Source: Lysobacterales bacterium
Lineage (GTDB): Bacteria > Pseudomonadota > Gammaproteobacteria > Xanthomonadales > Marinicellaceae
DNA: 64,000 nucleotides
Assembly: GCA_026982315.1 (NCBI GenBank)
Contig: JALSHI010000050.1
Location: forward strand, 62,001-126,000
Direction: 5' to 3'
The notes beneath the pieces are model-generated. The model did not search any database, was not told where the DNA came from, and worked only from the letters and a program-made list of their open reading frames with translations. This document shows, piece by piece, positions 1 through 64,000 of this stretch. The stretch's first letter is position 1. Every line of letters begins with the position of its first letter. The position numbers were made by a program, and so were the translations under genes.

Positions 1-482
1 TCCGGGTATTCCGGCGTGTGATATTGATAAAGGCTTTCTGCCAGTTCATCACGATAAACCGGCACAGGCTGAGCCGCCAGAAACCGGGGAAAGCTGCAAA
101 TCTCGGCATTATTGGACCATGGCGTGGCCGTGGCCAGGTCGGGATGATTTGCAATGGCCTGATCCACGGCAGAGAGCCAATGCGGCGTGACAATGGCATC
201 CGCATTCAGCAAAACCACATGCCCGTCGGCCTGCTGTAATCCGGTATTGGCCGTAAGCACAAACCCCCGGTTATCCCGATGCTGCTGCAACTCCCAATGA
301 TTACGCGCTGAAAACTGCTGCAGCAAGGGAGCCACGCGGGGATCAGTGGAAGCATCGTCAATCAACAGCACCCGTGCCCGGGCGCTGTGTTTTTCCAGGG
401 CCTGAAGACAGCGGGCCAGCGCCGGAAAACCATTGTAAACCGGCACCACGACAGTGACAGGGGGGGCGGCCTCATGCCTCAT
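1..482 (-). CDS. Family 2 glycosyltransferase, N-terminal part (runs off left edge)
   Basis: Reading the minus strand from an ATG at 482 gives M-R-H-E-A-A followed by the GT-A entry motif VVVPVYNG. It continues with LLIDDASTD, NRGF, VVLLNADAIV and PHWL, which are the nucleotide-sugar binding and N-A-D (DxD-like) landmarks of GT2 enzymes. The frame stays open to base 1, so about 160 residues are visible and the C-terminus is missing. The start overlaps the end of the upstream Wzt-type gene by 11 bases, which implies translational coupling in one operon. From the family and the neighbouring Wzm/Wzt genes, a role in O-antigen or other surface polysaccharide assembly is likely; donor and acceptor sugars cannot be read from sequence. 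Confidence 0.85.
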   Translation of the reverse strand, partial: MRHEAAPPVTVVVPVYNGFPALARCLQALEKHSARARVLLIDDASTDPRVAPLLQQFSARNHWELQQHRDNRGFVLTANTGLQQADGHVVLLNADAIVTPHWLSAVDQAIANHPDLATATPWSNNAEICSFPRFLAAQPVPVYRDELAESLYQYHTPEYP

Positions 483-1692
483 GCGACGTGGAGACCGGTT
501 TGCTTTCGGTTTCTTGCCCGGTGTCGGCGCCCCATTGCACGGGGAGTTTAACCACGCCCAGTTCCCGGGAATGGCCCTGGACCCGTAATTCCATTTCCCA
601 GGTGTCCATCAGGCGGATGCCTTCCGGGTCCATGGCGTGAGTGCGTATGCTGTAAGTGCCCGGCAACAAGGGAATCTCGGGAAAACGCACCTGAAAGCGC
701 CACTGCTGACGATCCAATGGCTGTGGTTTGACATCGAACAGTTCGGACAAGGTGCCATAGACCGGCACCCCATCACTGCGAACAATACCCAGCGCCAGCC
801 CGGGAGGCCGATCATCAGGCGACCAGCAGACCACGGAAATATCAAGATTTTCGTGACTGAGGATACGGTCAACAGGCCTGCCATTTTGCAACAGCTGCAT
901 TGCCTTGATGTGATAATTGCTTTTGTCTGCCTGATTAACGTGCTGGTTTTGCTTGTCCATCACATTATGCTCATCTTCATAAGCCTGAGCCACCTGGTAC
1001 ACATCACCATGCTGTTTGACCCGGCCGTTTTCCAGCCAAAGCGCGGTTTTGCAGAGCTTTTTAACATGGTACATGCTGTGGGAAACCAGCATCAAGGTGC
1101 CGCCGCCGGTCAGGTATTCATCAATCCACTGGGTGCATTTTCTCTGAAAATTTTGATCGCCAACGGCCAGTATCTCATCGGTAATCAGCAACTCCGGCCG
1201 CGTTACGGTCACCACCGAAAAACCCAACCGCACCACCATGCCCGAAGAATAATGTTTAACCGGCTCGTCAATATAATCTCCAATATCGGCAAACTCGATC
1301 ATCTGATCCAGCTTGTCCTGGATGTTTTTTTTGTCCAACCCCGCCAGCGCCGCTGCCATTTTCAGGTTTTCTCGCCCTGTGTATTCCGGATGAAAACCGG
1401 AACCCAGCTCAAGCAAAGCGCCGATTTTTCCGTTGACAGTTACCTGCCCTGTGGTGGGCTGAATCATGCCGGAAATGATTTTCAGCAAAGTGCTTTTGCC
1501 CGCGCCATTCTTGCCAATAATTGCCAGAGACTCGCCCGGGTAAATCTCGAAATTAATATCCCTTAAAATCTCGCTGCCTTCTGTCAATGGCCGGGAGCGA
1601 AGCAGCGACACCATGGCGCGCAGGCGACTACCCGCCGTACTGGTTTTCGGATAAATTTTGCTGACACCGCTGACCTTGACCAGGGGACGCAT
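472..1692 (-). CDS. wzt: Polysaccharide ABC transporter ATP-binding protein with Wzt-type C-terminal domain
   Basis: This 406-residue protein has a Walker A motif GKNGAGKST at about residues 60-68, a degenerate ABC signature (YSSGMVVRLGF, 149-158), Walker B LLITDE near 168-173 and an H-loop VSHS near 205. Residues from about 255 form an extra C-terminal domain typical of Wzt proteins that bind the nonreducing end of O-polysaccharides and couple chain termination to export. The start codon overlaps the stop of the permease gene by one base (TAATG), and the downstream glycosyltransferase overlaps this gene by 11 bases. The pair should energise export of a lipid-linked glycan across the inner membrane. 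Which glycan is exported is unknown. Confidence 0.9.
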   Translation of the reverse strand: MRPLVKVSGVSKIYPKTSTAGSRLRAMVSLLRSRPLTEGSEILRDINFEIYPGESLAIIGKNGAGKSTLLKIISGMIQPTTGQVTVNGKIGALLELGSGFHPEYTGRENLKMAAALAGLDKKNIQDKLDQMIEFADIGDYIDEPVKHYSSGMVVRLGFSVVTVTRPELLITDEILAVGDQNFQRKCTQWIDEYLTGGGTLMLVSHSMYHVKKLCKTALWLENGRVKQHGDVYQVAQAYEDEHNVMDKQNQHVNQADKSNYHIKAMQLLQNGRPVDRILSHENLDISVVCWSPDDRPPGLALGIVRSDGVPVYGTLSELFDVKPQPLDRQQWRFQVRFPEIPLLPGTYSIRTHAMDPEGIRLMDTWEMELRVQGHSRELGVVKLPVQWGADTGQETESKPVSTSHEA

Positions 1693-2471
1693 TAAATAAA
1701 ATCCTCAAAACGGGTGGATAAGCGGTTGAACACCCTAAGGCTCATCCATAACAGCCCCACCGCAAACAAACCTGAACTCAGTAAGGACAACCAGGGTAGA
1801 TTGGTGCCAAACAGCAAAGCCTGATGAATAAAGTCAATCGCAGGATAAACCGGGTTCAGGAAAAGCCATTGACGCACGGTTTCCGGCAGCAAGGACTTGG
1901 AATAAATGACGGGTGTGGCAAAAAACCACAGCATCAAAACCGAGGCCATGATTTGCGCCGTATCTCTCAGGTAAACCTGAACAGCGGCCAGCAAGAAGCC
2001 GAAGCCCAACGCTAACAGATACAAAATCATCAGGGCGGGCACAATAAGCGGCAGCATCTCAAAATGCAGCGGTTTGCCCCATAGCGCCAGTGCTATCAGC
2101 ACCACAATGTAGCCAAGCATGTGCAAAATGAAAGAGGCCGTAATGGTGGCGGCCACCGGCAGGCGCAAATCCAGTTTGACCTTGCCAAGCAGGGATTTTT
2201 TGTCAATGACTGCGGTGGTGCTTCGCAGCAAGGATTCAGCAAATGCCGTCCAGGGCCAGAAGCCAATGGCCAGATAAACCGCAAAGCCCAAATGGGCCGC
2301 CTCGGGTATGCGCGCTTTGAAGATGTTTTCAAAGACAAAACTGTAAATGACAAGGGTGATCAGGGGCTGGATAAACACCCAGGCCAGCCCCATCACATTA
2401 CCCAGATAGCGGTCGGTCATCTCCCGCTTGAGGAAGTAGGAAAACATGGCGCCTATTTTACTGGTTTCCAT
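1692..2471 (-). CDS. wzm: Polysaccharide ABC transporter permease (ABC-2 family)
   Basis: The 259-residue integral membrane protein has about six hydrophobic segments and the ABC-2 polysaccharide export pattern: an early LKREMTDRYLGNVMGLAWVF segment, then hydrophobic spans around 30-50, 65-85, 105-130, 140-165, 175-195 and 225-245. It ends one base into the Wzt start codon, so the two transporter halves are co-translated. By family it forms the channel through which a lipid-linked O-antigen or similar glycan is moved to the periplasmic face. It is the first gene of the polysaccharide group visible here; the next upstream gene is the PPIase, 47 bases away, on the same strand. Confidence 0.9.
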   Translation of the reverse strand: METSKIGAMFSYFLKREMTDRYLGNVMGLAWVFIQPLITLVIYSFVFENIFKARIPEAAHLGFAVYLAIGFWPWTAFAESLLRSTTAVIDKKSLLGKVKLDLRLPVAATITASFILHMLGYIVVLIALALWGKPLHFEMLPLIVPALMILYLLALGFGFLLAAVQVYLRDTAQIMASVLMLWFFATPVIYSKSLLPETVRQWLFLNPVYPAIDFIHQALLFGTNLPWLSLLSSGLFAVGLLWMSLRVFNRLSTRFEDFI

Positions 2472-2518
2472 CCCTCATGCGACAGGAAAAACCGCTTTTA
2501 CAAGGGATAAGCGCTTGG

Positions 2519-3490
2519 CTATTTTTGACCAGGCCGCTTGACCACGCCATAGCGAGTCCGCAAGGAAGCAACAGCCTCCTTGTCAACAGTGATTTCCTTG
2601 CTGTCAAGCTTGCGTTTGAGTTGTGTCAGCTTTTCATCGGCCAGGCCAGCGCGAACCGCTTCTTTCAGGTCTTCCTTAATGAACTCAAAATCCGCCGGCT
2701 GGGCAGGATAAATGTCTTCCAACCAGATGATGTGATAACCACTGCGGGTTTCAACCACTTCCGGCACCAGCCCGGGCTTTTGCATGGAAAATACCGCTAC
2801 ATCAAAGGCCGGCTCTGTGGTGCCTTTTTCAATGGCAGGTAGCCGCCCACCTTTGGCCGCAGAGCCCTTGTCGTCTGAATACTGGCGGGCCAGGTCCTCA
2901 AACTGTTCGGGGTGTTGCTCAATCTGTTGCAGTAGTTCCTCGGCTTTGGCGCGGATCTGGGCATCAAAAGCCCGGTTGTGGCGAAGCAGAATGTGCTTGA
3001 CCTTGCGCTTTTCCGGCGTCATGTAATCGGCCTTGTTGACCAGGTAATTTTCATAAGCCAGCGCTTCCAGGGTCTTGTCATCAATCTGACTGGACGCCCG
3101 CTTGACCATGGCCTGACTCAAAACCAGGTTGGTTTTATAGCGGATAATATTGGCAATTCTTGGGTCTTTATCCACCCCTTCCTCACGCGCCCTGGTGGCC
3201 AGTATCTTCGCCATCCACAGGTCAATCAGGGTTTTTTCAATGCGTTTTGGACTGTCAAAAAAACCAATGCGATCCTTTTTGGGGATGGACTCTGCGAACG
3301 CATCCACATCCGCCATGGTCAACTGCACCACGCCATTGTCCATAATCACTTCTTTTTCAGCCGCGCGCACCTCCTCGGGCGTAACCGCCTGGGCCAGAAG
3401 CTCGCTACTGAATAAAAACGCGATACAGAAAAAGGCCAGGGCGCGAAGCCCTGGCGTAATAACAATGTTCATTTTTTTGTTTGTTGTCAT
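2519..3490 (-). CDS. Exported parvulin-type peptidyl-prolyl cis-trans isomerase
   Basis: The ATG at 3490 is preferred over one 42 bases upstream because it overlaps the stop of the preceding gene as ATGA. It gives 323 residues with an N-terminal hydrophobic signal (cleavage likely after LLAQA). A SurA-like helical region with an N-terminal Val-Asp-Phe-type segment precedes a parvulin domain from about residue 160, marked by RKVKHILLRH, ARQYSDD, GGRLPAIEKG, PEVVETRSGYHIIWLED. Parvulins of this kind assist folding of exported or outer membrane proteins in the periplasm. Coupling to an exported Ig-like protein suggests that protein, or others secreted by the nearby type II system, as clients; this is inference. 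Confidence 0.85.
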   Translation of the reverse strand: MTTNKKMNIVITPGLRALAFFCIAFLFSSELLAQAVTPEEVRAAEKEVIMDNGVVQLTMADVDAFAESIPKKDRIGFFDSPKRIEKTLIDLWMAKILATRAREEGVDKDPRIANIIRYKTNLVLSQAMVKRASSQIDDKTLEALAYENYLVNKADYMTPEKRKVKHILLRHNRAFDAQIRAKAEELLQQIEQHPEQFEDLARQYSDDKGSAAKGGRLPAIEKGTTEPAFDVAVFSMQKPGLVPEVVETRSGYHIIWLEDIYPAQPADFEFIKEDLKEAVRAGLADEKLTQLKRKLDSKEITVDKEAVASLRTRYGVVKRPGQK

Positions 3491-4467
3491 TGGGATCTCT
3501 GGAACAAAGCGGAACAAAATGCTGATGAACACGCATTCGTATAAGTTGTATTATCGCTGGAAACACTCCCGTGAGCAATATTCAGATAGTAAGTCACCCC
3601 CGGGGTCAGCTTGCAGAAACCAGCCTGACTTGTTTCAGACCAGCGCAACGTGGGTGATGCTCCGCTTCTCTGACAAAAGGCCACGTCCGGATCTGTCGTA
3701 TCACGGGTAAAGTCACCAGGACACTGGCTGATCTTCACAACATATCCGGCACTCGGGCCTTGCGCAGGGCTGCCTGCTTCAAAGAAATGCGCGCCAGAGC
3801 CTGTTCCCGCGACAAACGACAGCGCAGTGTACTGGTTGCTGGGAATTGACCAGAAGGATTTTTCATTGATTGTCCCAGGCCAAGCCTCGTTAGTTAGCTG
3901 GGCATAAGCCGTGTAGCTTGTGTCCCGAGTCAAGCCAAAAGTCGGAATACTGTTGCAAAAAGCTGGCACACTGGGGTCGGTGACCGTCACCACAGACGAG
4001 TCGGAAGCCGATCCGTCATTATTGGTACAACTGATGGTGTAGGTGTAAGTGCCTGCGGCTGTGGGCGTCACAGTTTGAGAGCCGCTAAGCGCGGCCGTAC
4101 CTGTGCCCCAATCACCGCTTTTGCTGCATGAAACGGCATTGGTGGAGGTCCAGGAAATCGTCTGGCTGCTCCCCAGGTTAATGGTGGCGGTCGCTGGTGT
4201 TACCGTCACCGTGGGCGGCACCGGTGTGGTGCTGCCGCAAGCATCCGGATCAGTCACCTGGGCGATGATATTACCGGTGGTGCTGTCTATCACCACCGGG
4301 GCGGCGTTGTCCAGTGTAAACCGGCAGCGCTCAATGACGGCGGAGCCGTCGTTGTAATTGACTATCAATTCTTCCGCCCAGGAGACCAGGGAAAACGTTG
4401 ACATCAGAAGGACAAAAGACCAACGAAATGTGGCGGTAAAAGTGTGTGTAAGCTGTGACTGCATCAT
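3487..4467 (-). CDS. Exported protein with an Ig/PKD-like domain, function unknown
   Basis: About 326 residues. The ATG at 4467 is chosen over an upstream GTG because a GGA-type SD element sits about eight bases before it. A signal sequence ends near SLVSWA. A single Ig-like domain at about residues 85-150 carries the pattern INLGSSQTISWTS...GTYTYTISC, common in bacterial surface and secreted proteins. The C-terminal half is Cys-rich and I do not recognise it. The stop overlaps the PPIase start by four bases. The protein is predicted to leave the cytoplasm via Sec; whether it is a type II substrate cannot be seen. No catalytic motif is apparent. Confidence 0.75.
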   Translation of the reverse strand: MMQSQLTHTFTATFRWSFVLLMSTFSLVSWAEELIVNYNDGSAVIERCRFTLDNAAPVVIDSTTGNIIAQVTDPDACGSTTPVPPTVTVTPATATINLGSSQTISWTSTNAVSCSKSGDWGTGTAALSGSQTVTPTAAGTYTYTISCTNNDGSASDSSVVTVTDPSVPAFCNSIPTFGLTRDTSYTAYAQLTNEAWPGTINEKSFWSIPSNQYTALSFVAGTGSGAHFFEAGSPAQGPSAGYVVKISQCPGDFTRDTTDPDVAFCQRSGASPTLRWSETSQAGFCKLTPGVTYYLNIAHGSVSSDNTTYTNACSSAFCSALFQRSQ

Positions 4468-4563
4468 TAGGAATTCCACGGGTTAGTTCGTTAACCTGAA
4501 ATTATAGGGCCTTGGCGTTAAGAATGCGTAAAAAGATAAGCAATTATAGGCGAAAGCCAGATA

Positions 4564-4597
4564 TAAAAAAAGCGGAGCCCACAGGGCCCCGCTTTTT
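4564..4597 (-). terminator. Rho-independent terminator after the 472-residue exported protein
   Basis: Bases 4571-4580 and 4584-4593 form a 10-bp stem (one G-T pair) with a 3-base loop. On the minus strand it is followed by seven T residues. A short T run on the other side may give some bidirectional activity. Confidence 0.85.
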
Positions 4598-4620
4598 AAC
4601 GCAGATTAACGCTCTGAGAA

Positions 4621-6039
4621 TTACAGAGAGTTAACTACAGTGCGGTACTTGTGCTGGAACAGACCGGCGTAGTTAGCCAGTGTGCCGCCACCCAAGTTAC
4701 CGTTTACATAACGCTGAACCGCAAAGCCAGTCACTGGCAGACCCAGATATTGCTGAGTGATTGCACCGTCAGTGAAAGTCTTGGTTTGCGCGAATGACAG
4801 CTCAACCCAACCAGCGTCAAAGCCAGCGCCCAATGTATACCAGTAGTTATGGTTGGAACCCAGGATATTGCTGGGGCCAGCTGGTGCATCGTCATGCGTG
4901 AAGCTCAGGACGTTAGCTTCCCAGCAGAACACTGGTACTTGTGGCTGATCTGGCGGTGGCAACGGAGAAACCGGAGTGGTTCCTGGCGGCTGATTTGGCT
5001 CGCCTTCTTCGCGATCCCAGTAACGGGTGCCAAAAGGTTCGCAAGCGCCATTCTCACCAAAATTAGTTGTGAAAGGCGCAATAGGACCAGGATTGACATA
5101 AAAACGCTTGGTGGGGAAAGTCACAACCCACTCGGTATCGGCGTTAATGGCCGCTTCCACAGTGTACTCGTTGTAAATGCGGTCGTGCATGAACAGCGCG
5201 GAAACAGGGTCGGCGCTATTCGCGTCGGGATCCAGGTTAACCAGCCAGTTAGTCGTGACAACAGTACCATTGACAATCACTGTGCTAACCGGAGGGTTGG
5301 CCTGCGCCAAGGAAGGAATCAAGTCTCCAGGACTGGAGTGGTTAACGAGGTCTGTAAAATCTTCCAGGGCAACGGCGTCATAACCCACATCCACGCCTTC
5401 TGGCACATTAATCAATGATGCAGTACCAAACAGACCGCCTGACGGTTGACCCAGAACAGAGTCTGCAAGGGGTTGATCCAGCGCCCAGGCACCAGTACCG
5501 CTGGCCCAATTGGCTGAAACGGTGGCGCAACCCGGCGGCGTACCAGCCACGTGAGTCACGTTGCCGATGGTAACAGGATCCACGATTGGACCCATTTCGA
5601 TGATTTCGAAGTGGCCTTCAAACTTACGCACGCCGTCTTCGCCGACCGCATCACCTTGATACTGGTAAGGCAGGAATACCTGGCCAGAAATGTTGCTTGG
5701 CGCAGTACAGGAGGTGTCGTTGGTGATCAGCTGTACGTCAGTTCCGCTTTTCACCAGTACTGCTGTCCACACGTCATAGGCAGACAGGTACAAGTTGAAG
5801 TCGAGAACCTCCTGTGTGTTTTTACCTTCCATAAAGCGGACTTTGACCGCCTTGGCCTGGTCGGTGGTGTTGACCACTGTCATAATGGTGTTGTAACCAT
5901 TGTTGACGGTGTAATACGGATAGATCAGAACCTGACCCAAGCCGTCGTTGTTAATGTCTACAGCATTGGAGATGCTGGCCACGCCGGCAACGCCAGCAAG
6001 ACCGGCAATCACTGCCGTTGTCAGATTGTTTCTTTTCAT
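4621..6039 (-). CDS. Large exported protein of unknown function
   Basis: This 472-residue protein starts at an ATG preceded by a strong AGGAG element six to seven bases away. It has a signal peptide (MKRNNLTTAVIAGLAGVAG..., cleavage near SNA). The mature part begins with a D-I-N-N-D-G segment followed by VLIYPYYTVNNGYNT, and contains a Pro-rich stretch at about residues 345-370. No enzyme motif is seen. It is a monocistronic unit with its own promoter, a 5' UTR hairpin and a strong terminator, which suggests high expression. It lies just beyond the type II secretion operon, so a secreted or surface role is plausible. I do not recognise the family with confidence. Confidence 0.8.
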   Translation of the reverse strand: MKRNNLTTAVIAGLAGVAGVASISNAVDINNDGLGQVLIYPYYTVNNGYNTIMTVVNTTDQAKAVKVRFMEGKNTQEVLDFNLYLSAYDVWTAVLVKSGTDVQLITNDTSCTAPSNISGQVFLPYQYQGDAVGEDGVRKFEGHFEIIEMGPIVDPVTIGNVTHVAGTPPGCATVSANWASGTGAWALDQPLADSVLGQPSGGLFGTASLINVPEGVDVGYDAVALEDFTDLVNHSSPGDLIPSLAQANPPVSTVIVNGTVVTTNWLVNLDPDANSADPVSALFMHDRIYNEYTVEAAINADTEWVVTFPTKRFYVNPGPIAPFTTNFGENGACEPFGTRYWDREEGEPNQPPGTTPVSPLPPPDQPQVPVFCWEANVLSFTHDDAPAGPSNILGSNHNYWYTLGAGFDAGWVELSFAQTKTFTDGAITQQYLGLPVTGFAVQRYVNGNLGGGTLANYAGLFQHKYRTVVNSL

Positions 6040-6077
6040 TTTTAACTCCTAGTTAACTACAGGGCTACTACACAGAA

Positions 6078-6105
6078 AACCGCCAGTTCCGCTCTCAAGG
6101 CGGTT
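6078..6105 (-). other. Hairpin in the 5' UTR of the 472-residue exported protein
   Basis: A 7-bp inverted repeat (AACCGCC / GGCGGTT) with a 14-base loop lies between the candidate promoter and the start codon, about 40 bases before the ATG. It could stabilise the mRNA or act as a weak attenuator, since Ts follow on the transcribed strand. Confidence 0.5.
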
Positions 6106-6110
6106 GGCGT

Positions 6111-6138
6111 ATTTAATAGCACGTAAATAATACGACAA
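6111..6138 (-). promoter_or_regulatory. Candidate sigma-70 promoter of the 472-residue exported protein
   Basis: On the minus strand TTGTCG (6138-6133) and TTAAAT (6116-6111) are separated by 16 bases. Each matches four of six consensus positions. The predicted transcript has a leader of about 65 bases carrying the hairpin at 6078-6105. Confidence 0.45.
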
Positions 6139-6219
6139 GTTTTTTCACCGGGCAAGCCTTTATTGTCTCTTCTCGGCTTTATTTACGCGCCATTGACCAA
6201 GGATATTACCCTCCGGTGG

Positions 6220-6705
6220 CTATTTAAGCAACTTTTGTTTGAGACCCGGTTGCACGTAATACCATTTGTTTTTCAGCTTGACCCACTTTTCCTGCAGTTC
6301 GGTTGATGCTGTCACATCACCCACCATGGGCTTGGGGGAGTGGTACACATAGTCCACCTTGACGGCCACATCACAGCTCAGGCCGTCCTCATCACAATCC
6401 ACCGCCAGCACCGTGCCGCCTTTCCAGTCTACTCGCTTTTGGCGCATGCGCAGGGCAAAGGCTTCCTTGTCTTCAAAACGCTTATGGCCTGGCGTAAAAA
6501 AGGCCCAAGCCTTGTCATATTCACTGGCGCTCAAGTAGGCCCAGCGCTGCTCTGCCCTGTGCGCCACCTTGGTTTCTTCGGCATTCCCGCCATAGGCCGA
6601 TTTGACCTTGCCGGTGCTGCCACATGCGCTTAATAGCAGTCCAGCGGCCACCAATGCCAGCCATGGCAGAAAGGATGCTGCGTTTTTTTTGCAGAAAGAT
6701 TGCAT
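6220..6705 (-). CDS. Small lipoprotein downstream of the secretin gene
   Basis: The 161-residue product has a lipoprotein signal with lipobox LLSAC (Cys near residue 28), so it should be lipidated and membrane anchored. The remainder (AEQRWAYLSASEYDKAW... and WVKLKNKWYYVQP) resembles an NTF2-like fold, as seen in many small periplasmic lipoproteins; this is a pattern judgement only. It begins 55 bases after gspD on the same strand with an AGGA SD element and no obvious terminator between, so it may be the last gene of the type II secretion operon. A pilotin-like or accessory role is possible, but it does not resemble GspS that I can tell. Confidence 0.7.
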   Translation of the reverse strand: MQSFCKKNAASFLPWLALVAAGLLLSACGSTGKVKSAYGGNAEETKVAHRAEQRWAYLSASEYDKAWAFFTPGHKRFEDKEAFALRMRQKRVDWKGGTVLAVDCDEDGLSCDVAVKVDYVYHSPKPMVGDVTASTELQEKWVKLKNKWYYVQPGLKQKLLK

Positions 6706-6760
6706 AGTTTTTCCTCGTATTTTTATGAATTAAAGTGTGATGACTACTGTCCAGACTGTA

Positions 6761-8971
6761 TCAGTTCGACTTATTGCGACCTTCATCCAGCCGGTTCTGT
6801 CGACGCATTTCCTTAAGTCGCAGCGGTTTCAGTCCCAAAAACTGCTTGCTATATTCCCGTGTCAATTCGCGGCTTTCATCCCGATTACGCACCACTGTTG
6901 GCGTCAAAAGCAGAATCAGCTCAGTGCGGTTTTTGCTGCGGGATTTGCCGCCAAACAAGCCGCCTACCAGCGGCAAACGACTTAATCCCGGGGTGCCACC
7001 ACTGCTTTTGCCGGTATTTTCCGAAATCAGACCACCCATGACGATGGTTTCCCCACTGCGTACAGCCACTTCTGACACCATTTGTTTTTTATTGATGGGC
7101 AAATTGGCCTGGCCTTCAATTTTTGCTCCCGGAGAGCTGACCTCCTGGGTAATTTCCAGGTACACCAGCCCGCCCGGGTTGACCCTGGGCGTCACTTCCA
7201 GAATGACACCGGTGGATTTGTACTGCACGTAGTTACTCACCGTACCGCCGGTGCCGATGGTATTGCCGGAAATCACCGGAATTTCCTCACCCACATTGAT
7301 GGTGGCGGTTTTGTTATTGAGCACCATCACTGAAGGAGTCGACAACACTGTGGAGTGGCTGAGTATGTCACTGCCACTCAATTTGGCCAATATTTCACCA
7401 CCCTGGAAAGTGTAGCCAAATGCATTGCCGATGGAAGCGCCGGCGGTACGCAAGTTGCTGAAACTGGCCGAACCGGTGCCACCGCCTTCAGGAACATGCT
7501 GTCCGAAATACCACTGCAAACCATATTGCAGTTCGTCTTTCAGTGTGACTTCCAGTATCTTGGCCTCTATTAACACCTGCAATGGTTCGGTGTCCAGTTT
7601 CTTGATGGCCGAAAGAATCGCTTCGTAAGCCTGGGCGCTGGCGCTGATGAGCAGCTGGTTGCTTTCTTCAATCGCGGTAATGCGCACGTCACCATTAAAA
7701 AGCGTGGCGCCGCCTGTGCCTCCACGGGCCGGCTGATTGCGGCGCTGGCGGGCATTGTTTGCTTGACGTGCTGTTTTGTTGCGAGGCTGTGCGCCCAGGT
7801 TGCGCCCCGTCAGGCCTGGGGCCACCTGGCCACCGGATTGCTTGCGATTTTGCCGCGAGCCGCCACTGCCGTTACCGAAGATATCATTCAGGTAACCGGC
7901 CAAATCCGCGGCTTTGATGTTTTTGACATCATAGACGTACAGATTGGCCGCGGCATCCGAGCCGGTGCGATCCAGTCTTTTCACCCAGTCCCTGGCCTTG
8001 TACAGATAATCTGGCTGAGGCGTAATCACCATGACGGCATTCAATCGCTCGATGGGCATAAAGCGGAACATGCCCGCCAAGGGGTTATCCGCGCCCTCAC
8101 CAAACAGGACTTCCAGTTCCTGGGCAATTTGCGTGGCTTCCACTTTTTCCAGCGGAAAAATGCCCACTGACATGCCTTTAATCCAGTCCACGTCGAAAGT
8201 TTCAATGGTGCGCAGGTAGTTGTTCAATTCCTGCCGGGTGCCTGCCAGCACAAGCAGGCGGCGCGCATTATCCGCTTTCAAAATGGCCTTGTCCCGGGCA
8301 TAGGGTTTGAGGATCTTCTCCATTTCCGCAGGGGCAATGTACTTGAGCGGCACAGCCAGAACGCTATAACCCTTAGCACCATCAAGCGCGCCAACCCGCG
8401 GAGTCAGGTTACCGGCGACGGCCTTGGGTTTGGGCACCACCTGCCAGGCGTCGTCAACCCAGATCAACGCCGCATTATTCCAGCTCAGCAGCATTTCCAG
8501 AATGGGTAATACCTGATCTTTGCTGATGGGTCTGGCAGTGGCGAAGGTGACCTTGCCTTTCACCCCCGGGGCAATGATGTAATTTTCCTTGAGGATTTTC
8601 CCCAGTATCAGGTGCACGATCTGCTGCAGGTCTTCACCTTCAAAATTGAAGGTGATTTCCCCTCGCTTGCTCACCGTGCGTTGATGCCGGTTGGCGGCAG
8701 CCTGATTGACAAACTCGCCCGTGCCCACTTCAATTTCGGGTCTGATGGCCTCGGCTTCCTCGCCAGAGCTACTGACCAGCGTGCCATTTTCTGTTGGTTG
8801 CTTTTTGATGTGCGACAAATAATCCCGTCCCAGCACCCAGTCTGCCTCATCATGGGCCGGTCTTGGCCGGGGTGCATTGGCACAGGCACCCACAGCCAGC
8901 GCAAGTAATACCAGTAAAGTGGATCGCATCACGCGGATTCTCCCTGAATATAATGGGTTGATAGTCTTCAT
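6761..8971 (-). CDS. gspD: Type II secretion secretin GspD (lipidated)
   Basis: This 736-residue outer membrane secretin has an N-terminal lipobox-like LLALAVGAC, as in the Xanthomonas XpsD lipoprotein. N-terminal N0/N1/N2/N3 domains run to about residue 430 (FNFEGEDLQQIVHLILG, YSVLAVPLKYIAPAEMEKIL, MSVGIFPLEKVEATQIAQ). The N3 region contains a long Gly/Arg/Asn/Gln-rich insert at about 365-430. The C-terminal secretin domain carries VLSTPSVMVLNNKTATINVGEEIPV and VAVRSGETIVMGGLI. It forms the multimeric exit pore. Its start overlaps the preceding GspN/GspC gene by four bases (ATGA). Lipidation could let it reach the outer membrane without a dedicated pilotin. Confidence 0.95.
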   Translation of the reverse strand: MKTINPLYSGRIRVMRSTLLVLLALAVGACANAPRPRPAHDEADWVLGRDYLSHIKKQPTENGTLVSSSGEEAEAIRPEIEVGTGEFVNQAAANRHQRTVSKRGEITFNFEGEDLQQIVHLILGKILKENYIIAPGVKGKVTFATARPISKDQVLPILEMLLSWNNAALIWVDDAWQVVPKPKAVAGNLTPRVGALDGAKGYSVLAVPLKYIAPAEMEKILKPYARDKAILKADNARRLLVLAGTRQELNNYLRTIETFDVDWIKGMSVGIFPLEKVEATQIAQELEVLFGEGADNPLAGMFRFMPIERLNAVMVITPQPDYLYKARDWVKRLDRTGSDAAANLYVYDVKNIKAADLAGYLNDIFGNGSGGSRQNRKQSGGQVAPGLTGRNLGAQPRNKTARQANNARQRRNQPARGGTGGATLFNGDVRITAIEESNQLLISASAQAYEAILSAIKKLDTEPLQVLIEAKILEVTLKDELQYGLQWYFGQHVPEGGGTGSASFSNLRTAGASIGNAFGYTFQGGEILAKLSGSDILSHSTVLSTPSVMVLNNKTATINVGEEIPVISGNTIGTGGTVSNYVQYKSTGVILEVTPRVNPGGLVYLEITQEVSSPGAKIEGQANLPINKKQMVSEVAVRSGETIVMGGLISENTGKSSGGTPGLSRLPLVGGLFGGKSRSKNRTELILLLTPTVVRNRDESRELTREYSKQFLGLKPLRLKEMRRQNRLDEGRNKSN

Positions 8972-9675
8972 TTGTTGTTCCTTTTGGCGGCCTGGGCCCG
9001 TAATTGCGCGCGTCGTTCGGCGATTTTCCGGCGGATTTCTTCAGCGGAAATGCGGCTTTGTTGATTATTCGACTCACGGATGCGCCCGTGTTGTTTTGTT
9101 TGCGGGGCGCCGGATGGGCGTGTCGGCTTTGTTTTCCTGATCTCACCGGCGGGAAGACTTTTGTTAAACACATCCAGCTCCAGTTCCGCCTGTTTGCCTT
9201 CACCGGCTGTAAAAACAACCTTGCGCGGTTCAATGGCCGACAATACCCAGGCCCCCTGCGCCCCTTCCAGAGGCATGCCAGTAGAAAGGGTCAGGCGCTT
9301 GTTGGTTTGTGTGTCCAGAATAATGGCATAGCGGTCTTCCGGCATAATGACCACACTGGTCAGCCGGGCTTTCAGGTCCGTCACCGGCGCGGCTTCAGCC
9401 TCGGGTTTCGTTTCACCATCGTCCTCCAGGGCTTCTGGCTGGCGATCCGGATTTAGCAGCGGACGGGCAGTAATGGCTTCCAGCAAGGCTGGCCGTGAAG
9501 ATTCCTCCAACTGTTCCGGCTCCACACGCAAAGCCGGCAAAGCGGACAAGTCCACCGGCGTTGGTGATAAGGGCGGTGGTTGCCGCCCCCAGCCGGTTAT
9601 CTGCGCCATCACCAGCGCCAGTAACAGGCCGGATGCGCCCAGCAATATCAATGCCAGTGGGTTATTTTTTAGCAT
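8968..9675 (-). CDS. gspN: Type II secretion inner-membrane clamp protein, XpsN/GspC type
   Basis: The 235-residue bitopic protein has a short N-terminus, a membrane span at about residues 5-25, a Pro-rich periplasmic linker and a homology-region-like domain at about 95-165 (LTSVVIMPEDRYAIILDTQTNKRLTL). A basic Arg/Lys/Gln-rich tail follows. In Xanthomonas the gene in this place between M and D is xpsN, the functional counterpart of GspC, which contacts the secretin. No PDZ domain is seen. It overlaps gspM upstream by 14 bases and gspD downstream by four. The assignment rests on gene order plus architecture. Confidence 0.8.
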   Translation of the reverse strand: MLKNNPLALILLGASGLLLALVMAQITGWGRQPPPLSPTPVDLSALPALRVEPEQLEESSRPALLEAITARPLLNPDRQPEALEDDGETKPEAEAAPVTDLKARLTSVVIMPEDRYAIILDTQTNKRLTLSTGMPLEGAQGAWVLSAIEPRKVVFTAGEGKQAELELDVFNKSLPAGEIRKTKPTRPSGAPQTKQHGRIRESNNQQSRISAEEIRRKIAERRAQLRAQAAKRNNK

Positions 9676-10279
9676 CTTTGTTCTTTATCGGTTTGTTCAA
9701 GTAGGCATACAGGTCAAAGCGCACCTCCAGCATGCGGGGCTGCGGCTTGCCCCGCCGGTTGGGGCGGGTATAACGCTGCTCAATACGCAATTCATCCACA
9801 AACAAATCCGGGCGGTGTCGCTCCAGGTCGTTGAGCACCTGTGTCAAAATATCGTAACGGCAACGCAACCGTACCTTTAAAATCACTCGCTCAAACTGCT
9901 CCGGAGCGCGATCCCGGGTCAGCTGGTTGCTCAGAATCAGACAATCCTGGGCCTTGCTTGCGTGCCGCCCGACAATTTCTTTCAAGATCCGAATCAGCTC
10001 GGCCGCCGCCAGGTTGGCGGAATCCGCACTCAGGAAATGGTCGGAGTTCCCCGATTGTTCACGCACAATCCGCAAGCGTTTTTTCAGATCGGGAATACTG
10101 GCTGCCAGCCGTGCATATTTTTGCCGGGCCGCCAGGGCTTCGTCCAGTTGCTCATTTAACTGCCGGTGACGCTGGATAAAACCATCAAAGACCAAAAAAT
10201 AAACCGCCAACAACAGCAAGACCAGCAAACCCAAAGCATACCATTTGCCCTTACTGGGATCAGGAAGAAGCTGCATCAT
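9662..10279 (-). CDS. gspM: Type II secretion protein GspM
   Basis: The start is taken at the ATG at 10279, or the adjacent ATG at 10276, since GGAGA precedes them. A longer frame would lie deep inside gspL. The 205-residue protein has one membrane span at about residues 11-30 (ALGLLVLLLLAVYFLVF), a coiled segment, and a periplasmic ferredoxin-like domain. By family it partners GspL in the inner membrane platform that connects the ATPase to the pseudopilus. It overlaps gspL by 20 bases and gspN by 14 bases. Confidence 0.85.
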   Translation of the reverse strand: MMQLLPDPSKGKWYALGLLVLLLLAVYFLVFDGFIQRHRQLNEQLDEALAARQKYARLAASIPDLKKRLRIVREQSGNSDHFLSADSANLAAAELIRILKEIVGRHASKAQDCLILSNQLTRDRAPEQFERVILKVRLRCRYDILTQVLNDLERHRPDLFVDELRIEQRYTRPNRRGKPQPRMLEVRFDLYAYLNKPIKNKDAKK

Positions 10280-11411
10280 CGCTCTCCGCTGGTGGCTGCA
10301 TATGCAGGTAAATGGTGAATTTTTCCTTGCCCGGGTGTCTGGGATCCGGTTGCACCGCGCCCTTGACCTCCGGCGCATACCAGATTTTCGAGTCATTCAG
10401 CACAGGCACCAACTTGTTGGCATTTTCCGACAAGCCACTGATTTCCAGCCGCTCACGATTTAACAAAATGCGTTGCAAATAGGTGTCGTCAGGAATACGC
10501 CGGGTCAGCTCCGCCAGTATGGGCACCACGGCCGGCAAACGGGCCTTTTGCTGCTGAATGAAATTCGCCGCCACAATCGCCTGTTCAAGCTGATGTTGCA
10601 GTTGCCGCGCTTCCCGTGCCTGAACAAGCAACTGTTTTGACTGTTTTTCTAGCCGGGCCAAACGCGCCTGTTTGTTGGCCAGCGAATTCCACATACCTAA
10701 CGCCAGCAAAGCCAGAACGATGACTGTTAGCATCCAGTTCAAATGGGTTCGCACCTGACTTTTATGGCGACGGCGCTCCCGCGGCAGCAAGTTTACACCA
10801 ACCATGGAAGGCGGTGACTGTGTATCAGTGGCCACATCCACCACATCCACTGACAAACCCTTCTCCTTGAGCAAGCGCATATGCTTGTCAAACTCCACCT
10901 CGGGAATCACCACCACCTGCACTGTGATGGTCTCTTCCTGGCGGGCGGCATGTGGACTTTTCTCCAGTCGCCAGGCAAACCGCACTTGATCCGGGCTGAA
11001 GGGAACGAACCGATCCAGTTCATATTTGAGGACATTATCCAGGTTTTCCCGCGCAGCAGCCGGTAGCTGGATGTGGCGCACCAAAGCCTTGCCGACGGGC
11101 AATACGTAGACAATATCCGTGTCTACAGCCCCATCGTTTGCCAGTTCTTGCTGAACGCGCTGTGCCCAGTCTTCTGCCGCCAGGGGCTGCCAGTCACCGC
11201 CGGTTCCACGCCAAAGTGTTACTGAGGCTTCCGGGCCTGCCTGGTCACCCACAATCAACAATTGGCTTTTTTTTCGAAAAAGCCGTTCCCGCCATTTTTC
11301 CGGCAAAAGATTTTTTAATTCAGCACCCCACCACTGGAGAAATTCCCGTAGCGGCGAGTCCGCATACCAGTGGCGAAACTGGTTCAAATAAGCTTGATAG
11401 GATGTTGTCAT
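10260..11411 (-). CDS. gspL: Type II secretion protein GspL
   Basis: This 383-residue protein has a large cytoplasmic actin-like domain (about 1-230, including DIVYVLPVGKALVRHIQLPAA and LDNVLKYELDRFVPFSPDQV), a single membrane span near 240-260 (LNWMLTVIVLALLALGMW), a coiled coil, and a PilN/GspL-like periplasmic domain. GspL recruits the GspE ATPase to the inner membrane and pairs with GspM. The start codon overlaps the gspK stop as ATGA. Its length fits the family. An N-terminal extension of about 40 residues before the actin-like fold (LNQFRHWYADSPLREFLQWW) resembles the amphipathic start of XpsL-type proteins. Confidence 0.9.
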   Translation of the reverse strand: MTTSYQAYLNQFRHWYADSPLREFLQWWGAELKNLLPEKWRERLFRKKSQLLIVGDQAGPEASVTLWRGTGGDWQPLAAEDWAQRVQQELANDGAVDTDIVYVLPVGKALVRHIQLPAAARENLDNVLKYELDRFVPFSPDQVRFAWRLEKSPHAARQEETITVQVVVIPEVEFDKHMRLLKEKGLSVDVVDVATDTQSPPSMVGVNLLPRERRRHKSQVRTHLNWMLTVIVLALLALGMWNSLANKQARLARLEKQSKQLLVQAREARQLQHQLEQAIVAANFIQQQKARLPAVVPILAELTRRIPDDTYLQRILLNRERLEISGLSENANKLVPVLNDSKIWYAPEVKGAVQPDPRHPGKEKFTIYLHMQPPAESDDAASS

Positions 11412-12310
11412 AAATGTTCGTTATCGCGCCAACGCATGACCTGAAACGGCTTGCCCTGTATCGTACCACCCAACCGGATAGTCGCATCCAGCTCAGCCTG
11501 ATGGCCATTGGGCAGGGTGGCTTTTGAGCGCACACTATACGCCAAACCGCCGCCGCGCGCCACCGCCGTTTGGCCATTGGGCAAGAGCGGCAAAGGGTCT
11601 CCATATTCAGTCTGCTGCCGCTGTTCGATAAAATCCCGGGCCTCATCCTCCGAAATATCCGGCAAGGCGCGCAGGGCCTCCAGTGGGGCCGTGGCCAGAT
11701 TGATGCCAGCGTTGCGCGAGTATACGGTAATCGCCGGTTCAATCTTGCGGTAAATGTCATAGCTCATGCCCATGACTTGCTGAAGCTCCTGCACGGTGTC
11801 AAATGGCGCATCCTTGGCGCCATATGGATAACCGGCTGCCGCATAGTCATCATCTTCGGCGCCCAACGGCCGGACCGCATCATCACCATCAACCCAATCA
11901 CCCATGGCATCCACCAGTGCCGCGGCTTCATCTTCATTCAGGCCGGCAGAAACAAACAGGCCTTTGAGCAAATCCACATTGGCGTTATTGATGTTGATTT
12001 TGCCGGATTCATCGGTGATCCGGATTTCGACGCTGATATCGTCCAGCTTCATGGTGTAGGGCCGGCCATCGGCCACCCAGCGGCTTTGCGGGTCGGGATT
12101 ACGCAGTTCGTAAACGGCCCGATTGAGCCCGGCTTCAGCGGCATAACGGGCGCGGGTGTTGTCAAATTCCAGCCGCGATTGCAGATTTTCCGTGCGCGAT
12201 GACAAGGTAAAACTGGCCGCCAGCACTGTCAAAATCATAATCATCCACAGCACCAGCACCAGCACCATGCCATCTTGTTTTGCAGAATACATGCGCACTG
12301 GAAAATTCAT
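11408..12310 (-). CDS. gspK: Type II secretion minor pseudopilin GspK
   Basis: The 300-residue minor pseudopilin has the short leader and hydrophobic helix DGMVLVLVLWMIMIL, lacks Glu at position +5 as is normal for GspK, and has the conserved ARYAAEAGLNRAVYEL segment. The large alpha domain typical of the family includes SGKININNANVDLLKG and ATAPLEALRALPDI. GspK caps the pseudopilus tip with GspI and GspJ. It starts four bases inside gspJ (ATGA) and ends four bases inside gspL. Confidence 0.92.
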   Translation of the reverse strand: MNFPVRMYSAKQDGMVLVLVLWMIMILTVLAASFTLSSRTENLQSRLEFDNTRARYAAEAGLNRAVYELRNPDPQSRWVADGRPYTMKLDDISVEIRITDESGKININNANVDLLKGLFVSAGLNEDEAAALVDAMGDWVDGDDAVRPLGAEDDDYAAAGYPYGAKDAPFDTVQELQQVMGMSYDIYRKIEPAITVYSRNAGINLATAPLEALRALPDISEDEARDFIEQRQQTEYGDPLPLLPNGQTAVARGGGLAYSVRSKATLPNGHQAELDATIRLGGTIQGKPFQVMRWRDNEHL

Positions 12311-13011
12311 CGCAAGGCTTGATCCTGAAGTAACAATTGCAAGGGCACATGGCTGCGTGTGGCGGCATTATCCAGCTTCAGGGTCACCTGAAATTCCGGC
12401 CAGCGCACCGGAGACGCCTTGTCAGCTTCCAGATCCAGGCGCACCATCAACGGCGCCTTTCCCGCTTCATCCCATTGATTAAGCCAGTCAGTCGGCTCGC
12501 CTTCCTCATCCAGACCAATAAAAGAAAAACCACCGCCGGAAAGGTTTTCCAGCAAAATCACCGGTTCCTGTTCCGAGTCGTTGAGGAAAGTCCGGGGGTC
12601 AAACCGGTCCGACAGCAACCAATGTTTGAATTGCAGGGTTTTGCCACCGGCGCCATCAACCAGCTCGATGAGCTGGACGTGTGGGCCACCGGCTCCCAGG
12701 TATCCGGGCATGGGGGCCACAAACAAAACATGGTTGCGATCCCCCTCAAACAGGACGAACTCACCTTCGTCATTTTGCTTGAAGGCCAGGGGCAAGGCCC
12801 GGGAAATCTGGCGACGTAATAATTCCTGCACCACGCGCACCTCATTCGTGGCGGTAATGCGTTTTTCCCCTTTGTTCACCAGGCGGCGGCTGGAGTTGAT
12901 GCCACTAAAAACCAGCATCATAATCAGGGAAACCAGGGTCATGGCCACAATCACTTCGATCAGTGTGAAACCGGCATGACGGTTTGATATGGATAGGCTT
13001 AAAACGCGCAT
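12307..13011 (-). CDS. gspJ: Type II secretion minor pseudopilin GspJ
   Basis: The 234-residue prepilin-like protein has the class III signal motif HAGFTLIEVIVAMTLVSLIMM, with cleavage before Phe and Glu at +5. The globular domain fits GspJ in length and position. It belongs to the pseudopilus tip complex. It starts one base into the stop of gspI (TAATG) and ends overlapping gspK by four bases. Confidence 0.92.
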   Translation of the reverse strand: MRVLSLSISNRHAGFTLIEVIVAMTLVSLIMMLVFSGINSSRRLVNKGEKRITATNEVRVVQELLRRQISRALPLAFKQNDEGEFVLFEGDRNHVLFVAPMPGYLGAGGPHVQLIELVDGAGGKTLQFKHWLLSDRFDPRTFLNDSEQEPVILLENLSGGGFSFIGLDEEGEPTDWLNQWDEAGKAPLMVRLDLEADKASPVRWPEFQVTLKLDNAATRSHVPLQLLLQDQALR

Positions 13012-13451
13012 TACCGGCGCCCCTCGCTAAAATCAGGCACTTGCGCGCGCAAGGTCACAAAATGCGCTGACCGGGTTTTGTTGCGGTCGCGCCAGCTTAG
13101 GGTTAAATCTACCCGGAACAAGTCCACCGGCGGCGCAGCCAGTTGCATATCATTGTCATAAGGCGCATCAAAAGGCGTAATCTGCAACTCCCAAGTGGTG
13201 CCATCAGCAAAACGTCCGTGGCTGGCACCTTCTGCAACCGGCTCCAAAATACCCACTTCATCCATTTTGCTTTGGGCCAACAGAGCGATTTGGGTCTGCC
13301 GGGATGACTTGATGGTATTGCGGGCCGCACCGGTAATGACTTCCATCACAACCGCAAAGGCGAGGACAAAAACCACAAAGGCAACCAGGATTTCGAGCAA
13401 GGTAAATCCACTTTGCTGCTGTGTTGACGGGATTGGTTGAGAGACTTCCAT
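13011..13451 (-). CDS. gspI: Type II secretion minor pseudopilin GspI
   Basis: From the ATG at 13451 the product is about 146 residues, with the prepilin motif QSGFTLLEILVAFVVFVLAFAVV near its start. The frame is open to an ATG at 13526, but that would overlap gspH by 61 bases. No good SD precedes 13451, and a GTG at about 13466-13463 is another option, so the start is uncertain. The small globular domain contains the SQMDEV-like segment (LLAQSKMDEVG) characteristic of GspI. It is part of the tip complex with GspJ and GspK. Confidence 0.85.
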   Translation of the reverse strand: MEVSQPIPSTQQQSGFTLLEILVAFVVFVLAFAVVMEVITGAARNTIKSSRQTQIALLAQSKMDEVGILEPVAEGASHGRFADGTTWELQITPFDAPYDNDMQLAAPPVDLFRVDLTLSWRDRNKTRSAHFVTLRAQVPDFSEGRR

Positions 13452-13465
13452 GGGCTTTTTGACCA

Positions 13466-13930
13466 CTATTCGCTCAATTGGTGCGCCCGAATTTCTCCGG
13501 TTAGCCAGTTGACGTTGATGCGCCACTCGCGGTCCTTGTAACGCAAGGTGATGCGTCCACCGGTGGAACTGCCATCAGAAAAAAAACGGATGCCCGCATG
13601 GTCGTCATCGACAATCTCCGAATCCGCCGTGTACAGCCCCAACTCCATGTTTTCGGGAATTTTAACCGGCTTCTTCCCCGGCGCCTGATAGCTTTTCTGG
13701 CGTAAGTCAAATGTGATTTGCTTGGGCTTGCCCTTGGCAATGGCCTGGCCGCGGGTGTATTTCATGGCCGCCACCAAGTCACGGGAGACCGCCCGGACCT
13801 GGGCGTTTTTCAGGCTACGGCTGACATTCATGGCCACCACGGAGGCCACCAGCGCCAGCATCACCATCACCACCATCACTTCCACCAGGGAAAACCCGGC
13901 GCTGCCACGGTGGCCTTGTGGCCGCTTCAT
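13466..13930 (-). CDS. gspH: Type II secretion minor pseudopilin GspH
   Basis: The ATG at 13930 is preferred over the GTG two codons upstream because AAGGTG lies at SD distance. The product is 154 residues, with the prepilin motif SAGFSLVEVMVVMVMLALVAS and Glu at +5, then a GspH-type globular domain with GIRFFSDGSSTGGRITL, a hallmark of the family. It sits between the major pseudopilin gene and gspI, in standard order. Confidence 0.92.
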   Translation of the reverse strand: MKRPQGHRGSAGFSLVEVMVVMVMLALVASVVAMNVSRSLKNAQVRAVSRDLVAAMKYTRGQAIAKGKPKQITFDLRQKSYQAPGKKPVKIPENMELGLYTADSEIVDDDHAGIRFFSDGSSTGGRITLRYKDREWRINVNWLTGEIRAHQLSE

Positions 13931-13975
13931 CCCCACCTTGCCGGTTGCCTGCAGCCTGAAGCTGACAAAGACGGT

Positions 13976-14386
13976 TTATTCGTTACTGCACACATCCGCA
14001 TCGTACTTGCTGCCGCCGGGGCTTTTGTCCTTGCCGTAAGAGCAGAAAATAATCTCGCTGTCGCCTTCGCGCATGGTGATGGGTTGTCCCCAGGGATCTT
14101 TGAGCATTTTTTCTTTCACATACGGACCGCTCCACATGGCATCTCCGGTGTCGCGCACCAAGTCTTCCGGGCTGTTGGGCAAATGACCGGTATCCAGGTA
14201 AAACTCCTGGGCCGCCTGCTCCAGTTTGCTCACCTGGATTTTGGCCGCTTGCCAGTTGGCTTTTTCCTTGCCCTTGAACACATTTTTGGCAACCAGCGCC
14301 ATGATAGTGGCCAGTATGGCCATCACCACCAGCACTTCAATCAAGCTGAAGCCCCGGGCTTCACGTCGTCGCATTGGATTTTTCAT
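13976..14386 (-). CDS. gspG: Type II secretion major pseudopilin GspG
   Basis: The 136-residue major pseudopilin starts after an AGGAAAG SD element. It has the prepilin motif ARGFSLIEVLVVMAILATIMA, the DPWGQPI segment, and a C-terminal loop SYGKDKSPGG...DADV that matches the calcium-binding site of GspG. It polymerises into the pseudopilus that pushes substrates through the secretin. A Cys pair in the C-terminal loop (FCSYG and DVCSN) could form a disulfide. Confidence 0.95.
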   Translation of the reverse strand: MKNPMRRREARGFSLIEVLVVMAILATIMALVAKNVFKGKEKANWQAAKIQVSKLEQAAQEFYLDTGHLPNSPEDLVRDTGDAMWSGPYVKEKMLKDPWGQPITMREGDSEIIFCSYGKDKSPGGSKYDADVCSNE

Positions 14387-14463
14387 TATTCTTTCCTCTC
14401 AAAGTCAGCAATCAAAGTGTGTTTTGCGGTTTGTTCTGATGCAGTCTGCAAAGCTCGGTTTTC

Positions 14464-15672
14464 TCAGGTCATCAGGTCGTTCATGCCCAGCATGGCCAGC
14501 AAAATAGCGAACACAATCAGCGCGATCAAGCCTGCCAGAATCAGCACCGTAGCAGGCACCAGCACCGACAACATGCGGTCAACGGTCGTTCTAACCTCGC
14601 CATCGTAAGTATTAGCGGTTTTCAGCAGCATTTCGTCCAGTTTGCCAGTTTCTTCACCCACCGCAATCAGTTGCTGGGCCAAGCGGGGAAAATACTCTGC
14701 ATCGGACAGGGCATCGGCCAGCGCCTCACCATGTTTGACCCGTTCGGCCGCCGTGTCCACGGCTTCAACCAGCACCTGGTTATTCATGACATTTTTGGCG
14801 ATGCCCAATCCGCTCAGCAAAGGCACTCCGCTGTTGAGCAAAGTCCCCAGGGTGCGGGTAAAACGCGCCGTTTCCAAACGTTGAATCAGATCGCCAAACA
14901 GTGGAACGCGCAGCTTACGGGCATCCCACTGGTACCGGAACTTGGGGTCTTCCAGCCGTTGCCGCAGCAGCAGCGTCACTGCCACCACAGCAACGACCAA
15001 AACCCACCAGTAGCCTACAACAATATTGGCCGCGCCCAAAACGATTTGCGTAAGCATCGGCATCTGCATGCCGGATTCTTCAAACATGGGCTGAAAACTC
15101 GGCACCACCTTGCCCAACAGGATAAACAGCGAGCCCACCGCCAGCACCAGCAGAATCGCCGGGTAAATCATGGCTGACAACACCGAGTCCTTGAGCGCCT
15201 TGCTGCGCGCCTGGTAATCGCTCAAGCGTTGCAGGGTCTTTTCCAGCGTGCCGCCCATTTCACCAGCGCGAACCATATTGACGTACAGCTTGGAAAAAAC
15301 ATGCTGCTCTGCCAGCGCATCGGACAAGTTCCCCCCGCCGCGAACTTTGTCACGAATGGCCTTGATCATGGCATGCAGGCGTTCATCATCCGCCAAATCC
15401 AGCATGACCGACAACGAGCGGTCCAACGGCATGCCGGAAGTCAGCAATGTGGCAAGCTGGTCGGTAAATTCCCCAACCTGTTTCTGGGTGATGCTGCGGC
15501 GGGAAAGGCGAAAGTTTTGCCAGGAAAAGCCTTCTCCCATGCGGCTGGCAGAAAGCGGCAGATTACCGGCTTCCTGGATTTTGGCGATGACTTCCGCCTC
15601 ACTGGCGGCTTCCATCTGGCCTTCAACCGGTTCGCCAGCGGGTGTCAAGGCCTTGTAAAGATACTGGGCCAT
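14464..15672 (-). CDS. gspF: Type II secretion inner membrane platform protein GspF
   Basis: The ATG at 15672 has a perfect AGGAGG element nine bases upstream and gives 402 residues; an earlier in-frame ATG lies inside gspE. Two repeated T2SSF domains are visible (about 65-190 and 270-390) with motifs MVRAGEMGGTLEKTLQRLSDY and IAVGEETGKLDEML. Three membrane spans lie near 170-190, 215-240 and 375-400. GspF is the polytopic core of the platform that works with the GspE motor. It follows gspE by four bases. Confidence 0.95.
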   Translation of the reverse strand: MAQYLYKALTPAGEPVEGQMEAASEAEVIAKIQEAGNLPLSASRMGEGFSWQNFRLSRRSITQKQVGEFTDQLATLLTSGMPLDRSLSVMLDLADDERLHAMIKAIRDKVRGGGNLSDALAEQHVFSKLYVNMVRAGEMGGTLEKTLQRLSDYQARSKALKDSVLSAMIYPAILLVLAVGSLFILLGKVVPSFQPMFEESGMQMPMLTQIVLGAANIVVGYWWVLVVAVVAVTLLLRQRLEDPKFRYQWDARKLRVPLFGDLIQRLETARFTRTLGTLLNSGVPLLSGLGIAKNVMNNQVLVEAVDTAAERVKHGEALADALSDAEYFPRLAQQLIAVGEETGKLDEMLLKTANTYDGEVRTTVDRMLSVLVPATVLILAGLIALIVFAILLAMLGMNDLMT

Positions 15673-15676
15673 GCGC

Positions 15677-17494
15677 CTATCCCTCCTGCGTGACCCGTAA
15701 GACTTCCTCAAAACTGGTCACGCCGTCCAGACACTTTTGCAGGCCATCGTCATACATGGTCAGCATGCCTTCCGCCACGGCCTGTTTCTGGATTTCTCCG
15801 GCCGTGGCCTGTTGCATGACCAGGCGGCGAATGGGGTCGGACATTTCCAGAAATTCGAGAATCGATACCCGTCCCTTGTAACCCGTAGGATTTTCATCAG
15901 AGGGTTTGGGCCGGTAGAAATGCACCGGGCCCTCATTGGTAAAACGGTGCAGGCCCAGCTCCTGCACCATTTCCGGCAGCAGGGGGTATTTTTCCTTGTT
16001 TTCGTCCAGCCGCCGCACCAGGCGCTGAGCCAGAATGCCGTTGATGGTGGAAGTGAGCAGATAGTCTTCCACGCCCATATCAAGCATGCGGGTAATGCCC
16101 CCGGCGGCATTATTGGTGTGAATGGTGGACAACACCAGGTGCCCGGTCAACGCTGACTGAATGGCGATACGGGCGGTTTCCAGGTCACGCATTTCACCAA
16201 TCATGATGACATCCGGGTCCTGGCGCACAATGGCGCGCAAAGCGGAGGAAAAGTCCAGACCGATATCCGGCCGGGCCTGAATCTGGTTAATGCCGGCCAG
16301 TTGATATTCAACCGGATCTTCCACGGTGATTATCTTCCGCTCCTCGGTGTTCAGGTGCTGCAAAGCGGTGTACAGGGTTGTGGTCTTTCCCGAGCCGGTG
16401 GGGCCGGTGACCAGAATAATGCCGTGGGGCAAATTCAGCACCTTCATGAACCGCTGCAGCAGTTGATCGGAAAACCCCAGTTTGTGAAAGTCAAAAACGA
16501 TATTTTCCCGGTCGAGTATCCGCATGACCACCGATTCACCGTAGGCGGTGGGCACCGTTGAGACGCGCAAATCCAGCTCCTTGCCTTGCACCCGCAGCAT
16601 GATGCGGCCATCCTGGGGCAAGCGGCGCTCGGCAATATTGAGCTTGGCCATGATTTTGATGCGGCTGATCACCGCAGCGGTGGAACGCGCCGGTGGCGAC
16701 TCCACTTCATGCAAAACGCCGTCGATGCGATAACGCACCTTGAGGCGGTTTTCAAAGGGTTCAATGTGAATATCCGAAGCCCGCTGTTCAACAGCCCGCT
16801 GCATAATCAGGTTCACCAGGCGAATGACAGGGGCTTCCGAAGCCATGTCCCGCAAGTGGTCAACGTCTTCTTCTTCGCCCCGTTCTCCCTCACCCAGGTT
16901 TTCGACAATTTGCCCCATGGAGGACTTGCCGCCGCCAAAGTATTTTTCTATGGCGTTTTCGACATCCGATGGCATGCCAACCTTGATTTTCAGCGGCTTG
17001 TCGGTGGCCAGTTGCAATGACTGCACGGTAAAGTCGTCATACGGGTAAACCATGCTGACTTCCAGCCCGGTTTCATCTTCCTGCAGCGGCACAAATTGCT
17101 GTTCACGCATAAATCGCACCGGAATCTCCGAAACCAGGCTGGCGCTTTCCGGATAGTCCTTTTCTGTGGCCAGGGGCAGCTCCATCAACTCACTGATGGC
17201 TTGGGCCACATCCCGCTCGGAGACCAGACCCAGGCGCGCCAGTAGCGGCAACAAGCGGGTATTCAGACTTTCATTGAAAAGACGCTGGCCGCGCGCCAGG
17301 TCTTCCTCTCGCAGTTTGCCATTGGCAATAAGGTGCTGGCAGACCTTATGCTCAAAAGCCGCCTGCGGCGATAGTTCCGGGGCTGTTTCAGCAGGAACGT
17401 GCGCCTCTTCTGCTGCCGGCTCCGGCCTGTCCTGTAGACGCTGGCGGGTTTCCATCCGGGTCGGTTCAGGGTGAGTGTCAGTGGATTCAGTCAT
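15677..17494 (-). CDS. gspE: Type II secretion ATPase GspE
   Basis: This 605-residue secretion ATPase has an N-terminal N1E domain (about 45-200), Walker A GPTGSGKT at 364-371, an Asp box with DGR near 295-297, Walker B VIMIGEMRD around 429-437, and the His box STIHTN near 456-461. Most GspE and PilB proteins carry a tetracysteine zinc domain after the ATPase core. Here the region at about 495-550 (RRLDENKEKYPLL...GYKGR) has no Cys pairs, although GYKGR, the end of that element, is kept. It drives pseudopilus assembly from the cytoplasm. It is the first gene of the operon; no clear promoter was identified in the short gap upstream. Confidence 0.95.
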   Translation of the reverse strand: MTESTDTHPEPTRMETRQRLQDRPEPAAEEAHVPAETAPELSPQAAFEHKVCQHLIANGKLREEDLARGQRLFNESLNTRLLPLLARLGLVSERDVAQAISELMELPLATEKDYPESASLVSEIPVRFMREQQFVPLQEDETGLEVSMVYPYDDFTVQSLQLATDKPLKIKVGMPSDVENAIEKYFGGGKSSMGQIVENLGEGERGEEEDVDHLRDMASEAPVIRLVNLIMQRAVEQRASDIHIEPFENRLKVRYRIDGVLHEVESPPARSTAAVISRIKIMAKLNIAERRLPQDGRIMLRVQGKELDLRVSTVPTAYGESVVMRILDRENIVFDFHKLGFSDQLLQRFMKVLNLPHGIILVTGPTGSGKTTTLYTALQHLNTEERKIITVEDPVEYQLAGINQIQARPDIGLDFSSALRAIVRQDPDVIMIGEMRDLETARIAIQSALTGHLVLSTIHTNNAAGGITRMLDMGVEDYLLTSTINGILAQRLVRRLDENKEKYPLLPEMVQELGLHRFTNEGPVHFYRPKPSDENPTGYKGRVSILEFLEMSDPIRRLVMQQATAGEIQKQAVAEGMLTMYDDGLQKCLDGVTSFEEVLRVTQEG

Positions 17495-17549
17495 GCAGTT
17501 TTGTGCCTGTGTGCTTTTCTTCTGTGACGCGTTTTATTGGCATCGGTGG

Positions 17550-18236
17550 TCATTTTGACCCGCTCCGTGGCTTTGAGGTTCCACCGCGCGTCTTGTCCTC
17601 TGTAGCTTTTCCCGCCACCACAGCAGATAATCCCAGTCCTGTCAGTTCACTGATAAAGTCGCGATTGAAAACAATCCACACCATAACGGGCAACACCGCC
17701 GGGAATATCAAATACCCCATTTGGTAGAATAGCGCGATTAGATTGGGGTCAAGGCCCGTTGACAGCACCGCTTTTTGGGCATCAGGCCCACCGGCAAAAA
17801 ACAGGCTTTTATGGGTTTCCCACACCACGCCCCAGGTTTGTATCAGGCAGACCAGCACATAAGCCGCCAGTAATTGCTTCAGGCGCTGCTTCCAGCTTAA
17901 ATCGGGCCGGGCCATCACCAGACCAGCAAACACTGCCAGCCCGTAACCGTAAATCATCGGGTTGACAGTAACCTCTAAAACGGCCAGTTTTCCCGCGCCC
18001 TGGGCAAAGTCTTCCTCGGGGAAAATAAGGGTCTGGACATTCAGCAGGTAATAGTTCTGCGTGATTTCCTTGATTAAGTCCGGGTGCCAGTGAGTCAGAA
18101 TCCACTCACTGAGCCAGTGCACAGGCAACACCAGCAAGGACGCGCTGTAAAACCAGATAAAAAAACTCAATGGCAAGAACAGAATTGCCGCCACCAGCAA
18201 CTGTTTTATCTTGGATTGTCGTGAGTCCGCGTGCAT
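17550..18236 (-). CDS. Multi-spanning membrane protein, resembles exosortase H-associated family
   Basis: The 228-residue protein has about four hydrophobic spans (13-37, 93-108, 122-142, 175-200) and a conserved-looking NPMIYGYGLAVFAGLVMA segment. The pattern of an N-terminal LLxxxLFLPLxFFIWFY helix, a periplasmic region and this central motif reminds me of membrane proteins found with exosortase H (XrtH). That is recognition from memory and needs a profile search. No exosortase and no IPTLxxWG-type sorting tail occurs in the window. The gene lies between purL and gspE on the same strand with a weak RBS. Confidence 0.5.
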   Translation of the reverse strand: MHADSRQSKIKQLLVAAILFLPLSFFIWFYSASLLVLPVHWLSEWILTHWHPDLIKEITQNYYLLNVQTLIFPEEDFAQGAGKLAVLEVTVNPMIYGYGLAVFAGLVMARPDLSWKQRLKQLLAAYVLVCLIQTWGVVWETHKSLFFAGGPDAQKAVLSTGLDPNLIALFYQMGYLIFPAVLPVMVWIVFNRDFISELTGLGLSAVVAGKATEDKTRGGTSKPRSGSK

Positions 18237-18259
18237 ATTGTTGATCTTTATGACTCCAT

Positions 18260-21200
18260 TTAGCCAATAAACCTTCTGGCATTATAAAACATTCGCATCC
18301 AGGGGGAATTTTCTCCCCAGGATGACGGCGCCCAGGACATTTGCACACTGCGGAAAACACGCTCTGGGTGCGGCATCATAATCAAAACATTGCCTGCCTG
18401 GTTCGCCACTGCCGCCACAGCATCATCCGAACCGTTGGGGTTGAACGGATAGGACTGGGTGGCCCGGCCGCTGTTGTCCACATAACGGGCGGCGACAACC
18501 GCCCGGTGGCGGTCTTCGTCACTGGCGAATTGCGCTCGGCCTTCGCCATGGGCAATGGCCACGGGAATACGGGCCCCGGCCATATCGGCAAAAAACAGGT
18601 TATTGCCCGGCTGGATTTCCAGCTGCGAGAACCGGGCCTCAAACTGTTCGGAGCGGTTACGCATAAACCGGGGCCAACGTTCGCTGCCGGGAATCATGGA
18701 TTTCAGCGAAGATAACATCTGGCAGCCATTGCACACCCCCAGCGCAAAGCGGCTTTCGTCGGCAAAAAAATCGCTGAACTGGCGGCGAAGACGCTCATCA
18801 TACAAAATGCCCTTGGCCCAGCCTTGGCCTGCGCCCAGCACATCACCATAGGAAAAACCGCCACAGGCCACCAGTCCGGCAAACTCATCCAGGCTGAAGC
18901 GACCGTCAATCAAATCCTGCATATGCACATCCACCGGGGCAAAATGCGCCCGCTCAAAGGCCATGGCCATTTCCAGTTGGCCATTAACCCCTTGTTCACG
19001 CAGAATCGCCACCGGCGGCCGGCGGCTGTGGATGAAAGGTGCCACCTGATTCTCACTAAAGTCAAAATCCGCCCGTGGCTGCATGGGCAAGCCCGGCGCA
19101 TCCAGTGCGGCATATTCTTCATCGGCACAGGCCGGATGGTCCCGCAAGCGTTGTATGCGATAGCTGTTTTCGCTCCAGATTTTTTGCCAGTACGCCAGGG
19201 GACGGGCGCTCAGACAGGTGTTGTTATGCTGTATCTGGATGGTTTTTTCCGCAGTACAGGCACCCAGGTGGATGGCAATACCGGTGAGCCGGTATTTTTC
19301 CAACAGAGCCGAAAAATCCTCTTGTTTTCCCTCATCAATGGCCACCACCATGCCGGGTTCCTCGGCAAACAGAAACGCCTCCGGTGAACGATGATCCGGC
19401 ACACGCAGCGAGACACCTTGCTGGCCGGCAAACGCCATTTCCGCCACACAGGCCCACAGGCCGCCATCAGAGCGATCGTGCGCGGCGGCCAACGTGTTTG
19501 CTGCCAGGCTTTCCTGCATCATTTCCCAAAAGCGCACGAACAGGTCTGTATCGTCCAGGTCTGGCGCCTGATCGCCCAGCTGGTTATAGACCTGGGCCAG
19601 CACCGAGCCGCCGAGACGATCTTTACCCTGCCCCAAGTCCAGCAGCCATAATTGTTGCCCGGGACCAATTTGTGGTGTAACGGCCTGACGCACATCGTCC
19701 ACTGCTGCAAATGCCGAAACCACCAGTGATACCGGCGCGGTGACGGCCCGCGATTGTTCATCCTGCTGCCATTGCATGTGCATGGACAGGGAATCCTTGC
19801 CCACCGGAATGCCAATGCCCAATGCCGGGCACAGTTCTTCCCCCACGGCTTTGACCGTGTCAAACAAAATTTCGTCTTCCCGGCCTTTGCCGCTGGCGGC
19901 CATCCAGTTGGCGGACAGTTTAATCCCGGGCAACGGCCCCACCGGCGCACTGGCCAGATTGGTCAAAGCCTCGATCACAGCCAGTCGGCCGGCCGCAGGG
20001 CCATTGATAATGGCCACCGGAGTGCGTTCGCCAATGGCCATGACTTCACCGGCATAACCATCGTAATCGCGCAAAGTGATGGCCTGGTCGGCCACCGGCA
20101 CCTGCCAGGGCCCCACCATTTGATCGCGATATACCAACCCGCCCACACTGCGGTCCCCAATGGTGATCAGAAACTGTTTGCTGGCCACGGTCGGAAACGC
20201 CAATACCCGCTGCATGGCTTCCTCGATCACCAGCGAGGATAAATCCAGTGGCTGCAACGCCACTGGCTGGCGTTGAATATCCTTGTGCACCGCCGGGGTG
20301 TTTCCAAACAACAAGGCCATGGGGATATCCACGAGCCGATTATCGAATTCCGCATCATGCACCACCAATTGTTCCTGCTCGCAGGCCGTGCCCATAATGG
20401 CCACCGGGCAGTTTTCGCGCGCACACAGCGCCTGAAACAGTTCCAGCTTTTCCGGCCGGATGGATAGCACATAACGTTCCTGGGACTCATTGCACCAGAT
20501 TTCCATGGGGGACATACCCGGCTGGGCAATATCCAGTTCGCGCAGTTCCAGCCAACCGCCTTTGCCGCCATCATGCAGCAACTCGGGCATGGCGTTGCTC
20601 AAGCCCCCGGCACCCACGTCGTGTATCGAGCGAATCGGATTGTCATCTCCCAAGGCCCAGCAGCGATCAATCACTTCCTGGGCGCGGCGCTGCATTTCCG
20701 GGTTACCTCGCTGCACCGAGGCAAAGTCCAGTTGCTCATCACTGCTGCCACCGTCTACACTGGAGGCCGCGCCGCCACCCAGGCCAATGAGCATGGCCGG
20801 CCCACCCAATACCACCATGATGTCATCGGTGTGCGTGGCTTCCTTCTGGACGTGACCGGGGCGAATGTTGCCCAAGCCACCGGCGAGCATGATGGGTTTG
20901 TGATATCCCCGCCAGTGGTTTTCCGATTGACGCCACTCAAATGTTCGAAAGTAACCGGTTAGATTTGGGCGGCCGAATTCATTGTTAAAAGCCGCACCGC
21001 CAACAGGCCCTTCAAGCATGATATCCAGCGCTGAGGCAACGCGCCCGGGCTTGCCCGGATTGTCCGCTTCCCACGGCTGAACCCAGTCCGGGATACGCAA
21101 ATGGCTGACAGAAAAGCCGGTCAGGCCAGCTTTGGGCTTGGCTCCCTGGCCGGTGGCAGCCTCATCGCGGATTTCCCCGCCGGAACCGGTGGCGACCCCG

Positions 21201-22105
21201 GGAAAAGGCGAAATGGCTGTGGGGTGATTATGGGTTTCGACCTTGATAAGCACCTGCACGTCTTCGTTCAGGCGGCGATACTGACCGGTGATCGGGTCGG
21301 CCACCCAGCGCGAAGCCGGGCCACCCTGAAACACCGCCGCATTGTCCTTGTACGCCGATAGCGCCGGACGCGGGGTTTGTGCTTCCGTATTGCGTATCAT
21401 GGCAAACAGGGATTTGGGTTGCCGCTGGCCGTCTATTGTCCACTGGGCATTAAATATCTTGTGGCGGCAATGCTCGGAATTGGCCTGGGCAAACATCATT
21501 AGCTCGGCATCCGTGGGATTGCGGTTAATGCCCTGATAGGCCGAAAGCAAATAATCCATTTCCTGATATGAAAGCGCTAACCCCAGATCTCGGTTCAGTG
21601 CTTCCAGCGCGGCTTTGCCACCATGGAGGGTATCCACTTCACGGACCGGCTGGGGCGGCTGTTCGGCAAACAGCGCCTGCAAATCGTCCAGCGAAAAGAA
21701 AACCGATTCGGTCATCGGATCATGCCAACGTTCAAGAGTCGTATTGGGTAACTGCCGCGCATCGTCGCAGGCGAATGTGATAATGCGGGCTTTTTCCACC
21801 CGCTGGACTTCATCCACCGCACAGCGATGGAAGATGTCTGTGGCCTTGCTGGACCATGGGGAAATGGTGCCAACGCGTGGTGCAATAATCACCTGATTCG
21901 CCGCCACCGGGGGGCACGGAATATCTGTTCCCAATAAACCGGTGATGGTCGCCGTCGCACGCGAGTGGGGCGTCGGTGAGCGCAGCTGCAAAACAAACAG
22001 ATCATCGATGGCCGAAATCGGGCGGGATTGCCCCCGGTTCAGTTGACGAATGCGAAACGGAGAAATGGCTGTTTGGCCTTTCAGGAACAGAAGTTGACTG
22101 GACAT
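18260..22105 (-). CDS. purL: Phosphoribosylformylglycinamidine synthase (large, single-chain)
   Basis: The 1281-residue protein matches the single-chain FGAM synthase of gammaproteobacteria. It has an N-terminal PurS-like domain, two AIRS-related synthetase halves ([58 protein letters not shown]), and a C-terminal class I glutamine amidotransferase domain from about 1020 with the nucleophile motif GVCNGCQML and a late HGEG / PHPERVF. It converts FGAR to FGAM in purine synthesis with ATP and glutamine. It is transcribed apart from dsbC, whose terminator lies about 115 bases before the purL start. Confidence 0.98.
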
Positions 22106-22219
22106 GAGCAGATTATCTGGCGTAGGTGAACAGGGCCTTTGTCCATAACAAAGGCATTAACAAATCGGCCGGCAATGATACCACATGCAACGTCTCTGGC
22201 CACCGTAGGGCTTCACCAA

Positions 22220-22250
22220 TGCAAAAACCGGCTTGAAGCCGGTTTTTGCA
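22220..22250 (-). terminator. Terminator after dsbC
   Basis: A near-perfect palindrome (TGCAAAAACCGGCTT / AAGCCGGTTTTTGCA) 13 bases after the dsbC stop. Read on the minus strand the GC stem is followed by five Ts. The symmetry would allow action in both directions. Confidence 0.85.
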
Positions 22251-22263
22251 TCTATTCCAGCGA

Positions 22264-23049
22264 TTACTGACTGGCTTGGGCGGCTTTGTTTTTTTCCAGC
22301 GTCTGGTAGTAGTCCAAACGTTGCAACAAGGCATCTGGTGGTAAATAGCCGGGCATGAGTGTGCCACTGTCCAGCACAATCGCCGGCGTGCCAGATACAC
22401 CCACGGCAAGACCGGTTTTGTAATGCTCGCCCACGGGGTTTTCGCAAGTCTTCAAATCGACCTGAATGCCGGTCTTGGCTTTGGTCATGGCCTCTTGTCT
22501 GTCGTCCGCGCACCACACGGCCACGGCTTTGTCATAAGAATTGGATTTGAGTCCAGCCCGTGGGAAGAACAAATAACTGACACCGATGCCACGCTTGTTG
22601 TATTCATCCATTTGGGTGTGGAGCTTGCGGCAATAGCCACAATCAATGTCCGTAAAAACGGTAATGTGATGCTTCATGTCCTTGGGGAAAAAATCAATGC
22701 GCTTGTCAGGCCCAAAACGGGCCACCAGTTGCTTGCGAATCCCCGCTTTTTTGGCTTCGGTCAAATCTTCCCGTGTCTGGGTGCTATACATGCTGCCGGT
22801 AATCAGATACTGGCCGTCATCAGACACATAGTAAATTTCTCCGCCCCGGCCAGAATCAAGGGTGACCTCTTTGACACCGGCCATGGGCGTTTCCTGAATG
22901 GAAACAATTTTGGCGGCAGGCGCCATCTGCTTTAAGGCCGCGCGAATTTTTTGATCGGCTTCCTGAGAGACTTCAGCAAATGCCTGGGTAACAAAGAATA
23001 TTGCCAATGTGGCCAAAAAAATACGAGGTAAGTGAAAAACTGGAGTCAT
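22264..23049 (-). CDS. dsbC: Periplasmic thiol:disulfide isomerase DsbC
   Basis: The 261-residue protein has a signal peptide (cleavage after QAFA, residue 25), an N-terminal DsbC dimerisation domain (about 28-90), and a thioredoxin domain with active site CGYC at 137-140 in TVFTDIDCGYC and the cis-Pro loop SGTPAIV near 218. A second Cys pair (WCAD and TCEN) is also present, as in E. coli DsbC. It corrects wrong disulfides in the periplasm. It follows xerD, the same xerD-dsbC order as in many gammaproteobacteria. Confidence 0.95.
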   Translation of the reverse strand: MTPVFHLPRIFLATLAIFFVTQAFAEVSQEADQKIRAALKQMAPAAKIVSIQETPMAGVKEVTLDSGRGGEIYYVSDDGQYLITGSMYSTQTREDLTEAKKAGIRKQLVARFGPDKRIDFFPKDMKHHITVFTDIDCGYCRKLHTQMDEYNKRGIGVSYLFFPRAGLKSNSYDKAVAVWCADDRQEAMTKAKTGIQVDLKTCENPVGEHYKTGLAVGVSGTPAIVLDSGTLMPGYLPPDALLQRLDYYQTLEKNKAAQASQ

Positions 23050-23173
23050 GCTAAATACCTTTGGTTAGTGTAGACAATCACAGGCAGCGATTGCGGCAAA
23101 AGGAATGTGGTTCAGACAATATGAGCCGATTGTAGTTCCCTGCTGCCGTATAGACAAGTGTGCTGCCATTGCG

Positions 23174-24100
23174 CTATCCCCGGGGGTGGTGTTTGCGGTG
23201 AATAGTCTTCAAAGCCCTGTTAGCCACCTGGGTATAAATTTGTGTCGTACTCAGGTTTTCATGGCCGAGTAACATTTGAACCACGCGCAAATCCGCGCCA
23301 TGGTTCAGCAAATGCGTGGCGAAAGAGTGTCTTAACTGGTGTGGTGAAGGCAATGGCGACAGACCACATTGGCGGGCATATTTTTTGATGCGATACCAAA
23401 ACGCCTGGCGCGTCATGCCGCTTCCCCGAAGCGTGGAAAAAATCAACTGCCGGGGATGGTTTTGTGAGTCGCTGATTGCCCGGGCGTGCAAGTAGCGACT
23501 GAGCCACGTCACCGCTTCCTCACCCAACGGCACAAGCCGCTCTTTTTCACCTTTGCCGAATATACGCAACAAGCCCCGGTTAAGGTTCACCTGACCCAAG
23601 CGCAGATTCACCAGCTCGCTGACACGTAAGCCGGCGGCATACATCACCTCCAGCATGGCTTTGTCCCGCAAACCGGTTAAGGTCCGGGTATCCGGGGCCT
23701 GCAACAACGCTTCTATATCATTTTCATTCAGGGGCTTGGGCAGGTGACGCGTCGTCTTGGGCGTGCGCTGGAGCGCGAAGGGGTTTTCCTTAACAATCTT
23801 TTTAATCAGCAAAAAACGGTAGAACTGGCGCAAAGCGGATAGTTTTCGCGCCAACGTGCTGGCCTGATAACCTCGCTGATGCAACCACTGACGAAAATCA
23901 CTAGCGTCAGCAGCTGACAAAAGCTCGACAGATAACCGCTGGTGCTGAAGGAAACTGAAAAAAGGGCTTAAGTCACTGCAATAGCTTTTGACGCTGTTGG
24001 CGGACAAGCCCTTTTCCAGTAGCAGCCAGCGGGTAAACGGTTCCAGCCATGGGCTTTCAGCCTTCGGCTGTGGCTTCACTGGGCTGCTGGGTTGCGTCAT
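23174..24100 (-). CDS. xerD: Site-specific tyrosine recombinase XerD
   Basis: The 308-residue protein has an N-terminal SAM-like core-binding domain (LLLEKGLSANSVKSYCSDL) and a C-terminal catalytic domain with the tyrosine recombinase residues: Arg in AGLRVSEL, His-x-x-Arg in HQLRHSFATHLL, His in LLGHENLSTTQIYT, and the nucleophile Tyr. It resolves chromosome dimers at dif with XerC and FtsK. The first 14 residues are an extra tail compared with E. coli. The start lies 44 bases inside the upstream TPR gene, so a later start cannot be excluded. Placement next to dsbC supports XerD over XerC. Confidence 0.93.
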   Translation of the reverse strand: MTQPSSPVKPQPKAESPWLEPFTRWLLLEKGLSANSVKSYCSDLSPFFSFLQHQRLSVELLSAADASDFRQWLHQRGYQASTLARKLSALRQFYRFLLIKKIVKENPFALQRTPKTTRHLPKPLNENDIEALLQAPDTRTLTGLRDKAMLEVMYAAGLRVSELVNLRLGQVNLNRGLLRIFGKGEKERLVPLGEEAVTWLSRYLHARAISDSQNHPRQLIFSTLRGSGMTRQAFWYRIKKYARQCGLSPLPSPHQLRHSFATHLLNHGADLRVVQMLLGHENLSTTQIYTQVANRALKTIHRKHHPRG

Positions 24101-25367
24101 TGAGATTGGCTGACTCGCTTTCTTGCAGTTTGGCTTTTGTCAGACGGGTTTGCTCAATGTGTTTCAGCCATTGCACGGCATTATTACGCACCTTGGGAAA
24201 TTTCTTGGCGTTTTCCAGGGCCTTTCGGGCCGCGGTCTCATTGCCCAGATAGTTTTCGGCCATTCCCAATAACAACCAGGAATTACCCACATCGCGGTCT
24301 TTCAAGCCACCCTTTTGCAAAGCCGCTTTCAGGGCTGTTCGGGCACTGGCCCAATCTTCAAGCCCCACATAAATATTGGCAATCTGGAAATCCAGCTCCC
24401 CGTCATCAGACAACTCGGCCGCTTTTTTGAAAGCAGCCAAGGCTTTTTGCAACTCCTGTGCCTGATACCAGGTGGCCCCCAGGTCTTTCCAGTGCTTTTT
24501 GGTGCTTTCGATCACACCGGACTTCAGTCCGCCTTCCAACACCTTGCCCGCCTTATAGGGCACATCCAGATAAGCGTACAGTTTGAACAGTTGCAACAGG
24601 TCTTGCTGGGTTGTGAGCAAGCCATTCAAGTTTGCCAAGTCCAGCGCCGCCAGCGCTTTTTGGTCCTGTTTGAGCGCAAAATAGGTCTGCGAGAGCTGTT
24701 TCCAGTAATTCTTTTTATGTGGATAGTTTTGGACCAGATACTCCAGAACTTTGGCCGCCTGGCGGAACTCACCCAATTGCTGATGGGTGATTAACAAAAG
24801 CTGATACCAGCTTTCCGGGGGCTTATCCGACATGGCAATGGCCTTTTTAATGTATTGCTGGCCCTTTTTAAAGTCTTCAAGCTGGACATAGGTATTCGCC
24901 AGTAAGGCGTAATCGGAATCCCTGATTTCATCAGTGGCGTTGAAATAATCCTGCCAAGCCTGAACCGCCTTGCGATACTGTCCCGTGGCCATGTACATGC
25001 GGGCAATATTGGACATGACATTAAAATGAGTGCGATTGGGCAGGGAATTCAGCTTAACGACTTCCTTGAAGTATTTGATGGCTGCCTGGGGCTTGTCTTC
25101 CTGCATGGCCAGGTAACCCAGATATTGCAGCACCACCGCCCTTTCATAATTGTTCAGCTTGCGCTGCAACATGGACTCAAAACCCGCCTTGGCCTCTGCA
25201 TACTTCTCGTCTGCCATAAACTGGGAATATTTTTCCAGTTTTTTGTAATTTTCCGGGCTGGGCAACAGGCCTTTGACTTCCCGCTTGGGGTTACTGGTTT
25301 TTTCCACTGCAGCCAGCAATGGCCACGCTGTCAGCAAAAGAACAAGGAATAGAAGTATTTTTTTCAT
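24057..25367 (-). CDS. Periplasmic TPR protein of the TonB2 cluster
   Basis: The 436-residue protein has a signal peptide (MKKILLFLVLLLTAWPLLAA) and about nine TPR-like helical repeats through residues 40-400, e.g. VLQYLGYLAMQEDKPQAAIKYFKEVVKL and LLANTYVQLEDFKKGQQYIKKAI. In Vibrio and relatives a TPR protein is encoded at the end of the tonB2 operon, and this gene occupies the same place 79 bases after tonB. It probably acts in the periplasm with the TonB complex. The end overlaps xerD, with no terminator seen. Confidence 0.85.
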   Translation of the reverse strand: MKKILLFLVLLLTAWPLLAAVEKTSNPKREVKGLLPSPENYKKLEKYSQFMADEKYAEAKAGFESMLQRKLNNYERAVVLQYLGYLAMQEDKPQAAIKYFKEVVKLNSLPNRTHFNVMSNIARMYMATGQYRKAVQAWQDYFNATDEIRDSDYALLANTYVQLEDFKKGQQYIKKAIAMSDKPPESWYQLLLITHQQLGEFRQAAKVLEYLVQNYPHKKNYWKQLSQTYFALKQDQKALAALDLANLNGLLTTQQDLLQLFKLYAYLDVPYKAGKVLEGGLKSGVIESTKKHWKDLGATWYQAQELQKALAAFKKAAELSDDGELDFQIANIYVGLEDWASARTALKAALQKGGLKDRDVGNSWLLLGMAENYLGNETAARKALENAKKFPKVRNNAVQWLKHIEQTRLTKAKLQESESANLNDATQQPSEATAEG

Positions 25368-25446
25368 AAAGTTACCACAATATTATTAGGCCTTCTTGAT
25401 CCAAGACCGCCACAGACTATTTCCATGTCGAACCTGGTTGGAAAAA

Positions 25447-26091
25447 TCAGCCTTCCAGCTTAAACTCAATGGTTTGCGTCGCCACTTGGGGAACGCGCAC
25501 GCCATCAACAATTTTGGGCTTGAATTTCCATTTCAAAATTGCCCGCAAGGCTTCCCGGTCAAAAATTCGTGGAGGCTTCGACTCGACCACACGCGGGCTA
25601 GTGACGGTGCCTTCTTCAGTAATGGTGAATTCGACTTTTACCCACCCTTCGATTTTGGCCATGGCCGCTTTTCTGGGATATTGCGGCGGAATTCGCACCA
25701 GAGGAATCACATCGCCTTCGGCATTGCGATCCACACCATAGCCGACCGCGCCCAAAGCCGGACCATCTCCATTGGCTGCCAGGTCCAGGTTAGGCATGTC
25801 CATTGAAGGCATCTGGTTAACAGGCTTGGTCTGTTGCGCCACCTGCATTTTGGGCGGTGGTGGCGGCTCCTTTGGTGGTGGTGGCTTCTTCGGCCGAACA
25901 CGGTTTTTCCGCTCTGCATCGGCTTCCAGCTTGACCGGCGAAAAATCAATAGTGGGATTGTCGCTGTCGCGCGGTTTTGCGCCGCTGGTCGTAATCAGTG
26001 AATACATAAAATAGAACAGCGCCAGCGTAATAATGGCTCCCAGAATCACTGCCAGCGGCATCACCGCCACTTTTTTAATGCCGGAACTCAT
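25447..26091 (-). CDS. tonB: TonB-family energy transducer
   Basis: The 214-residue protein has a cytoplasmic N-terminus, one membrane span at about 10-32 (VMPLAVILGAIITLALFYFMY), a Pro/Lys-rich periplasmic spacer (KKPPPPKEPPPPPK, about 68-82), and a compact C-terminal TonB domain with IPPQYPRKAAMAKIEGWVKVEFTI and FDREALRAILKWKFKP. It transmits proton-motive energy to outer membrane receptors. It lies three bases after exbD, with which it forms the motor unit. Confidence 0.95.
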   Translation of the reverse strand: MSSGIKKVAVMPLAVILGAIITLALFYFMYSLITTSGAKPRDSDNPTIDFSPVKLEADAERKNRVRPKKPPPPKEPPPPPKMQVAQQTKPVNQMPSMDMPNLDLAANGDGPALGAVGYGVDRNAEGDVIPLVRIPPQYPRKAAMAKIEGWVKVEFTITEEGTVTSPRVVESKPPRIFDREALRAILKWKFKPKIVDGVRVPQVATQTIEFKLEG

Positions 26092-26094
26092 CGT

Positions 26095-26499
26095 TTAGCT
26101 CTCCCCGCGCTGGGCGGCCACTGAAATTTTCTCTACGCCTGCGGCCTTGACCTGGTCCATCACCTGAACCAAATCGCCGGTTTTGGAGTTTTTGTCAGCA
26201 ATAATGACCACGGTTCCTTCTGGATTTTCTGCATGGGCTTTTTCTACATTGGCCCGCACGGCGCGAATATCAATGTCCCGTTTGTTCATGTAGATTTTGC
26301 CATTGTCCTTAATGGCAATAAGAATGTTGCCCTTGCTCACCTTTTTGGCAGAAGAAGCCGTGGGCCGATTGACCTCCACACCGGTTTCCTTGACAAAGGA
26401 TGTGGTCACAATAAAGAAAATCAGCATGATAAACACCACATCCAGCATGGGCGTGATGTTGATTTCGGCTTCGTCTTCGTGAAAGTGTCGTCTTTTCAT
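26095..26499 (-). CDS. exbD: Biopolymer transport protein ExbD
   Basis: The 134-residue protein has a short acidic N-terminus, a single membrane helix PMLDVVFIMLIFFIVTTSF carrying the proton-path Asp at residue 20, and a periplasmic domain (NILIAIKDNGKIYMNKRDI, VVIIADKNSKTGDLVQVMDQVKAAG). It is the ExbD partner of the pentameric ExbB motor for TonB. It lies about 87 bases after exbB, with short GC-rich inverted repeats in that gap, and three bases before tonB. Confidence 0.95.
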   Translation of the reverse strand: MKRRHFHEDEAEINITPMLDVVFIMLIFFIVTTSFVKETGVEVNRPTASSAKKVSKGNILIAIKDNGKIYMNKRDIDIRAVRANVEKAHAENPEGTVVIIADKNSKTGDLVQVMDQVKAAGVEKISVAAQRGES

Positions 26500-26586
26500 G
26501 GGGTTTAAACCTCAAATAATTCCGGTGGTGCCTGTAGTATAGCGACAGGCTTCGCAGCGGAATGGTTCCTCCGCTGCGAAAAAGTC

Positions 26587-27111
26587 TTAATGCGAATACA
26601 TGGCGTCTTCAAGTTTTTCTGCTTCCCTACGCGCCTTTTGCTTGAAATAAGTGGTAAAAAACACGCCGGAAAGCGCAGCGACCATGCCCGCCATGGTGGG
26701 AATCGTCGCCTTGGAAACGCCGCTTGCCATGGCGCGTGCATTACTGGTACCGGCCACAGCCATAATGTCAAATACCTGTAACATACCATACACGGTGCCA
26801 AACAAACCCAGCAATGGGCTGATGGCCACCAAGGCATCCAAAAAACCCAGACCCCAGCGCAAGGCAATAGACGCTTCAGAGACCTTGGCTTCCTTGATGC
26901 GCTTGGCATACCAGCTGGTGGTGTCGCTACGGGCATCCCACTCCTGAAGGATTTTTTTCCTCATGCGCGGAAAAGCCACAGAATAAAAGTAAAGACGCTC
27001 CAGAATCATCACCCACATCAAAAACAATACCAGCATGATGGCCCAGAGCACCGGGCCACCCATGTTGATAAAACTGAGGATTGAATACCAGAACTCTTTT
27101 AACTGATACAT
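26587..27111 (-). CDS. exbB: Biopolymer transport protein ExbB (short, motor type)
   Basis: The 174-residue protein has three membrane spans (about 13-37, 85-105, 130-150) and the TolQ/ExbB/MotA signature LDALVAISPLLGLFGTVYGMLQVF followed by ISKAT-like VSKATIPTMAGMVAAL. It forms the proton channel with ExbD. It starts one base after the TtpC stop, so the two ExbB-like proteins are co-translated. Confidence 0.95.
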   Translation of the reverse strand: MYQLKEFWYSILSFINMGGPVLWAIMLVLFLMWVMILERLYFYSVAFPRMRKKILQEWDARSDTTSWYAKRIKEAKVSEASIALRWGLGFLDALVAISPLLGLFGTVYGMLQVFDIMAVAGTSNARAMASGVSKATIPTMAGMVAALSGVFFTTYFKQKARREAEKLEDAMYSH

Positions 27112-27112
27112 C

Positions 27113-28480
27113 TTACTTCTCCGCCATTCTGGCGATAATGCCCGCGCTTTGCTCTTCCAGAATCTGGGTTTGCTTGCGTGCCATGGACTGCAAGATGGAG
27201 TGCAATACTGTCAGCGGGATGGCTACTACCAGACCCAGCACCGTGGTGACCAGAGCCATGGAGATACCACCGGCCATGCTCTTGGGATCGCCGGTGCCAA
27301 ACAGGGTAATCATCTGGAAGGTCTGGATCATGCCCACCACTGTACCCAACAGACCCAGGAGCGGGGCAATCACATAAAGCACCTTAATAAATGACAGTCC
27401 GGACTCCAGCGGTGCTGTTTCACGCAAAATGGCTTCATCCAGCTTCAGCTCCATGGTTTCGATATCCGCATCGGGATTCTCGGTATAAACCTTCATAATC
27501 CGGCCCAGCGGGTTGTCTTCGCGTGGCTGCTTGCTCTTGAGCTGGCGCTTGATTTTGCGACCAATGGTCAGCAACTGCAGGAACTTCCACAGCGCCACCA
27601 GCAGGCCAATAGCGCCCAGGGACAGGATCACATAGCCCACGATGCCGCCTTCCTTGACCTTTTCCCACAAACTGGGTGTTTGAACCACCAGTTGCAAAAT
27701 GGTGCCGCGGGTATAGTCCACAGGCACATCCGTCACCTGGTTGGGCGGAGTTTGGACGAATTTACGTGACAGCGCCAGCCAACGGCCGTCAGGCTGCCGC
27801 TTCAGACGGTGCAGAATCGGCTTGCTGAGGCCACCTTCTTCGTCAGGCGACTTGAGAATAAGAAAGTTGCCATCCTTGTCGAAAGCGTCGAACACACCCA
27901 GACGGGCCGCTTCCTGATTCTTCTCTACAATGCCCTCAGCATTCAGAATATCGGTTTTAAACTTGACAATCTTGCCCGATTCGGTGATTTCACGCTGCAT
28001 TTCGTACCACAAGCGGCGGATATCATCGATCGTTGGCAGTTCTTTCTTGGAAGCCAGTTCCGCCAGAAAATCAATGCGGTCAGGATACTGGGCGCTGGTC
28101 AGAGAATGCTCCAACTGGGAACGCAAGTCACCGGCCAGAATCTTGATGGTGCCCTGCATTTCACCCAGGTTACCAGAACGTTCGTGCAGAACGGTTTCCA
28201 GATCAGCCAGCTCTTTTTCATTGGCGTCATATTCAGCTTTCAGCCTTTCGCTGCGCTGTTCCTGGGCACGCAAAGCCGCACGCGCTTCATTCAGCAAACG
28301 CTGCTGCTGATCCCGCTTCTGCTTGAACTCGGCAATGCGGCGCTTGTTTTCCGCAGAGCTTTCGCGGCCGGCCTGATACACTTTTTTCAGCAACTCATCC
28401 ATGCTTTTGGTGTTTGCCTGCTGGGCGCTTGCGGCACCAGCCAGCAAAAAAGCACTCAATGCAATAATAATTTTTTTCAT
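27113..28480 (-). CDS. ttpC: Long ExbB-like protein with N-terminal coiled coil (TtpC type)
   Basis: This 455-residue protein has a signal peptide (cleavage near ASAQ), a long periplasmic coiled coil at about 25-145 rich in Glu, Lys and Arg, a beta-type region to about 255, a membrane helix near 270-290, and a C-terminal MotA/TolQ/ExbB domain with VLYVIAPLLGLLGTVVGMIQTF. This matches TtpC of Vibrio TonB2 systems, which is needed with ExbB2/ExbD2 for iron-siderophore uptake. Whether iron or another substrate is served here is not shown. Confidence 0.92.
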   Translation of the reverse strand: MKKIIIALSAFLLAGAASAQQANTKSMDELLKKVYQAGRESSAENKRRIAEFKQKRDQQQRLLNEARAALRAQEQRSERLKAEYDANEKELADLETVLHERSGNLGEMQGTIKILAGDLRSQLEHSLTSAQYPDRIDFLAELASKKELPTIDDIRRLWYEMQREITESGKIVKFKTDILNAEGIVEKNQEAARLGVFDAFDKDGNFLILKSPDEEGGLSKPILHRLKRQPDGRWLALSRKFVQTPPNQVTDVPVDYTRGTILQLVVQTPSLWEKVKEGGIVGYVILSLGAIGLLVALWKFLQLLTIGRKIKRQLKSKQPREDNPLGRIMKVYTENPDADIETMELKLDEAILRETAPLESGLSFIKVLYVIAPLLGLLGTVVGMIQTFQMITLFGTGDPKSMAGGISMALVTTVLGLVVAIPLTVLHSILQSMARKQTQILEEQSAGIIARMAEK

Positions 28481-28483
28481 GGC

Positions 28484-29266
28484 TTATTGTCCTCCAGCTT
28501 GTTTCGGGCCTGTCGCCGGCAGTCTAACCAGATCCGGTGCGGCCTGCTTGGCAGCCATGCGGATGCCTTGCTTGATGGTGTCGTTATATTCCTTACCCAG
28601 ATGTTCAAATTTCCGGGTCAGCGGGTTCCACCAGCCAGACTGTTTTTCATCCAGGGTTTGATACAGGAGCAAAGTACGACCAATTCGCAGGAACCTCACC
28701 TTGCGGTTTTCGCTGGGCAAGGTATCTTCGTAGGTTTCCACCGAACGGCCATAGTCCAGCTCAATGCCGTAGGCTTCGGTCACTTTACGGAACTTTTCAG
28801 ATGTGGTGATGTCAGACTTGTCAAGCAAATCTTCAAGAGCGGCAACACGCGCCATGCGTTCAGCCAGTTTAAATGGGACATCAGCTTGCACCAGTTCACC
28901 CAGCATTTCCACCATTTCGATAATCAGCGGAACAACACCGCGGTTGGTGGCTTCCAACTGATCCATCTGCTGGAGTATGGAGGCTTTTTGCGCACGCTGG
29001 TCCTCGACCACGCGCTCCAACTGATCGTTGTAAATTTTCAGACTTTCAATTTCGTTCAGAACCGTGCGGTACTTAATTGTCAGGTTATCTGTCTGTTCCG
29101 CCAGCCGGTCCACCGTTTTTTGTGCTTTGGCTGCGTCCTTGTTGATTTTTATGTCTGTCTGGATGGCTGTTTTCAACGCCTGGGCATTCACCCCGGCGGC
29201 AAGAACCAGAGCCAGCGCAACCACAACAAGTCGAATTGCTCGATTTGCATTCTGTGCTATGTACAT
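28484..29266 (-). CDS. DUF3450 periplasmic coiled-coil protein
   Basis: The 260-residue protein has a signal peptide (cleavage near VNAQA) and a long coiled coil over about residues 30-110 (KAQKTVDRLAEQTDNLTIKY...). A C-terminal region has EKFRKVTEAYGIELDYGRSVETYE and IGRTLLLYQTLDEKQSGWWNP, which are typical DUF3450 segments. DUF3450 proteins are regularly the first gene of TonB2/TtpC operons in marine gammaproteobacteria. It should be periplasmic and may contact TtpC through the shared coiled-coil character; that contact is inference. Confidence 0.9.
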   Translation of the reverse strand: MYIAQNANRAIRLVVVALALVLAAGVNAQALKTAIQTDIKINKDAAKAQKTVDRLAEQTDNLTIKYRTVLNEIESLKIYNDQLERVVEDQRAQKASILQQMDQLEATNRGVVPLIIEMVEMLGELVQADVPFKLAERMARVAALEDLLDKSDITTSEKFRKVTEAYGIELDYGRSVETYEDTLPSENRKVRFLRIGRTLLLYQTLDEKQSGWWNPLTRKFEHLGKEYNDTIKQGIRMAAKQAAPDLVRLPATGPKQAGGQ

Positions 29267-29414
29267 ACCGTGTTACCACTCATGTTAATTAAGAAAAACC
29301 AGGCCCCCACCCTGCCAAAAACCGGGACAAGACCCGAATTTGGCGGCCAGAAAGCCTGCACCGCTTAAGGTTAGGGCCTAGAATACCGTCTCACTTGTGA
29401 AAAGAAAAGCCCTA

Positions 29415-29445
29415 TTTTTAGCATTTTGGGGTGTACATTTGTCAA
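29415..29445 (-). promoter_or_regulatory. Candidate promoter of the DUF3450-ttpC-exbB-exbD-tonB operon
   Basis: A perfect TTGACA (29445-29440, minus strand) is followed after 18-19 bases by CTAAAA/TAAAAA. The spacing is slightly long. The leader to the DUF3450 start would be about 140 bases. Confidence 0.4.
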
Positions 29446-29464
29446 AAAAACGAGTAGGAAAGCA

Positions 29465-29488
29465 TGAACAAGTGTTACAGATTGTTCA
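29465..29488. promoter_or_regulatory. Perfect inverted repeat, possible operator
   Basis: TGAACAA and TTGTTCA flank a 10-base spacer. The element lies just upstream of the candidate TonB2 operon promoter and between the divergent genes. The cognate regulator is unknown. Confidence 0.4.
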
Positions 29489-29621
29489 GTTAGGTGTCCT
29501 GTTGATTCATTTGCCCCGACCTTGTGCTGAAGGTGTGTAGACACTTTTGCCGCAATGGTTTTTTCCTGTTTTCAAGTGGCGTAAAATGCCTCTTTGCCGG
29601 GCGTTCAAAAACCACGTTAAG

Positions 29622-29978
29622 ATGAAAAAAAGTCACATCCCTCTATTGTTTTTCAAGCTCATCGCGGTCGTGGTTTATGACGGCCTGGTGATGTTTGGCA
29701 TCGCTCTTTTTCTCAGCCTCATCACCGTCATCCTCTCCCCACAGCATGAAGTGCCGCCAGAAACCCTGTGGTTTCAGTTGATTATCCTGGCCGGTATCAG
29801 CGCCTACATTACCACTTCACTGAAAATGGGCGGACAAACCTTGGGCATGAAAACCTGGAAATTGCACTGGAACGGTTTGAAGCCGCGATCCTGGCCGGTG
29901 GCTTTCACGCTGGTGACTCTGGGCTTGGCCGGCGCCAGTGCCTTGTTGACTGCCAGTCTGGGACTGTTTTCCGGCTAA
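29622..29978 (+). CDS. RDD family membrane protein
   Basis: From the ATG at 29622 (M-K-K-S-H) the protein has 118 residues and three hydrophobic spans. It has the RDD pattern: basic residues and VYDGLVMFGIALFL in helix 1, and GGQTLGMKTWKLHW before helix 3. An earlier frame start lacks an RBS. The gene is convergent with lptG, an arrangement common next to lptFG and pepA in gammaproteobacteria. RDD proteins are small membrane proteins, some linked to ion or Na+/H+ exchange; no specific role is claimed. Confidence 0.8.
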   Translation: MKKSHIPLLFFKLIAVVVYDGLVMFGIALFLSLITVILSPQHEVPPETLWFQLIILAGISAYITTSLKMGGQTLGMKTWKLHWNGLKPRSWPVAFTLVTLGLAGASALLTASLGLFSG

Positions 29979-30023
29979 TCCGGGATCTCACAGACACTCG
30001 TCGCCACTGCATCACCGTCGCCT

Positions 30024-31154
30024 TTAGGCGATTTCTGCCACCAACGCCTGCTGGCACGCCGCTGGATTTCCCAGGCGCCCTGAGCGCAGGTACCAGAGCA
30101 CCCCTGCAATAATCAATAACGGTGGTAACACCGTCACCCAGATTGGGTGCAAGGCATAAACCTCTCCCAGATTCAGTAATGTGCGGTTGGCCAGATACAG
30201 CACAACACCCAGCATGATCCCTATTGTCAGGCGCTGCCCAACTCCGCCACGCAATGAACCAAACAAAAACGGCAAGCCACTCAGCGCTGATGCAATCACC
30301 AGCAAGGGGAAACTCAATTTGGCCCACAAGGCGACCCGATAGGCAGGCGCCACATAGGCCTGCCGGCTTTTGAAGTGCTGTAAGCGAATAATGTCACGCA
30401 TCGACAGGTATTTTGGCCGGGTGCGACTAATCATCAGAATTTTAGGATCAATCCGCGATGGCCAGACTTTTTCTTCTGCCTGTTCCATGAGAACCTTCCC
30501 GGGAGTAAAGCGGGTGGTTGACACATCCCGCATGTGCCACGCGCCATTCTGATGCTCGGCTTCCCGCGCCTGTGAAACCTCCGTCAACTGCAAGGTTTTA
30601 TCCAACTGAAAAATATGCACATCGAGCAGACGCACCTCTTGCCGATTATGGCTTTTATCCACAACCGGGAGCGCATTCAAAATCACATCCCCATCACGGA
30701 CCCAAATGCCCGAGTGGCGGCTGATACCCATGTTTTTTTTCAGTTGACCGGTTCGAAAGGACTCCGCCAAAAATTCGCTGTTGGGCACAATAAATTCGCC
30801 CAGCCAAGCCATTGGCAGCATCCAGATAGCCATGGCCATGGCGACGGTGCAGGCAATGCGCAAGCGGCTATATCCGACTGAGCGCAGCACCGTCAGCTCG
30901 GAACCCGCCGCCAAGGCCCCCAGGCCCAGCAACACGCCCACCACGGCACTAACGGCAAACATGTCATAAATCCGGCGGGGAATGGTAAGCAAAACAAAAT
31001 AAAAAGCATCGGCCACACCATAGTCGCCGTGGCCAATGTCACCCATTTCTCCAATAATAGCGATCAATACATCCAGCGATAAGAAGATCAGGACAGCCAG
31101 CAATACGCCCTGACTCACCGATTTCAGAAGATAGCGGTCGATAATTTTCAACAT
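30024..31154 (-). CDS. lptG: LPS export ABC transporter permease LptG
   Basis: The ATG at 31154 gives a 376-residue protein starting MLKIIDRYLLKSV. The longer frame lies inside lptF. Six membrane spans flank a periplasmic jellyroll domain (about 130-265). The start overlaps the lptF stop (ATGTTGA), so the two permease halves are coupled. LptG with LptF and LptB extracts LPS from the inner membrane and passes it to LptC and LptA. The C-terminus has the usual LRSG-type end. Confidence 0.95.
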   Translation of the reverse strand: MLKIIDRYLLKSVSQGVLLAVLIFLSLDVLIAIIGEMGDIGHGDYGVADAFYFVLLTIPRRIYDMFAVSAVVGVLLGLGALAAGSELTVLRSVGYSRLRIACTVAMAMAIWMLPMAWLGEFIVPNSEFLAESFRTGQLKKNMGISRHSGIWVRDGDVILNALPVVDKSHNRQEVRLLDVHIFQLDKTLQLTEVSQAREAEHQNGAWHMRDVSTTRFTPGKVLMEQAEEKVWPSRIDPKILMISRTRPKYLSMRDIIRLQHFKSRQAYVAPAYRVALWAKLSFPLLVIASALSGLPFLFGSLRGGVGQRLTIGIMLGVVLYLANRTLLNLGEVYALHPIWVTVLPPLLIIAGVLWYLRSGRLGNPAACQQALVAEIA

Positions 31155-32245
31155 GGGCCTAATTTCCTGGCCCGAAACGGCCCTAACTCGCCATCCTGTT
31201 TCCAGATCCGCCACAAGGCAAAAGCCAAAAACGCCAGGTGCACCCACCACAGGCCCAGCCATTGCGGCAATTTGCCTTGCTCCAGCAAGGCCCGACCCAA
31301 TGCGAGAAAGTTGACATAGGCCACATAGACCAGCAAACCAATCATCAGGTTGCCGTATTTGCCCTCACGGGGAGAGGTGCGCGCCAATGCCACAGCCAGG
31401 GCCACCAGCACCAGCACCGAAATCGGGGGCACCAGGCGCCAGTGCAATTCCGTGCGGTCCTTAAGCGATTCTGAAGCCAGTAATTCCCGCAGTGTTTTGC
31501 CGTCTTCCTCCACAGAAAAAGCCCGGCCGCGCAAACGCGGCAGCTTCACATCCGCCCGCTCAAAGTGGATGCGCTGATAGCGCAACTGCCCCAGACGGCC
31601 TTGGGTCCGGTGGCCATCAAATAGTGCCAGATAACGCTGATGACTGGCCTCGTCCTCAAACTGGTAGCCGTAACTGGCGGTTAACACATCCACTGCTTCA
31701 GGAGTTTGACGGGCCAGAAAAATACGCTGAAAGCGATTATTGTCGGCATCAATCTTCTCAACATAAATCACGGCATCATCATCGCCCAGGCTCTGGAACT
31801 CCCCTTCTTTCAGGCCAAGCACCGAGACCTCCTTGCGGGCGGCCTGGGCCAAAATATCAGACTGCCGCGAGGCCCAGGGCACCAACCACAGGGAAAGCAC
31901 CAGCATAAACACCGCAAAACTGATGGCCATGGGCATGAGAAATCGCAAAAAACTGCCGACTCCCAAACCAAATGCATGGTACATCACCGCCTCCTGGTTG
32001 CGGTACATGCCACTGAGGTGACCCAATACGCCCAAAAACAGGGACAAGGGAAACAGAATGGTGAGCACACTGGCGGTACGCAGCCCCAGCTCAGTCACAA
32101 GCATGGAAGACGGCAAGGCTCCGCGGGCAATGGCGCGCAGGGTGTCTGCAAACAGGGTGCCCACAGTAATCAGAAACAGCACGGAAAAAATAACCGCAAA
32201 TGTCTTTGCCGATTCGCGCCGCAAATAAGAGGGAAGGATTTTCAC
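31148..32245 (-). CDS. lptF: LPS export ABC transporter permease LptF
   Basis: The likely start is the GTG at 32245 (V-K-I-L-P-S-Y-L-R-R-E), preceded by a GGA element. The frame extends 16 codons further up, but that segment does not resemble LptF. About 365 residues with the LptF/LptG layout: helices 1-3, a periplasmic domain at about 120-255, helices 4-6. Motifs include FADTLRAIARGALPSSMLVTELGLRT and ARTSPREGKYGNLMIGLLVYV. It is the partner of LptG and is transcribed divergently from pepA, as in many gammaproteobacteria. Confidence 0.93.
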   Translation of the reverse strand: MKILPSYLRRESAKTFAVIFSVLFLITVGTLFADTLRAIARGALPSSMLVTELGLRTASVLTILFPLSLFLGVLGHLSGMYRNQEAVMYHAFGLGVGSFLRFLMPMAISFAVFMLVLSLWLVPWASRQSDILAQAARKEVSVLGLKEGEFQSLGDDDAVIYVEKIDADNNRFQRIFLARQTPEAVDVLTASYGYQFEDEASHQRYLALFDGHRTQGRLGQLRYQRIHFERADVKLPRLRGRAFSVEEDGKTLRELLASESLKDRTELHWRLVPPISVLVLVALAVALARTSPREGKYGNLMIGLLVYVAYVNFLALGRALLEQGKLPQWLGLWWVHLAFLAFALWRIWKQDGELGPFRARKLGPC

Positions 32246-32674
32246 GCAATGTCCATTCTGTGAGAAAACAATGGCAGCCGCGGCACTGTCCAAGCAATGT
32301 CACAGTCAAAACCACAGCTATCTTACCAAAAGACGACCCTGTCCATGCATTTGGCAAGGCACAGCATCATTTGACATTTTAAGACACAGCGCTCCACTTT
32401 TCCGTTCAATTTGCTCCAAACGCGTACCTGATACGCCAAAACAAGGCATCGAATGTATCATTCCGTTTTTTGCAATAGCAAAAGCTGGCTCATGGCGAGA
32501 AAATTGCTAGAATACGTCGTTATGCCGTTTCTACACCGGTAACCTGCCGGCTCTATTTAAACGGAAAGGCAGGTAACAACTGCTAAAGCGCGACTGATCG
32601 GACTCCAAATATCCATTTCGCGCTGACTCTGTTTTCTCACGACACAAGGCCACACATTGGCATGGAAGGTAATT
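32246..32674. other. Divergent intergenic region lptF / pepA
   Basis: This region of about 430 bases should hold both promoters. A plausible plus-strand -10 (TAGAAT at 32508-32513) has only a weak -35 (TGGCTC, 16-base spacing). For lptF, TAAGAT-like hexamers occur without a good -35. No structured RNA or small gene was recognised. Confidence 0.4.
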
Positions 32675-34147
32675 ATGAAAATCACGCAACGCATCAGCCC
32701 CCAACCCGAAACCGGCGATCATGCCATTTTATTTGGTGTTTTTTCTGGTGACACGCTCAATGACACCGGTCGCCAGATTGACGCCTTACTGAATGGCCAG
32801 TTACAACGATTACTGGAAACAGGCGATTTTCGTGCCGAGCCGTCGCAGTTGATCACACTGTACAGTCAAACAAATCAGCCCGTCATTATCGCCGGCCTGG
32901 GAGAGAAGGACCGTTTCAACAAGGGTATCTATCAAGACGCCACAACCAAGGCTGTGCGTCAAGCCGGCTGCCTCTCGGTTCGGAAAGCAGAATGTCTCAT
33001 GCCACTGATCAACCAGGACGCTATTCCCGAAAAGCGGCTGGCACAACTGGCCGCCATCGCCGCCCATAATGGCGCTTACCAGTATACGGCCACGCGCACC
33101 GTGCGTGATGAGGACAAAATCGATCTGGATCAAGTCACCATTACCGTGCGCCAGGACTGTGAAAACTGTGTGCGCCAGGGCGATGCCATCGGCATCGGCA
33201 TGACGCAGGCCCGAGAACTGGGCAATTTGCCGCCGAATATTTGCAATCCCGCGTATCTGGCGGCCAAGGCAGAAGAAATTACCAGCCAATACGCTAATAC
33301 CCGTCACCGCGTGCTCAATCAGGACGAACTGGAAGAAATGGGCATGGGCGCTTTGTTGGCTGTGGGCCAAGGCAGTGCCAATGACTCCAAAATCGTGGTT
33401 TTGGAGTACAACGGCGGCGGCGATGCCAAACCCTATGCCCTGGTGGGCAAGGGCGTGACCTTCGATTCCGGCGGTATTTCCCTGAAACCCGGCCTCAATA
33501 TGGACGAAATGAAATACGATATGATGGGTGCAGGCAGTGTTATCGGTGCCTTTATCACTGCCGCCGAGCTGCAACTACCCATTAATCTGGTGGTGGTGGT
33601 GCCCACTGTGGAGAACATGCCCGATGGCCGCGCCTACCGTCCAGGCGATGTCATCACCTCCTACAGCGGCAAAACCATCGAAGTCCTCAACACCGATGCC
33701 GAAGGCCGCCTGATTTTGTGTGATGCACTGACTTACGCCCAGGAATTCCAACCGCAGGTGATTGTCGATGTGGCTACACTCACCGGCGCTTGCGTGGTCG
33801 CCCTGGGGCATGTGACCTCAGCGGTCATGAGTAACCGCGATGAACTGGCCGCCCAGTTAATGGCCTCTGGCCAGGCAGTATACGACCGCACCTGGCATAT
33901 GCCCTTGTACGATGAATACAAACAACAATTGAAGACCAACTTCGCCGATATTAAAAACATTGGTGGCATGCCAGCCGGTTCCATCACCGCCGCGGCCTTT
34001 CTGGAAGAATTCATTGAAGAAGATCAGCCATGGGCGCATCTGGACATTGCCGGGGTTGCCTGGCGCAAAAAAGAAGAAGGCGCCACCGGTCGCGTCGTGC
34101 CCTTGCTGACGCAGTTTTTAATTGACCAAAGCGAAAACGCCGGCTAA
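32675..34147 (+). CDS. pepA: Leucyl aminopeptidase (M17)
   Basis: The ATG at 32675 is preceded by GGAAGGT at SD distance and gives 490 residues. The C-terminal catalytic domain has GKGVTFDSGGISLKP (metal-binding Asp and Lys), KYDMMGAGSVIGA, and the M17 signature NTDAEGRLILCDAL. PepA removes N-terminal amino acids; in E. coli it also binds DNA and serves as an accessory factor for Xer recombination at ColE1 cer. Gene order lptG-lptF / pepA / valS is conserved in gammaproteobacteria. Confidence 0.97.
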   Translation: MKITQRISPQPETGDHAILFGVFSGDTLNDTGRQIDALLNGQLQRLLETGDFRAEPSQLITLYSQTNQPVIIAGLGEKDRFNKGIYQDATTKAVRQAGCLSVRKAECLMPLINQDAIPEKRLAQLAAIAAHNGAYQYTATRTVRDEDKIDLDQVTITVRQDCENCVRQGDAIGIGMTQARELGNLPPNICNPAYLAAKAEEITSQYANTRHRVLNQDELEEMGMGALLAVGQGSANDSKIVVLEYNGGGDAKPYALVGKGVTFDSGGISLKPGLNMDEMKYDMMGAGSVIGAFITAAELQLPINLVVVVPTVENMPDGRAYRPGDVITSYSGKTIEVLNTDAEGRLILCDALTYAQEFQPQVIVDVATLTGACVVALGHVTSAVMSNRDELAAQLMASGQAVYDRTWHMPLYDEYKQQLKTNFADIKNIGGMPAGSITAAAFLEEFIEEDQPWAHLDIAGVAWRKKEEGATGRVVPLLTQFLIDQSENAG

Positions 34148-34174
34148 AACAAGACTTGCCCACAAGAAAAGAAT

Positions 34175-34206
34175 CACACAGGCGGCCGCGGTCGCCTGCG
34201 TCTTTT
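34175..34206 (+). terminator. Terminator after pepA
   Basis: A 9-bp GC-rich stem at 34179-34198 (CAGGCGGCC / GGTCGCCTG, one wobble pair) is followed by TCTTTTC. It lies 31 bases after the pepA stop. Confidence 0.7.
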
Positions 34207-34278
34207 CAGACAACGTCACAATAAACCGGCCACCACTTAATCTTCATTGTCAGGCTTTAGATTCAGGATACCCTACTC

Positions 34279-37056
34279 ATGATGCAAAAATATGATCCAG
34301 CAGCCATTGAAACCAAATGGTACCAGCACTGGGAACAGAATGGATACTTCAAGCCTCGAGGAGAGGGCTCCGAGAGTTTCTGCATCATGATCCCGCCACC
34401 CAATGTGACCGGCACTTTGCACATGGGGCATGCCTTTCAGGACACCATCATGGACGCACTGGTGCGTTACCACCGCATGAAGGGTGATAAAACGCTCTGG
34501 CAGCCAGGCACCGACCATGCGGGCATTGCCACCCAGATGGTGGTGGAACGCCAACTGAATGCCGAAGGGCTGACCCGACACGACCTGGGGCGGGAAAAAT
34601 TTATCGAAAAGGTGTGGGAATGGAAAGAGCACTCCGGCAACACCATCACCCGACAGCTCCGCCGGCTGGGGGCTTCCTGCGACTGGTCGCGGGAACGCTT
34701 TACCATGGACGAAGGGCTGTCTGCCGCAGTCCGGGAAGTCTTTGAAAAACTCTATGACGAAGGGCTGATTTACCGCGGAAAACGCCTGGTTAACTGGGAC
34801 CCGGTATTGCACACGGCCTTATCTGACCTGGAAGTCATTTCCCAGGAGGAGCAAGGCCATTTGTGGCATATTCGCTACCCCATCGCCGATGACAATGGCC
34901 AGCCTTCCGGCGAGCATTTGGTGGTGGCCACCACCCGGCCTGAAACCATGCTGGGAGACACGGCTGTGGCAGTCCATCCTGAAGATGAACGCTATCAGCA
35001 CCTGGTGGGCAAGCACATTGTCCTGCCGTTAACCGGCCGCCTGATTCCCATTATCGCCGATGATTATGTGGACCGTGAATTCGGCACCGGCTGTGTCAAA
35101 ATCACACCAGCGCACGATTTCAATGACTACGACATTGGTCAGCGGCATCAGCTGCCACTGATTAATGTGCTCACCGACAACGCCCGCATTAACGATGACA
35201 TGCCGGAAAAATACCGCAGCCTCGACCGGTTTGAGGCGCGCAAACAGATTGTGGCCGACCTTGAGGCTCAGGGCTGGCTGGAAAAGGTCGAAGATCACAC
35301 TTTGATGGTGCCGCGTGGCGACCGCTCCGGCACCGTCGTCGAGCCTTATCTGACAGACCAGTGGTATGTCAAAATCCAGCCCTTGGCCGAACCGGCCATT
35401 GCCGCGGTGGAAAACGGTGATATCGCCTTTGTGCCTGACAACTGGAAAAACACCTATTACAGCTGGATGAACAACATCCAGGACTGGTGTATCTCCCGCC
35501 AATTGTGGTGGGGTCATCGGATTCCCGCCTGGTACGACGAAGCCGGCAACATTTACGTCGGCCAGTCTGAACAGGCTGTGCGGAAAAAATACAAACTGCC
35601 CGAAGACCTGCCGCTCAAGCAGGACGAGGACGTTCTCGATACCTGGTTTTCGTCCGCCTTGTGGCCGTTTTCCACCCTTGGCTGGCCAGATAATAACCCG
35701 GATCTGAAAACTTTTTACCCCACCAGCGTACTGGTCACCGGCTTCGATATCATTTTTTTCTGGGTGGCGCGGATGATTATGATGGGCCTCAAGTTCATGG
35801 ACGATGCGCCCTTCAAGCAAGTGTATGTGCACGGTTTGGTGCGGGATGCGCAAGGCCAAAAAATGTCCAAATCCAAGGGCAATGTGCTCGACCCGCTGGA
35901 CATTATCGACGGCATTGATCTGGAAAGCCTGATCAAGAAGCGCACCAGCGGCCTCATGCAGCCGCAAATGGCTCCAAAAATCGAGCAGCAAACCCGTGCG
36001 GAGTTTCCTGAGGGCATCAAACCCTATGGCTGCGACGCTTTGCGCTTTACCTTCGCCTCACTGGCTTCCACCGGCCGGGATGTCAAATTTGACATGGGCC
36101 GGCTGGAAGGCTACCGCAATTTTTGTAACAAGGTATTTAATGCCGCCCGGTTTGTGTTTCTCAATACCGAAGACTTCTCGCCAGTGTCTCAATGGCAACC
36201 CCGCACCACAGAAGAAAAGTGGATTGTTTCCCGCCTGCAACACCGTGCCGAAGAAATCAGCGGCCATATGGAGCATTACCGCCTGGATCTGGCCGCCCAA
36301 AGTATTTACGATTTCTTCTGGAATGAATACTGCGACTGGTTTGTGGAACTGTCCAAGCCGTTACTGAACCAGGGGGATACCGCACTGCGGCACAATGTCC
36401 AGCACACCCTGCTGCACGTATTGGACCAGGCCTTGCGCCTGTTGCATCCCATCATGCCATTTATCACCGAAGAAATCTGGCAGGATGTCAAAAACCGCCT
36501 TCAACTCACCGATGACAGCCTGATGCTGGCGGCTTTCCCCTCGCCCCAGAAAAGCCTGGTGGACAAAGAAGCTGAAGCAGAAATGCAATGGATGCAACAA
36601 GTCATATTGGGCATTCGCCAGATCAGGGGAGAAATGAACATCCCGCCGTCCCGTCCCCTGCGCGCCTTTGTCGCCGATGCCAGCGAACAGGACCTGAAAC
36701 GATTACAAAAGCACCAGACCACCTTACAGAAACTGGCCCGGCTGGAAAGCATTCAACCCCTGGACTCAGGCGCCAGCGCGCCTGAGTCCGCCATGGCGCT
36801 GGCCGGCTCCATGAAAATCCTCATCCCTCTGGCAGGGCTTATTGACAAGGCGGCGGAAATTGCCCGATTGAATAAATTACTGGATGGCCTCAACCAGGAT
36901 ATCCAGCGTGCCGAAGGCAAACTGTCCAACGAGCGCTTTGTTGCCAGGGCACCGGCTGCCGTGGTCGAAAAAGAAAAAACCAAACTGGCCGGGTTTCAGG
37001 CACAGGCCGAAGAATTGAAACAGCAATTGCAAAAACTCCATGCCATGGAGAGCTGA
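34279..37056 (+). CDS. valS: Valyl-tRNA synthetase
   Basis: The 925-residue class I synthetase has the HIGH-type motif HMGH in [15 protein letters not shown] (about 45-50), the KMSKSKGN loop near 530, an editing CP1 domain ([17 protein letters not shown]), and a C-terminal coiled-coil tRNA-binding arm (about 865-925, rich in Lys, Glu and Gln). It charges tRNA-Val in the cytoplasm. Spacing to pepA is 131 bases with a terminator between, so it probably has its own promoter. Confidence 0.98.
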
Positions 37057-37166
37057 TACGTTCGCGCCAATGCCTTTGTCAACGATTGTAAACTGCCCCA
37101 TTGGGATTTCACCAATAAATCCATATCCGGTAACATGGGTGCAATCATTGACCCCTGGTATGCGCA

Positions 37167-38093
37167 ATGAAATATCCCATGATCTGGCTGCTGGCGCTGG
37201 CAACAGCCGCCATGGCGGTGCTGGCTCACTTGTCTTTGCCTCAATTCGAACAACCCAGCCTGTTCAGCGCGGCGTTGGAAGGCGCGCTTGTTCTTGTCAC
37301 TGCAGGCGTGTTGTGGGGCCTGGAAAAGCACCGTGTTGACAAGCCCTTTTACTGGTTTCTGCTGGTGGGCTTTTTGTTGCTTTATCTGTCTTTATTTATT
37401 GATTTTATCGATGAATTTTACTTTCAGCCCCAGTGGCTGGCCACCACCGAAGAACTGATCCTGCTGGTTGGGTTTCTCACCACAACCTATGGCATTTACC
37501 TGGCCATCAAACATCATTTTGACCAGATTGAGTACCTGGAAGAACTGGCCCAAACCGATGCGCTCACCGGCCTATTGAACCGGCGGGCCATTATCAATCA
37601 CCTGAACCAGCAAACCGCCTTGTGTCAACAAGATCAGGCACAAACCTATTCGGTGGTCATCGCCGATATTGACCGCTTCAAAACCATCAACGACGCGCAC
37701 GGCCACCATGTGGGCGACGACGTGCTCCGGCAAATTGCGCTTCAACTGGCCGGCAACTTGCGCGCCAGTGACCATATCGGCCGTTGGGGCGGTGAAGAAT
37801 TTATCATTTTACTGCCACACACCCACGAAGGCGGCGCTGCGCTGGTGGCGGAAAAAGTGCGTCAACATGTTGTGGGCCAGCCCTATGTCCTCAATGGACA
37901 GCCCATCACACTCAGCATCAGCCTGGGCGTGGCCCAGTGCCAGCCTGACTTATGCGACTGGAACGAAGTCATCAAGCGTGCCGATCGCGCCATGTACCAG
38001 GCTAAGCAGGCTGGCCGCAACCGCGTACGCACCGCGTCACAAGTGGAACAATCCCTGCCGGATATTTTCTTGCGACCCGACCCAGCCCCGTGA
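37167..38093 (+). CDS. Membrane-bound diguanylate cyclase
   Basis: The 308-residue protein has three to four N-terminal membrane spans (about 5-22, 34-50, 60-85, 95-112) and a C-terminal GGDEF domain starting at AQTDALTGLLNRRA. The active site is GGEEF. An RxxD inhibitory site (RASD) lies five residues before it, so product feedback by c-di-GMP is expected. No known sensor domain is present. It should make c-di-GMP at the inner membrane in response to an unknown cue. It lies 110 bases after valS with a weak RBS. Confidence 0.9.
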   Translation: MKYPMIWLLALATAAMAVLAHLSLPQFEQPSLFSAALEGALVLVTAGVLWGLEKHRVDKPFYWFLLVGFLLLYLSLFIDFIDEFYFQPQWLATTEELILLVGFLTTTYGIYLAIKHHFDQIEYLEELAQTDALTGLLNRRAIINHLNQQTALCQQDQAQTYSVVIADIDRFKTINDAHGHHVGDDVLRQIALQLAGNLRASDHIGRWGGEEFIILLPHTHEGGAALVAEKVRQHVVGQPYVLNGQPITLSISLGVAQCQPDLCDWNEVIKRADRAMYQAKQAGRNRVRTASQVEQSLPDIFLRPDPAP

Positions 38094-38124
38094 TAAGTTA
38101 ACCTTTTTCTCAGGGGTGCTTTTT

Positions 38125-38751
38125 ATGCCATCGGCTGTTGTCAGACTTTCCATGTGCTTTCAACTGGCGCTTGTGTTTATAGGGATGTACGCCTGGGCGC
38201 CTGCCCACGCTGGCTGCAATGGCGAAAAACCTTATCCGGAAGAATCCTTTCCCACCATTCGCTTTGAAACCACAATGGGCGTGATTGACGTGGAGCTGGA
38301 CCGCGAGCGCGCCCCTTTAACGGTGGATAACTTTCTGCGTTACGTGAAAGCCGGCCGCTATGACAATACCATCTTTCACCGGGTCATGCCCGGGTTCGTG
38401 GTGCAAGGCGGTGGTTATACGCCTCAACTGAAAACGATTCCTCAGTGCGCACCGGTGGTCAATGAGTCCGGCAATGGCCTGCGCAATGACGAAGGCACCA
38501 TTGCCATGGCCCGTTTTGACGCGCCCCATTCGGCCACTTCACAGTTTTATTTCAACCTGGGCGATAATGACAGCCTGAACCCCAACCCGAAGCGCTGGGG
38601 CTATGCTGTTTTCGGCTATGTGACCGAAGGCATGGATGTGCTCAAGAAAATCGCTGCGGTCAAAACCGGCTACTCTGACCAGTTGGACGCTGATAATGTC
38701 CCGCAACAGCCTGTGATCCTGAAAAAAGCCTTTCTGCTGACTGGCGAATAA
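38125..38751 (+). CDS. ppiA: Periplasmic cyclophilin-type peptidyl-prolyl isomerase
   Basis: The ATG at 38125 is preceded by AGGGGTG and opens a 208-residue frame with a signal peptide (cleavage near APAHA). The cyclophilin domain shows ETTMGVIDVELDRERAPLTVDNFLRYV, DNTIFHRVMPGFVVQGGG, and the active-site regions ARFDAPHSATSQFYFNL. It should catalyse proline isomerisation in the periplasm. It follows the cyclase gene by 31 bases and may share its transcript. Confidence 0.93.
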   Translation: MPSAVVRLSMCFQLALVFIGMYAWAPAHAGCNGEKPYPEESFPTIRFETTMGVIDVELDRERAPLTVDNFLRYVKAGRYDNTIFHRVMPGFVVQGGGYTPQLKTIPQCAPVVNESGNGLRNDEGTIAMARFDAPHSATSQFYFNLGDNDSLNPNPKRWGYAVFGYVTEGMDVLKKIAAVKTGYSDQLDADNVPQQPVILKKAFLLTGE

Positions 38752-38798
38752 AAAAACTCATCCACCGGCAAGCGCCTGCCCCACTCAATAATCGCCCA

Positions 38799-39203
38799 TC
38801 AGGATTTAGCGGATTGCACCTTTTGCGGCAGACGACAGGCGCAATCCAGACGATAATTGCGCCAATGCGCCCAAGCCAACATCAAACCGCCGGTGGCGAA
38901 AACCATTGACTCCTCGACCGTGGTCAACCGGCCTTCCAGCAACGTTCCAATCACCAGCAAGGCATATCCGGCAATGGCAACACCCAGTACGGACCGCCGC
39001 CGGTGACGGCAATAGCTACGGCCAATACTCCAACCAGCCAAGACACCAATAAAACCGATCCAGAGCCAGCCATGGCCAAAATGCGCCCACTTGGGCAATG
39101 CCGGCAAGATGGATAACAAAATCGGCGCCAATGCGCACTGAATGGCGCATAGTCCAGACACAAAAACCCCTAACAAGTCACTAAAGGTGCGTTTAATTTC
39201 CAT
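38799..39203 (-). CDS. MerC domain membrane protein
   Basis: The 134-residue protein has four hydrophobic spans and the MerC-type beginning DLLGVFVSGLCAIQCALAPILL, with a Cys pair (C-A-I-Q-C) in helix 1, and a C-terminal Cys pair (DCACRL). MerC-like proteins outside mer operons occur widely, often with metal homeostasis genes; no merA, merR or merT is nearby, so mercury transport is not implied. It is convergent with the cyclophilin gene. The substrate is unknown. Confidence 0.8.
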   Translation of the reverse strand: MEIKRTFSDLLGVFVSGLCAIQCALAPILLSILPALPKWAHFGHGWLWIGFIGVLAGWSIGRSYCRHRRRSVLGVAIAGYALLVIGTLLEGRLTTVEESMVFATGGLMLAWAHWRNYRLDCACRLPQKVQSAKS

Positions 39204-39422
39204 GGGCTGATCCTGCCATACTTGTCATGCTGTTCCCTTCTGTCATTTGTTCAGAAATTGTCACCACCAGTGTTATGCCCTGAACCTTTTCTCGCTATCA
39301 CCTGGGGTTATTTTTGCGTCAACGCTGATCAAGGGAATGTTCGATTGACAAATCAACACCACAAACCCATCAGCTATCATGGGGATAAAAACCATTTTTT
39401 CGAGCCTGAGTCAGCCTCTTGC

Positions 39423-39887
39423 TTATTTTTTTACTGCGTCTCTCAAGCGCATTCGCATCACAATCGCATCCTCGCGATGTGTGCCGTCCCGATAATAGTC
39501 ACGGCGCGTTCCGATTGTTTCAAATCCCAGACTGGCGTAAAGATTTTTTGCCACCTGGTTGGATTTCCTGACCTCCAGAATCAACACCTCGTCATTCCAG
39601 TAACGGCAAAAACCGATTAAATGCTTCAGCAGACGCCGACCCAGGCCTTTTCCCTGGAATTCCGGCGCAACACATACATTGAGCACATGCGCTTCACCTG
39701 CGGCATGGGTTAATATTGCATAGCCACACAGTTGCCCTGCGGCTTCCATCACACAACAATAATAGCCCGCGTGCAGACAGCTCCCCAGGAGCCGTTTTGA
39801 CCAGGGAAACCGGTAGCTGCGTGACTCGATCAATGCCACCGCTTCCAAGTCCGCTTCACACATGGGGCGAATCTGAACAGCATCCAT
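39423..39887 (-). CDS. rimI: Ribosomal-protein-alanine N-acetyltransferase RimI
   Basis: The ATG at 39887 (M-D-A-V-Q-I-R-P) gives 154 residues of a GNAT acetyltransferase. An upstream start would add 26 residues unlike the family. Motif A reads VCVAPEFQGKGLGRRLLKHLI, and the C-terminal part has LEVRKSNQVAKNLYASLGFETIGTRRDYY, the RimI hallmark. It acetylates the N-terminal Ala of ribosomal protein S18 in E. coli. The 219 bases between it and the merC-like gene hold no gene that I can see. Confidence 0.9.
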   Translation of the reverse strand: MDAVQIRPMCEADLEAVALIESRSYRFPWSKRLLGSCLHAGYYCCVMEAAGQLCGYAILTHAAGEAHVLNVCVAPEFQGKGLGRRLLKHLIGFCRYWNDEVLILEVRKSNQVAKNLYASLGFETIGTRRDYYRDGTHREDAIVMRMRLRDAVKK

Positions 39888-40051
39888 GGGCGCATTGAAC
39901 GGTGAGGCCGGCCTTGCTGTCAAGCACTTATTTGTCCAGATGCTGACACCTGAAAACACGACCACGGTTCCGCTCGCCCCGGCTTTCGGCTATCATAGCG
40001 GCCTGACCTGCCCCAATAAACCAGAACCCAACTCACAGGATATTCAACAGC

Positions 40052-41419
40052 ATGGCTGAAGCAGTTCCCAACGAAGCCACAGAAAAAGACATTCAGGCGC
40101 TTTATCACGCCCTGGATGAGGGGCGGCTTTCTGAAATTCGGCGCACCATTAATGCCTTGCCCGCATCGGAAATCGCCCATTTTCTGGAATCGCTGCCGGT
40201 CGCCAAGCGAAAAATCGTATGGGAACAGGTGGATCCGGAAAAAGAAGGCGAGGTGCTGGTTGACCTGCGCGACGAGGTGCGCGCCACGCTAATCGAGGAC
40301 ATGGACACCGAGGAACTGGTGCAGGCCACCGAAGACCTCGATATTGATGACCTGGCTGACATTATTCATGATCTGCCCGAAGAGGTCACCAACGAACTGT
40401 TGCTGTCCATGGATCGCGAAAACCGCGAGCTGCTGGAGCGGGTACTGAGCTACCCGGAAGATTCCGCAGGCGGCCTGATGAATCCGGAAGTGGTGACGGT
40501 TCGCCCGGATGTGTCGCTGGACGTGGTTTTGCGCTATCTGCGCATGCGCGGCGACTTGCCCGAGCCCCTGGATGAAATTTATGTGATTGGCCGTAACGGG
40601 CATTATCGTGGCCGTCTGGGCATTAGGGACTTGCTCACACAAGACCCGTCCATGCTGGTGGCCGATGTCATGGATCAGTCCACCAAACCCATTGAAGCCA
40701 CCACACCCGCCTCGGAAGTGGCCCAGGATTTCGAGCACTATGACTGGATATCAGCACCGGTGGTGGATGAGTCAAACAAACTGATTGGCCGCATCACTGT
40801 TGATGACATTCTTGATGTTATCCGTGAGGAGGCCGACCACTCGGTGATGAGCATGGCGGGTCTGGACGAAGAAGACGATATGTTCGCGCCGGTACTGGTC
40901 AGCTCCAGACGACGCGCTGTCTGGCTGGGCATCAACCTGCTGACTGCGTTGCTGGCTGCCTGGGCCATCGGTTTTTTCGAGGAAACCCTGCAAAAAGTGG
41001 TGGCCCTGGCCGTGCTGATGCCCATAGTCGCCTCCATGGGCGGCATCGCCGGTTCCCAGACCCTGACGCTGATGATCCGCGGCATGGCCACCGGCCAAAT
41101 CGGTGTCGGCAACGCCAAATACTTGTTTACCCGGGAAATGCTGATCGGCCTGCTGAACTCGCTGTTATGGGCCGTCGTACTCTCCGGCATCACCTGGCTG
41201 TGGTTTGGCGATATTCGTATTGGCATGGTCATTGCCTTGGCCTTGGTGGTCAATCTGGTGGCCGGCGCCCTGGCCGGTGTGCTAATCCCCCTGATTCTGC
41301 GTCGTCTGTCCATTGACCCGGCCATAGCCGGAGGCGTGGTTTTGACCACTGTTACGGATCTGGTGGGCTATGTGTCCTTTCTGGGTTTTGGCACCTGGTT
41401 TCTGCTGGGTGGCCATTAG
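40052..41419 (+). CDS. mgtE: Magnesium transporter MgtE
   Basis: The 455-residue protein has the MgtE layout: an N-terminal superhelical domain (about 1-135), two CBS domains (about 140-265, with MNPEVVTVRPDVSLDVVLRYL and YDWISAPVVDESNKLIGRIT), a plug helix, and five membrane helices with the pore motif ASMGGIAGSQTLTLMIRG and PLILRRLSIDPAIAGGVVLTTVTD. It is a Mg2+-gated channel. No Mg-sensing riboswitch is visible in the short upstream region. Confidence 0.96.
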   Translation: MAEAVPNEATEKDIQALYHALDEGRLSEIRRTINALPASEIAHFLESLPVAKRKIVWEQVDPEKEGEVLVDLRDEVRATLIEDMDTEELVQATEDLDIDDLADIIHDLPEEVTNELLLSMDRENRELLERVLSYPEDSAGGLMNPEVVTVRPDVSLDVVLRYLRMRGDLPEPLDEIYVIGRNGHYRGRLGIRDLLTQDPSMLVADVMDQSTKPIEATTPASEVAQDFEHYDWISAPVVDESNKLIGRITVDDILDVIREEADHSVMSMAGLDEEDDMFAPVLVSSRRRAVWLGINLLTALLAAWAIGFFEETLQKVVALAVLMPIVASMGGIAGSQTLTLMIRGMATGQIGVGNAKYLFTREMLIGLLNSLLWAVVLSGITWLWFGDIRIGMVIALALVVNLVAGALAGVLIPLILRRLSIDPAIAGGVVLTTVTDLVGYVSFLGFGTWFLLGGH

Positions 41420-41540
41420 GCACTTATACCATTGCCGCCATGGGCCGGAGACGGCTGTCATTCATGTCCGCTGTTGCCAACTTGAAAAGCCACGGCAAAA
41501 AGGCGTATGCTGTGCATAACTGTGCAGCCGGAGAATGCCC

Positions 41541-42701
41541 ATGCCCCAAGTCAGCGCAGGCACCAAACCGCCGCGGGAGGACCGCAGCCCGTGGGCTCGT
41601 TATGTACTACAGCGATTGCAACAAGCGGATATCCGTCCCCATGGGCGTCGGCCATGGGACTGGCAGGTGCATGACCCGCGCCTGTACCGGCAAATCGTCT
41701 TGCGGGGAAACCTCGGGCTGGGAGAAGCCTATATGGATGACTGGTTTGACTGCCAACAACTGGACCAGTCGCTGGAGCGCATTCTTCGCACCCACCTGGA
41801 TGAAAACACATTTATCCCACCGCTTGTATTCAACCTCCGTAACCGCTTATTCAACTTGCAAACGCGTCATCGCGCCTGGCAGGTCGGCCGCCAACATTAT
41901 GACATTGGCAACGATCTCTACCAAATCATGCTCGATGAACGCATGATTTATTCTTGCGGCTATTGGAAAAACGCCAGCACACTGGCCCAGGCGCAGGAAA
42001 ACAAACTCCGGCTGGTTGCGGAAAAACTTAACCTTCAACCCGGCATGCAGGTGCTGGACATTGGTTGCGGCTGGGGCGGCGCTGCAGATTTCATGGCGCG
42101 GGAATACGGCGTCACTGTGGATGGCATTACCATTTCCCGCCAGCAATATGAATGGGCCAGGCAGCATTATCAACACCCTCGCTTACGCTACCGGCTCATG
42201 GATTATCGGGATCTCAATGGCACTTACGATGCCATTTATTCCATTGGCATGTTTGAGCATGTGGGGCCAAAGAACTATGTCGCCTTTTTTCGCAAAGTCT
42301 GCGGCTTGCTCACCGCAAACGGGCTTTTTCTGCTTCACACCATCGGAAAGGCCTCGCCGGTTCTGGCCGCTGATCCCTGGATCAACCGGTATATCTTTCC
42401 CAATGGCATGATTCCCACCCAGAAAGCCCTGGTGCAGGGATTGCAGGCCTTTTTCCGCATCGAAGACTGGCATAACTTTGGCCCGCATTATGACCGCACC
42501 CTGATGCAGTGGCACCACAATGCGGAACAAGCCCGCTGGCAGTTAGGCAAAAAATACGACCGGCGTTTTTTCCGCATGTGGCGGTACTACCTGCTGTCTT
42601 CGGCCGCTTCATTTCGCGCGCGCAAACTGGAACTCTGGCAACTGCTGTTAAGTCAGGCCCGGCACAGTCCGCCCCAACCTCCAGTCATTCGGGCCGGTTA
42701 G
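41541..42701 (+). CDS. cfa: Cyclopropane-fatty-acyl-phospholipid synthase
   Basis: The second of two close ATGs (41541) has GGAG at the right distance and gives 386 residues. The SAM-binding site is VLDIGCGWGGAADFMAREYGVTV, preceded by QHYDIGNDLYQIMLDERMIYSCGYW and followed by YSIGMFEHVG, all strong Cfa signatures. The enzyme adds a methylene group from SAM to cis double bonds of membrane phospholipids. It converges with the 2OG oxygenase gene, with only three bases between the stops. Confidence 0.95.
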   Translation: MPQVSAGTKPPREDRSPWARYVLQRLQQADIRPHGRRPWDWQVHDPRLYRQIVLRGNLGLGEAYMDDWFDCQQLDQSLERILRTHLDENTFIPPLVFNLRNRLFNLQTRHRAWQVGRQHYDIGNDLYQIMLDERMIYSCGYWKNASTLAQAQENKLRLVAEKLNLQPGMQVLDIGCGWGGAADFMAREYGVTVDGITISRQQYEWARQHYQHPRLRYRLMDYRDLNGTYDAIYSIGMFEHVGPKNYVAFFRKVCGLLTANGLFLLHTIGKASPVLAADPWINRYIFPNGMIPTQKALVQGLQAFFRIEDWHNFGPHYDRTLMQWHHNAEQARWQLGKKYDRRFFRMWRYYLLSSAASFRARKLELWQLLLSQARHSPPQPPVIRAG

Positions 42702-42704
42702 TCG

Positions 42705-43379
42705 CTAAAACATCAGCTGCCCGCCGGGACTGGTTGGCAACACATCAAAGGCCACAATACAGCGTGCCTGACTGGACACAAAGGGATGCACATAGTGCAC
42801 ATACCACGGGGGGAAAAGCACCAGTTTGCCGGCGACTGGTTCAATGCGGCGACTGAAGGGAAAGCCGTGATGCCAGGATTCAGGGATGGGATTGATAAAC
42901 TCAATGTTACCCGCTGGCGGCTGAATATCCTCGGGGTATTGCACATAATAACAACCACTGGCAATGGTGCCATGACTGGGATGACAATGCGGCGCCTGCC
43001 AGTGGCCGGTTTCAAGCAGGTTGGACCAGGCATTAACCCACGGATCAATCTGTGCGCTGGCTTCTTCACCTAAATGCTGACGAAGATAGTCCCTCACCGC
43101 CGGGTAAATCACCTGATCTTTCAAGCGTTGAACGGCCGGATGCTGAATGTCCAGAAAATTCATGCGGGTGGCGGTCTGGAAGCCACCCTTGGTGGACACG
43201 GTATTATTGTTGACTTCGTTCTGGTCTGTATCCCGGTAACGATTCGCCAGCTTCCTGACCAACGCCAGAATATCGGTATTGAGCGCTTCCAGCCCCTGGT
43301 GGTCACGTTGCATCACCGTCGTGGGCACATGCACTTCAATTTCATCCTGATACGTCACTGTTTCGCGTGGATTGTTCAT
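42705..43379 (-). CDS. Putative 2OG-Fe(II) oxygenase
   Basis: The 224-residue protein fits the bacterial 2OG-FeII_Oxy_5 type. The likely metal ligands are in QAPHCHPSHGTIASGCYYVQYP (H-x-H near the middle) and the distal His in LVLFPPWYVHYVHPF, followed by Arg in QARCIVAFDV, which would bind 2-oxoglutarate. The product or substrate of this family is not established as far as I know. It stands alone, divergent from the small membrane protein gene at 43554. Confidence 0.85.
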   Translation of the reverse strand: MNNPRETVTYQDEIEVHVPTTVMQRDHQGLEALNTDILALVRKLANRYRDTDQNEVNNNTVSTKGGFQTATRMNFLDIQHPAVQRLKDQVIYPAVRDYLRQHLGEEASAQIDPWVNAWSNLLETGHWQAPHCHPSHGTIASGCYYVQYPEDIQPPAGNIEFINPIPESWHHGFPFSRRIEPVAGKLVLFPPWYVHYVHPFVSSQARCIVAFDVLPTSPGGQLMF

Positions 43380-43553
43380 GAGAGAAAAATAACACAGGCC
43401 ACCGCCATTTGCCCAGCCTCTTTGACGCCGTTTCAGGCATTTGCCTGTCCAGAGACCTGCACCTCTACCGGAAACTGCTCATATCCACTGGTACGGCTTG
43501 CGACCACGATGCTATGATTACGCTGTCGCAGACACATTTAAGGAGGACCTCTG

Positions 43554-43970
43554 ATGGGCTTTTTCACAATTATCACCCTGGCGGTACTGGCCATGCTGGT
43601 GCTGTCCCGGGAAATCCTGGAAAAATGGCCGCAAAGCCGCGAACTCATCCAGTGGCTGCATGGTTCCCGCGACTGGATTGGGGTCGTTTCCCTGGTTATC
43701 GGCCTGATCAATATCCTCCGTATTCTCGGCCGTCTGAAATATTTCGGCTATGCGCCGGGAATCTATCTGATCTGGCTGGCCAGCGCCGTGGTCACGGCTG
43801 CATTGGGATTATTGCTGGGACAAAGCCTGCTGCGGCAATGGGCCGCGGGCAATCCCAAGGCCGTAGATGTCATTAACAAAATGGTGGACACCCTGGCGCC
43901 GCACCAAAAAAACCTTGGTTATGCCGCAGGTATTCTGGCAGTCTTGATTCTTTTGATGCGTATTTTCTGA
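43554..43970 (+). CDS. Small four-helix membrane protein of unknown function
   Basis: The 138-residue product starts after a strong AAGGAGG element eight bases upstream, so it is surely translated. Hydrophobic spans lie at about 2-18, 41-58, 68-92 and 121-137. A short amphipathic segment between spans 3 and 4 contains NKMVDTLAPHQKNLGYAAG. I do not recognise a family. It is followed 106 bases later by an RDD gene on the same strand. Confidence 0.75.
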   Translation: MGFFTIITLAVLAMLVLSREILEKWPQSRELIQWLHGSRDWIGVVSLVIGLINILRILGRLKYFGYAPGIYLIWLASAVVTAALGLLLGQSLLRQWAAGNPKAVDVINKMVDTLAPHQKNLGYAAGILAVLILLMRIF

Positions 43971-44076
43971 CCCGCCAATCATGCACCACACCGGTGGCGC
44001 CCCGAAAACCATGAGTACGGGGCAACTTTGCGCCCAAAAGGTTGCCCAAGAATCTCTGCCTTCACAACAAGCCTGA

Positions 44077-44607
44077 ATGAACAACCAGAATCACCAATCC
44101 GACCACATGCAGTCAGCGTCTACCCTGAACCCTTACCAGCCTGAACAACTGGCCACATTGGGCCAGCGCCTGGCTGGCGCCTTTATTGATGGTTTTTTGC
44201 AACTGGCCACCGCCGTGCCCATTATCAGCAGAACCGTACTGGCCGATGTGACCCAAGTCAGCGAAATTACCACCGCCATGGTGGTGCAGGTCAACATTAT
44301 CCATATACTGGTGTATCTGGGCCTGCATGGTTACCTGCTGCACAATAACGGCCAAACCATCGGCAAGTTTCTGGCTGGAAGCAAAATTCGCTTTATTGAC
44401 GGGCGCAAACCTTCTTTGATTCATATTGTGGTGATGCGGACGCTTGTTCCCGGCTTGCTGGGGCTGGTGCCCCGCGTCGGGCTGGCTTTAGTGACCGCGG
44501 GTGCCGCACTGGTGCTAAGACCGGACCGCCGCGCCCTGCACGACCATATTGCCGGAACAGTGGTGGTGAAGGCGGACGTCCCCGACCCAGTCAACACCCC
44601 GGATTAA
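44077..44607 (+). CDS. RDD family membrane protein
   Basis: The 176-residue protein has the RDD signature in the first helix (LGQRLAGAFIDGFLQL, with Arg and Asp in place), the NNGQTIGKFLAGSKIRFIDG loop, and a C-terminal RRALHDHIAGTVVV typical of the family. An N-terminal polar tail of about 30 residues precedes the membrane part; a start at 44107 is also possible. It is a second, unrelated RDD gene besides the one at 29622. Function unknown. Confidence 0.85.
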   Translation: MNNQNHQSDHMQSASTLNPYQPEQLATLGQRLAGAFIDGFLQLATAVPIISRTVLADVTQVSEITTAMVVQVNIIHILVYLGLHGYLLHNNGQTIGKFLAGSKIRFIDGRKPSLIHIVVMRTLVPGLLGLVPRVGLALVTAGAALVLRPDRRALHDHIAGTVVVKADVPDPVNTPD

Positions 44608-44672
44608 ACAGCCCGCACATCCCGCGCGGTAAACGGCCTTTTGTTTGCAAGGCCTTCTCCCGGCGAAAAAGC

Positions 44673-45971
44673 TCAATGGTCTTGTGGCCAGTTTTCCAAC
44701 GTGTCCACAAAATGGCTGAGAAAACGGTTGGTATGCCAGGCGTCCAGCGCCCGGTGATCAATGGTCAAGGTGACGTAGCACATGGGTTTGATGGCGATCA
44801 TATCCTGGCCGTTATGGCTGTCCACCACCACGCGTTTTTCCATTTTCCCAATACCAAGAATGGCTGATTGGGGTTGGTTGATAATAATGGGCGTGGCCAC
44901 CAATGAGCCACTGACGCCATGGTTGGAAATGGTCAGGGTACCGCCTTGCATGTCTTCCTGGGTGAGTTTTCCCTGGCGGGCCTTTTCTGTCATTTGGGTC
45001 AGCTCCAGGGCAATCTGCTGCAGGCTCTTTCGCTGGCAGTCGCGAATCACCGGCACCACCAGACCATCATCACCCAAAGCCGTGCCCACACCAATATTGA
45101 CCCACGGAAAGATTTCCAGATGGTCTTCATGAAAACAGCTGTTTACTTCCGGCACCAATTGCGCTGCCCGGGCCGCAGCGGCCAGAAAATATGCGGTAAA
45201 AGTGAGTTTGGCCCCGGCTTGGGCAAACGCCTGTTTATGGGCTTTGCGGTGCGCGATAATCGCGCTCATATCGAGATTGAAAACCGAGGTCACATGGGGG
45301 GCGGTGTGCAACAGGCTTTCCACCATGTGCTCGGCGATTTTACGGCGCATGAGACTATGGGGCTTGCGTATGGGGCTTGGACTGTCCACAGCAGACAACG
45401 CCTGGTCATTCCCGGCAGCCTGTTTCGACTGGCTATTACTGCCAGCTGTGTTGGCCAGATAACGCCGCACATCCCGCGCCGTCAAACGCCCGCCCTTGCC
45501 ACTGCCTTGTAGCTGTGTGGCCAGATGTTGGGGATCGATCTGGTGGGTTTGCAATAAACGCCGGACTGCCGGGGAAAAAGGGAGAGAGAAAAAACCGGCA
45601 GTCGTATCGGCTGAGAGTAAAGAGGCTTCCTGTAGTTTACTGTCAACCCCGGACTGGGAGAGTGTCCGGGGCCGGGAGTCATGTATGGCCTCTTTGGTGC
45701 TTTCACTGGGCTTTGACCGGCCTTCCGGGTCAATGGTTCCCAAAATTTTTCCGGGTGTCACCTCCTGGCCGTTTTCCACCTGAATGGCATGCAGCACGCC
45801 ATCAGCCGGAGCCACCACCTCCATCATCACCTTGTCGGTTTCCAGCTCCACCAGCGGCTCGTTGATGCTGACCGGCTGGCCCACTTGCTTGAGCCACTGG
45901 CTGACCACCGCCTGGGTGCCTTCCTGCTGTTCTTCACTCAAAACAATGGGTATCAGATTGTCTTTTTTCAT
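44673..45971 (-). CDS. bkdB: 2-oxoacid dehydrogenase E2 acyltransferase (branched-chain type)
   Basis: The 432-residue E2 has one lipoyl domain with the modified Lys at about 47 (LETDKVMMEVVAP), a subunit-binding domain (SPAVRRLLQTHQIDPQHLATQLQGSG KGGRLTARDV split across about 130-170), and a catalytic domain ending in DHRALDAWHTNRFL. The catalytic His and Asp are kept, but the usual Gly after Asp (DG) is Ala. It transfers the branched acyl group to CoA. Its start overlaps the E1 gene stop by four bases (ATGA). No E3 gene is in the window; the genome-wide lipoamide dehydrogenase presumably serves. Confidence 0.92.
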   Translation of the reverse strand: MKKDNLIPIVLSEEQQEGTQAVVSQWLKQVGQPVSINEPLVELETDKVMMEVVAPADGVLHAIQVENGQEVTPGKILGTIDPEGRSKPSESTKEAIHDSRPRTLSQSGVDSKLQEASLLSADTTAGFFSLPFSPAVRRLLQTHQIDPQHLATQLQGSGKGGRLTARDVRRYLANTAGSNSQSKQAAGNDQALSAVDSPSPIRKPHSLMRRKIAEHMVESLLHTAPHVTSVFNLDMSAIIAHRKAHKQAFAQAGAKLTFTAYFLAAAARAAQLVPEVNSCFHEDHLEIFPWVNIGVGTALGDDGLVVPVIRDCQRKSLQQIALELTQMTEKARQGKLTQEDMQGGTLTISNHGVSGSLVATPIIINQPQSAILGIGKMEKRVVVDSHNGQDMIAIKPMCYVTLTIDHRALDAWHTNRFLSHFVDTLENWPQDH

Positions 45972-48061
45972 ACCGCATCCAGGGCCACAATGGCCTGTGT
46001 GATTTTTTCCACTGTGGGCAAAGCCGCCTCCATCAAGCCCGGTTCATGCGGATTGGCGATATCCGGCATGGTCAAGCGTTCAATGGGCGCGTCCAGATCA
46101 AAAAAGGCTTCCTTGGCCAGTACAGCGGCGATCTCCGCCCCAAAGCCAGCCGATAAATTATCCTCATGCACAATCAGGCACCGGTTGGTTTTGGCTACAG
46201 AGTCCAGCACCATGGCTTTGTCCCAGGGCCGCAGGGTGCGCAAATCAATCAGGTCCACGGCTATACCGGACTCCTCGACCGCTTGCTGGCTGCGCCCCAC
46301 CAGTCCGCCCCAGGTTACCAGTGTCAGGCGATCGCCTTCCATCAGCTTGCGACCCTTGCCAAAAGGAATCACGTACTGGTCGCCCGGATAGGGACGGCGC
46401 GCCCAGGCATCATCCAGCATCCGCCGGTGTTCAAAGAAAATGGTCGGGTTATTGTCCCGCAAGGCAAATCGCAACAAACCAGCGGCGTCCTCGGCATTGG
46501 AAGGCATGGCCACCTGCCAGCCAATGGCATGCACCCATTTGACTTCAGCGCATTGACTATGCCATGGGTCGCCGCAGTGGAAATAGCCGCCAGCCATGCG
46601 CACCACCATGGGGGCCGCAAAACGGTTTTTTGTCCGCCAGCGCATGGTGCCAATATCATTTAACTGCTCTTCAGCCGGATCGGCATATTTGCGAAACTGG
46701 ATTTCCGGCACCGGCAGCAAGCCGGCCAGCGCCATGCCCACGGAACGCCCGATAATGCCTTCTTCCGAAAGGCTGGTGTCAAAAACCCGGTGTTCGCCAT
46801 GTTTATCCTGCAAACCAAGTGTGACCGCATGCACCCCGCCTTTGGCGCCCACGTCTTCACCAAACACCAGCATTCTCGGATTATGCTGCAACTCAAAGTC
46901 TAGCACCCGGCGAATGGCTGTGACCATATTGACACGCCCAGGTTCGACAACAATTTCTTCAGAGGCTGGCGGGAATTTCACACCTTGCCCATGAATTCCC
47001 CCTTGCTGTTGCAATATTGGCGTCCCATCGTGTTCCTTTTCCGAAAATACGAAACGGGTCACATCGCCGGTATCCGGTGCAGGCTGGGCGTCCACCTCAC
47101 TAAAGGCGGCCTGCACTGCCTGCTTGGCCTTTTCAGCCAGGCTCTGCCACGCGCTTTTGTCCATAATGCCATTGGCCTGAAGATATTTTTGCAGTTTCCC
47201 CAAGGGATCATGCATTTTTTCAAAAGCGATACGCTCGGGCGTTTTATAAGCCTGGGTATCCTGGGCCGAATGGCCATTGAGGCGTGGAACGGTTAACCGC
47301 AACAAGGCCGGCTTGCGCTGATGACGCACAAAACTCGTGGCCGTTTCAATCAAGCTTGCCGCTTCATCCGGTTTGGTGCCATCGCCGGAAAACAACTCCA
47401 GATTGGAAAATCCCTGCAAGTTTTTAACGATATTACCGCCGGGGGTCTGAAAAGAGGAAGGCACAGAAATGCCATAGCCGTTGTCCTCGATATAAAACAG
47501 CATGGGCAAATCGTTGGTGGTGGCGATGGTCAACGCCGACCAAAAGCCATTGGCAGCCACTGAACCATCCCCGCCCAGGACCACGCCAATGGCTTTTTCC
47601 CATTCGGAGTTCTCAAGGCATTTCGCCTGGTACTCTACGGCTTGCGCCCAACCCGCCACTGGCGTGTACTGGGCGCCTACGCCACCGGACATGGGTAATA
47701 CCGTGGGGTGATTTTCTCCACCGGGCCAGTTGAATACCACACCAATATCCCGGCCGTCGGAAAAGCCGCCGGCCTTCATCATGGTCGCCTGCAGGGCCTG
47801 TTTGACCGGCAACCCCAACGACAACAGCAAGGGGCGCGAACGATAGTAGCCACTGACTCCGTCTTTAGGGTCAGTCAGGTATTGGCCCAGCAGGATTTGC
47901 GCCAGATCATGGCCACGGGCGGAAAACTGGTACAAGACTTTTTTGCGCTTGACAAGGTCGTATTCTTCCAAATCATCCAGCGCCCGGGATAACAGCAGGG
48001 TGTAGGCCACCCGATGCCAGTCCGGGGCCTGCTGCCTGTCTTCTTTTTGTGCTATTTGCAT
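45968..48061 (-). CDS. Fused alpha-beta E1 component of branched-chain 2-oxoacid dehydrogenase
   Basis: The 697-residue protein joins an E1-alpha half (about 1-340) and an E1-beta half (about 370-697). The thiamine diphosphate motif runs from GDG at 164-166 to Asn at 194 (GGDGSVAANGFW ... IEDN). The beta half starts near VNMVTAIRRVLDFEL and carries FGEDVGAKGGVHAVTLGL and DLIDLRTLRPWD. Many bacteria encode the halves as two genes; the fusion occurs in several gammaproteobacteria. It decarboxylates branched 2-oxoacids from Val, Leu and Ile. It is transcribed divergently from the Lrp-type regulator. Confidence 0.92.
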   Translation of the reverse strand: MQIAQKEDRQQAPDWHRVAYTLLLSRALDDLEEYDLVKRKKVLYQFSARGHDLAQILLGQYLTDPKDGVSGYYRSRPLLLSLGLPVKQALQATMMKAGGFSDGRDIGVVFNWPGGENHPTVLPMSGGVGAQYTPVAGWAQAVEYQAKCLENSEWEKAIGVVLGGDGSVAANGFWSALTIATTNDLPMLFYIEDNGYGISVPSSFQTPGGNIVKNLQGFSNLELFSGDGTKPDEAASLIETATSFVRHQRKPALLRLTVPRLNGHSAQDTQAYKTPERIAFEKMHDPLGKLQKYLQANGIMDKSAWQSLAEKAKQAVQAAFSEVDAQPAPDTGDVTRFVFSEKEHDGTPILQQQGGIHGQGVKFPPASEEIVVEPGRVNMVTAIRRVLDFELQHNPRMLVFGEDVGAKGGVHAVTLGLQDKHGEHRVFDTSLSEEGIIGRSVGMALAGLLPVPEIQFRKYADPAEEQLNDIGTMRWRTKNRFAAPMVVRMAGGYFHCGDPWHSQCAEVKWVHAIGWQVAMPSNAEDAAGLLRFALRDNNPTIFFEHRRMLDDAWARRPYPGDQYVIPFGKGRKLMEGDRLTLVTWGGLVGRSQQAVEESGIAVDLIDLRTLRPWDKAMVLDSVAKTNRCLIVHEDNLSAGFGAEIAAVLAKEAFFDLDAPIERLTMPDIANPHEPGLMEAALPTVEKITQAIVALDAV

Positions 48062-48142
48062 GCCGAATACCCTTTGTGGATGGATGCCACAAGTATGCCC
48101 TAAAGTAACTGAAAAGGGTTTTCCATTTATTGCTCAAGGAAT

Positions 48143-48169
48143 AAACAGAAAGAAAGGATATTTCTGTTT
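48143..48169. promoter_or_regulatory. Inverted repeat operator between the 2-oxoacid dehydrogenase operon and the Lrp-type gene
   Basis: Two perfect 9-base arms, AAACAGAAA and TTTCTGTTT, flank a 9-base spacer in the 136-base divergent region. Spacing and AT-rich arms fit an Lrp/AsnC-family site. It is the obvious candidate for control of both genes. Confidence 0.6.
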
Positions 48170-48181
48170 CCTGCGTATTTG

Positions 48182-48196
48182 AGGCATAATATGCCT
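48182..48196. promoter_or_regulatory. Perfect 15-base palindrome at the start of the Lrp-type gene
   Basis: AGGCATA-A-TATGCCT ends one base before the ATG at 48198. It covers the only SD-like bases (GAGG) and includes a CATAAT -10-like hexamer. It may be an autoregulatory site or an RBS-sequestering structure. Confidence 0.45.
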
Positions 48197-48197
48197 T

Positions 48198-48668
48198 ATG
48201 GACGCGTTTGACCGGAAAATACTGACACATCTTCAGGATAATGCCCGTCTCACCAACAAAGAGTTGGCCGAAGCCGTGCAGCTGTCGCCGTCACCCTGCT
48301 GGCGGCGGGTACAGGCTTTGGAAAAAGCCGGCATTATCCAGAGTTACCGCACCGTCCTCAATCAGGAAAAACTGGGGCTGACCATCACCGCCTTTGCCCA
48401 TATCACCCTGGACAATCACCACAGCGACACCGTAGCCGCCTTTGACCGCGCCATTTTGCACTGGCCTGAAGTGCTGGAGTGCCATGCCACCAGCGGCGAT
48501 TACGATTATTTACTGAAAATTGTCACTCGTGACATGCCCGCCTATAACCGTTTTGTGTCCGACAAGCTGCTGAAACTGCCTGCCATTCGCGCCATTAATT
48601 CCAGTTTTTCGCTGAACTGCAAGAAAAACACCACCCATCTGCCGGTGAATTGTGAAGATATGGCATGA
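48198..48668 (+). CDS. Lrp/AsnC family transcriptional regulator
   Basis: The 156-residue protein has an N-terminal winged helix-turn-helix (DAFDRKILTHLQDNARLTNKELAEAVQLSPSPCWRRVQALEKAGII) and a C-terminal RAM ligand-binding domain (VLECHATSGDYDYLLKIVTRDM). The position divergent from a branched-chain 2-oxoacid dehydrogenase operon resembles BkdR of Pseudomonas, which activates bkd genes in response to branched-chain amino acids. No good SD lies before the ATG. The probable effector is a branched-chain amino acid; this is inference. Confidence 0.93.
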   Translation: MDAFDRKILTHLQDNARLTNKELAEAVQLSPSPCWRRVQALEKAGIIQSYRTVLNQEKLGLTITAFAHITLDNHHSDTVAAFDRAILHWPEVLECHATSGDYDYLLKIVTRDMPAYNRFVSDKLLKLPAIRAINSSFSLNCKKNTTHLPVNCEDMA

Positions 48669-48751
48669 ATGCGGGTGCCATCATGAAATGACCAGACCAA
48701 ATAACTGCCGGATTGATTGACTTCCCGCCACTGAGAAAATGCGCCAGTCAC

Positions 48752-49678
48752 TCAGTCTGCATGTCGACTCGTGGCAAACTCCCGCTGACGCACGGCTTCA
48801 AACAGGCAAACACCCGTGGCCACCGCCACATTCAGGCTCTGCACACGGCCGCGCATGGGAATATGCACCAGAAAGTCGCAATGTTGCCGCACCAGCGGGC
48901 GCAGTCCCTTGCCTTCATTGCCCATGACCAGGGCCACCGCACCGGTCAAATCGGCCTGATAAATCACTTGTGAATCATCACCACAGTCAGATCCGGCCAC
49001 CCAGATTCCGGCGTTTTTGAGAATCTCCAGGGACCGAACTAGATTGGTGACCTGATAAATATTGAGTGAGTCGGCAGCACCGGCTGCGGTTTTCCGGGTT
49101 ACGGCGGTCACCTGCGCGGACTTGTGACGGGGCAAAATGACGGCCTTAACCCCGGCCGCATCCGCGCTCCGCAAGCACGCGCCCAGATTACGCGGGTCTT
49201 CAATGGAATCCAGCACCAACACCAATGGTCGATCCCAGGCCTGTACATCCTGGGCCAGATCGCTTTCGTCGGGAAAACGCCGGGGCTTGACCGCCGCCAG
49301 CACACCCTGGTGTTTGCCCTGACATTTTTTGTCCAGGCTGGCAGCCGGTTTGAACTCGCAAGTCAGGCCCAGGGCGTCTGCCCGGGCTGCCAGCTCCTGC
49401 ACGCGCGGGTTGCCACTGTCAGCGGCCAGCCACACGGTTTCCACGGTTTCAGGCCGGTTGTCCAGCACACTCTGAACCGCATGCAAACCAAACACCCACT
49501 CCCGCGGGTCGGCCTGTTTCTGCAAACTGTCAGACGATACGGCTGCATTCGGGGCTTGATGGCTCTTACGAGCGCGAGTGCGCGCTGCAGTACCACGTCC
49601 CGCTGGCCGACGACGGCTGTGAGCCTGAGAGCCGGCTTTTGCGTCTCCGGTCGCGCCGGTTTTTTTTCTGCGAGCCAT
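48752..49678 (-). CDS. rlmB: 23S rRNA 2'-O-methyltransferase RlmB
   Basis: The 308-residue SPOUT methyltransferase has a basic N-terminal tail of about 55 residues not present in E. coli RlmB, then a substrate-binding domain (WVFGLHAVQSVLDNRPETVETVWLA), then the knotted domain with LDSIEDPRNLGACLRSADAAGV, VMGNEGKGLRPLVRQHCDFLVHIPMRGRVQSLNVAVA. It methylates G2251 in 23S rRNA (E. coli numbering). The start overlaps the rnr stop (TAATG), the usual rnr-rlmB pair. Confidence 0.95.
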   Translation of the reverse strand: MARRKKTGATGDAKAGSQAHSRRRPAGRGTAARTRARKSHQAPNAAVSSDSLQKQADPREWVFGLHAVQSVLDNRPETVETVWLAADSGNPRVQELAARADALGLTCEFKPAASLDKKCQGKHQGVLAAVKPRRFPDESDLAQDVQAWDRPLVLVLDSIEDPRNLGACLRSADAAGVKAVILPRHKSAQVTAVTRKTAAGAADSLNIYQVTNLVRSLEILKNAGIWVAGSDCGDDSQVIYQADLTGAVALVMGNEGKGLRPLVRQHCDFLVHIPMRGRVQSLNVAVATGVCLFEAVRQREFATSRHAD

Positions 49679-51942
49679 TAACTGCTCAGTTTTTCCACAA
49701 ACTCGAAGTCAATCTTGCGCGCATCCACATCCACCCTGGCCACACGCACCTTCAGGCGATCGGCCATCTGGAATTGCAAGCCGGTGCGCTCACCCACAAG
49801 TTTGTGTTGAATGGGGTCATGCTTGTAGTAATCATTGGGCAGGGAAGTCACATGCACCAGCCCATCCACCAGGGTTTTGTCCAGAGAGACGAACAGACCA
49901 AAATGCGTCACGCCAGTAACCCGGCCGCAAAATTCCTCGCCCACATATTTTTCCATATACATGCACTTGAGCCGGCTTTCCACATCCCGCGAGGCTTTTT
50001 CCGCACGCCGTTCGGTCATGGAGCAGTGCTCACACATCTCTTCCATTTTTTCCGGCGTGTAAATATAGGGCTTGTTTTGATGGCGAATAATATGCGCCAG
50101 GGCGCGATGCACCAGCAAATCCGGATAACGCCGAATGGGTGAGGTAAAGTGCGTATAGTCATCCAGCGCCAGGCCAAAATGACCACGGTTTTCCGGCTCA
50201 TAAGCCGCCAAAGACTGGGAGCGCAAAATCACCGTTTCAATCAGTGGTTTGTCAGGGCGATCCTGAACCGACTCCAGCAAGTCCTCAAAATCCTTGGGCG
50301 TAGGGGGCGTATGAAAATTGGGTTTGAAACCAATGCCCTGGAGAAAACTGACCAAATCACTCAATTTGGTTTCCGGTGGCGGCTCGTGCACCCGATAAGG
50401 CGATGGCACCTTGCTTTTTTCAATAAAGGCCGCCGCGCTGCGGTTGGCGGCAATCATAAAGTTTTCAATCAGTTTGTGGGCATCATTGCGCTCATAGGGA
50501 ACAATTTCGGTGACCTCACCCTTGTCATCAATAATGAAATAGATATCAGTGGATGAAAACTCCAGTGCGCCCCGACGCCGTTTTTCTTCCTCCATGGCCC
50601 GATAGACTTTTTCCATGACCTGCACCGATTTCACCACGGCATCAGACCATTCAGCCGGGCGTTTGCCTTCACTGAGAAATTCCCAACACGCGTCATAAGT
50701 CATGCGCGCGTGGGAGTGCATCACGCCCTGATAAAACTTGGTGGCCCTGATGGCGCCTTCGGCATCCACTTCCATTTCGCACACCATGCAGCGGCGATCC
50801 ACACCCGGGTTCAATGAACAAATGCCATTGGACAGTTCCAAAGGCAGCATGGGAATAACCTTGTTGGGAAAATATACCGAAGTACCCCGATTATAGGCTT
50901 CCTCATCCAATGCACTGCCGGGTTTCACATAATGGGAGACATCGGCAATGGCCACCAGCAGCCGCCAATTGCCGTTAGGCAGCTCCTCGGCATAAACCGC
51001 ATCGTCAAAATCACGCGCATCGGCACCGTCGATGGTCACCAATGGCAACTGACGAATATCCACCACACCTTTGCTGAAATCCTTTTCCGTCACGGCCTGG
51101 GGAACTTTTGCGGCCTCAACCAGCACGGATTCCGGCCATTCAGTGGGCAGGTTTTCCGTGGTCTGAGCCAGTTCCATGGCGGTTTCGTGGTTCATTTTCT
51201 TGCCCAGAACCGCCACCACATCTCCAATGGCCATGCGGTGTCCGTCGGGGTACGTCTTGATCAGAACAGTCACAAAATCGCCCGGCTTGGCCTGGCCCGT
51301 GCCTTCCGGCCGGATCAGAATGTCCTGCAAACGCACATTGTCGGGCGTCACATAACTGATGCCATCTTCGGTTTTGAAACGCCCGGCCACAGTGGTGTGA
51401 GCCCGCTCTATCACCTCCGCCACATGGGCTTCCAGCCGACCGCGGCGCTGACCGGGCTGGACTGAGGCCAGCACAATATCGCCGTCCATGACCTTTTTCA
51501 TGCTGCGCGGCAATATAAAGGCGTCATCTTCGATTTCCGGTGAAACCAGAAAGCCATAACCATCGGCATGCGCCTCGACACGACCACGAATCAAATCCAC
51601 CTGTTTGCGCACCCCGTAACCGCGCTTGCGGTTTATGACCAGTTGACCAGCATTGACCATGGCCCGCAAACGCCGGCGCAAGGCTTCCATTTCCTCGTCG
51701 GTGCGGATGCCGATTTTCTCCGCGATCTCCTTCAGGTTCAGCCACTTTTTGTGCTGGGCGAGAAAATCCAGCAAGGCGCGTCGGCTGGGCACGGGATTGT
51801 CATACTTGGCCGCCTCCGTGACAAAGTCCGGGTCCGGAATGTTGTAAGGGTTCTTGATATTGGGGCGTTGTTTGTCAGAAGATGATCGAGGCTGCTTTTT
51901 TTCAGCAAATGATCCCTGGTGTTTTTTGTCCTTTTTACTCAT
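49678..51942 (-). CDS. rnr: Ribonuclease R
   Basis: The 754-residue exoribonuclease has an N-terminal winged helix (RRALLDFLAQHKKWLNLKEIAEKI), cold-shock domains (about 80-220), the RNB catalytic domain with TIDGADARDFDDAVYAEEL (metal-binding Asp cluster near 310), and an S1 domain at the C-terminus. The long Lys-rich tail of E. coli RNase R is absent; the protein ends soon after the S1 domain. A Lys/Ser-rich N-terminal tail of about 30 residues is present. It degrades structured RNA and takes part in RNA quality control. Confidence 0.95.
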   Translation of the reverse strand: MSKKDKKHQGSFAEKKQPRSSSDKQRPNIKNPYNIPDPDFVTEAAKYDNPVPSRRALLDFLAQHKKWLNLKEIAEKIGIRTDEEMEALRRRLRAMVNAGQLVINRKRGYGVRKQVDLIRGRVEAHADGYGFLVSPEIEDDAFILPRSMKKVMDGDIVLASVQPGQRRGRLEAHVAEVIERAHTTVAGRFKTEDGISYVTPDNVRLQDILIRPEGTGQAKPGDFVTVLIKTYPDGHRMAIGDVVAVLGKKMNHETAMELAQTTENLPTEWPESVLVEAAKVPQAVTEKDFSKGVVDIRQLPLVTIDGADARDFDDAVYAEELPNGNWRLLVAIADVSHYVKPGSALDEEAYNRGTSVYFPNKVIPMLPLELSNGICSLNPGVDRRCMVCEMEVDAEGAIRATKFYQGVMHSHARMTYDACWEFLSEGKRPAEWSDAVVKSVQVMEKVYRAMEEEKRRRGALEFSSTDIYFIIDDKGEVTEIVPYERNDAHKLIENFMIAANRSAAAFIEKSKVPSPYRVHEPPPETKLSDLVSFLQGIGFKPNFHTPPTPKDFEDLLESVQDRPDKPLIETVILRSQSLAAYEPENRGHFGLALDDYTHFTSPIRRYPDLLVHRALAHIIRHQNKPYIYTPEKMEEMCEHCSMTERRAEKASRDVESRLKCMYMEKYVGEEFCGRVTGVTHFGLFVSLDKTLVDGLVHVTSLPNDYYKHDPIQHKLVGERTGLQFQMADRLKVRVARVDVDARKIDFEFVEKLSS

Positions 51943-52073
51943 TAATTATGCCTTTTTTGGGTTGATTTCATTTTAGCATGCTTGACAGGGCCAATGCGCA
52001 TCCCCCATGACCTGTACATCCTGTGCGCCTAATATGGGGCCGCGCGTTGTTGACACAACCAGACTGAGCAAAA

Positions 52074-52111
52074 ACAATAAAAAACCGCCTGCTTAATGTG
52101 CAGGCGGTTTT
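52074..52111 (-). terminator. Terminator after ompW
   Basis: Perfect 12-bp stem (52081-52092 with 52100-52111) and a 7-base loop. Read on the minus strand a run of six Ts follows. It lies 35 bases after the ompW stop. Confidence 0.9.
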
Positions 52112-52146
52112 CAGTGAACACATGAGTCCAAACCGGCATTAACTGC

Positions 52147-52839
52147 CTAGAATGTTTTACCAAACCCCACGCCAATCACCATCGGGTTAATATCCACATC
52201 CACCGATACCCGGCCCAAGGCTGAGTCAAAACTGGCTTCAGAGTCAATTTGAATATATTTGACATCCACATTAAATGACCAATTGTTGTGCATGGCAAAA
52301 TCCACACCCACCTGTCCGGCCAGGCCAACAGAGTTATCCAGATCCAAACGACTGGCACCCAAGGCGGCTTGAGCCACCGGGGTCAGGTCCTTGTTGAAAA
52401 ACAGCGTATAGTTCAGGCCGAGACCCGCATAAGGGCGGATTGTTCCTGTGGGGTTGAAGTGATATTGCAGGAAAACCGTCGGCGGTAACACATTCACTTT
52501 CGCCACCTGGGTGCCGTCCGGCACATTCAGCTCGGCAGGCAGGCCAGAAACAAAGACTTCATGCCGGGAACTCGGATCAGCCAGCAATTCAACCGCCACG
52601 TTGTCGGTCAGCATATAGGCCAAAGACAAATCCAACGAATTTGAACTATCCACACCCACACGGGTACCGGCCACCAGCGAGCCGTCGATGCGCAAGGGGC
52701 TGCTGTCATCATTGGGGTTGATGTTGATGCCGCGCACGTGAAAAAGCCAGTCGCCTTTTTCCACCGCAGCCGCTTGCCCCGCCATACCCAGGGACACACC
52801 GGCCATCAATGCCGCGCAAAGTTTTTTGTTTATTCTCAT
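52147..52839 (-). CDS. ompW: OmpW family outer membrane protein
   Basis: The 230-residue protein has a signal peptide (cleavage after QAAA) and the OmpW pattern: WLFHVRGININPNDDSS, LSLAYMLTDNVAVELLADPSS, PPTVFLQYHFNPTGTIRPYAGLGLNYTLFFN, and a C-terminal strand ending in Phe (MVIGVGFGKTF), which suits Bam recognition. It forms an eight-stranded barrel with a hydrophobic channel. An SD element (GGAGAAG) precedes the ATG. The upstream promoter carries an FNR-like site, consistent with oxygen control. Confidence 0.93.
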   Translation of the reverse strand: MRINKKLCAALMAGVSLGMAGQAAAVEKGDWLFHVRGININPNDDSSPLRIDGSLVAGTRVGVDSSNSLDLSLAYMLTDNVAVELLADPSSRHEVFVSGLPAELNVPDGTQVAKVNVLPPTVFLQYHFNPTGTIRPYAGLGLNYTLFFNKDLTPVAQAALGASRLDLDNSVGLAGQVGVDFAMHNNWSFNVDVKYIQIDSEASFDSALGRVSVDVDINPMVIGVGFGKTF

Positions 52840-52897
52840 AAGGTCTTCTCCTTGATACTAAAACTCAGTGAGCGCTTCGCTGTGAAGCTCTGTGTAT

Positions 52898-52939
52898 ATT
52901 ATAAATAGCTCATATAAGGCCTCACTTGACTTGCATCAA
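52898..52939 (-). promoter_or_regulatory. ompW promoter with FNR/Anr-like box
   Basis: A perfect TATAAT (52903-52898, minus strand) gives a predicted start near 52891. TTGAC-TTGC-ATCAA (52926-52939), one mismatch from the FNR consensus, is centred about 41.5 bases upstream, the class II activator position. No good -35 is present, as expected for an activated promoter. Confidence 0.6.
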
Positions 52940-53049
52940 ACCCGCACCATTTAAGCCACCTGACCACCGTTTCGTTCCTTGTCTTTAAAGCCACATCACT
53001 TCACAGCCCCGCAGCACCCTAAAAAATGCCCTGTTGGCAATTTTTGCCG

Positions 53050-53078
53050 TTGTTTTTGTCTCATGCTTTGGGTAGAAT
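53050..53078 (+). promoter_or_regulatory. Promoter of tRNA-Leu
   Basis: TTGTTT (53050-53055) and TAGAAT (53073-53078) are spaced by 17 bases, with a GC-rich discriminator (ACGCGTCC) before the tRNA, as in stringently controlled stable RNA promoters. Confidence 0.7.
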
Positions 53079-53092
53079 ACGCGTCCTGCACT

Positions 53093-53179
53093 GCCGAGGT
53101 GGCGGAATTGGTAGACGCGCTAGCTTCAGGTGCTAGTGGGGGAAACCCCGTGGAGGTTCAAGTCCTCTCCTCGGCACCA
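53093..53179 (+). tRNA. tRNA-Leu (anticodon CAG)
   Basis: 87 bases with encoded CCA. The acceptor stem pairs GCCGAGG with CCTCGGC. The anticodon arm is CTAGC-TTCAGGT-GCTAG with anticodon CAG. A long variable arm (class II tRNA) and a GGTTCAAGTCC T-arm are present. Confidence 0.97.
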
Positions 53180-53257
53180 TGGTTTTCACAAATCTTTTTG
53201 TGACGAACCGTGGGATCACACCAGCCACTTCTCACGCAGCGGCTCATCACCCCATAA

Positions 53258-53279
53258 CACGGCTGGTGCCGTGCTTTTT
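53258..53279 (+). terminator. Terminator after tRNA-Leu
   Basis: A perfect 6-bp stem (CACGGC / GCCGTG) with a 4-base loop, followed by CTTTTTC, lies about 80 bases after the tRNA. Confidence 0.75.
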
Positions 53280-53389
53280 CGCGAAATTCCTTTCTTTAGT
53301 AAACACTAATTTAACAGCGCATCTGATAAAGTGGATGCAATTGTCGAGATAACCCCCCTGATATTTTGCAAATAGCCTGCTATCCCATG

Positions 53390-53788
53390 AGACATAACAC
53401 CTTCACAACTTACCCGACCCTGACTGGATTTTGTGTGAGCTTACTGCTTGCCGCCACCGGAACCGCCATGGCCGGGATCACTTTGCGTCTGGATGGCGTT
53501 GATTATGCCCAGATGGGCAGTGCCCATTTCACCCCTGCCGACCATACCGTGCATGTCACCAGCCAAGCAGGCCAGCAACCCCTGCTGTGTACACCCGCAG
53601 GCACCCCTCAGGGCAATGCGGAAACCATTCTCGTCTTGCGTCTGGACTCTATGAACTATCCCTTGTCCGCCAATGCGGAAATCACCTACGTGGCTGGCAA
53701 TACCCTCATTACCGCCACCAGTGTGGACGGTGTTCTGGTCTGCAACCCGAACCCCAACGACCCTATTTACCAGTCCAGCTTCGAGTAG
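53390..53788 (+). CDS. Small secreted protein with C-terminal IYQSSFE tail
   Basis: The ATG at 53390 gives 132 residues with a signal peptide ending near GTAMA. No SD is evident and an ATG 24 bases upstream is an alternative. The mature part is about 100 residues, beta-rich by pattern, with two Cys. The last residues are DPIYQSSFE. The same kind of ending (NIIYRSSFE) closes the DUF5666 protein at the right edge of the window. I do not recognise the main domain. It lies between the tRNA-Leu terminator and pgeF. Confidence 0.65.
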   Translation, partial: RHNTFTTYPTLTGFCVSLLLAATGTAMAGITLRLDGVDYAQMGSAHFTPADHTVHVTSQAGQQPLLCTPAGTPQGNAETILVLRLDSMNYPLSANAEITYVAGNTLITATSVDGVLVCNPNPNDPIYQSSFE

Positions 53789-53848
53789 TTTTCGCAGCCC
53801 TTGGCAGGCGCTTGTGCTAGGCTATTTCCTTTTGGCTGAACACAGACC

Positions 53849-54607
53849 ATGCGTACCTTTTTCAACCCCGAATGGAAGCACCCGAATAATGTTTTATCCA
53901 TTCAAAGCCTGAGAACAGGCGGATTCAGCACAGCGCCTTTTGAGTCTCTCAATCTCGGGGTATTCAGCTCCGATCCTGCGGTCCACAAGAATCTGCAACA
54001 TTTAACCACGCATGCTCACCTGCCCCATGAGCCCCGCTTTCTGCGTCAAACCCACAGCGCCAAGGTGGTGGAACTGGATGAAAGCCATCGATCCGCCAAG
54101 CAGGGATTCGTTCAGGCCGATGCCTGCATCACTCGCATTCCGGGGGTAATCTGTGGCGTGCTCAGCGCCGATTGTTTGCCCATTTTGCTGTGTGATGCCC
54201 CAGGCACCGTGGTGGCTGCGGTGCACGCGGGCTGGCGGGGGCTGTATTCCGGCATCATCGCCAAAACCATTCAGGCCATGGCCGTACCGCCCTGCAACCT
54301 GAGCGCCTGGATCGGTCCGGGCATCAGCTACAGCCACTATGCCGTTGATGTGGCGTTTCGGCAGCGCTTTATCGAGAAAGATCCCCACCTGGCAAAGCAC
54401 TTTTATTATTCCAATGATAGTGGCCAATGGCATGCAGACCTGAAAGGCATTGCCCGCCACCAATTGCAGCGGTGCCAAGTCAAATCCATTGCTCAAACAC
54501 CGCTGTGCACCTTCCAGAACCCGTCTCTTTTTTACTCCCATCGACGCGATACCCGCCGTCAGGGAGACACAGGGCGTCAGGCCAGTTTAATTTGGCTCCA
54601 ACGGTAA
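53849..54607 (+). CDS. pgeF: Purine nucleoside phosphorylase YfiH/PgeF (laccase domain)
   Basis: The 252-residue protein has the Cu-oxidase_4 signatures: SLRTGGFSTAPFESLNLG, LRQTHSAKVVEL, QADACITRIPGVICGVLSADCLPILL, VVAAVHAGWRGLYSGII and WIGPGIS. YfiH proteins were first called multicopper oxidoreductases and are now linked to purine nucleoside phosphorolysis and to peptidoglycan precursor quality control (PgeF). It lies just before clpB, as in E. coli, where yfiH precedes clpB. The clpB gene has its own heat-shock promoter. Confidence 0.92.
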   Translation: MRTFFNPEWKHPNNVLSIQSLRTGGFSTAPFESLNLGVFSSDPAVHKNLQHLTTHAHLPHEPRFLRQTHSAKVVELDESHRSAKQGFVQADACITRIPGVICGVLSADCLPILLCDAPGTVVAAVHAGWRGLYSGIIAKTIQAMAVPPCNLSAWIGPGISYSHYAVDVAFRQRFIEKDPHLAKHFYYSNDSGQWHADLKGIARHQLQRCQVKSIAQTPLCTFQNPSLFYSHRRDTRRQGDTGRQASLIWLQR

Positions 54608-54689
54608 ACCTGGATTCGTAGAAACAGGGGATTTCGGCCCTCATCCTCCAATCCGCCGCGTAAAAAAATCATGAAACTGCCTACCCGGA

Positions 54690-54718
54690 GTTGAATTTAC
54701 CCGTGCCGCCCCCATTTA
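54690..54718 (+). promoter_or_regulatory. Heat-shock (sigma-32) promoter of clpB
   Basis: GTTGAAT (54690-54696) and CCCCATTTA (54710-54718) match the sigma-32 -35 and -10 elements with a 13-base spacer. The predicted start is about 45 bases before the clpB ATG. Confidence 0.8.
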
Positions 54719-54769
54719 GGCGACAGGTAAAAATAACGTACACGACTCCATATCATTCAGGGGAGAGAC

Positions 54770-57361
54770 ATGAATTTTGAAAAACTGACCACCAATTTCC
54801 AAAAAGCACTGGCCGAGGCCCAAAGCCTGGCCGTGAGCAAACACAACAATTTTATTGAACCGGTTCATTTACTGATCGCCATGCTGGATCAGCCCGATTC
54901 CAGCGTGCGCTCCATTTTGCAAAAGGCCGGTGTCAACATCAACCAGCTGCGAAGCCGTTTGGGTCAACTGCTGGACAGACTGCCAACAGTGTCCGGCAAC
55001 CAGGGACAAGTCACCATTTCCAATGACCTGGGCCGTCTGCTGAATGTAACCGAACAACTGGCTCAGGCCAGGGGTGACACCTATGTGCCCAGCGAAATGT
55101 TTTTGCTGGCCCTGTTAAACAGCGATAACGAAGTCAGTAAATCCCTGGCCGACGCCGGCGCGGTAAAGTCCGTTATCGAACGCATCATTGACGAAATCCG
55201 AGGAGGAGAAAAAGTGGATAATCCCAACGCAGAAGAAAACCGCGAAGCCCTAGACAAGTACACAGTAGACCTGACCGCCCGCGCCGAACAAGGCAAGCTG
55301 GATCCGGTCATTGGTCGTGACGAAGAAATTCGCCGCGCCATCCAGGTATTGCAACGCCGCACCAAAAACAACCCGGTGCTCATTGGTGAGCCGGGCGTGG
55401 GTAAAACCGCCATTGTCGAAGGACTGGCCCAGCGCATCGTGAATGGCGAAGTGCCCGAGACACTGAAAAACAAACGCATTCTGGCCCTGGATATGGCCGC
55501 CTTGATGGCTGGCGCCAAATACCGTGGCGATTTTGAGGAGCGCCTGAAAGCCCTCATGAATGAAATCGAAAAACAGGAAGGCAACGTCATCCTGTTTATT
55601 GATGAGTTGCACAACATTGTGGGCGCTGGCAAAACCGATGGCGCCATGGATATGGGCAACATGCTCAAACCGGCTTTGGCCCGTGGCGACTTGCGCATGA
55701 TTGGCGCCACCACACTGGACGAATACCGCCAATATATCGAAAAGGATCCAGCGCTGGAGCGTCGCATGCAGAAAGTTTACGTGGGCGAACCAAGCGTGGA
55801 AGACACCGTGGGTATCTTGCGGGGCCTGAAGGAAAAATACGAAATTCACCACGGCGTGGATATTTCCGACCCGGCCCTGATTTCCGCGGCCACCTTGTCG
55901 CACCGGTATATTTCCGACCGTAAATTGCCGGACAAGGCCATCGACCTGATGGACGAAGCCGCCAGCCGCATCCGCATGGAGATTGACTCCAAGCCCGAAG
56001 CCCTGGACCGGCTGGAACGGCGCCTGATCCAACAAAAAATCCAGCGCGAGGCTCTGAAAAAAGAAACTGATGAGGCCTCCCAGAAGCGCCTGGCCGAGCT
56101 GGATGAAAAAATCGCCAAAATGGAAGAGGAATACAACAAGCTGGAAAAAATCTGGCAAGAGGAAAAAGCCATGGTGCAAGGTTCACAGCACCTCAAAGAG
56201 GAGCTGGACCGCGCCAAGATCGAGCTGGACAACGCCATGCGCGCCCACGATTTGCAACGCATTTCCGAGCTGCAGTACGGCGTCATTCCCGAACTGGAAA
56301 AGAAAATCGAGGAAGCCTCAAAAGCCGAACAAAGCGGCGACAAGAAAATGCAGCTGCTGCGTAACAAGGTGGGTGAAAACGAAATCGCCGAAGTGGTTTC
56401 CAAGTGGACAGGCATCCCTGTGTCCAAAATGATGGAAGGCGAAATGCAGAAACTGCTGCACCTGGAAGAAGAGTTGCACAAACGGGTGATTGGTCAGGAC
56501 GAAGCCGTCAAGGCCGTGGCCGACGCCATTCGCCGCTCACGCGCCGGTTTGGCCGATCCCAACCGCCCCATTGGTTCGTTCCTGTTTCTTGGCCCCACCG
56601 GTGTGGGTAAAACCGAACTGGCCAAGGCGCTGGCTGCGTCGTTGTTCGACTCCGAAGACGCCATGGTGCGGATTGACATGTCCGAGTTCATGGAGAAACA
56701 TTCCGTGTCACGGCTGATTGGCGCGCCTCCGGGCTATGTGGGCTACGAGCAAGGCGGTTACCTGACTGAAGCCGTACGCCGCCGCCCCTATTCAGTTATT
56801 TTGCTGGATGAGGTGGAAAAAGCGCACCCGGATGTGTTCAACATTCTGCTGCAAATCCTGGATGATGGCCGCCTGACCGATGGACAAGGCCGGACTGTGG
56901 ATTTCCGCAACACGGTGATTATTATGACATCCAACCTGGGTTCGGATATCATCCAGCAAAAAACCAAAGAAGGCGCGAAGTACAACGAAATCAAGAAAGC
57001 CGTGATGGAGCGGGTCAACCAGTACTTCAAGCCGGAAATGATCAACCGGATCGACGATATTGTGGTCTTCCACCCATTGTCCAAGGAAGACATTCGCAAA
57101 ATCGCCAAAATCCAGATCGACCGGCTGGCCCGGCGTCTCAAGGAGCGCGATATCAATCTGGAAATCACCGATGCCGCGCTGGATTACCTGGGCAATATCG
57201 GCTACGACCCGGTTTATGGCGCCCGGCCGCTGAAGCGGGCCATCCAGACCGAGCTGGAAAACCCGCTGTCAAAAGCCATACTCAACGGCGAATTCCAGCC
57301 TGGCGACACAGTGGTGGTCGACGTCGAAAACGGACGGTTAACCTTCCGCAAAAAATCCTGA
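54770..57361 (+). CDS. clpB: ATP-dependent disaggregase ClpB
   Basis: The 863-residue protein has an N-terminal Clp repeat domain (1-145), NBD1 with Walker A GEPGVGKT (near 205), a coiled-coil middle domain (about 410-525), NBD2 with Walker A GPTGVGKT (near 605), and C-terminal [10 protein letters not shown]. The RBS is GGGGAG. It has no ClpP-binding loop, as expected for ClpB. It works with DnaK to dissolve aggregates. Confidence 0.98.
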
Positions 57362-57387
57362 TGCCATCAGGCAAATCCGCGCAGCCC

Positions 57388-57419
57388 CTCAAATCACCGG
57401 CCTTGTGCCGGTGATTTGA
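57388..57419. repeat. Inverted repeat after clpB
   Basis: Perfect 13-base arms (TCAAATCACCGGC / GCCGGTGATTTGA) with a short loop lie 27 bases after the clpB stop. No T run follows, so it may be a processing or mRNA-stability hairpin rather than a classical terminator. Confidence 0.6.
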
Positions 57420-57463
57420 TGTGTTGTTTCTCGACCGGGATATCAAACAGACAGGAGAAACAC

Positions 57464-57760
57464 ATGCCGATTTATGAATACTGTTGCGAAGCCTGCGGTG
57501 AACGCACCGAAAAGCTGCAAAAAATCAGTGAGGCGCCCCTCAGGGAATGTCCGGTCTGTGGCAAACCGGCGCTGAAACGCCTGGTGTCAGCAGCCGGTTT
57601 TCGCCTCAAGGGCTCCGGCTGGTATGAAACCGACTTCAAAAGTGGCAAGAAGAAAAATCTGGCCGATAATGATGCCGGAAGCAGTGGTGCGTCCTCAGAC
57701 AAAAAAACCACTGACAAAAAATCACCCGGCGACAAGCCATCCTCGGCCAAAAAAGACTGA
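57464..57760 (+). CDS. FmdB-type zinc ribbon protein
   Basis: The ATG at 57464 follows AGGAGA and gives 98 residues. The first half is a CxxC...CxxC zinc ribbon ([41 protein letters not shown]), typical of FmdB regulators. The C-terminal 40 residues are a Ser/Lys/Asp-rich, probably disordered tail. Function in this family is poorly known; some members are linked to amide metabolism. Confidence 0.88.
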
Positions 57761-57768
57761 AGCCATCG

Positions 57769-57797
57769 AAAAAGCCCTGATCTTTCAGGGCTTTTTA
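57769..57797. terminator. Bidirectional terminator between fmdB-like and M48 genes
   Basis: Perfect 12-bp stem (AAAAAGCCCTGA / TCAGGGCTTTTT) with a 4-base loop. T runs on both strands allow it to serve the two convergent genes. Confidence 0.88.
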
Positions 57798-57863
57798 GTG
57801 CCTGGGCACCATCTGCAAACCGCCATATGCTCGCCATGCTCTCTGTTAAAAAGCCAAAAAGAT

Positions 57864-58688
57864 TCAGAGCCAGTCATGAAGTTCCGGCGGCAACGGTGTG
57901 ACCTTTCCCGACAAAGGCCAGTGATTCCGGTCTGCCAACGCACGCAATTGTTGCAGCCTTTGAGCATTGAGCGGATGGGTCTGAAAAAACGCTTCCCATG
58001 CTGCTTTTTTTCCATGCTGCATCGCCTCGAACAATTGAAACAACCACTGACTACCACTCAAATGGCCGTAAAGCCCATACAGCGCCCGGGCAGCGGCGGC
58101 ATCTGCGGCTAACTCCATACGCCGGTTGTAATTTAGCAGTGTCAGCATCGCCGTGGCGTCCAGTGGCGCTGGCGTGCGACCAAAGATACTGGCCAGCACG
58201 GAAGCCAGCACCGTGCCACGCCCCAAAGCCACGATGGGGTCACGGTGTTTGATATGAGCCATCTCATGGGCCAGAACCATCGCCAGGGTGTTTTCGTCCG
58301 GCATTTTCTCCAGCAACCCCCGAAAAAGCACCACATGCCCACCCAGCGTGGCAAAGGCATTGACAGTCTCGTCATCCACATAATGCAAGGTGATATCCAT
58401 GCCTTCAGGCATCTCCATCTGCCTCGCCAACCGCTGCTTGAGGGTGTCCAGATACGCCGCCAGTGAAGAGTTGGTCACTGGCGCCACCGGCGCAAATCGG
58501 GCCGCCAAATGTTTTTCCTGCGAAAAAGGAACCAGTTTGGCCAGCCAGCCCGTCACAGCCGTCAATGCCACTGTCACCAGTATCACCACGACCACGGCGC
58601 CAACCAGCAACCAGGCGGCCTCTGTTAACGGCTTGTGCCCGGGGGCGGTATTGATGCCTTCGGGAATATGCGAGTTGCGATAATCCAC
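57864..58688 (-). CDS. Membrane-anchored M48 family metallopeptidase
   Basis: The 274-residue protein has one N-terminal membrane span (about 25-48). The peptidase domain has the zinc motif HEMAH in AMVLAHEMAHIKHRD and the downstream ELAADAAAARAL that provides the Glu ligand. It should face the periplasm or the membrane; related proteins are Ste24/HtpX-like or BepA-like, but no TPR is attached. It is followed at close distance by two YbjQ-like genes on the same strand, suggesting one operon. Confidence 0.88.
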   Translation of the reverse strand: MDYRNSHIPEGINTAPGHKPLTEAAWLLVGAVVVVILVTVALTAVTGWLAKLVPFSQEKHLAARFAPVAPVTNSSLAAYLDTLKQRLARQMEMPEGMDITLHYVDDETVNAFATLGGHVVLFRGLLEKMPDENTLAMVLAHEMAHIKHRDPIVALGRGTVLASVLASIFGRTPAPLDATAMLTLLNYNRRMELAADAAAARALYGLYGHLSGSQWLFQLFEAMQHGKKAAWEAFFQTHPLNAQRLQQLRALADRNHWPLSGKVTPLPPELHDWL

Positions 58689-58707
58689 AGGCTGCCTCGT
58701 GGCGTTA

Positions 58708-59163
58708 CTATCTGCCTGGAATCAGTGCCGTGCCATAGGCCATGACTTCAATCACGCCCATGCCATTATTGAGCCCCCAACTCAGGTTGGCGGTTTCATA
58801 ACGGACATTAAAAATCAGCTCGGCACCACATTTTTGCGCCTCGGCTTTCATCCGTAAAACCGCTTCCCGCCGCGCCCGGTCCATGAGGGTTTCATAAGCA
58901 TGAATACGGCCGCCAAAAAATTGCCGCAAGCCGGCCAGAAAAAACTTGAAATAATCGTTGGCAATCACCGCATTGCCCACCACCAACCGCTGCTGATAGC
59001 GGCCATCGGCAGGCGGGACACGAGAGGCCACCGCTGGCAGGCGGTTTAAGTGTTTCTCCCGCGCCATGATGCTTTGGTAATGCCTCCTTTCCCGCCGGGA
59101 GCCTGCAAAATAACCCACCATCAGCAAAAACGCCAAAATAGCCAGTTGGACCAGAATCTCCAT
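58708..59163 (-). CDS. YbjQ-type heavy-metal-binding domain protein with N-terminal membrane anchor
   Basis: The ATG at 59163 follows GGAGGAATAAAGG and gives 151 residues. There is a membrane helix at about 4-20 and a YbjQ-like domain at about 65-150 (LVVGNAVIANDYFKFFLAGLRQFFGGRIHAYETLMDRARREAVLRMKAEAQKCGAELIFNVRYET). The YbjQ fold makes pentameric barrels; the name heavy-metal-binding is tentative for the family. It is adjacent to a second copy lacking the anchor. Confidence 0.82.
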   Translation of the reverse strand: MEILVQLAILAFLLMVGYFAGSRRERRHYQSIMAREKHLNRLPAVASRVPPADGRYQQRLVVGNAVIANDYFKFFLAGLRQFFGGRIHAYETLMDRARREAVLRMKAEAQKCGAELIFNVRYETANLSWGLNNGMGVIEVMAYGTALIPGR

Positions 59164-59167
59164 GCCT

Positions 59168-59503
59168 TTATTCCTCCGCCAACACCACCGCAGTGCCATA
59201 CACATAGATTTCCGCCGCGCCCACCGCGATGCTGGCGGTGGAAAAGCGAACATTCAGCACGGCATTGGCCCCCACCGCCTGGGCCTGGGCCAGCATACGC
59301 TCCATGGCCTCGGCCCGGGATTCCTGCATCAATTCGGTATAGGCCGTCAGTTCACCGCCAACGAAATTCTTGAAACCTGCCAGCAGGTCTTTACCCGCGT
59401 GCTTGGCGCGCACGGAACTGCCCTGCACCAGCCCCAGGTGTTTCTGTATGCGCTTGCCGAAAACAATCTCAAGATTGGAAACCAGTATGTCGTTGTGCAT
59501 CAT
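59168..59503 (-). CDS. YbjQ-type heavy-metal-binding domain protein
   Basis: The 111-residue protein is a stand-alone YbjQ domain: NLEIVFGKRIQKHLGLVQGSSV, AGKDLLAGFKNFVGGELTAYTELMQESRAEAMERMLAQAQAVGANAVLNVRF. It is clearly related to the downstream anchored copy, so the pair looks like an old tandem duplication with one copy gaining a membrane helix. GAGGA precedes the ATG. It is probably the first gene of a YbjQ-YbjQ-M48 operon. Confidence 0.87.
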   Translation of the reverse strand: MMHNDILVSNLEIVFGKRIQKHLGLVQGSSVRAKHAGKDLLAGFKNFVGGELTAYTELMQESRAEAMERMLAQAQAVGANAVLNVRFSTASIAVGAAEIYVYGTAVVLAEE

Positions 59504-59707
59504 CGATCCTCGTAAAAATCACTCGGCATTAGTGTAACCCCTCCGCCACATGAATTCTCAGCCAAAATATCCGTACAGATGCTTTGATTTCATCTGTATG
59601 AAATACCGTGCCGGGCAAACTCACAAACAAAAGGCTATAATCCCCGCTGCCGCAGAAAGCGACACTGGCTGCACATTGGCTGACACCCCATTGAACAGGA
59701 TACCCGC

Positions 59708-60436
59708 ATGAATCCAAAACTCATGATTCGGAAAACCCACCGCTGGCTGGCTATCATCATCGGCATTCAATTGCTGTTCTGGACAATAAGCGGCGCATAC
59801 TTCTCCCTGGTTCACATCAAAACCGTTCGAGGTGAAGACCGCAGCCAATCCCGGCCATCGCCTGCACTCAGCGCCGATACCGCCTTGCTGTCACCGGCGC
59901 AGATCATTGCCGCCAGTGATAACCCCGTCCACCGCCTGAGCCTGCAAAACAGCTCCAAAGGTCAACCGGTTTATGCCCTCTATAACACAGGCATGTATGG
60001 CGGCAAACACCCTTACGCGCGTGTGGATGCCAGAAGCGGGGAAAAGCTGCCCTTTCTCGATGCCAAACAGGCACAGGAAAAGGCCTTGCAAGACTATACC
60101 AGGCCGGCCCAAGTTCAATCGGTCAACTGGATAAAAGAGAATCCGCCATCAGAATACAAAGGGCCGCTACCGGTATGGCGGGTTATGCTGGATGATGCCC
60201 GCCAGACCCATCTGTACATTTCCCCGGTGGACGGCCAGGTGCTGGCCCGGCGCAATAACTGGTGGCGCACCTTTGATTTTCTCTGGATGCTGCATATTCT
60301 GGACTTTGACCAGCGCGAGAATTTCAACAACACGCTCCTGCGCGTTATCGCCCCGGCGGCAGTGGTTGTGGTGCTTTCTGGCTATCTGTTATGGTGGGTG
60401 TCCAGACGACGCAAAAAAACGGCCAGAAACGTCTAA
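59708..60436 (+). CDS. PepSY-domain membrane protein
   Basis: The 242-residue protein has a membrane helix at each end (about 12-32 and 208-228) and a periplasmic part with one PepSY-like domain (YARVDARSGEKLPFLDAKQAQEKALQDY... and VWRVMLDDARQTHLYISPVDGQVLARRN). It looks like a compact form of PepSY_TM proteins, which often go with iron or copper reduction. It starts MNPKLMIRKTHRWLAIIIG, the usual RKxHRW motif. It is convergent with the 67-residue membrane protein gene. Confidence 0.88.
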   Translation: MNPKLMIRKTHRWLAIIIGIQLLFWTISGAYFSLVHIKTVRGEDRSQSRPSPALSADTALLSPAQIIAASDNPVHRLSLQNSSKGQPVYALYNTGMYGGKHPYARVDARSGEKLPFLDAKQAQEKALQDYTRPAQVQSVNWIKENPPSEYKGPLPVWRVMLDDARQTHLYISPVDGQVLARRNNWWRTFDFLWMLHILDFDQRENFNNTLLRVIAPAAVVVVLSGYLLWWVSRRRKKTARNV

Positions 60437-60445
60437 CGCCGCACA

Positions 60446-60649
60446 CTAACGCTTTTTCTTGATCGGCGCCAGCAGCAGATAGGCAATCCATACGGGCCAG
60501 AATACCAAGGTTCCGACCACCCAAGCCACCTTTTCGTTTTCCTCGGTGCGGCCAAAGCGGCTAATCAAGGCCGCTGGCAGTAACCAGATAAAAATCGTGA
60601 GCAGTATCGAAATGACTTCTCCCAGGGGCGAAAGTGATGACATCAACAT
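60446..60649 (-). CDS. Small two-helix membrane protein downstream of the RiPP genes
   Basis: The ATG at 60649 follows GGAGGT at a good distance and gives 67 residues, with hydrophobic segments at about 10-27 and 40-58 and a basic KKKR end. The pattern (W-V-V-G-T-L-V-F-W-P-V-W-I-A-Y-L-L-L) recalls PLDc_N-like phospholipase-D-nuclease N-terminal modules. It lies 39 bases after the B2 peptidase gene on the same strand. It could be co-transcribed; a role in self-protection or transport is only a guess. Confidence 0.65.
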   Translation of the reverse strand: MLMSSLSPLGEVISILLTIFIWLLPAALISRFGRTEENEKVAWVVGTLVFWPVWIAYLLLAPIKKKR

Positions 60650-60688
60650 ACCTGACCTCCAGTTGCGGTTAACAACCACTCAGTTTTC

Positions 60689-61078
60689 TCAGTCCCAATG
60701 GCCGCCAATATCATTGCGCTCCACCCAGGCATGCGCCCACAGCTTTTGGCCGTGACGATGCGCCGGATTGACGCCAATCACATGGCGGACAGCAACACCA
60801 CGGGCCCGCAAATTCTGAAACACAGCGACAGATTGCGGCAAACAACGGCAGTGCCGTAGCCCCCGGGCCGCCAGCTGGTAAAGCAATTCGACATGTTCAG
60901 GATCCACTGGCAACGGTTTTTCATGGGGGAAATTCAACACTCGCCGTATATCATAACAGGCCAGTTGCCGCCGCACCCGCTTAAGATGCTGACGCGCCTG
61001 CCATAAGGCCAGCGGCCGGCTTGCGGCAAAACACAGTTTCTGCCAGCGCCGGGATGTCCGGTGCTTACTAAAGCGCAT
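60689..61078 (-). CDS. Lasso-peptide B2-type leader peptidase (transglutaminase-like)
   Basis: The ATG at 61078 overlaps the kinase gene end by 11 bases, the usual coupling; a start at 61114 is less likely. The 129-residue protein has the B2 signature: catalytic Cys79 in HCRCLPQSVAVFQNLRARGV and His116 in WAHAWVE. Most B2 proteins continue for about 15-25 residues past AHAWVE. Here the frame stops nine residues later (RNDIGGHWD), leaving Asp123 or Asp129 as the possible third catalytic residue. By family it removes the leader of a RiPP precursor, normally with an RRE (B1) protein, which is not seen here. Confidence 0.88.
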   Translation of the reverse strand: MRFSKHRTSRRWQKLCFAASRPLALWQARQHLKRVRRQLACYDIRRVLNFPHEKPLPVDPEHVELLYQLAARGLRHCRCLPQSVAVFQNLRARGVAVRHVIGVNPAHRHGQKLWAHAWVERNDIGGHWD

Positions 61079-62078
61079 GACTGGCCTCCTGCACATAACG
61101 CCGGACAAGATCACAGGCGATGGCCAGATTTTCCGGCCGATGGGGATAATGCAGCGTCATACCCGGCAGGCTGGCTGCACGCTGACAGGCTTGCTGATGC
61201 TGCCGGAGCCAATAGGGATTCAACAACCGGGTGGCCACACCATGACGCGCCAGATTCAGCATCACAACAGCCGGCTTCAGCGGTTCTATCGCCACTGATT
61301 GCGTCGCATCGGCAGCCAGAGGATGAATAAAAAACCAGCGGATGTTCTGCCTGACTGCTGTCTGTGGGAACCGCCGCTGCCATGCTGGTGGCCACTTCCA
61401 CTGGGGGAACTCCGGGATCAGGGACACCGCCTTGTCCGCTCTCGCAACCATCGGCACGATATCATCAGCCAAGCCCCGCACATCGTCCTGAGCCGCCAGG
61501 GCGGCCGCCAGCGTGGATTTGCCCGCGCCTGAGGGCGCCAGAAACACACACACCACACCATCCACAAGCACCGCTGAGGCGTGCAGCAAAAAAATTCCGC
61601 GCATGGCCAGGGATACCGCCAGTGCTGGACCCAGCAGCAAACATTCGTCAGGCGGGCGGCCTTGCGCTGGCACACCCGGCAGGCTGAAACGTGCCGCCGT
61701 CACGCCACGGGCATCAACAACGAAAGTATGATGGTCTCCGCCATTTTCTGGTTGATTCCGCCGAGCTTGCATCATGCAGATCTCATCATCCGGCCACCAG
61801 GCCCGTAAGTCATAGCTGGCCGCCCCCAGCGTAATATGGCCGGAAAACCGGTAATTTGATAGCGCTTCGGTATGCAAGCGAATCGCAAAAGACGCCTGTG
61901 GTGATTGCAACAGGGACAAGTCAATAGGGGACGATAAACCGGATTGCCCTGATTCCGAGCTGTTTGCAGAAGGCACCGCGAAAGGCGCCAGCGCCGCCAC
62001 AGGATAAGCGCTCCGCACCGGTATACCGGCCACCCGGTAAGTCACTTTGGTTTCACTGACGCGTAATCGCTGGCTCAT
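61068..62078 (-). CDS. HPr kinase-like protein of the RiPP cluster
   Basis: The 336-residue protein has an N-terminal half without a known motif and a C-terminal HPrK-type kinase domain: His166 in LLHASAVLVDG, Walker A APSGAGKST (181-189) and Asp205/206 in GLADDIVP. HPrK-like kinases in lasso clusters (e.g. paeninodin) phosphorylate the C-terminal hydroxyl residue of the peptide. It is not the sugar-transport regulator HprK: no PTS genes are near. No SD precedes the ATG, and an in-frame stop lies just upstream, so the start is secure but probably weak. It sits 121 bases after the precursor gene, behind a terminator. Confidence 0.85.
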   Translation of the reverse strand: MSQRLRVSETKVTYRVAGIPVRSAYPVAALAPFAVPSANSSESGQSGLSSPIDLSLLQSPQASFAIRLHTEALSNYRFSGHITLGAASYDLRAWWPDDEICMMQARRNQPENGGDHHTFVVDARGVTAARFSLPGVPAQGRPPDECLLLGPALAVSLAMRGIFLLHASAVLVDGVVCVFLAPSGAGKSTLAAALAAQDDVRGLADDIVPMVARADKAVSLIPEFPQWKWPPAWQRRFPQTAVRQNIRWFFIHPLAADATQSVAIEPLKPAVVMLNLARHGVATRLLNPYWLRQHQQACQRAASLPGMTLHYPHRPENLAIACDLVRRYVQEASHAL

Positions 62079-62107
62079 AAACCGGGGCTAATATCCACAA
62101 GCAGAAA

Positions 62108-62131
62108 GCAAAAATCCCGGCAAGGCCGGGA
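62108..62131 (-). terminator. Intrinsic terminator between the precursor and kinase genes
   Basis: Minus strand: TCCCGGC-CTT-GCCGGGA, a perfect 7-bp stem with 3-base loop (62131-62115), followed by five Ts. It would let the precursor be made in excess over its enzymes through partial read-through. Confidence 0.8.
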
Positions 62132-62199
62132 CAACGTCGAACATACGGCCGTGACTGACGGCCATTCATAATGCGGCGGCTACTGCCAGCCAACCGGCA

Positions 62200-62382
62200 T
62201 CAGGTGCCAAACGGTTTTTCCAGTGCGCCATTGCCACTGTCGCCCACACCCGGCGAACCGCCCATGGTCACGTCACGCACATCACCACAAGGTTGCAGGC
62301 TTGGGGGAACATAGGGCTTTTTATGAGCATCACTCGAAACCGCCGCGTGGACCTGGCGCGTCGTTTTATCACGGTTTTTCAT
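62200..62382 (-). CDS. Lasso-family RiPP precursor peptide
   Basis: The ATG at 62382 has GGGAG seven bases upstream and gives 60 residues; an ATG at 62406 would sit almost on the predicted transcription start. The leader has Tyr24, Pro27, Leu29, Gly33 and Thr39, the exact Y-x2-P-x-L-x3-G-x5-T pattern recognised by lasso B1 proteins, with Thr at the penultimate leader position. The core would then be GGSPGVGDSGNGALEKPFGT, with Gly1 and Asp8 able to form an 8-residue macrolactam ring. The last residue is Thr, a plausible target for the neighbouring kinase. No cyclase gene is nearby. Confidence 0.85.
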   Translation of the reverse strand: MKNRDKTTRQVHAAVSSDAHKKPYVPPSLQPCGDVRDVTMGGSPGVGDSGNGALEKPFGT

Positions 62383-62414
62383 ACGGCTCTCCCGGCTCTC
62401 CTCCATGGGATTCT

Positions 62415-62442
62415 ATTATGCCAAGGCGAGAGCAAAAGTAAA
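62415..62442 (-). promoter_or_regulatory. Candidate promoter of the precursor gene
   Basis: TTTACT (62442-62437) and CATAAT (62420-62415) are 16 bases apart on the minus strand. The predicted start near 62408 supports the ATG at 62382. Confidence 0.55.
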
Positions 62443-62506
62443 CCACTATGACTCAGGCAGTTGTCACAGGCTGTTACAGACACACCACTGAGCGATAACG
62501 AACTCG

Positions 62507-64000
62507 TTACTCAAAGGATGAACGATAAATGATGTTGTCCGTACGCGTCACCGTTGCCACACCACGGCCACCGGTAAAGCCCAGGCCAATAATTTCCTTG
62601 GTGGTCGATCCGGCCTTGTCGGCCACAGGATCGCCCGGCCCACTGTCGGGGTAATCCTCGGTTTCTGCTTCGTGAATATCCACCACACCCCCGCTGAACT
62701 GGCCGGTGGCTGCATCATAAACCGCGTACTCCACTTCGATTTGCGAACCCGTTTGCAGCATGGCGAAAAAGTCCGCCGCACTGATGGGTTGATCGTCCAG
62801 CATGAAGGTACTGGCGCTGGTGTCGACCATGACGCCCTGAATGGATAATAACGGCGGATTGATGCTGGTTACCGGACCACGCAATTCGGCATTCTGCGGA
62901 TCCGGGCTGCCCCGGTCGCGCACCCGCAGGGCAAACAGCTGGCCGGACTCGTCCACAAACCCCCGTACTTCTACTTGCCGATCCTGGTTCAGGCCATTGG
63001 CCAAAATGCCTTCGTCATCACGGGTTTGCGGCGTGGACTGAAAGGTCAGACCAAACAAGGTGATGCTCTCTCCAGGCTGAATGTCTGCGGGGCTCACGAC
63101 ACCCTTGGCCTTCAGGCGAATATCCAGAAAGCGGATTTTGCTGGCTGATAGCAGGCCGTTGTCACTGTCCAGAATGCCTTGCACTTCCACCTTGGTGCCC
63201 ACATCCAGGTGCTCCAGCTCGCCATTGTCAATATCCGTGTTGTTGTCAATCAGCACTGTCACACCATTGATAACAAATGAGGAAAAATCAATCACCGATG
63301 CGATAATACCTTCTATCAAGGCCGGAACTTCCCCGGCAGGGTCCTGGTCAATATCCGGAGCCTGGCAGCTCATCGTGCTGGCTGTTTGCCAAATGCCTCC
63401 AGCGCTATAGGCCGCATCGGCTGTCCCTTCGATTTCGACAAAGTCGCCCACCACGGGCATACTGCCTGCACAACCAGTCACTGTCACCGACGCACTGCCA
63501 ATCAATAAACTGCCAACCTGCACCGTGCCCACGGGTGTGCCCACGGCTTGCACATAACCACGGACTTTCCATTCCAGCAAGGGTTGGGCAGGTTTTTCCA
63601 GGCGCGAAGCTTGCATAGACCCATCCGCGGCGATGACACCACTGATGGTGACTTCTTCCCCAATTTGCAGGGAAGACACGTCATTGACGCCCACCAGCAC
63701 TGTGTCGCCTGTCACCAACACCGGCTGATCCATCACCCGCAGCGGACTGGTGGCCGTCACAATGCCTTTATAGTCAATAATCAGATGCAATTCGGTCAGC
63801 GTGCCATGGCTGAGGCTGGCATTGACATCATTACCGACCCGGAAACGCCCCTTGTAACCCAGGCCAATAATTTCCTGGAGCTGCGGCGGGGTGATGACCG
63901 CGTCATCCACGGTAATCAAGGTGGCGCTATCCACATCCAGCCCGCGGATATCGTTAAACACCACCTGCGCCGGAGCTTCTGGCGCAAGCCCCAGAACGCA
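62507..64000 (-). CDS. Exported DUF5666-repeat protein, 5' end outside the window
   Basis: The frame is open through the right edge, so the N-terminus is missing (a GTG at 63964 is internal). The visible part of about 497 residues holds four to five DUF5666-like beta units, each with a G-x-V-x-S/A-V ... V-x-V-x-G pattern, e.g. KGVVSPADIQPGESITLFGLTF, IEGIIASVIDFSSFVINGV, RGPVTSINPPLLSIQGV. EIIGLGYKG near the start and EIIGLGFTG near the end repeat each other. The C-terminus is DNIIYRSSFE, like that of the small secreted protein at 53.4 kb. It is probably a secreted or surface protein. It lies 125 bases before the RiPP precursor on the same strand, with no clear terminator between. Confidence 0.8.
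   Translation of the reverse strand, partial: CVLGLAPEAPAQVVFNDIRGLDVDSATLITVDDAVITPPQLQEIIGLGYKGRFRVGNDVNASLSHGTLTELHLIIDYKGIVTATSPLRVMDQPVLVTGDTVLVGVNDVSSLQIGEEVTISGVIAADGSMQASRLEKPAQPLLEWKVRGYVQAVGTPVGTVQVGSLLIGSASVTVTGCAGSMPVVGDFVEIEGTADAAYSAGGIWQTASTMSCQAPDIDQDPAGEVPALIEGIIASVIDFSSFVINGVTVLIDNNTDIDNGELEHLDVGTKVEVQGILDSDNGLLSASKIRFLDIRLKAKGVVSPADIQPGESITLFGLTFQSTPQTRDDEGILANGLNQDRQVEVRGFVDESGQLFALRVRDRGSPDPQNAELRGPVTSINPPLLSIQGVMVDTSASTFMLDDQPISAADFFAMLQTGSQIEVEYAVYDAATGQFSGGVVDIHEAETEDYPDSGPGDPVADKAGSTTKEIIGLGFTGGRGVATVTRTDNIIYRSSFE

Follow-up and report, generated by a model that had tools for sequence, protein, structure and literature searches.

We conclude, with a probability of about 85%, that the lasso peptide genes near the end of this window belong to a dispersed, co-inherited lasso pathway that acts in trans, with its genes spread over three chromosomal loci. 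The window (the whole 64,000-nucleotide stretch that was analysed) corresponds to C50:62001-126000 of a 2.24-Mb genome in 70 contigs (G000). An earlier note on this DNA described a lasso leader motif, an HPrK-like kinase and a B2 peptidase lying together, and all three genes were confirmed. They form a minus-strand unit that runs from the precursor gene (A) through the kinase gene (K) to the leader peptidase gene (B2), which overlaps the stop of K (Table 1). The note also held that no cyclase (C) and no B1 gene is encoded nearby, and indeed we found neither in the last 12 kb of the window or in the next 25 kb of the contig. It suggested that the missing enzymes might be encoded elsewhere and act in trans. 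This proposal is now well supported, as one B1 and one C were found at separate loci, co-occur, evolve in step and are adjacent in the presumed ancestral cluster.

Table 1. Features of the A-K-B2 locus (positions in the window)
Feature	Positions	Strand	Basis or remark
Precursor gene A, 60 aa	62200..62382	minus	ORF and lasso leader model match; leader/core boundary predicted
HPr-kinase-like kinase K, 336 aa	61068..62078	minus	predicted fold; H166, K187, D205, D206
B2 leader peptidase, transglutaminase-like	60689..61078	minus	NF033537 and Transglut_core3
Sigma-70-like promoter of A (TTTACT, 16 nt, TGG-CATAAT)	62415..62442	minus	sequence; seen also in both congeneric genomes
Terminator-like hairpin and T run between A and K	62114..62132	minus	present in G001 and G002 too
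Element GTAACAGCCTGTGACA upstream of the A promoter	62462..62477	minus	generalised form is GTAACANNCYGTSACA

The open reading frame of A spans 62200-62406, with YVPPSLQPCGDVRDVTMG included; its probable start is the ATG at 62382, preceded by GGAGGAG. The predicted leader is MKNRDKTTRQVHAAVSSDAHKKPYVPPSLQPCGDVRDVTM and the predicted core is GGSPGVGDSGNGALEKPFGT, with a predicted ring from Gly1 to Asp8. In the whole genome, A is the sole match to the NCBIfam lasso leader model NF033521, scoring just under its cut-off (17.3 versus 19 bits). By sequence, it carries the leader motif YxxPxLxxxG and a Thr at position -2 (YVPPSLQPCG...DVTM, followed by the G of the core), and the core has the small first residue (Gly1) and the Asp or Glu at positions 7-9 (Asp8) by which lasso rings are recognised. 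A had no match on plasmids.

The core is the same in three species of the genus while the leader differs: a 29-residue segment (CGDVRDVTM plus the core) is protein-identical in all three, and the N-terminal part of the leader has diverged. Within the core segment, G000 and G002 differ at 12 synonymous and 0 non-synonymous positions, so that A, whose decay the earlier note had named as a point to check, is not decaying. Because the same A-K-B2 trio recurs in relatives and this segment is protein-identical in three species, the grouping of A, K and B2 is more than chance. We compared 15 related precursors. Gly1, Gly5, Gly7, Ser9 and Gly10 never vary, position 3 holds either Ser or Thr, and position 8 is Asp or Glu in 15 out of 15, swapping between both. 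An invariant Gly1 with Asp or Glu at position 8 is the pattern required by a Gly1-Asp/Glu8 ring. The related cores have T, I, M, A, L or F as their last residue, and the acceptor C-terminal Ser is absent.

Sequence models barely detect K (25.4 bits against TIGR04352, cut-off 200). Its predicted structure (mean pLDDT 78) matches the HprK/P fold with a Foldseek E-value of 3e-5, and its His-Lys-Asp-Asp residues, reported as essential in lasso kinases (PMC9266682), are invariant among 8 kinases. The B2 reading frame covers 60689-61114, with a probable ATG at 61078, and scores above the cut-offs of both NF033537 (38.4 bits, cut-off 33) and Pfam Transglut_core3 (34.3 bits, cut-off 26). Cys91 and His128, numbered in the 141-aa longer frame from 61114, are its catalytic candidates; a third residue is not evident. 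B2 terminates early in this genome, leaving a short C-terminus, and a Foldseek search with its model gave no useful match. B2-like matches on C61, C6 and C5 were set aside as longer proteins, or as a weak match with stops.

No exporter gene was found in the window either. The earlier note, which had seen no ABC exporter in the flanking sequence, can be refined on this point: just beyond the window an ABC transporter (PF00664 and PF00005, membrane and ATPase domains fused) lies on the same strand about 7-8.6 kb upstream of A (L005:19333 to L006:1037; G000 C50:131333-133036). It is syntenic in G002 and is only a candidate exporter in this genus; neither a dedicated exporter nor an isopeptidase was recognised. 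The gene directly upstream of A encodes a secreted DUF5666-repeat protein (62507-64000; PF18914, 134.7 bits) that the genus retains at 65-67% identity; in the sister genus it does not accompany A. Downstream of B2 lies a small hydrophobic protein with no family assigned (60446-60679, minus strand).

We searched the genome for PF00733 and PF05402 proteins, as the earlier note had proposed, and found exactly one lasso-type cyclase and exactly one lasso-type B1. The B1 gene lies on C26 (27.5 kb). Its product scores 66 bits against PF05402, 65 against NF033530 (cut-off 70) and 34.4 against TIGR04353 (cut-off 35), and the nearest solved structures are TfuB1 (1.3e-16) and TbiB1 (1.5e-14). It is the fourth and last gene of an operon that starts with an ECF sigma gene, followed by a DUF3619-like gene and a DUF3106 gene (G000 C26:27.5-29.6 kb; L015:7491-9558), and an ECF-type promoter (GTmAACC-N15-CGTTA) before the sigma gene is conserved in both genera. 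The C gene runs off contig C53 and continues on C57, with an overlap of 334 bp at 94% identity. C scores about 80 bits against PF00733; its best NCBIfam model is the lasso cyclase, but at 60 bits against a cut-off of 525. The NCBIfam models for C and B1 are of narrow 'exception' types, and the clustered outgroup homologues also score short of them. We found no second lasso-leader precursor in the genome and no leader-like frame at the loci read around B1 and C, where the earlier note had considered an unrelated precursor of their own.

Other matches were set aside. Among those to asparagine synthetase, reading the sequences identified a QueC-like gene beside a QueE-like radical SAM gene (C37), a MnmA-like gene (C25) and a GuaA-like gene (C61). 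A weak PqqD match on C14 has an outer-membrane-assembly lipoprotein-like context, and the PqqD match on C32 is HvfC, over its own NCBIfam cut-off. This HvfC-type RiPP maturation protein (266 bits; L008, G000 C32:0.9-1.7 kb) lies behind a DUF692-like gene and marks a further RiPP locus of this genome, one of bufferin type.

The dispersed arrangement extends across the group. We searched 33 genomes of the family for C, K and B1. These are draft assemblies, and the records that could be named (MAGs of Lysobacterales, Alcanivoracaceae and Gammaproteobacteria) all come from uncultured bacteria. C is present in 14 of them (three in the genus of G000 and eleven in the sister genus), K in 13 and B1 in 12, and 11 genomes have all three. 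The remaining 19 lack C, K and B1, and their asparagine-synthase matches are all generic, reaching 68 bits at most. K and C co-occur strongly (Fisher p = 2e-8, a value inflated by shared ancestry). Across nine genomes, C, K and B1 give congruent trees (r 0.94-0.97, Mantel p 0.0002). In 36 out of 36 pairwise combinations the genes lie on different contigs. B1 was not detectable in G001 (87% complete) or G011, and K is missing in G023. The sigma-DUF3106 operon of G011 has no B1 behind it. Six genomes of a further sister genus, g3, in which none of the lasso genes occurs, have a DUF3106 gene and lack B1.

Each locus has its own surroundings. In the sister genus A-K-B2 follows pepN immediately; in the genus of G000 it is found some 10 kb downstream of pepN, with extra genes between. 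B1 follows the ECF sigma/DUF3106 genes in both genera. In all three species of the genus of G000, C occurs by itself, with the dinG side on one flank and a 657-aa gene on the other; in the sister genus it comes immediately after rodA-mltB-rlpA. For instance, C directly follows rlpA at L086-L089 (G005, G015, G007 and G009), and in G015 and G007 the sequence was read back through mltB to rodA, a cell-elongation gene group.

Outside the family, thirteen genomes have C next to K, and the loci that were checked (L080, L081, L060 and others) show C-A-K-B2-B1 in this order over about 4 kb. The simplest history is the break-up of an ancestral C-A-K-B2-B1 cluster, in which the end genes C and B1 were lost to other sites and A-K-B2 was left. 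G035, a two-contig genome of another family, has C-A-K together (C1:5.781-5.783 Mb, L096) with neither B1 nor B2 nearby, and a B1-like gene 3.8 Mb away (C1:2.011 Mb, L097), possibly a second, independent dispersal.

A and C also share a sequence element. The generalised form GTAACANNCYGTSACA occurs without mismatch at exactly two sites per genome in the three congeneric genomes, one upstream of A and one upstream of the unlinked C. A search with the 16-mer from A alone, allowing up to 3 mismatches, gave a single site within the 20 kb surrounding C, and this is the site upstream of C; of 200 shuffles, 16 had any match over 20 kb. The element was first noticed by eye and counted afterwards, and thus gives support rather than proof that the parts still work together. 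In this genus A and C probably answer to the same regulator. In G000 and G002 a weaker copy also precedes the ECF-B1 operon; it is only suggestive, because the element matches 36-45 times per genome when two mismatches are allowed. The intrinsic-terminator-like hairpin between A and K is a putative attenuator, as is often found between lasso A genes and their enzymes.

By analogy with known lasso enzymes (PMC8498205, PMC9266682), the pathway would draw on A, K and B2 from the window, on B1 from the ECF operon on C26, which would place B1 under the control of that operon, and on C, alone on C53/C57. B1 would bind the leader at YxxPxLxxxG and hand the precursor to B2, which would cut after Met(-1) and before Gly1, with Thr at -2. 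C would adenylate Asp8 and couple it to the amine of Gly1, which would produce a ring of 8 residues and a tail of 12 that is presumably threaded. K would act on the precursor while it is still linear. Since these cores lack the C-terminal Ser used by known lasso kinases, the phosphate would most likely be placed on Ser9 or Ser3 here, and on Ser9 or Ser/Thr3 in the related precursors. All steps would act in trans, and the dispersed arrangement would have been inherited vertically after the break-up of the cluster.

The earlier note had also proposed a different, minimal RiPP, with phosphorylation and proteolysis as the only tailoring steps. A would then only be phosphorylated by K and cut by B2, and the distant B1 and C would serve something else. 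Such a system would fit the fact that A, K and B2 alone are adjacent and that C and B1 fall under the NCBIfam lasso cut-offs. However, the unlinked C, K and B1 are present or absent together in the family and have the same tree shape, and other families encode the same type of precursor within C-A-K-B2-B1. Core position 8 is always the Asp or Glu that a ring needs, and the genome offers no other leader-bearing precursor as a substrate for C and B1. The proposal is thus not supported, and we regard it as quite improbable.

We give similarly little credence to the idea that the locus is a decaying remnant of a broken cluster whose peptide is no longer made. The dispersal of the genes, the short C-terminus of B2 and the loss of one gene in some genomes might be read in this way, but the core segment has accumulated synonymous differences only. 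Moreover, the frames of K, B2, B1 and C are open across both genera, except that the C matches of G017 and G021 each contain a single in-frame stop, and the promoter, the attenuator and the A/C element are conserved. It is also conceivable that the genes are truly clustered and were parted by contig breaks or binning, as the assemblies are drafts and C of G000 is itself split at a contig end. The dispersal is read from separate contigs and from differing conserved neighbours in draft assemblies rather than from a closed chromosome. Nevertheless, no contig end lies within 26 kb of A-K-B2 in G000, where B1 sits on a 72-kb contig at a distance of 27 kb from one end; the distance to contig ends in G015 is 22 kb for K and 34 kb for C. 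The neighbours are conserved, and differ between the loci, in 11 genomes. An assembly artefact is therefore extremely improbable.

A dispersed lasso pathway matters for several reasons. Genome-mining tools find lasso peptides via clusters, so a pathway with unlinked B1 and C is easily missed or misread as cyclase-free. The arrangement offers a natural experiment on the need of lasso enzymes for co-localised expression, and K must modify a residue different from the known C-terminal Ser. The selection-frozen core, the position of B1 in an ECF sigma operon and that of C beside cell-wall genes hint at an endogenous role. One speculative extension, which we consider rather unlikely, is that the lasso peptide now serves the normal physiology of the cell instead of being a weapon of competition. 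Its core would be frozen by selection, the cyclase would be expressed with rodA-mltB-rlpA in one genus and with the regulator of A in another, B1 would be gated by the ECF sigma factor, the kinase would mark a ring-proximal Ser, and maturation would be switched by envelope stress or growth state.

The dispersed arrangement, which an entire group of uncultured gammaproteobacteria retains, is apparently undescribed: in the open-access literature on dispersed lasso genes we found only distant tailoring enzymes. In lasso pathways the A, B and C genes usually sit together in a single cluster, which is not required for function and is not the case here. The closest known systems are the kinase-bearing proteobacterial lasso clusters, such as SyanA/SyanK of Sphingobium yanoikuyae (PMC8498205, PMC9266682), which have the lasso leader, the HprK-like kinase with His-Lys-Asp-Asp, B1, B2 and C in common with our genome. 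Here, in contrast, neither B1 nor C is linked to A-K-B2 or to the other, and the precursor lacks the C-terminal Ser, the sole site reported for such kinases. In paeninodin (PadeA/PadeK) and pseudomycoidin, an HPr-kinase homologue also tailors the lasso precursor, as is predicted here, but these clusters come from Firmicutes, hold all their genes in one place and have a C-terminal Ser; we saw no nucleotidyltransferase here. The citrulassin pathway (PMC12971885) likewise relies on a gene outside the cluster, but that gene encodes only a tailoring enzyme (PAD), whereas here the essential B1 and C are distant. Unclustered lanthipeptide proteases (PMC8960859) show that RiPP maturation can be finished in trans by enzymes encoded elsewhere; they belong to another RiPP class, and there it is the protease that is distant, here the ring-forming enzyme and the leader-recognition protein. 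Finally, the NCBIfam 'HPr-rel-A system' (TIGR04352 kinase, TIGR04353 PqqD) also combines an HprK-related kinase with a PqqD-like protein, but K and B1 score below both of its models and the PqqD-like gene is not adjacent to the kinase. A second kinase and PqqD pair was seen in G036 (C104, L073), besides a complete lasso cluster on C131.
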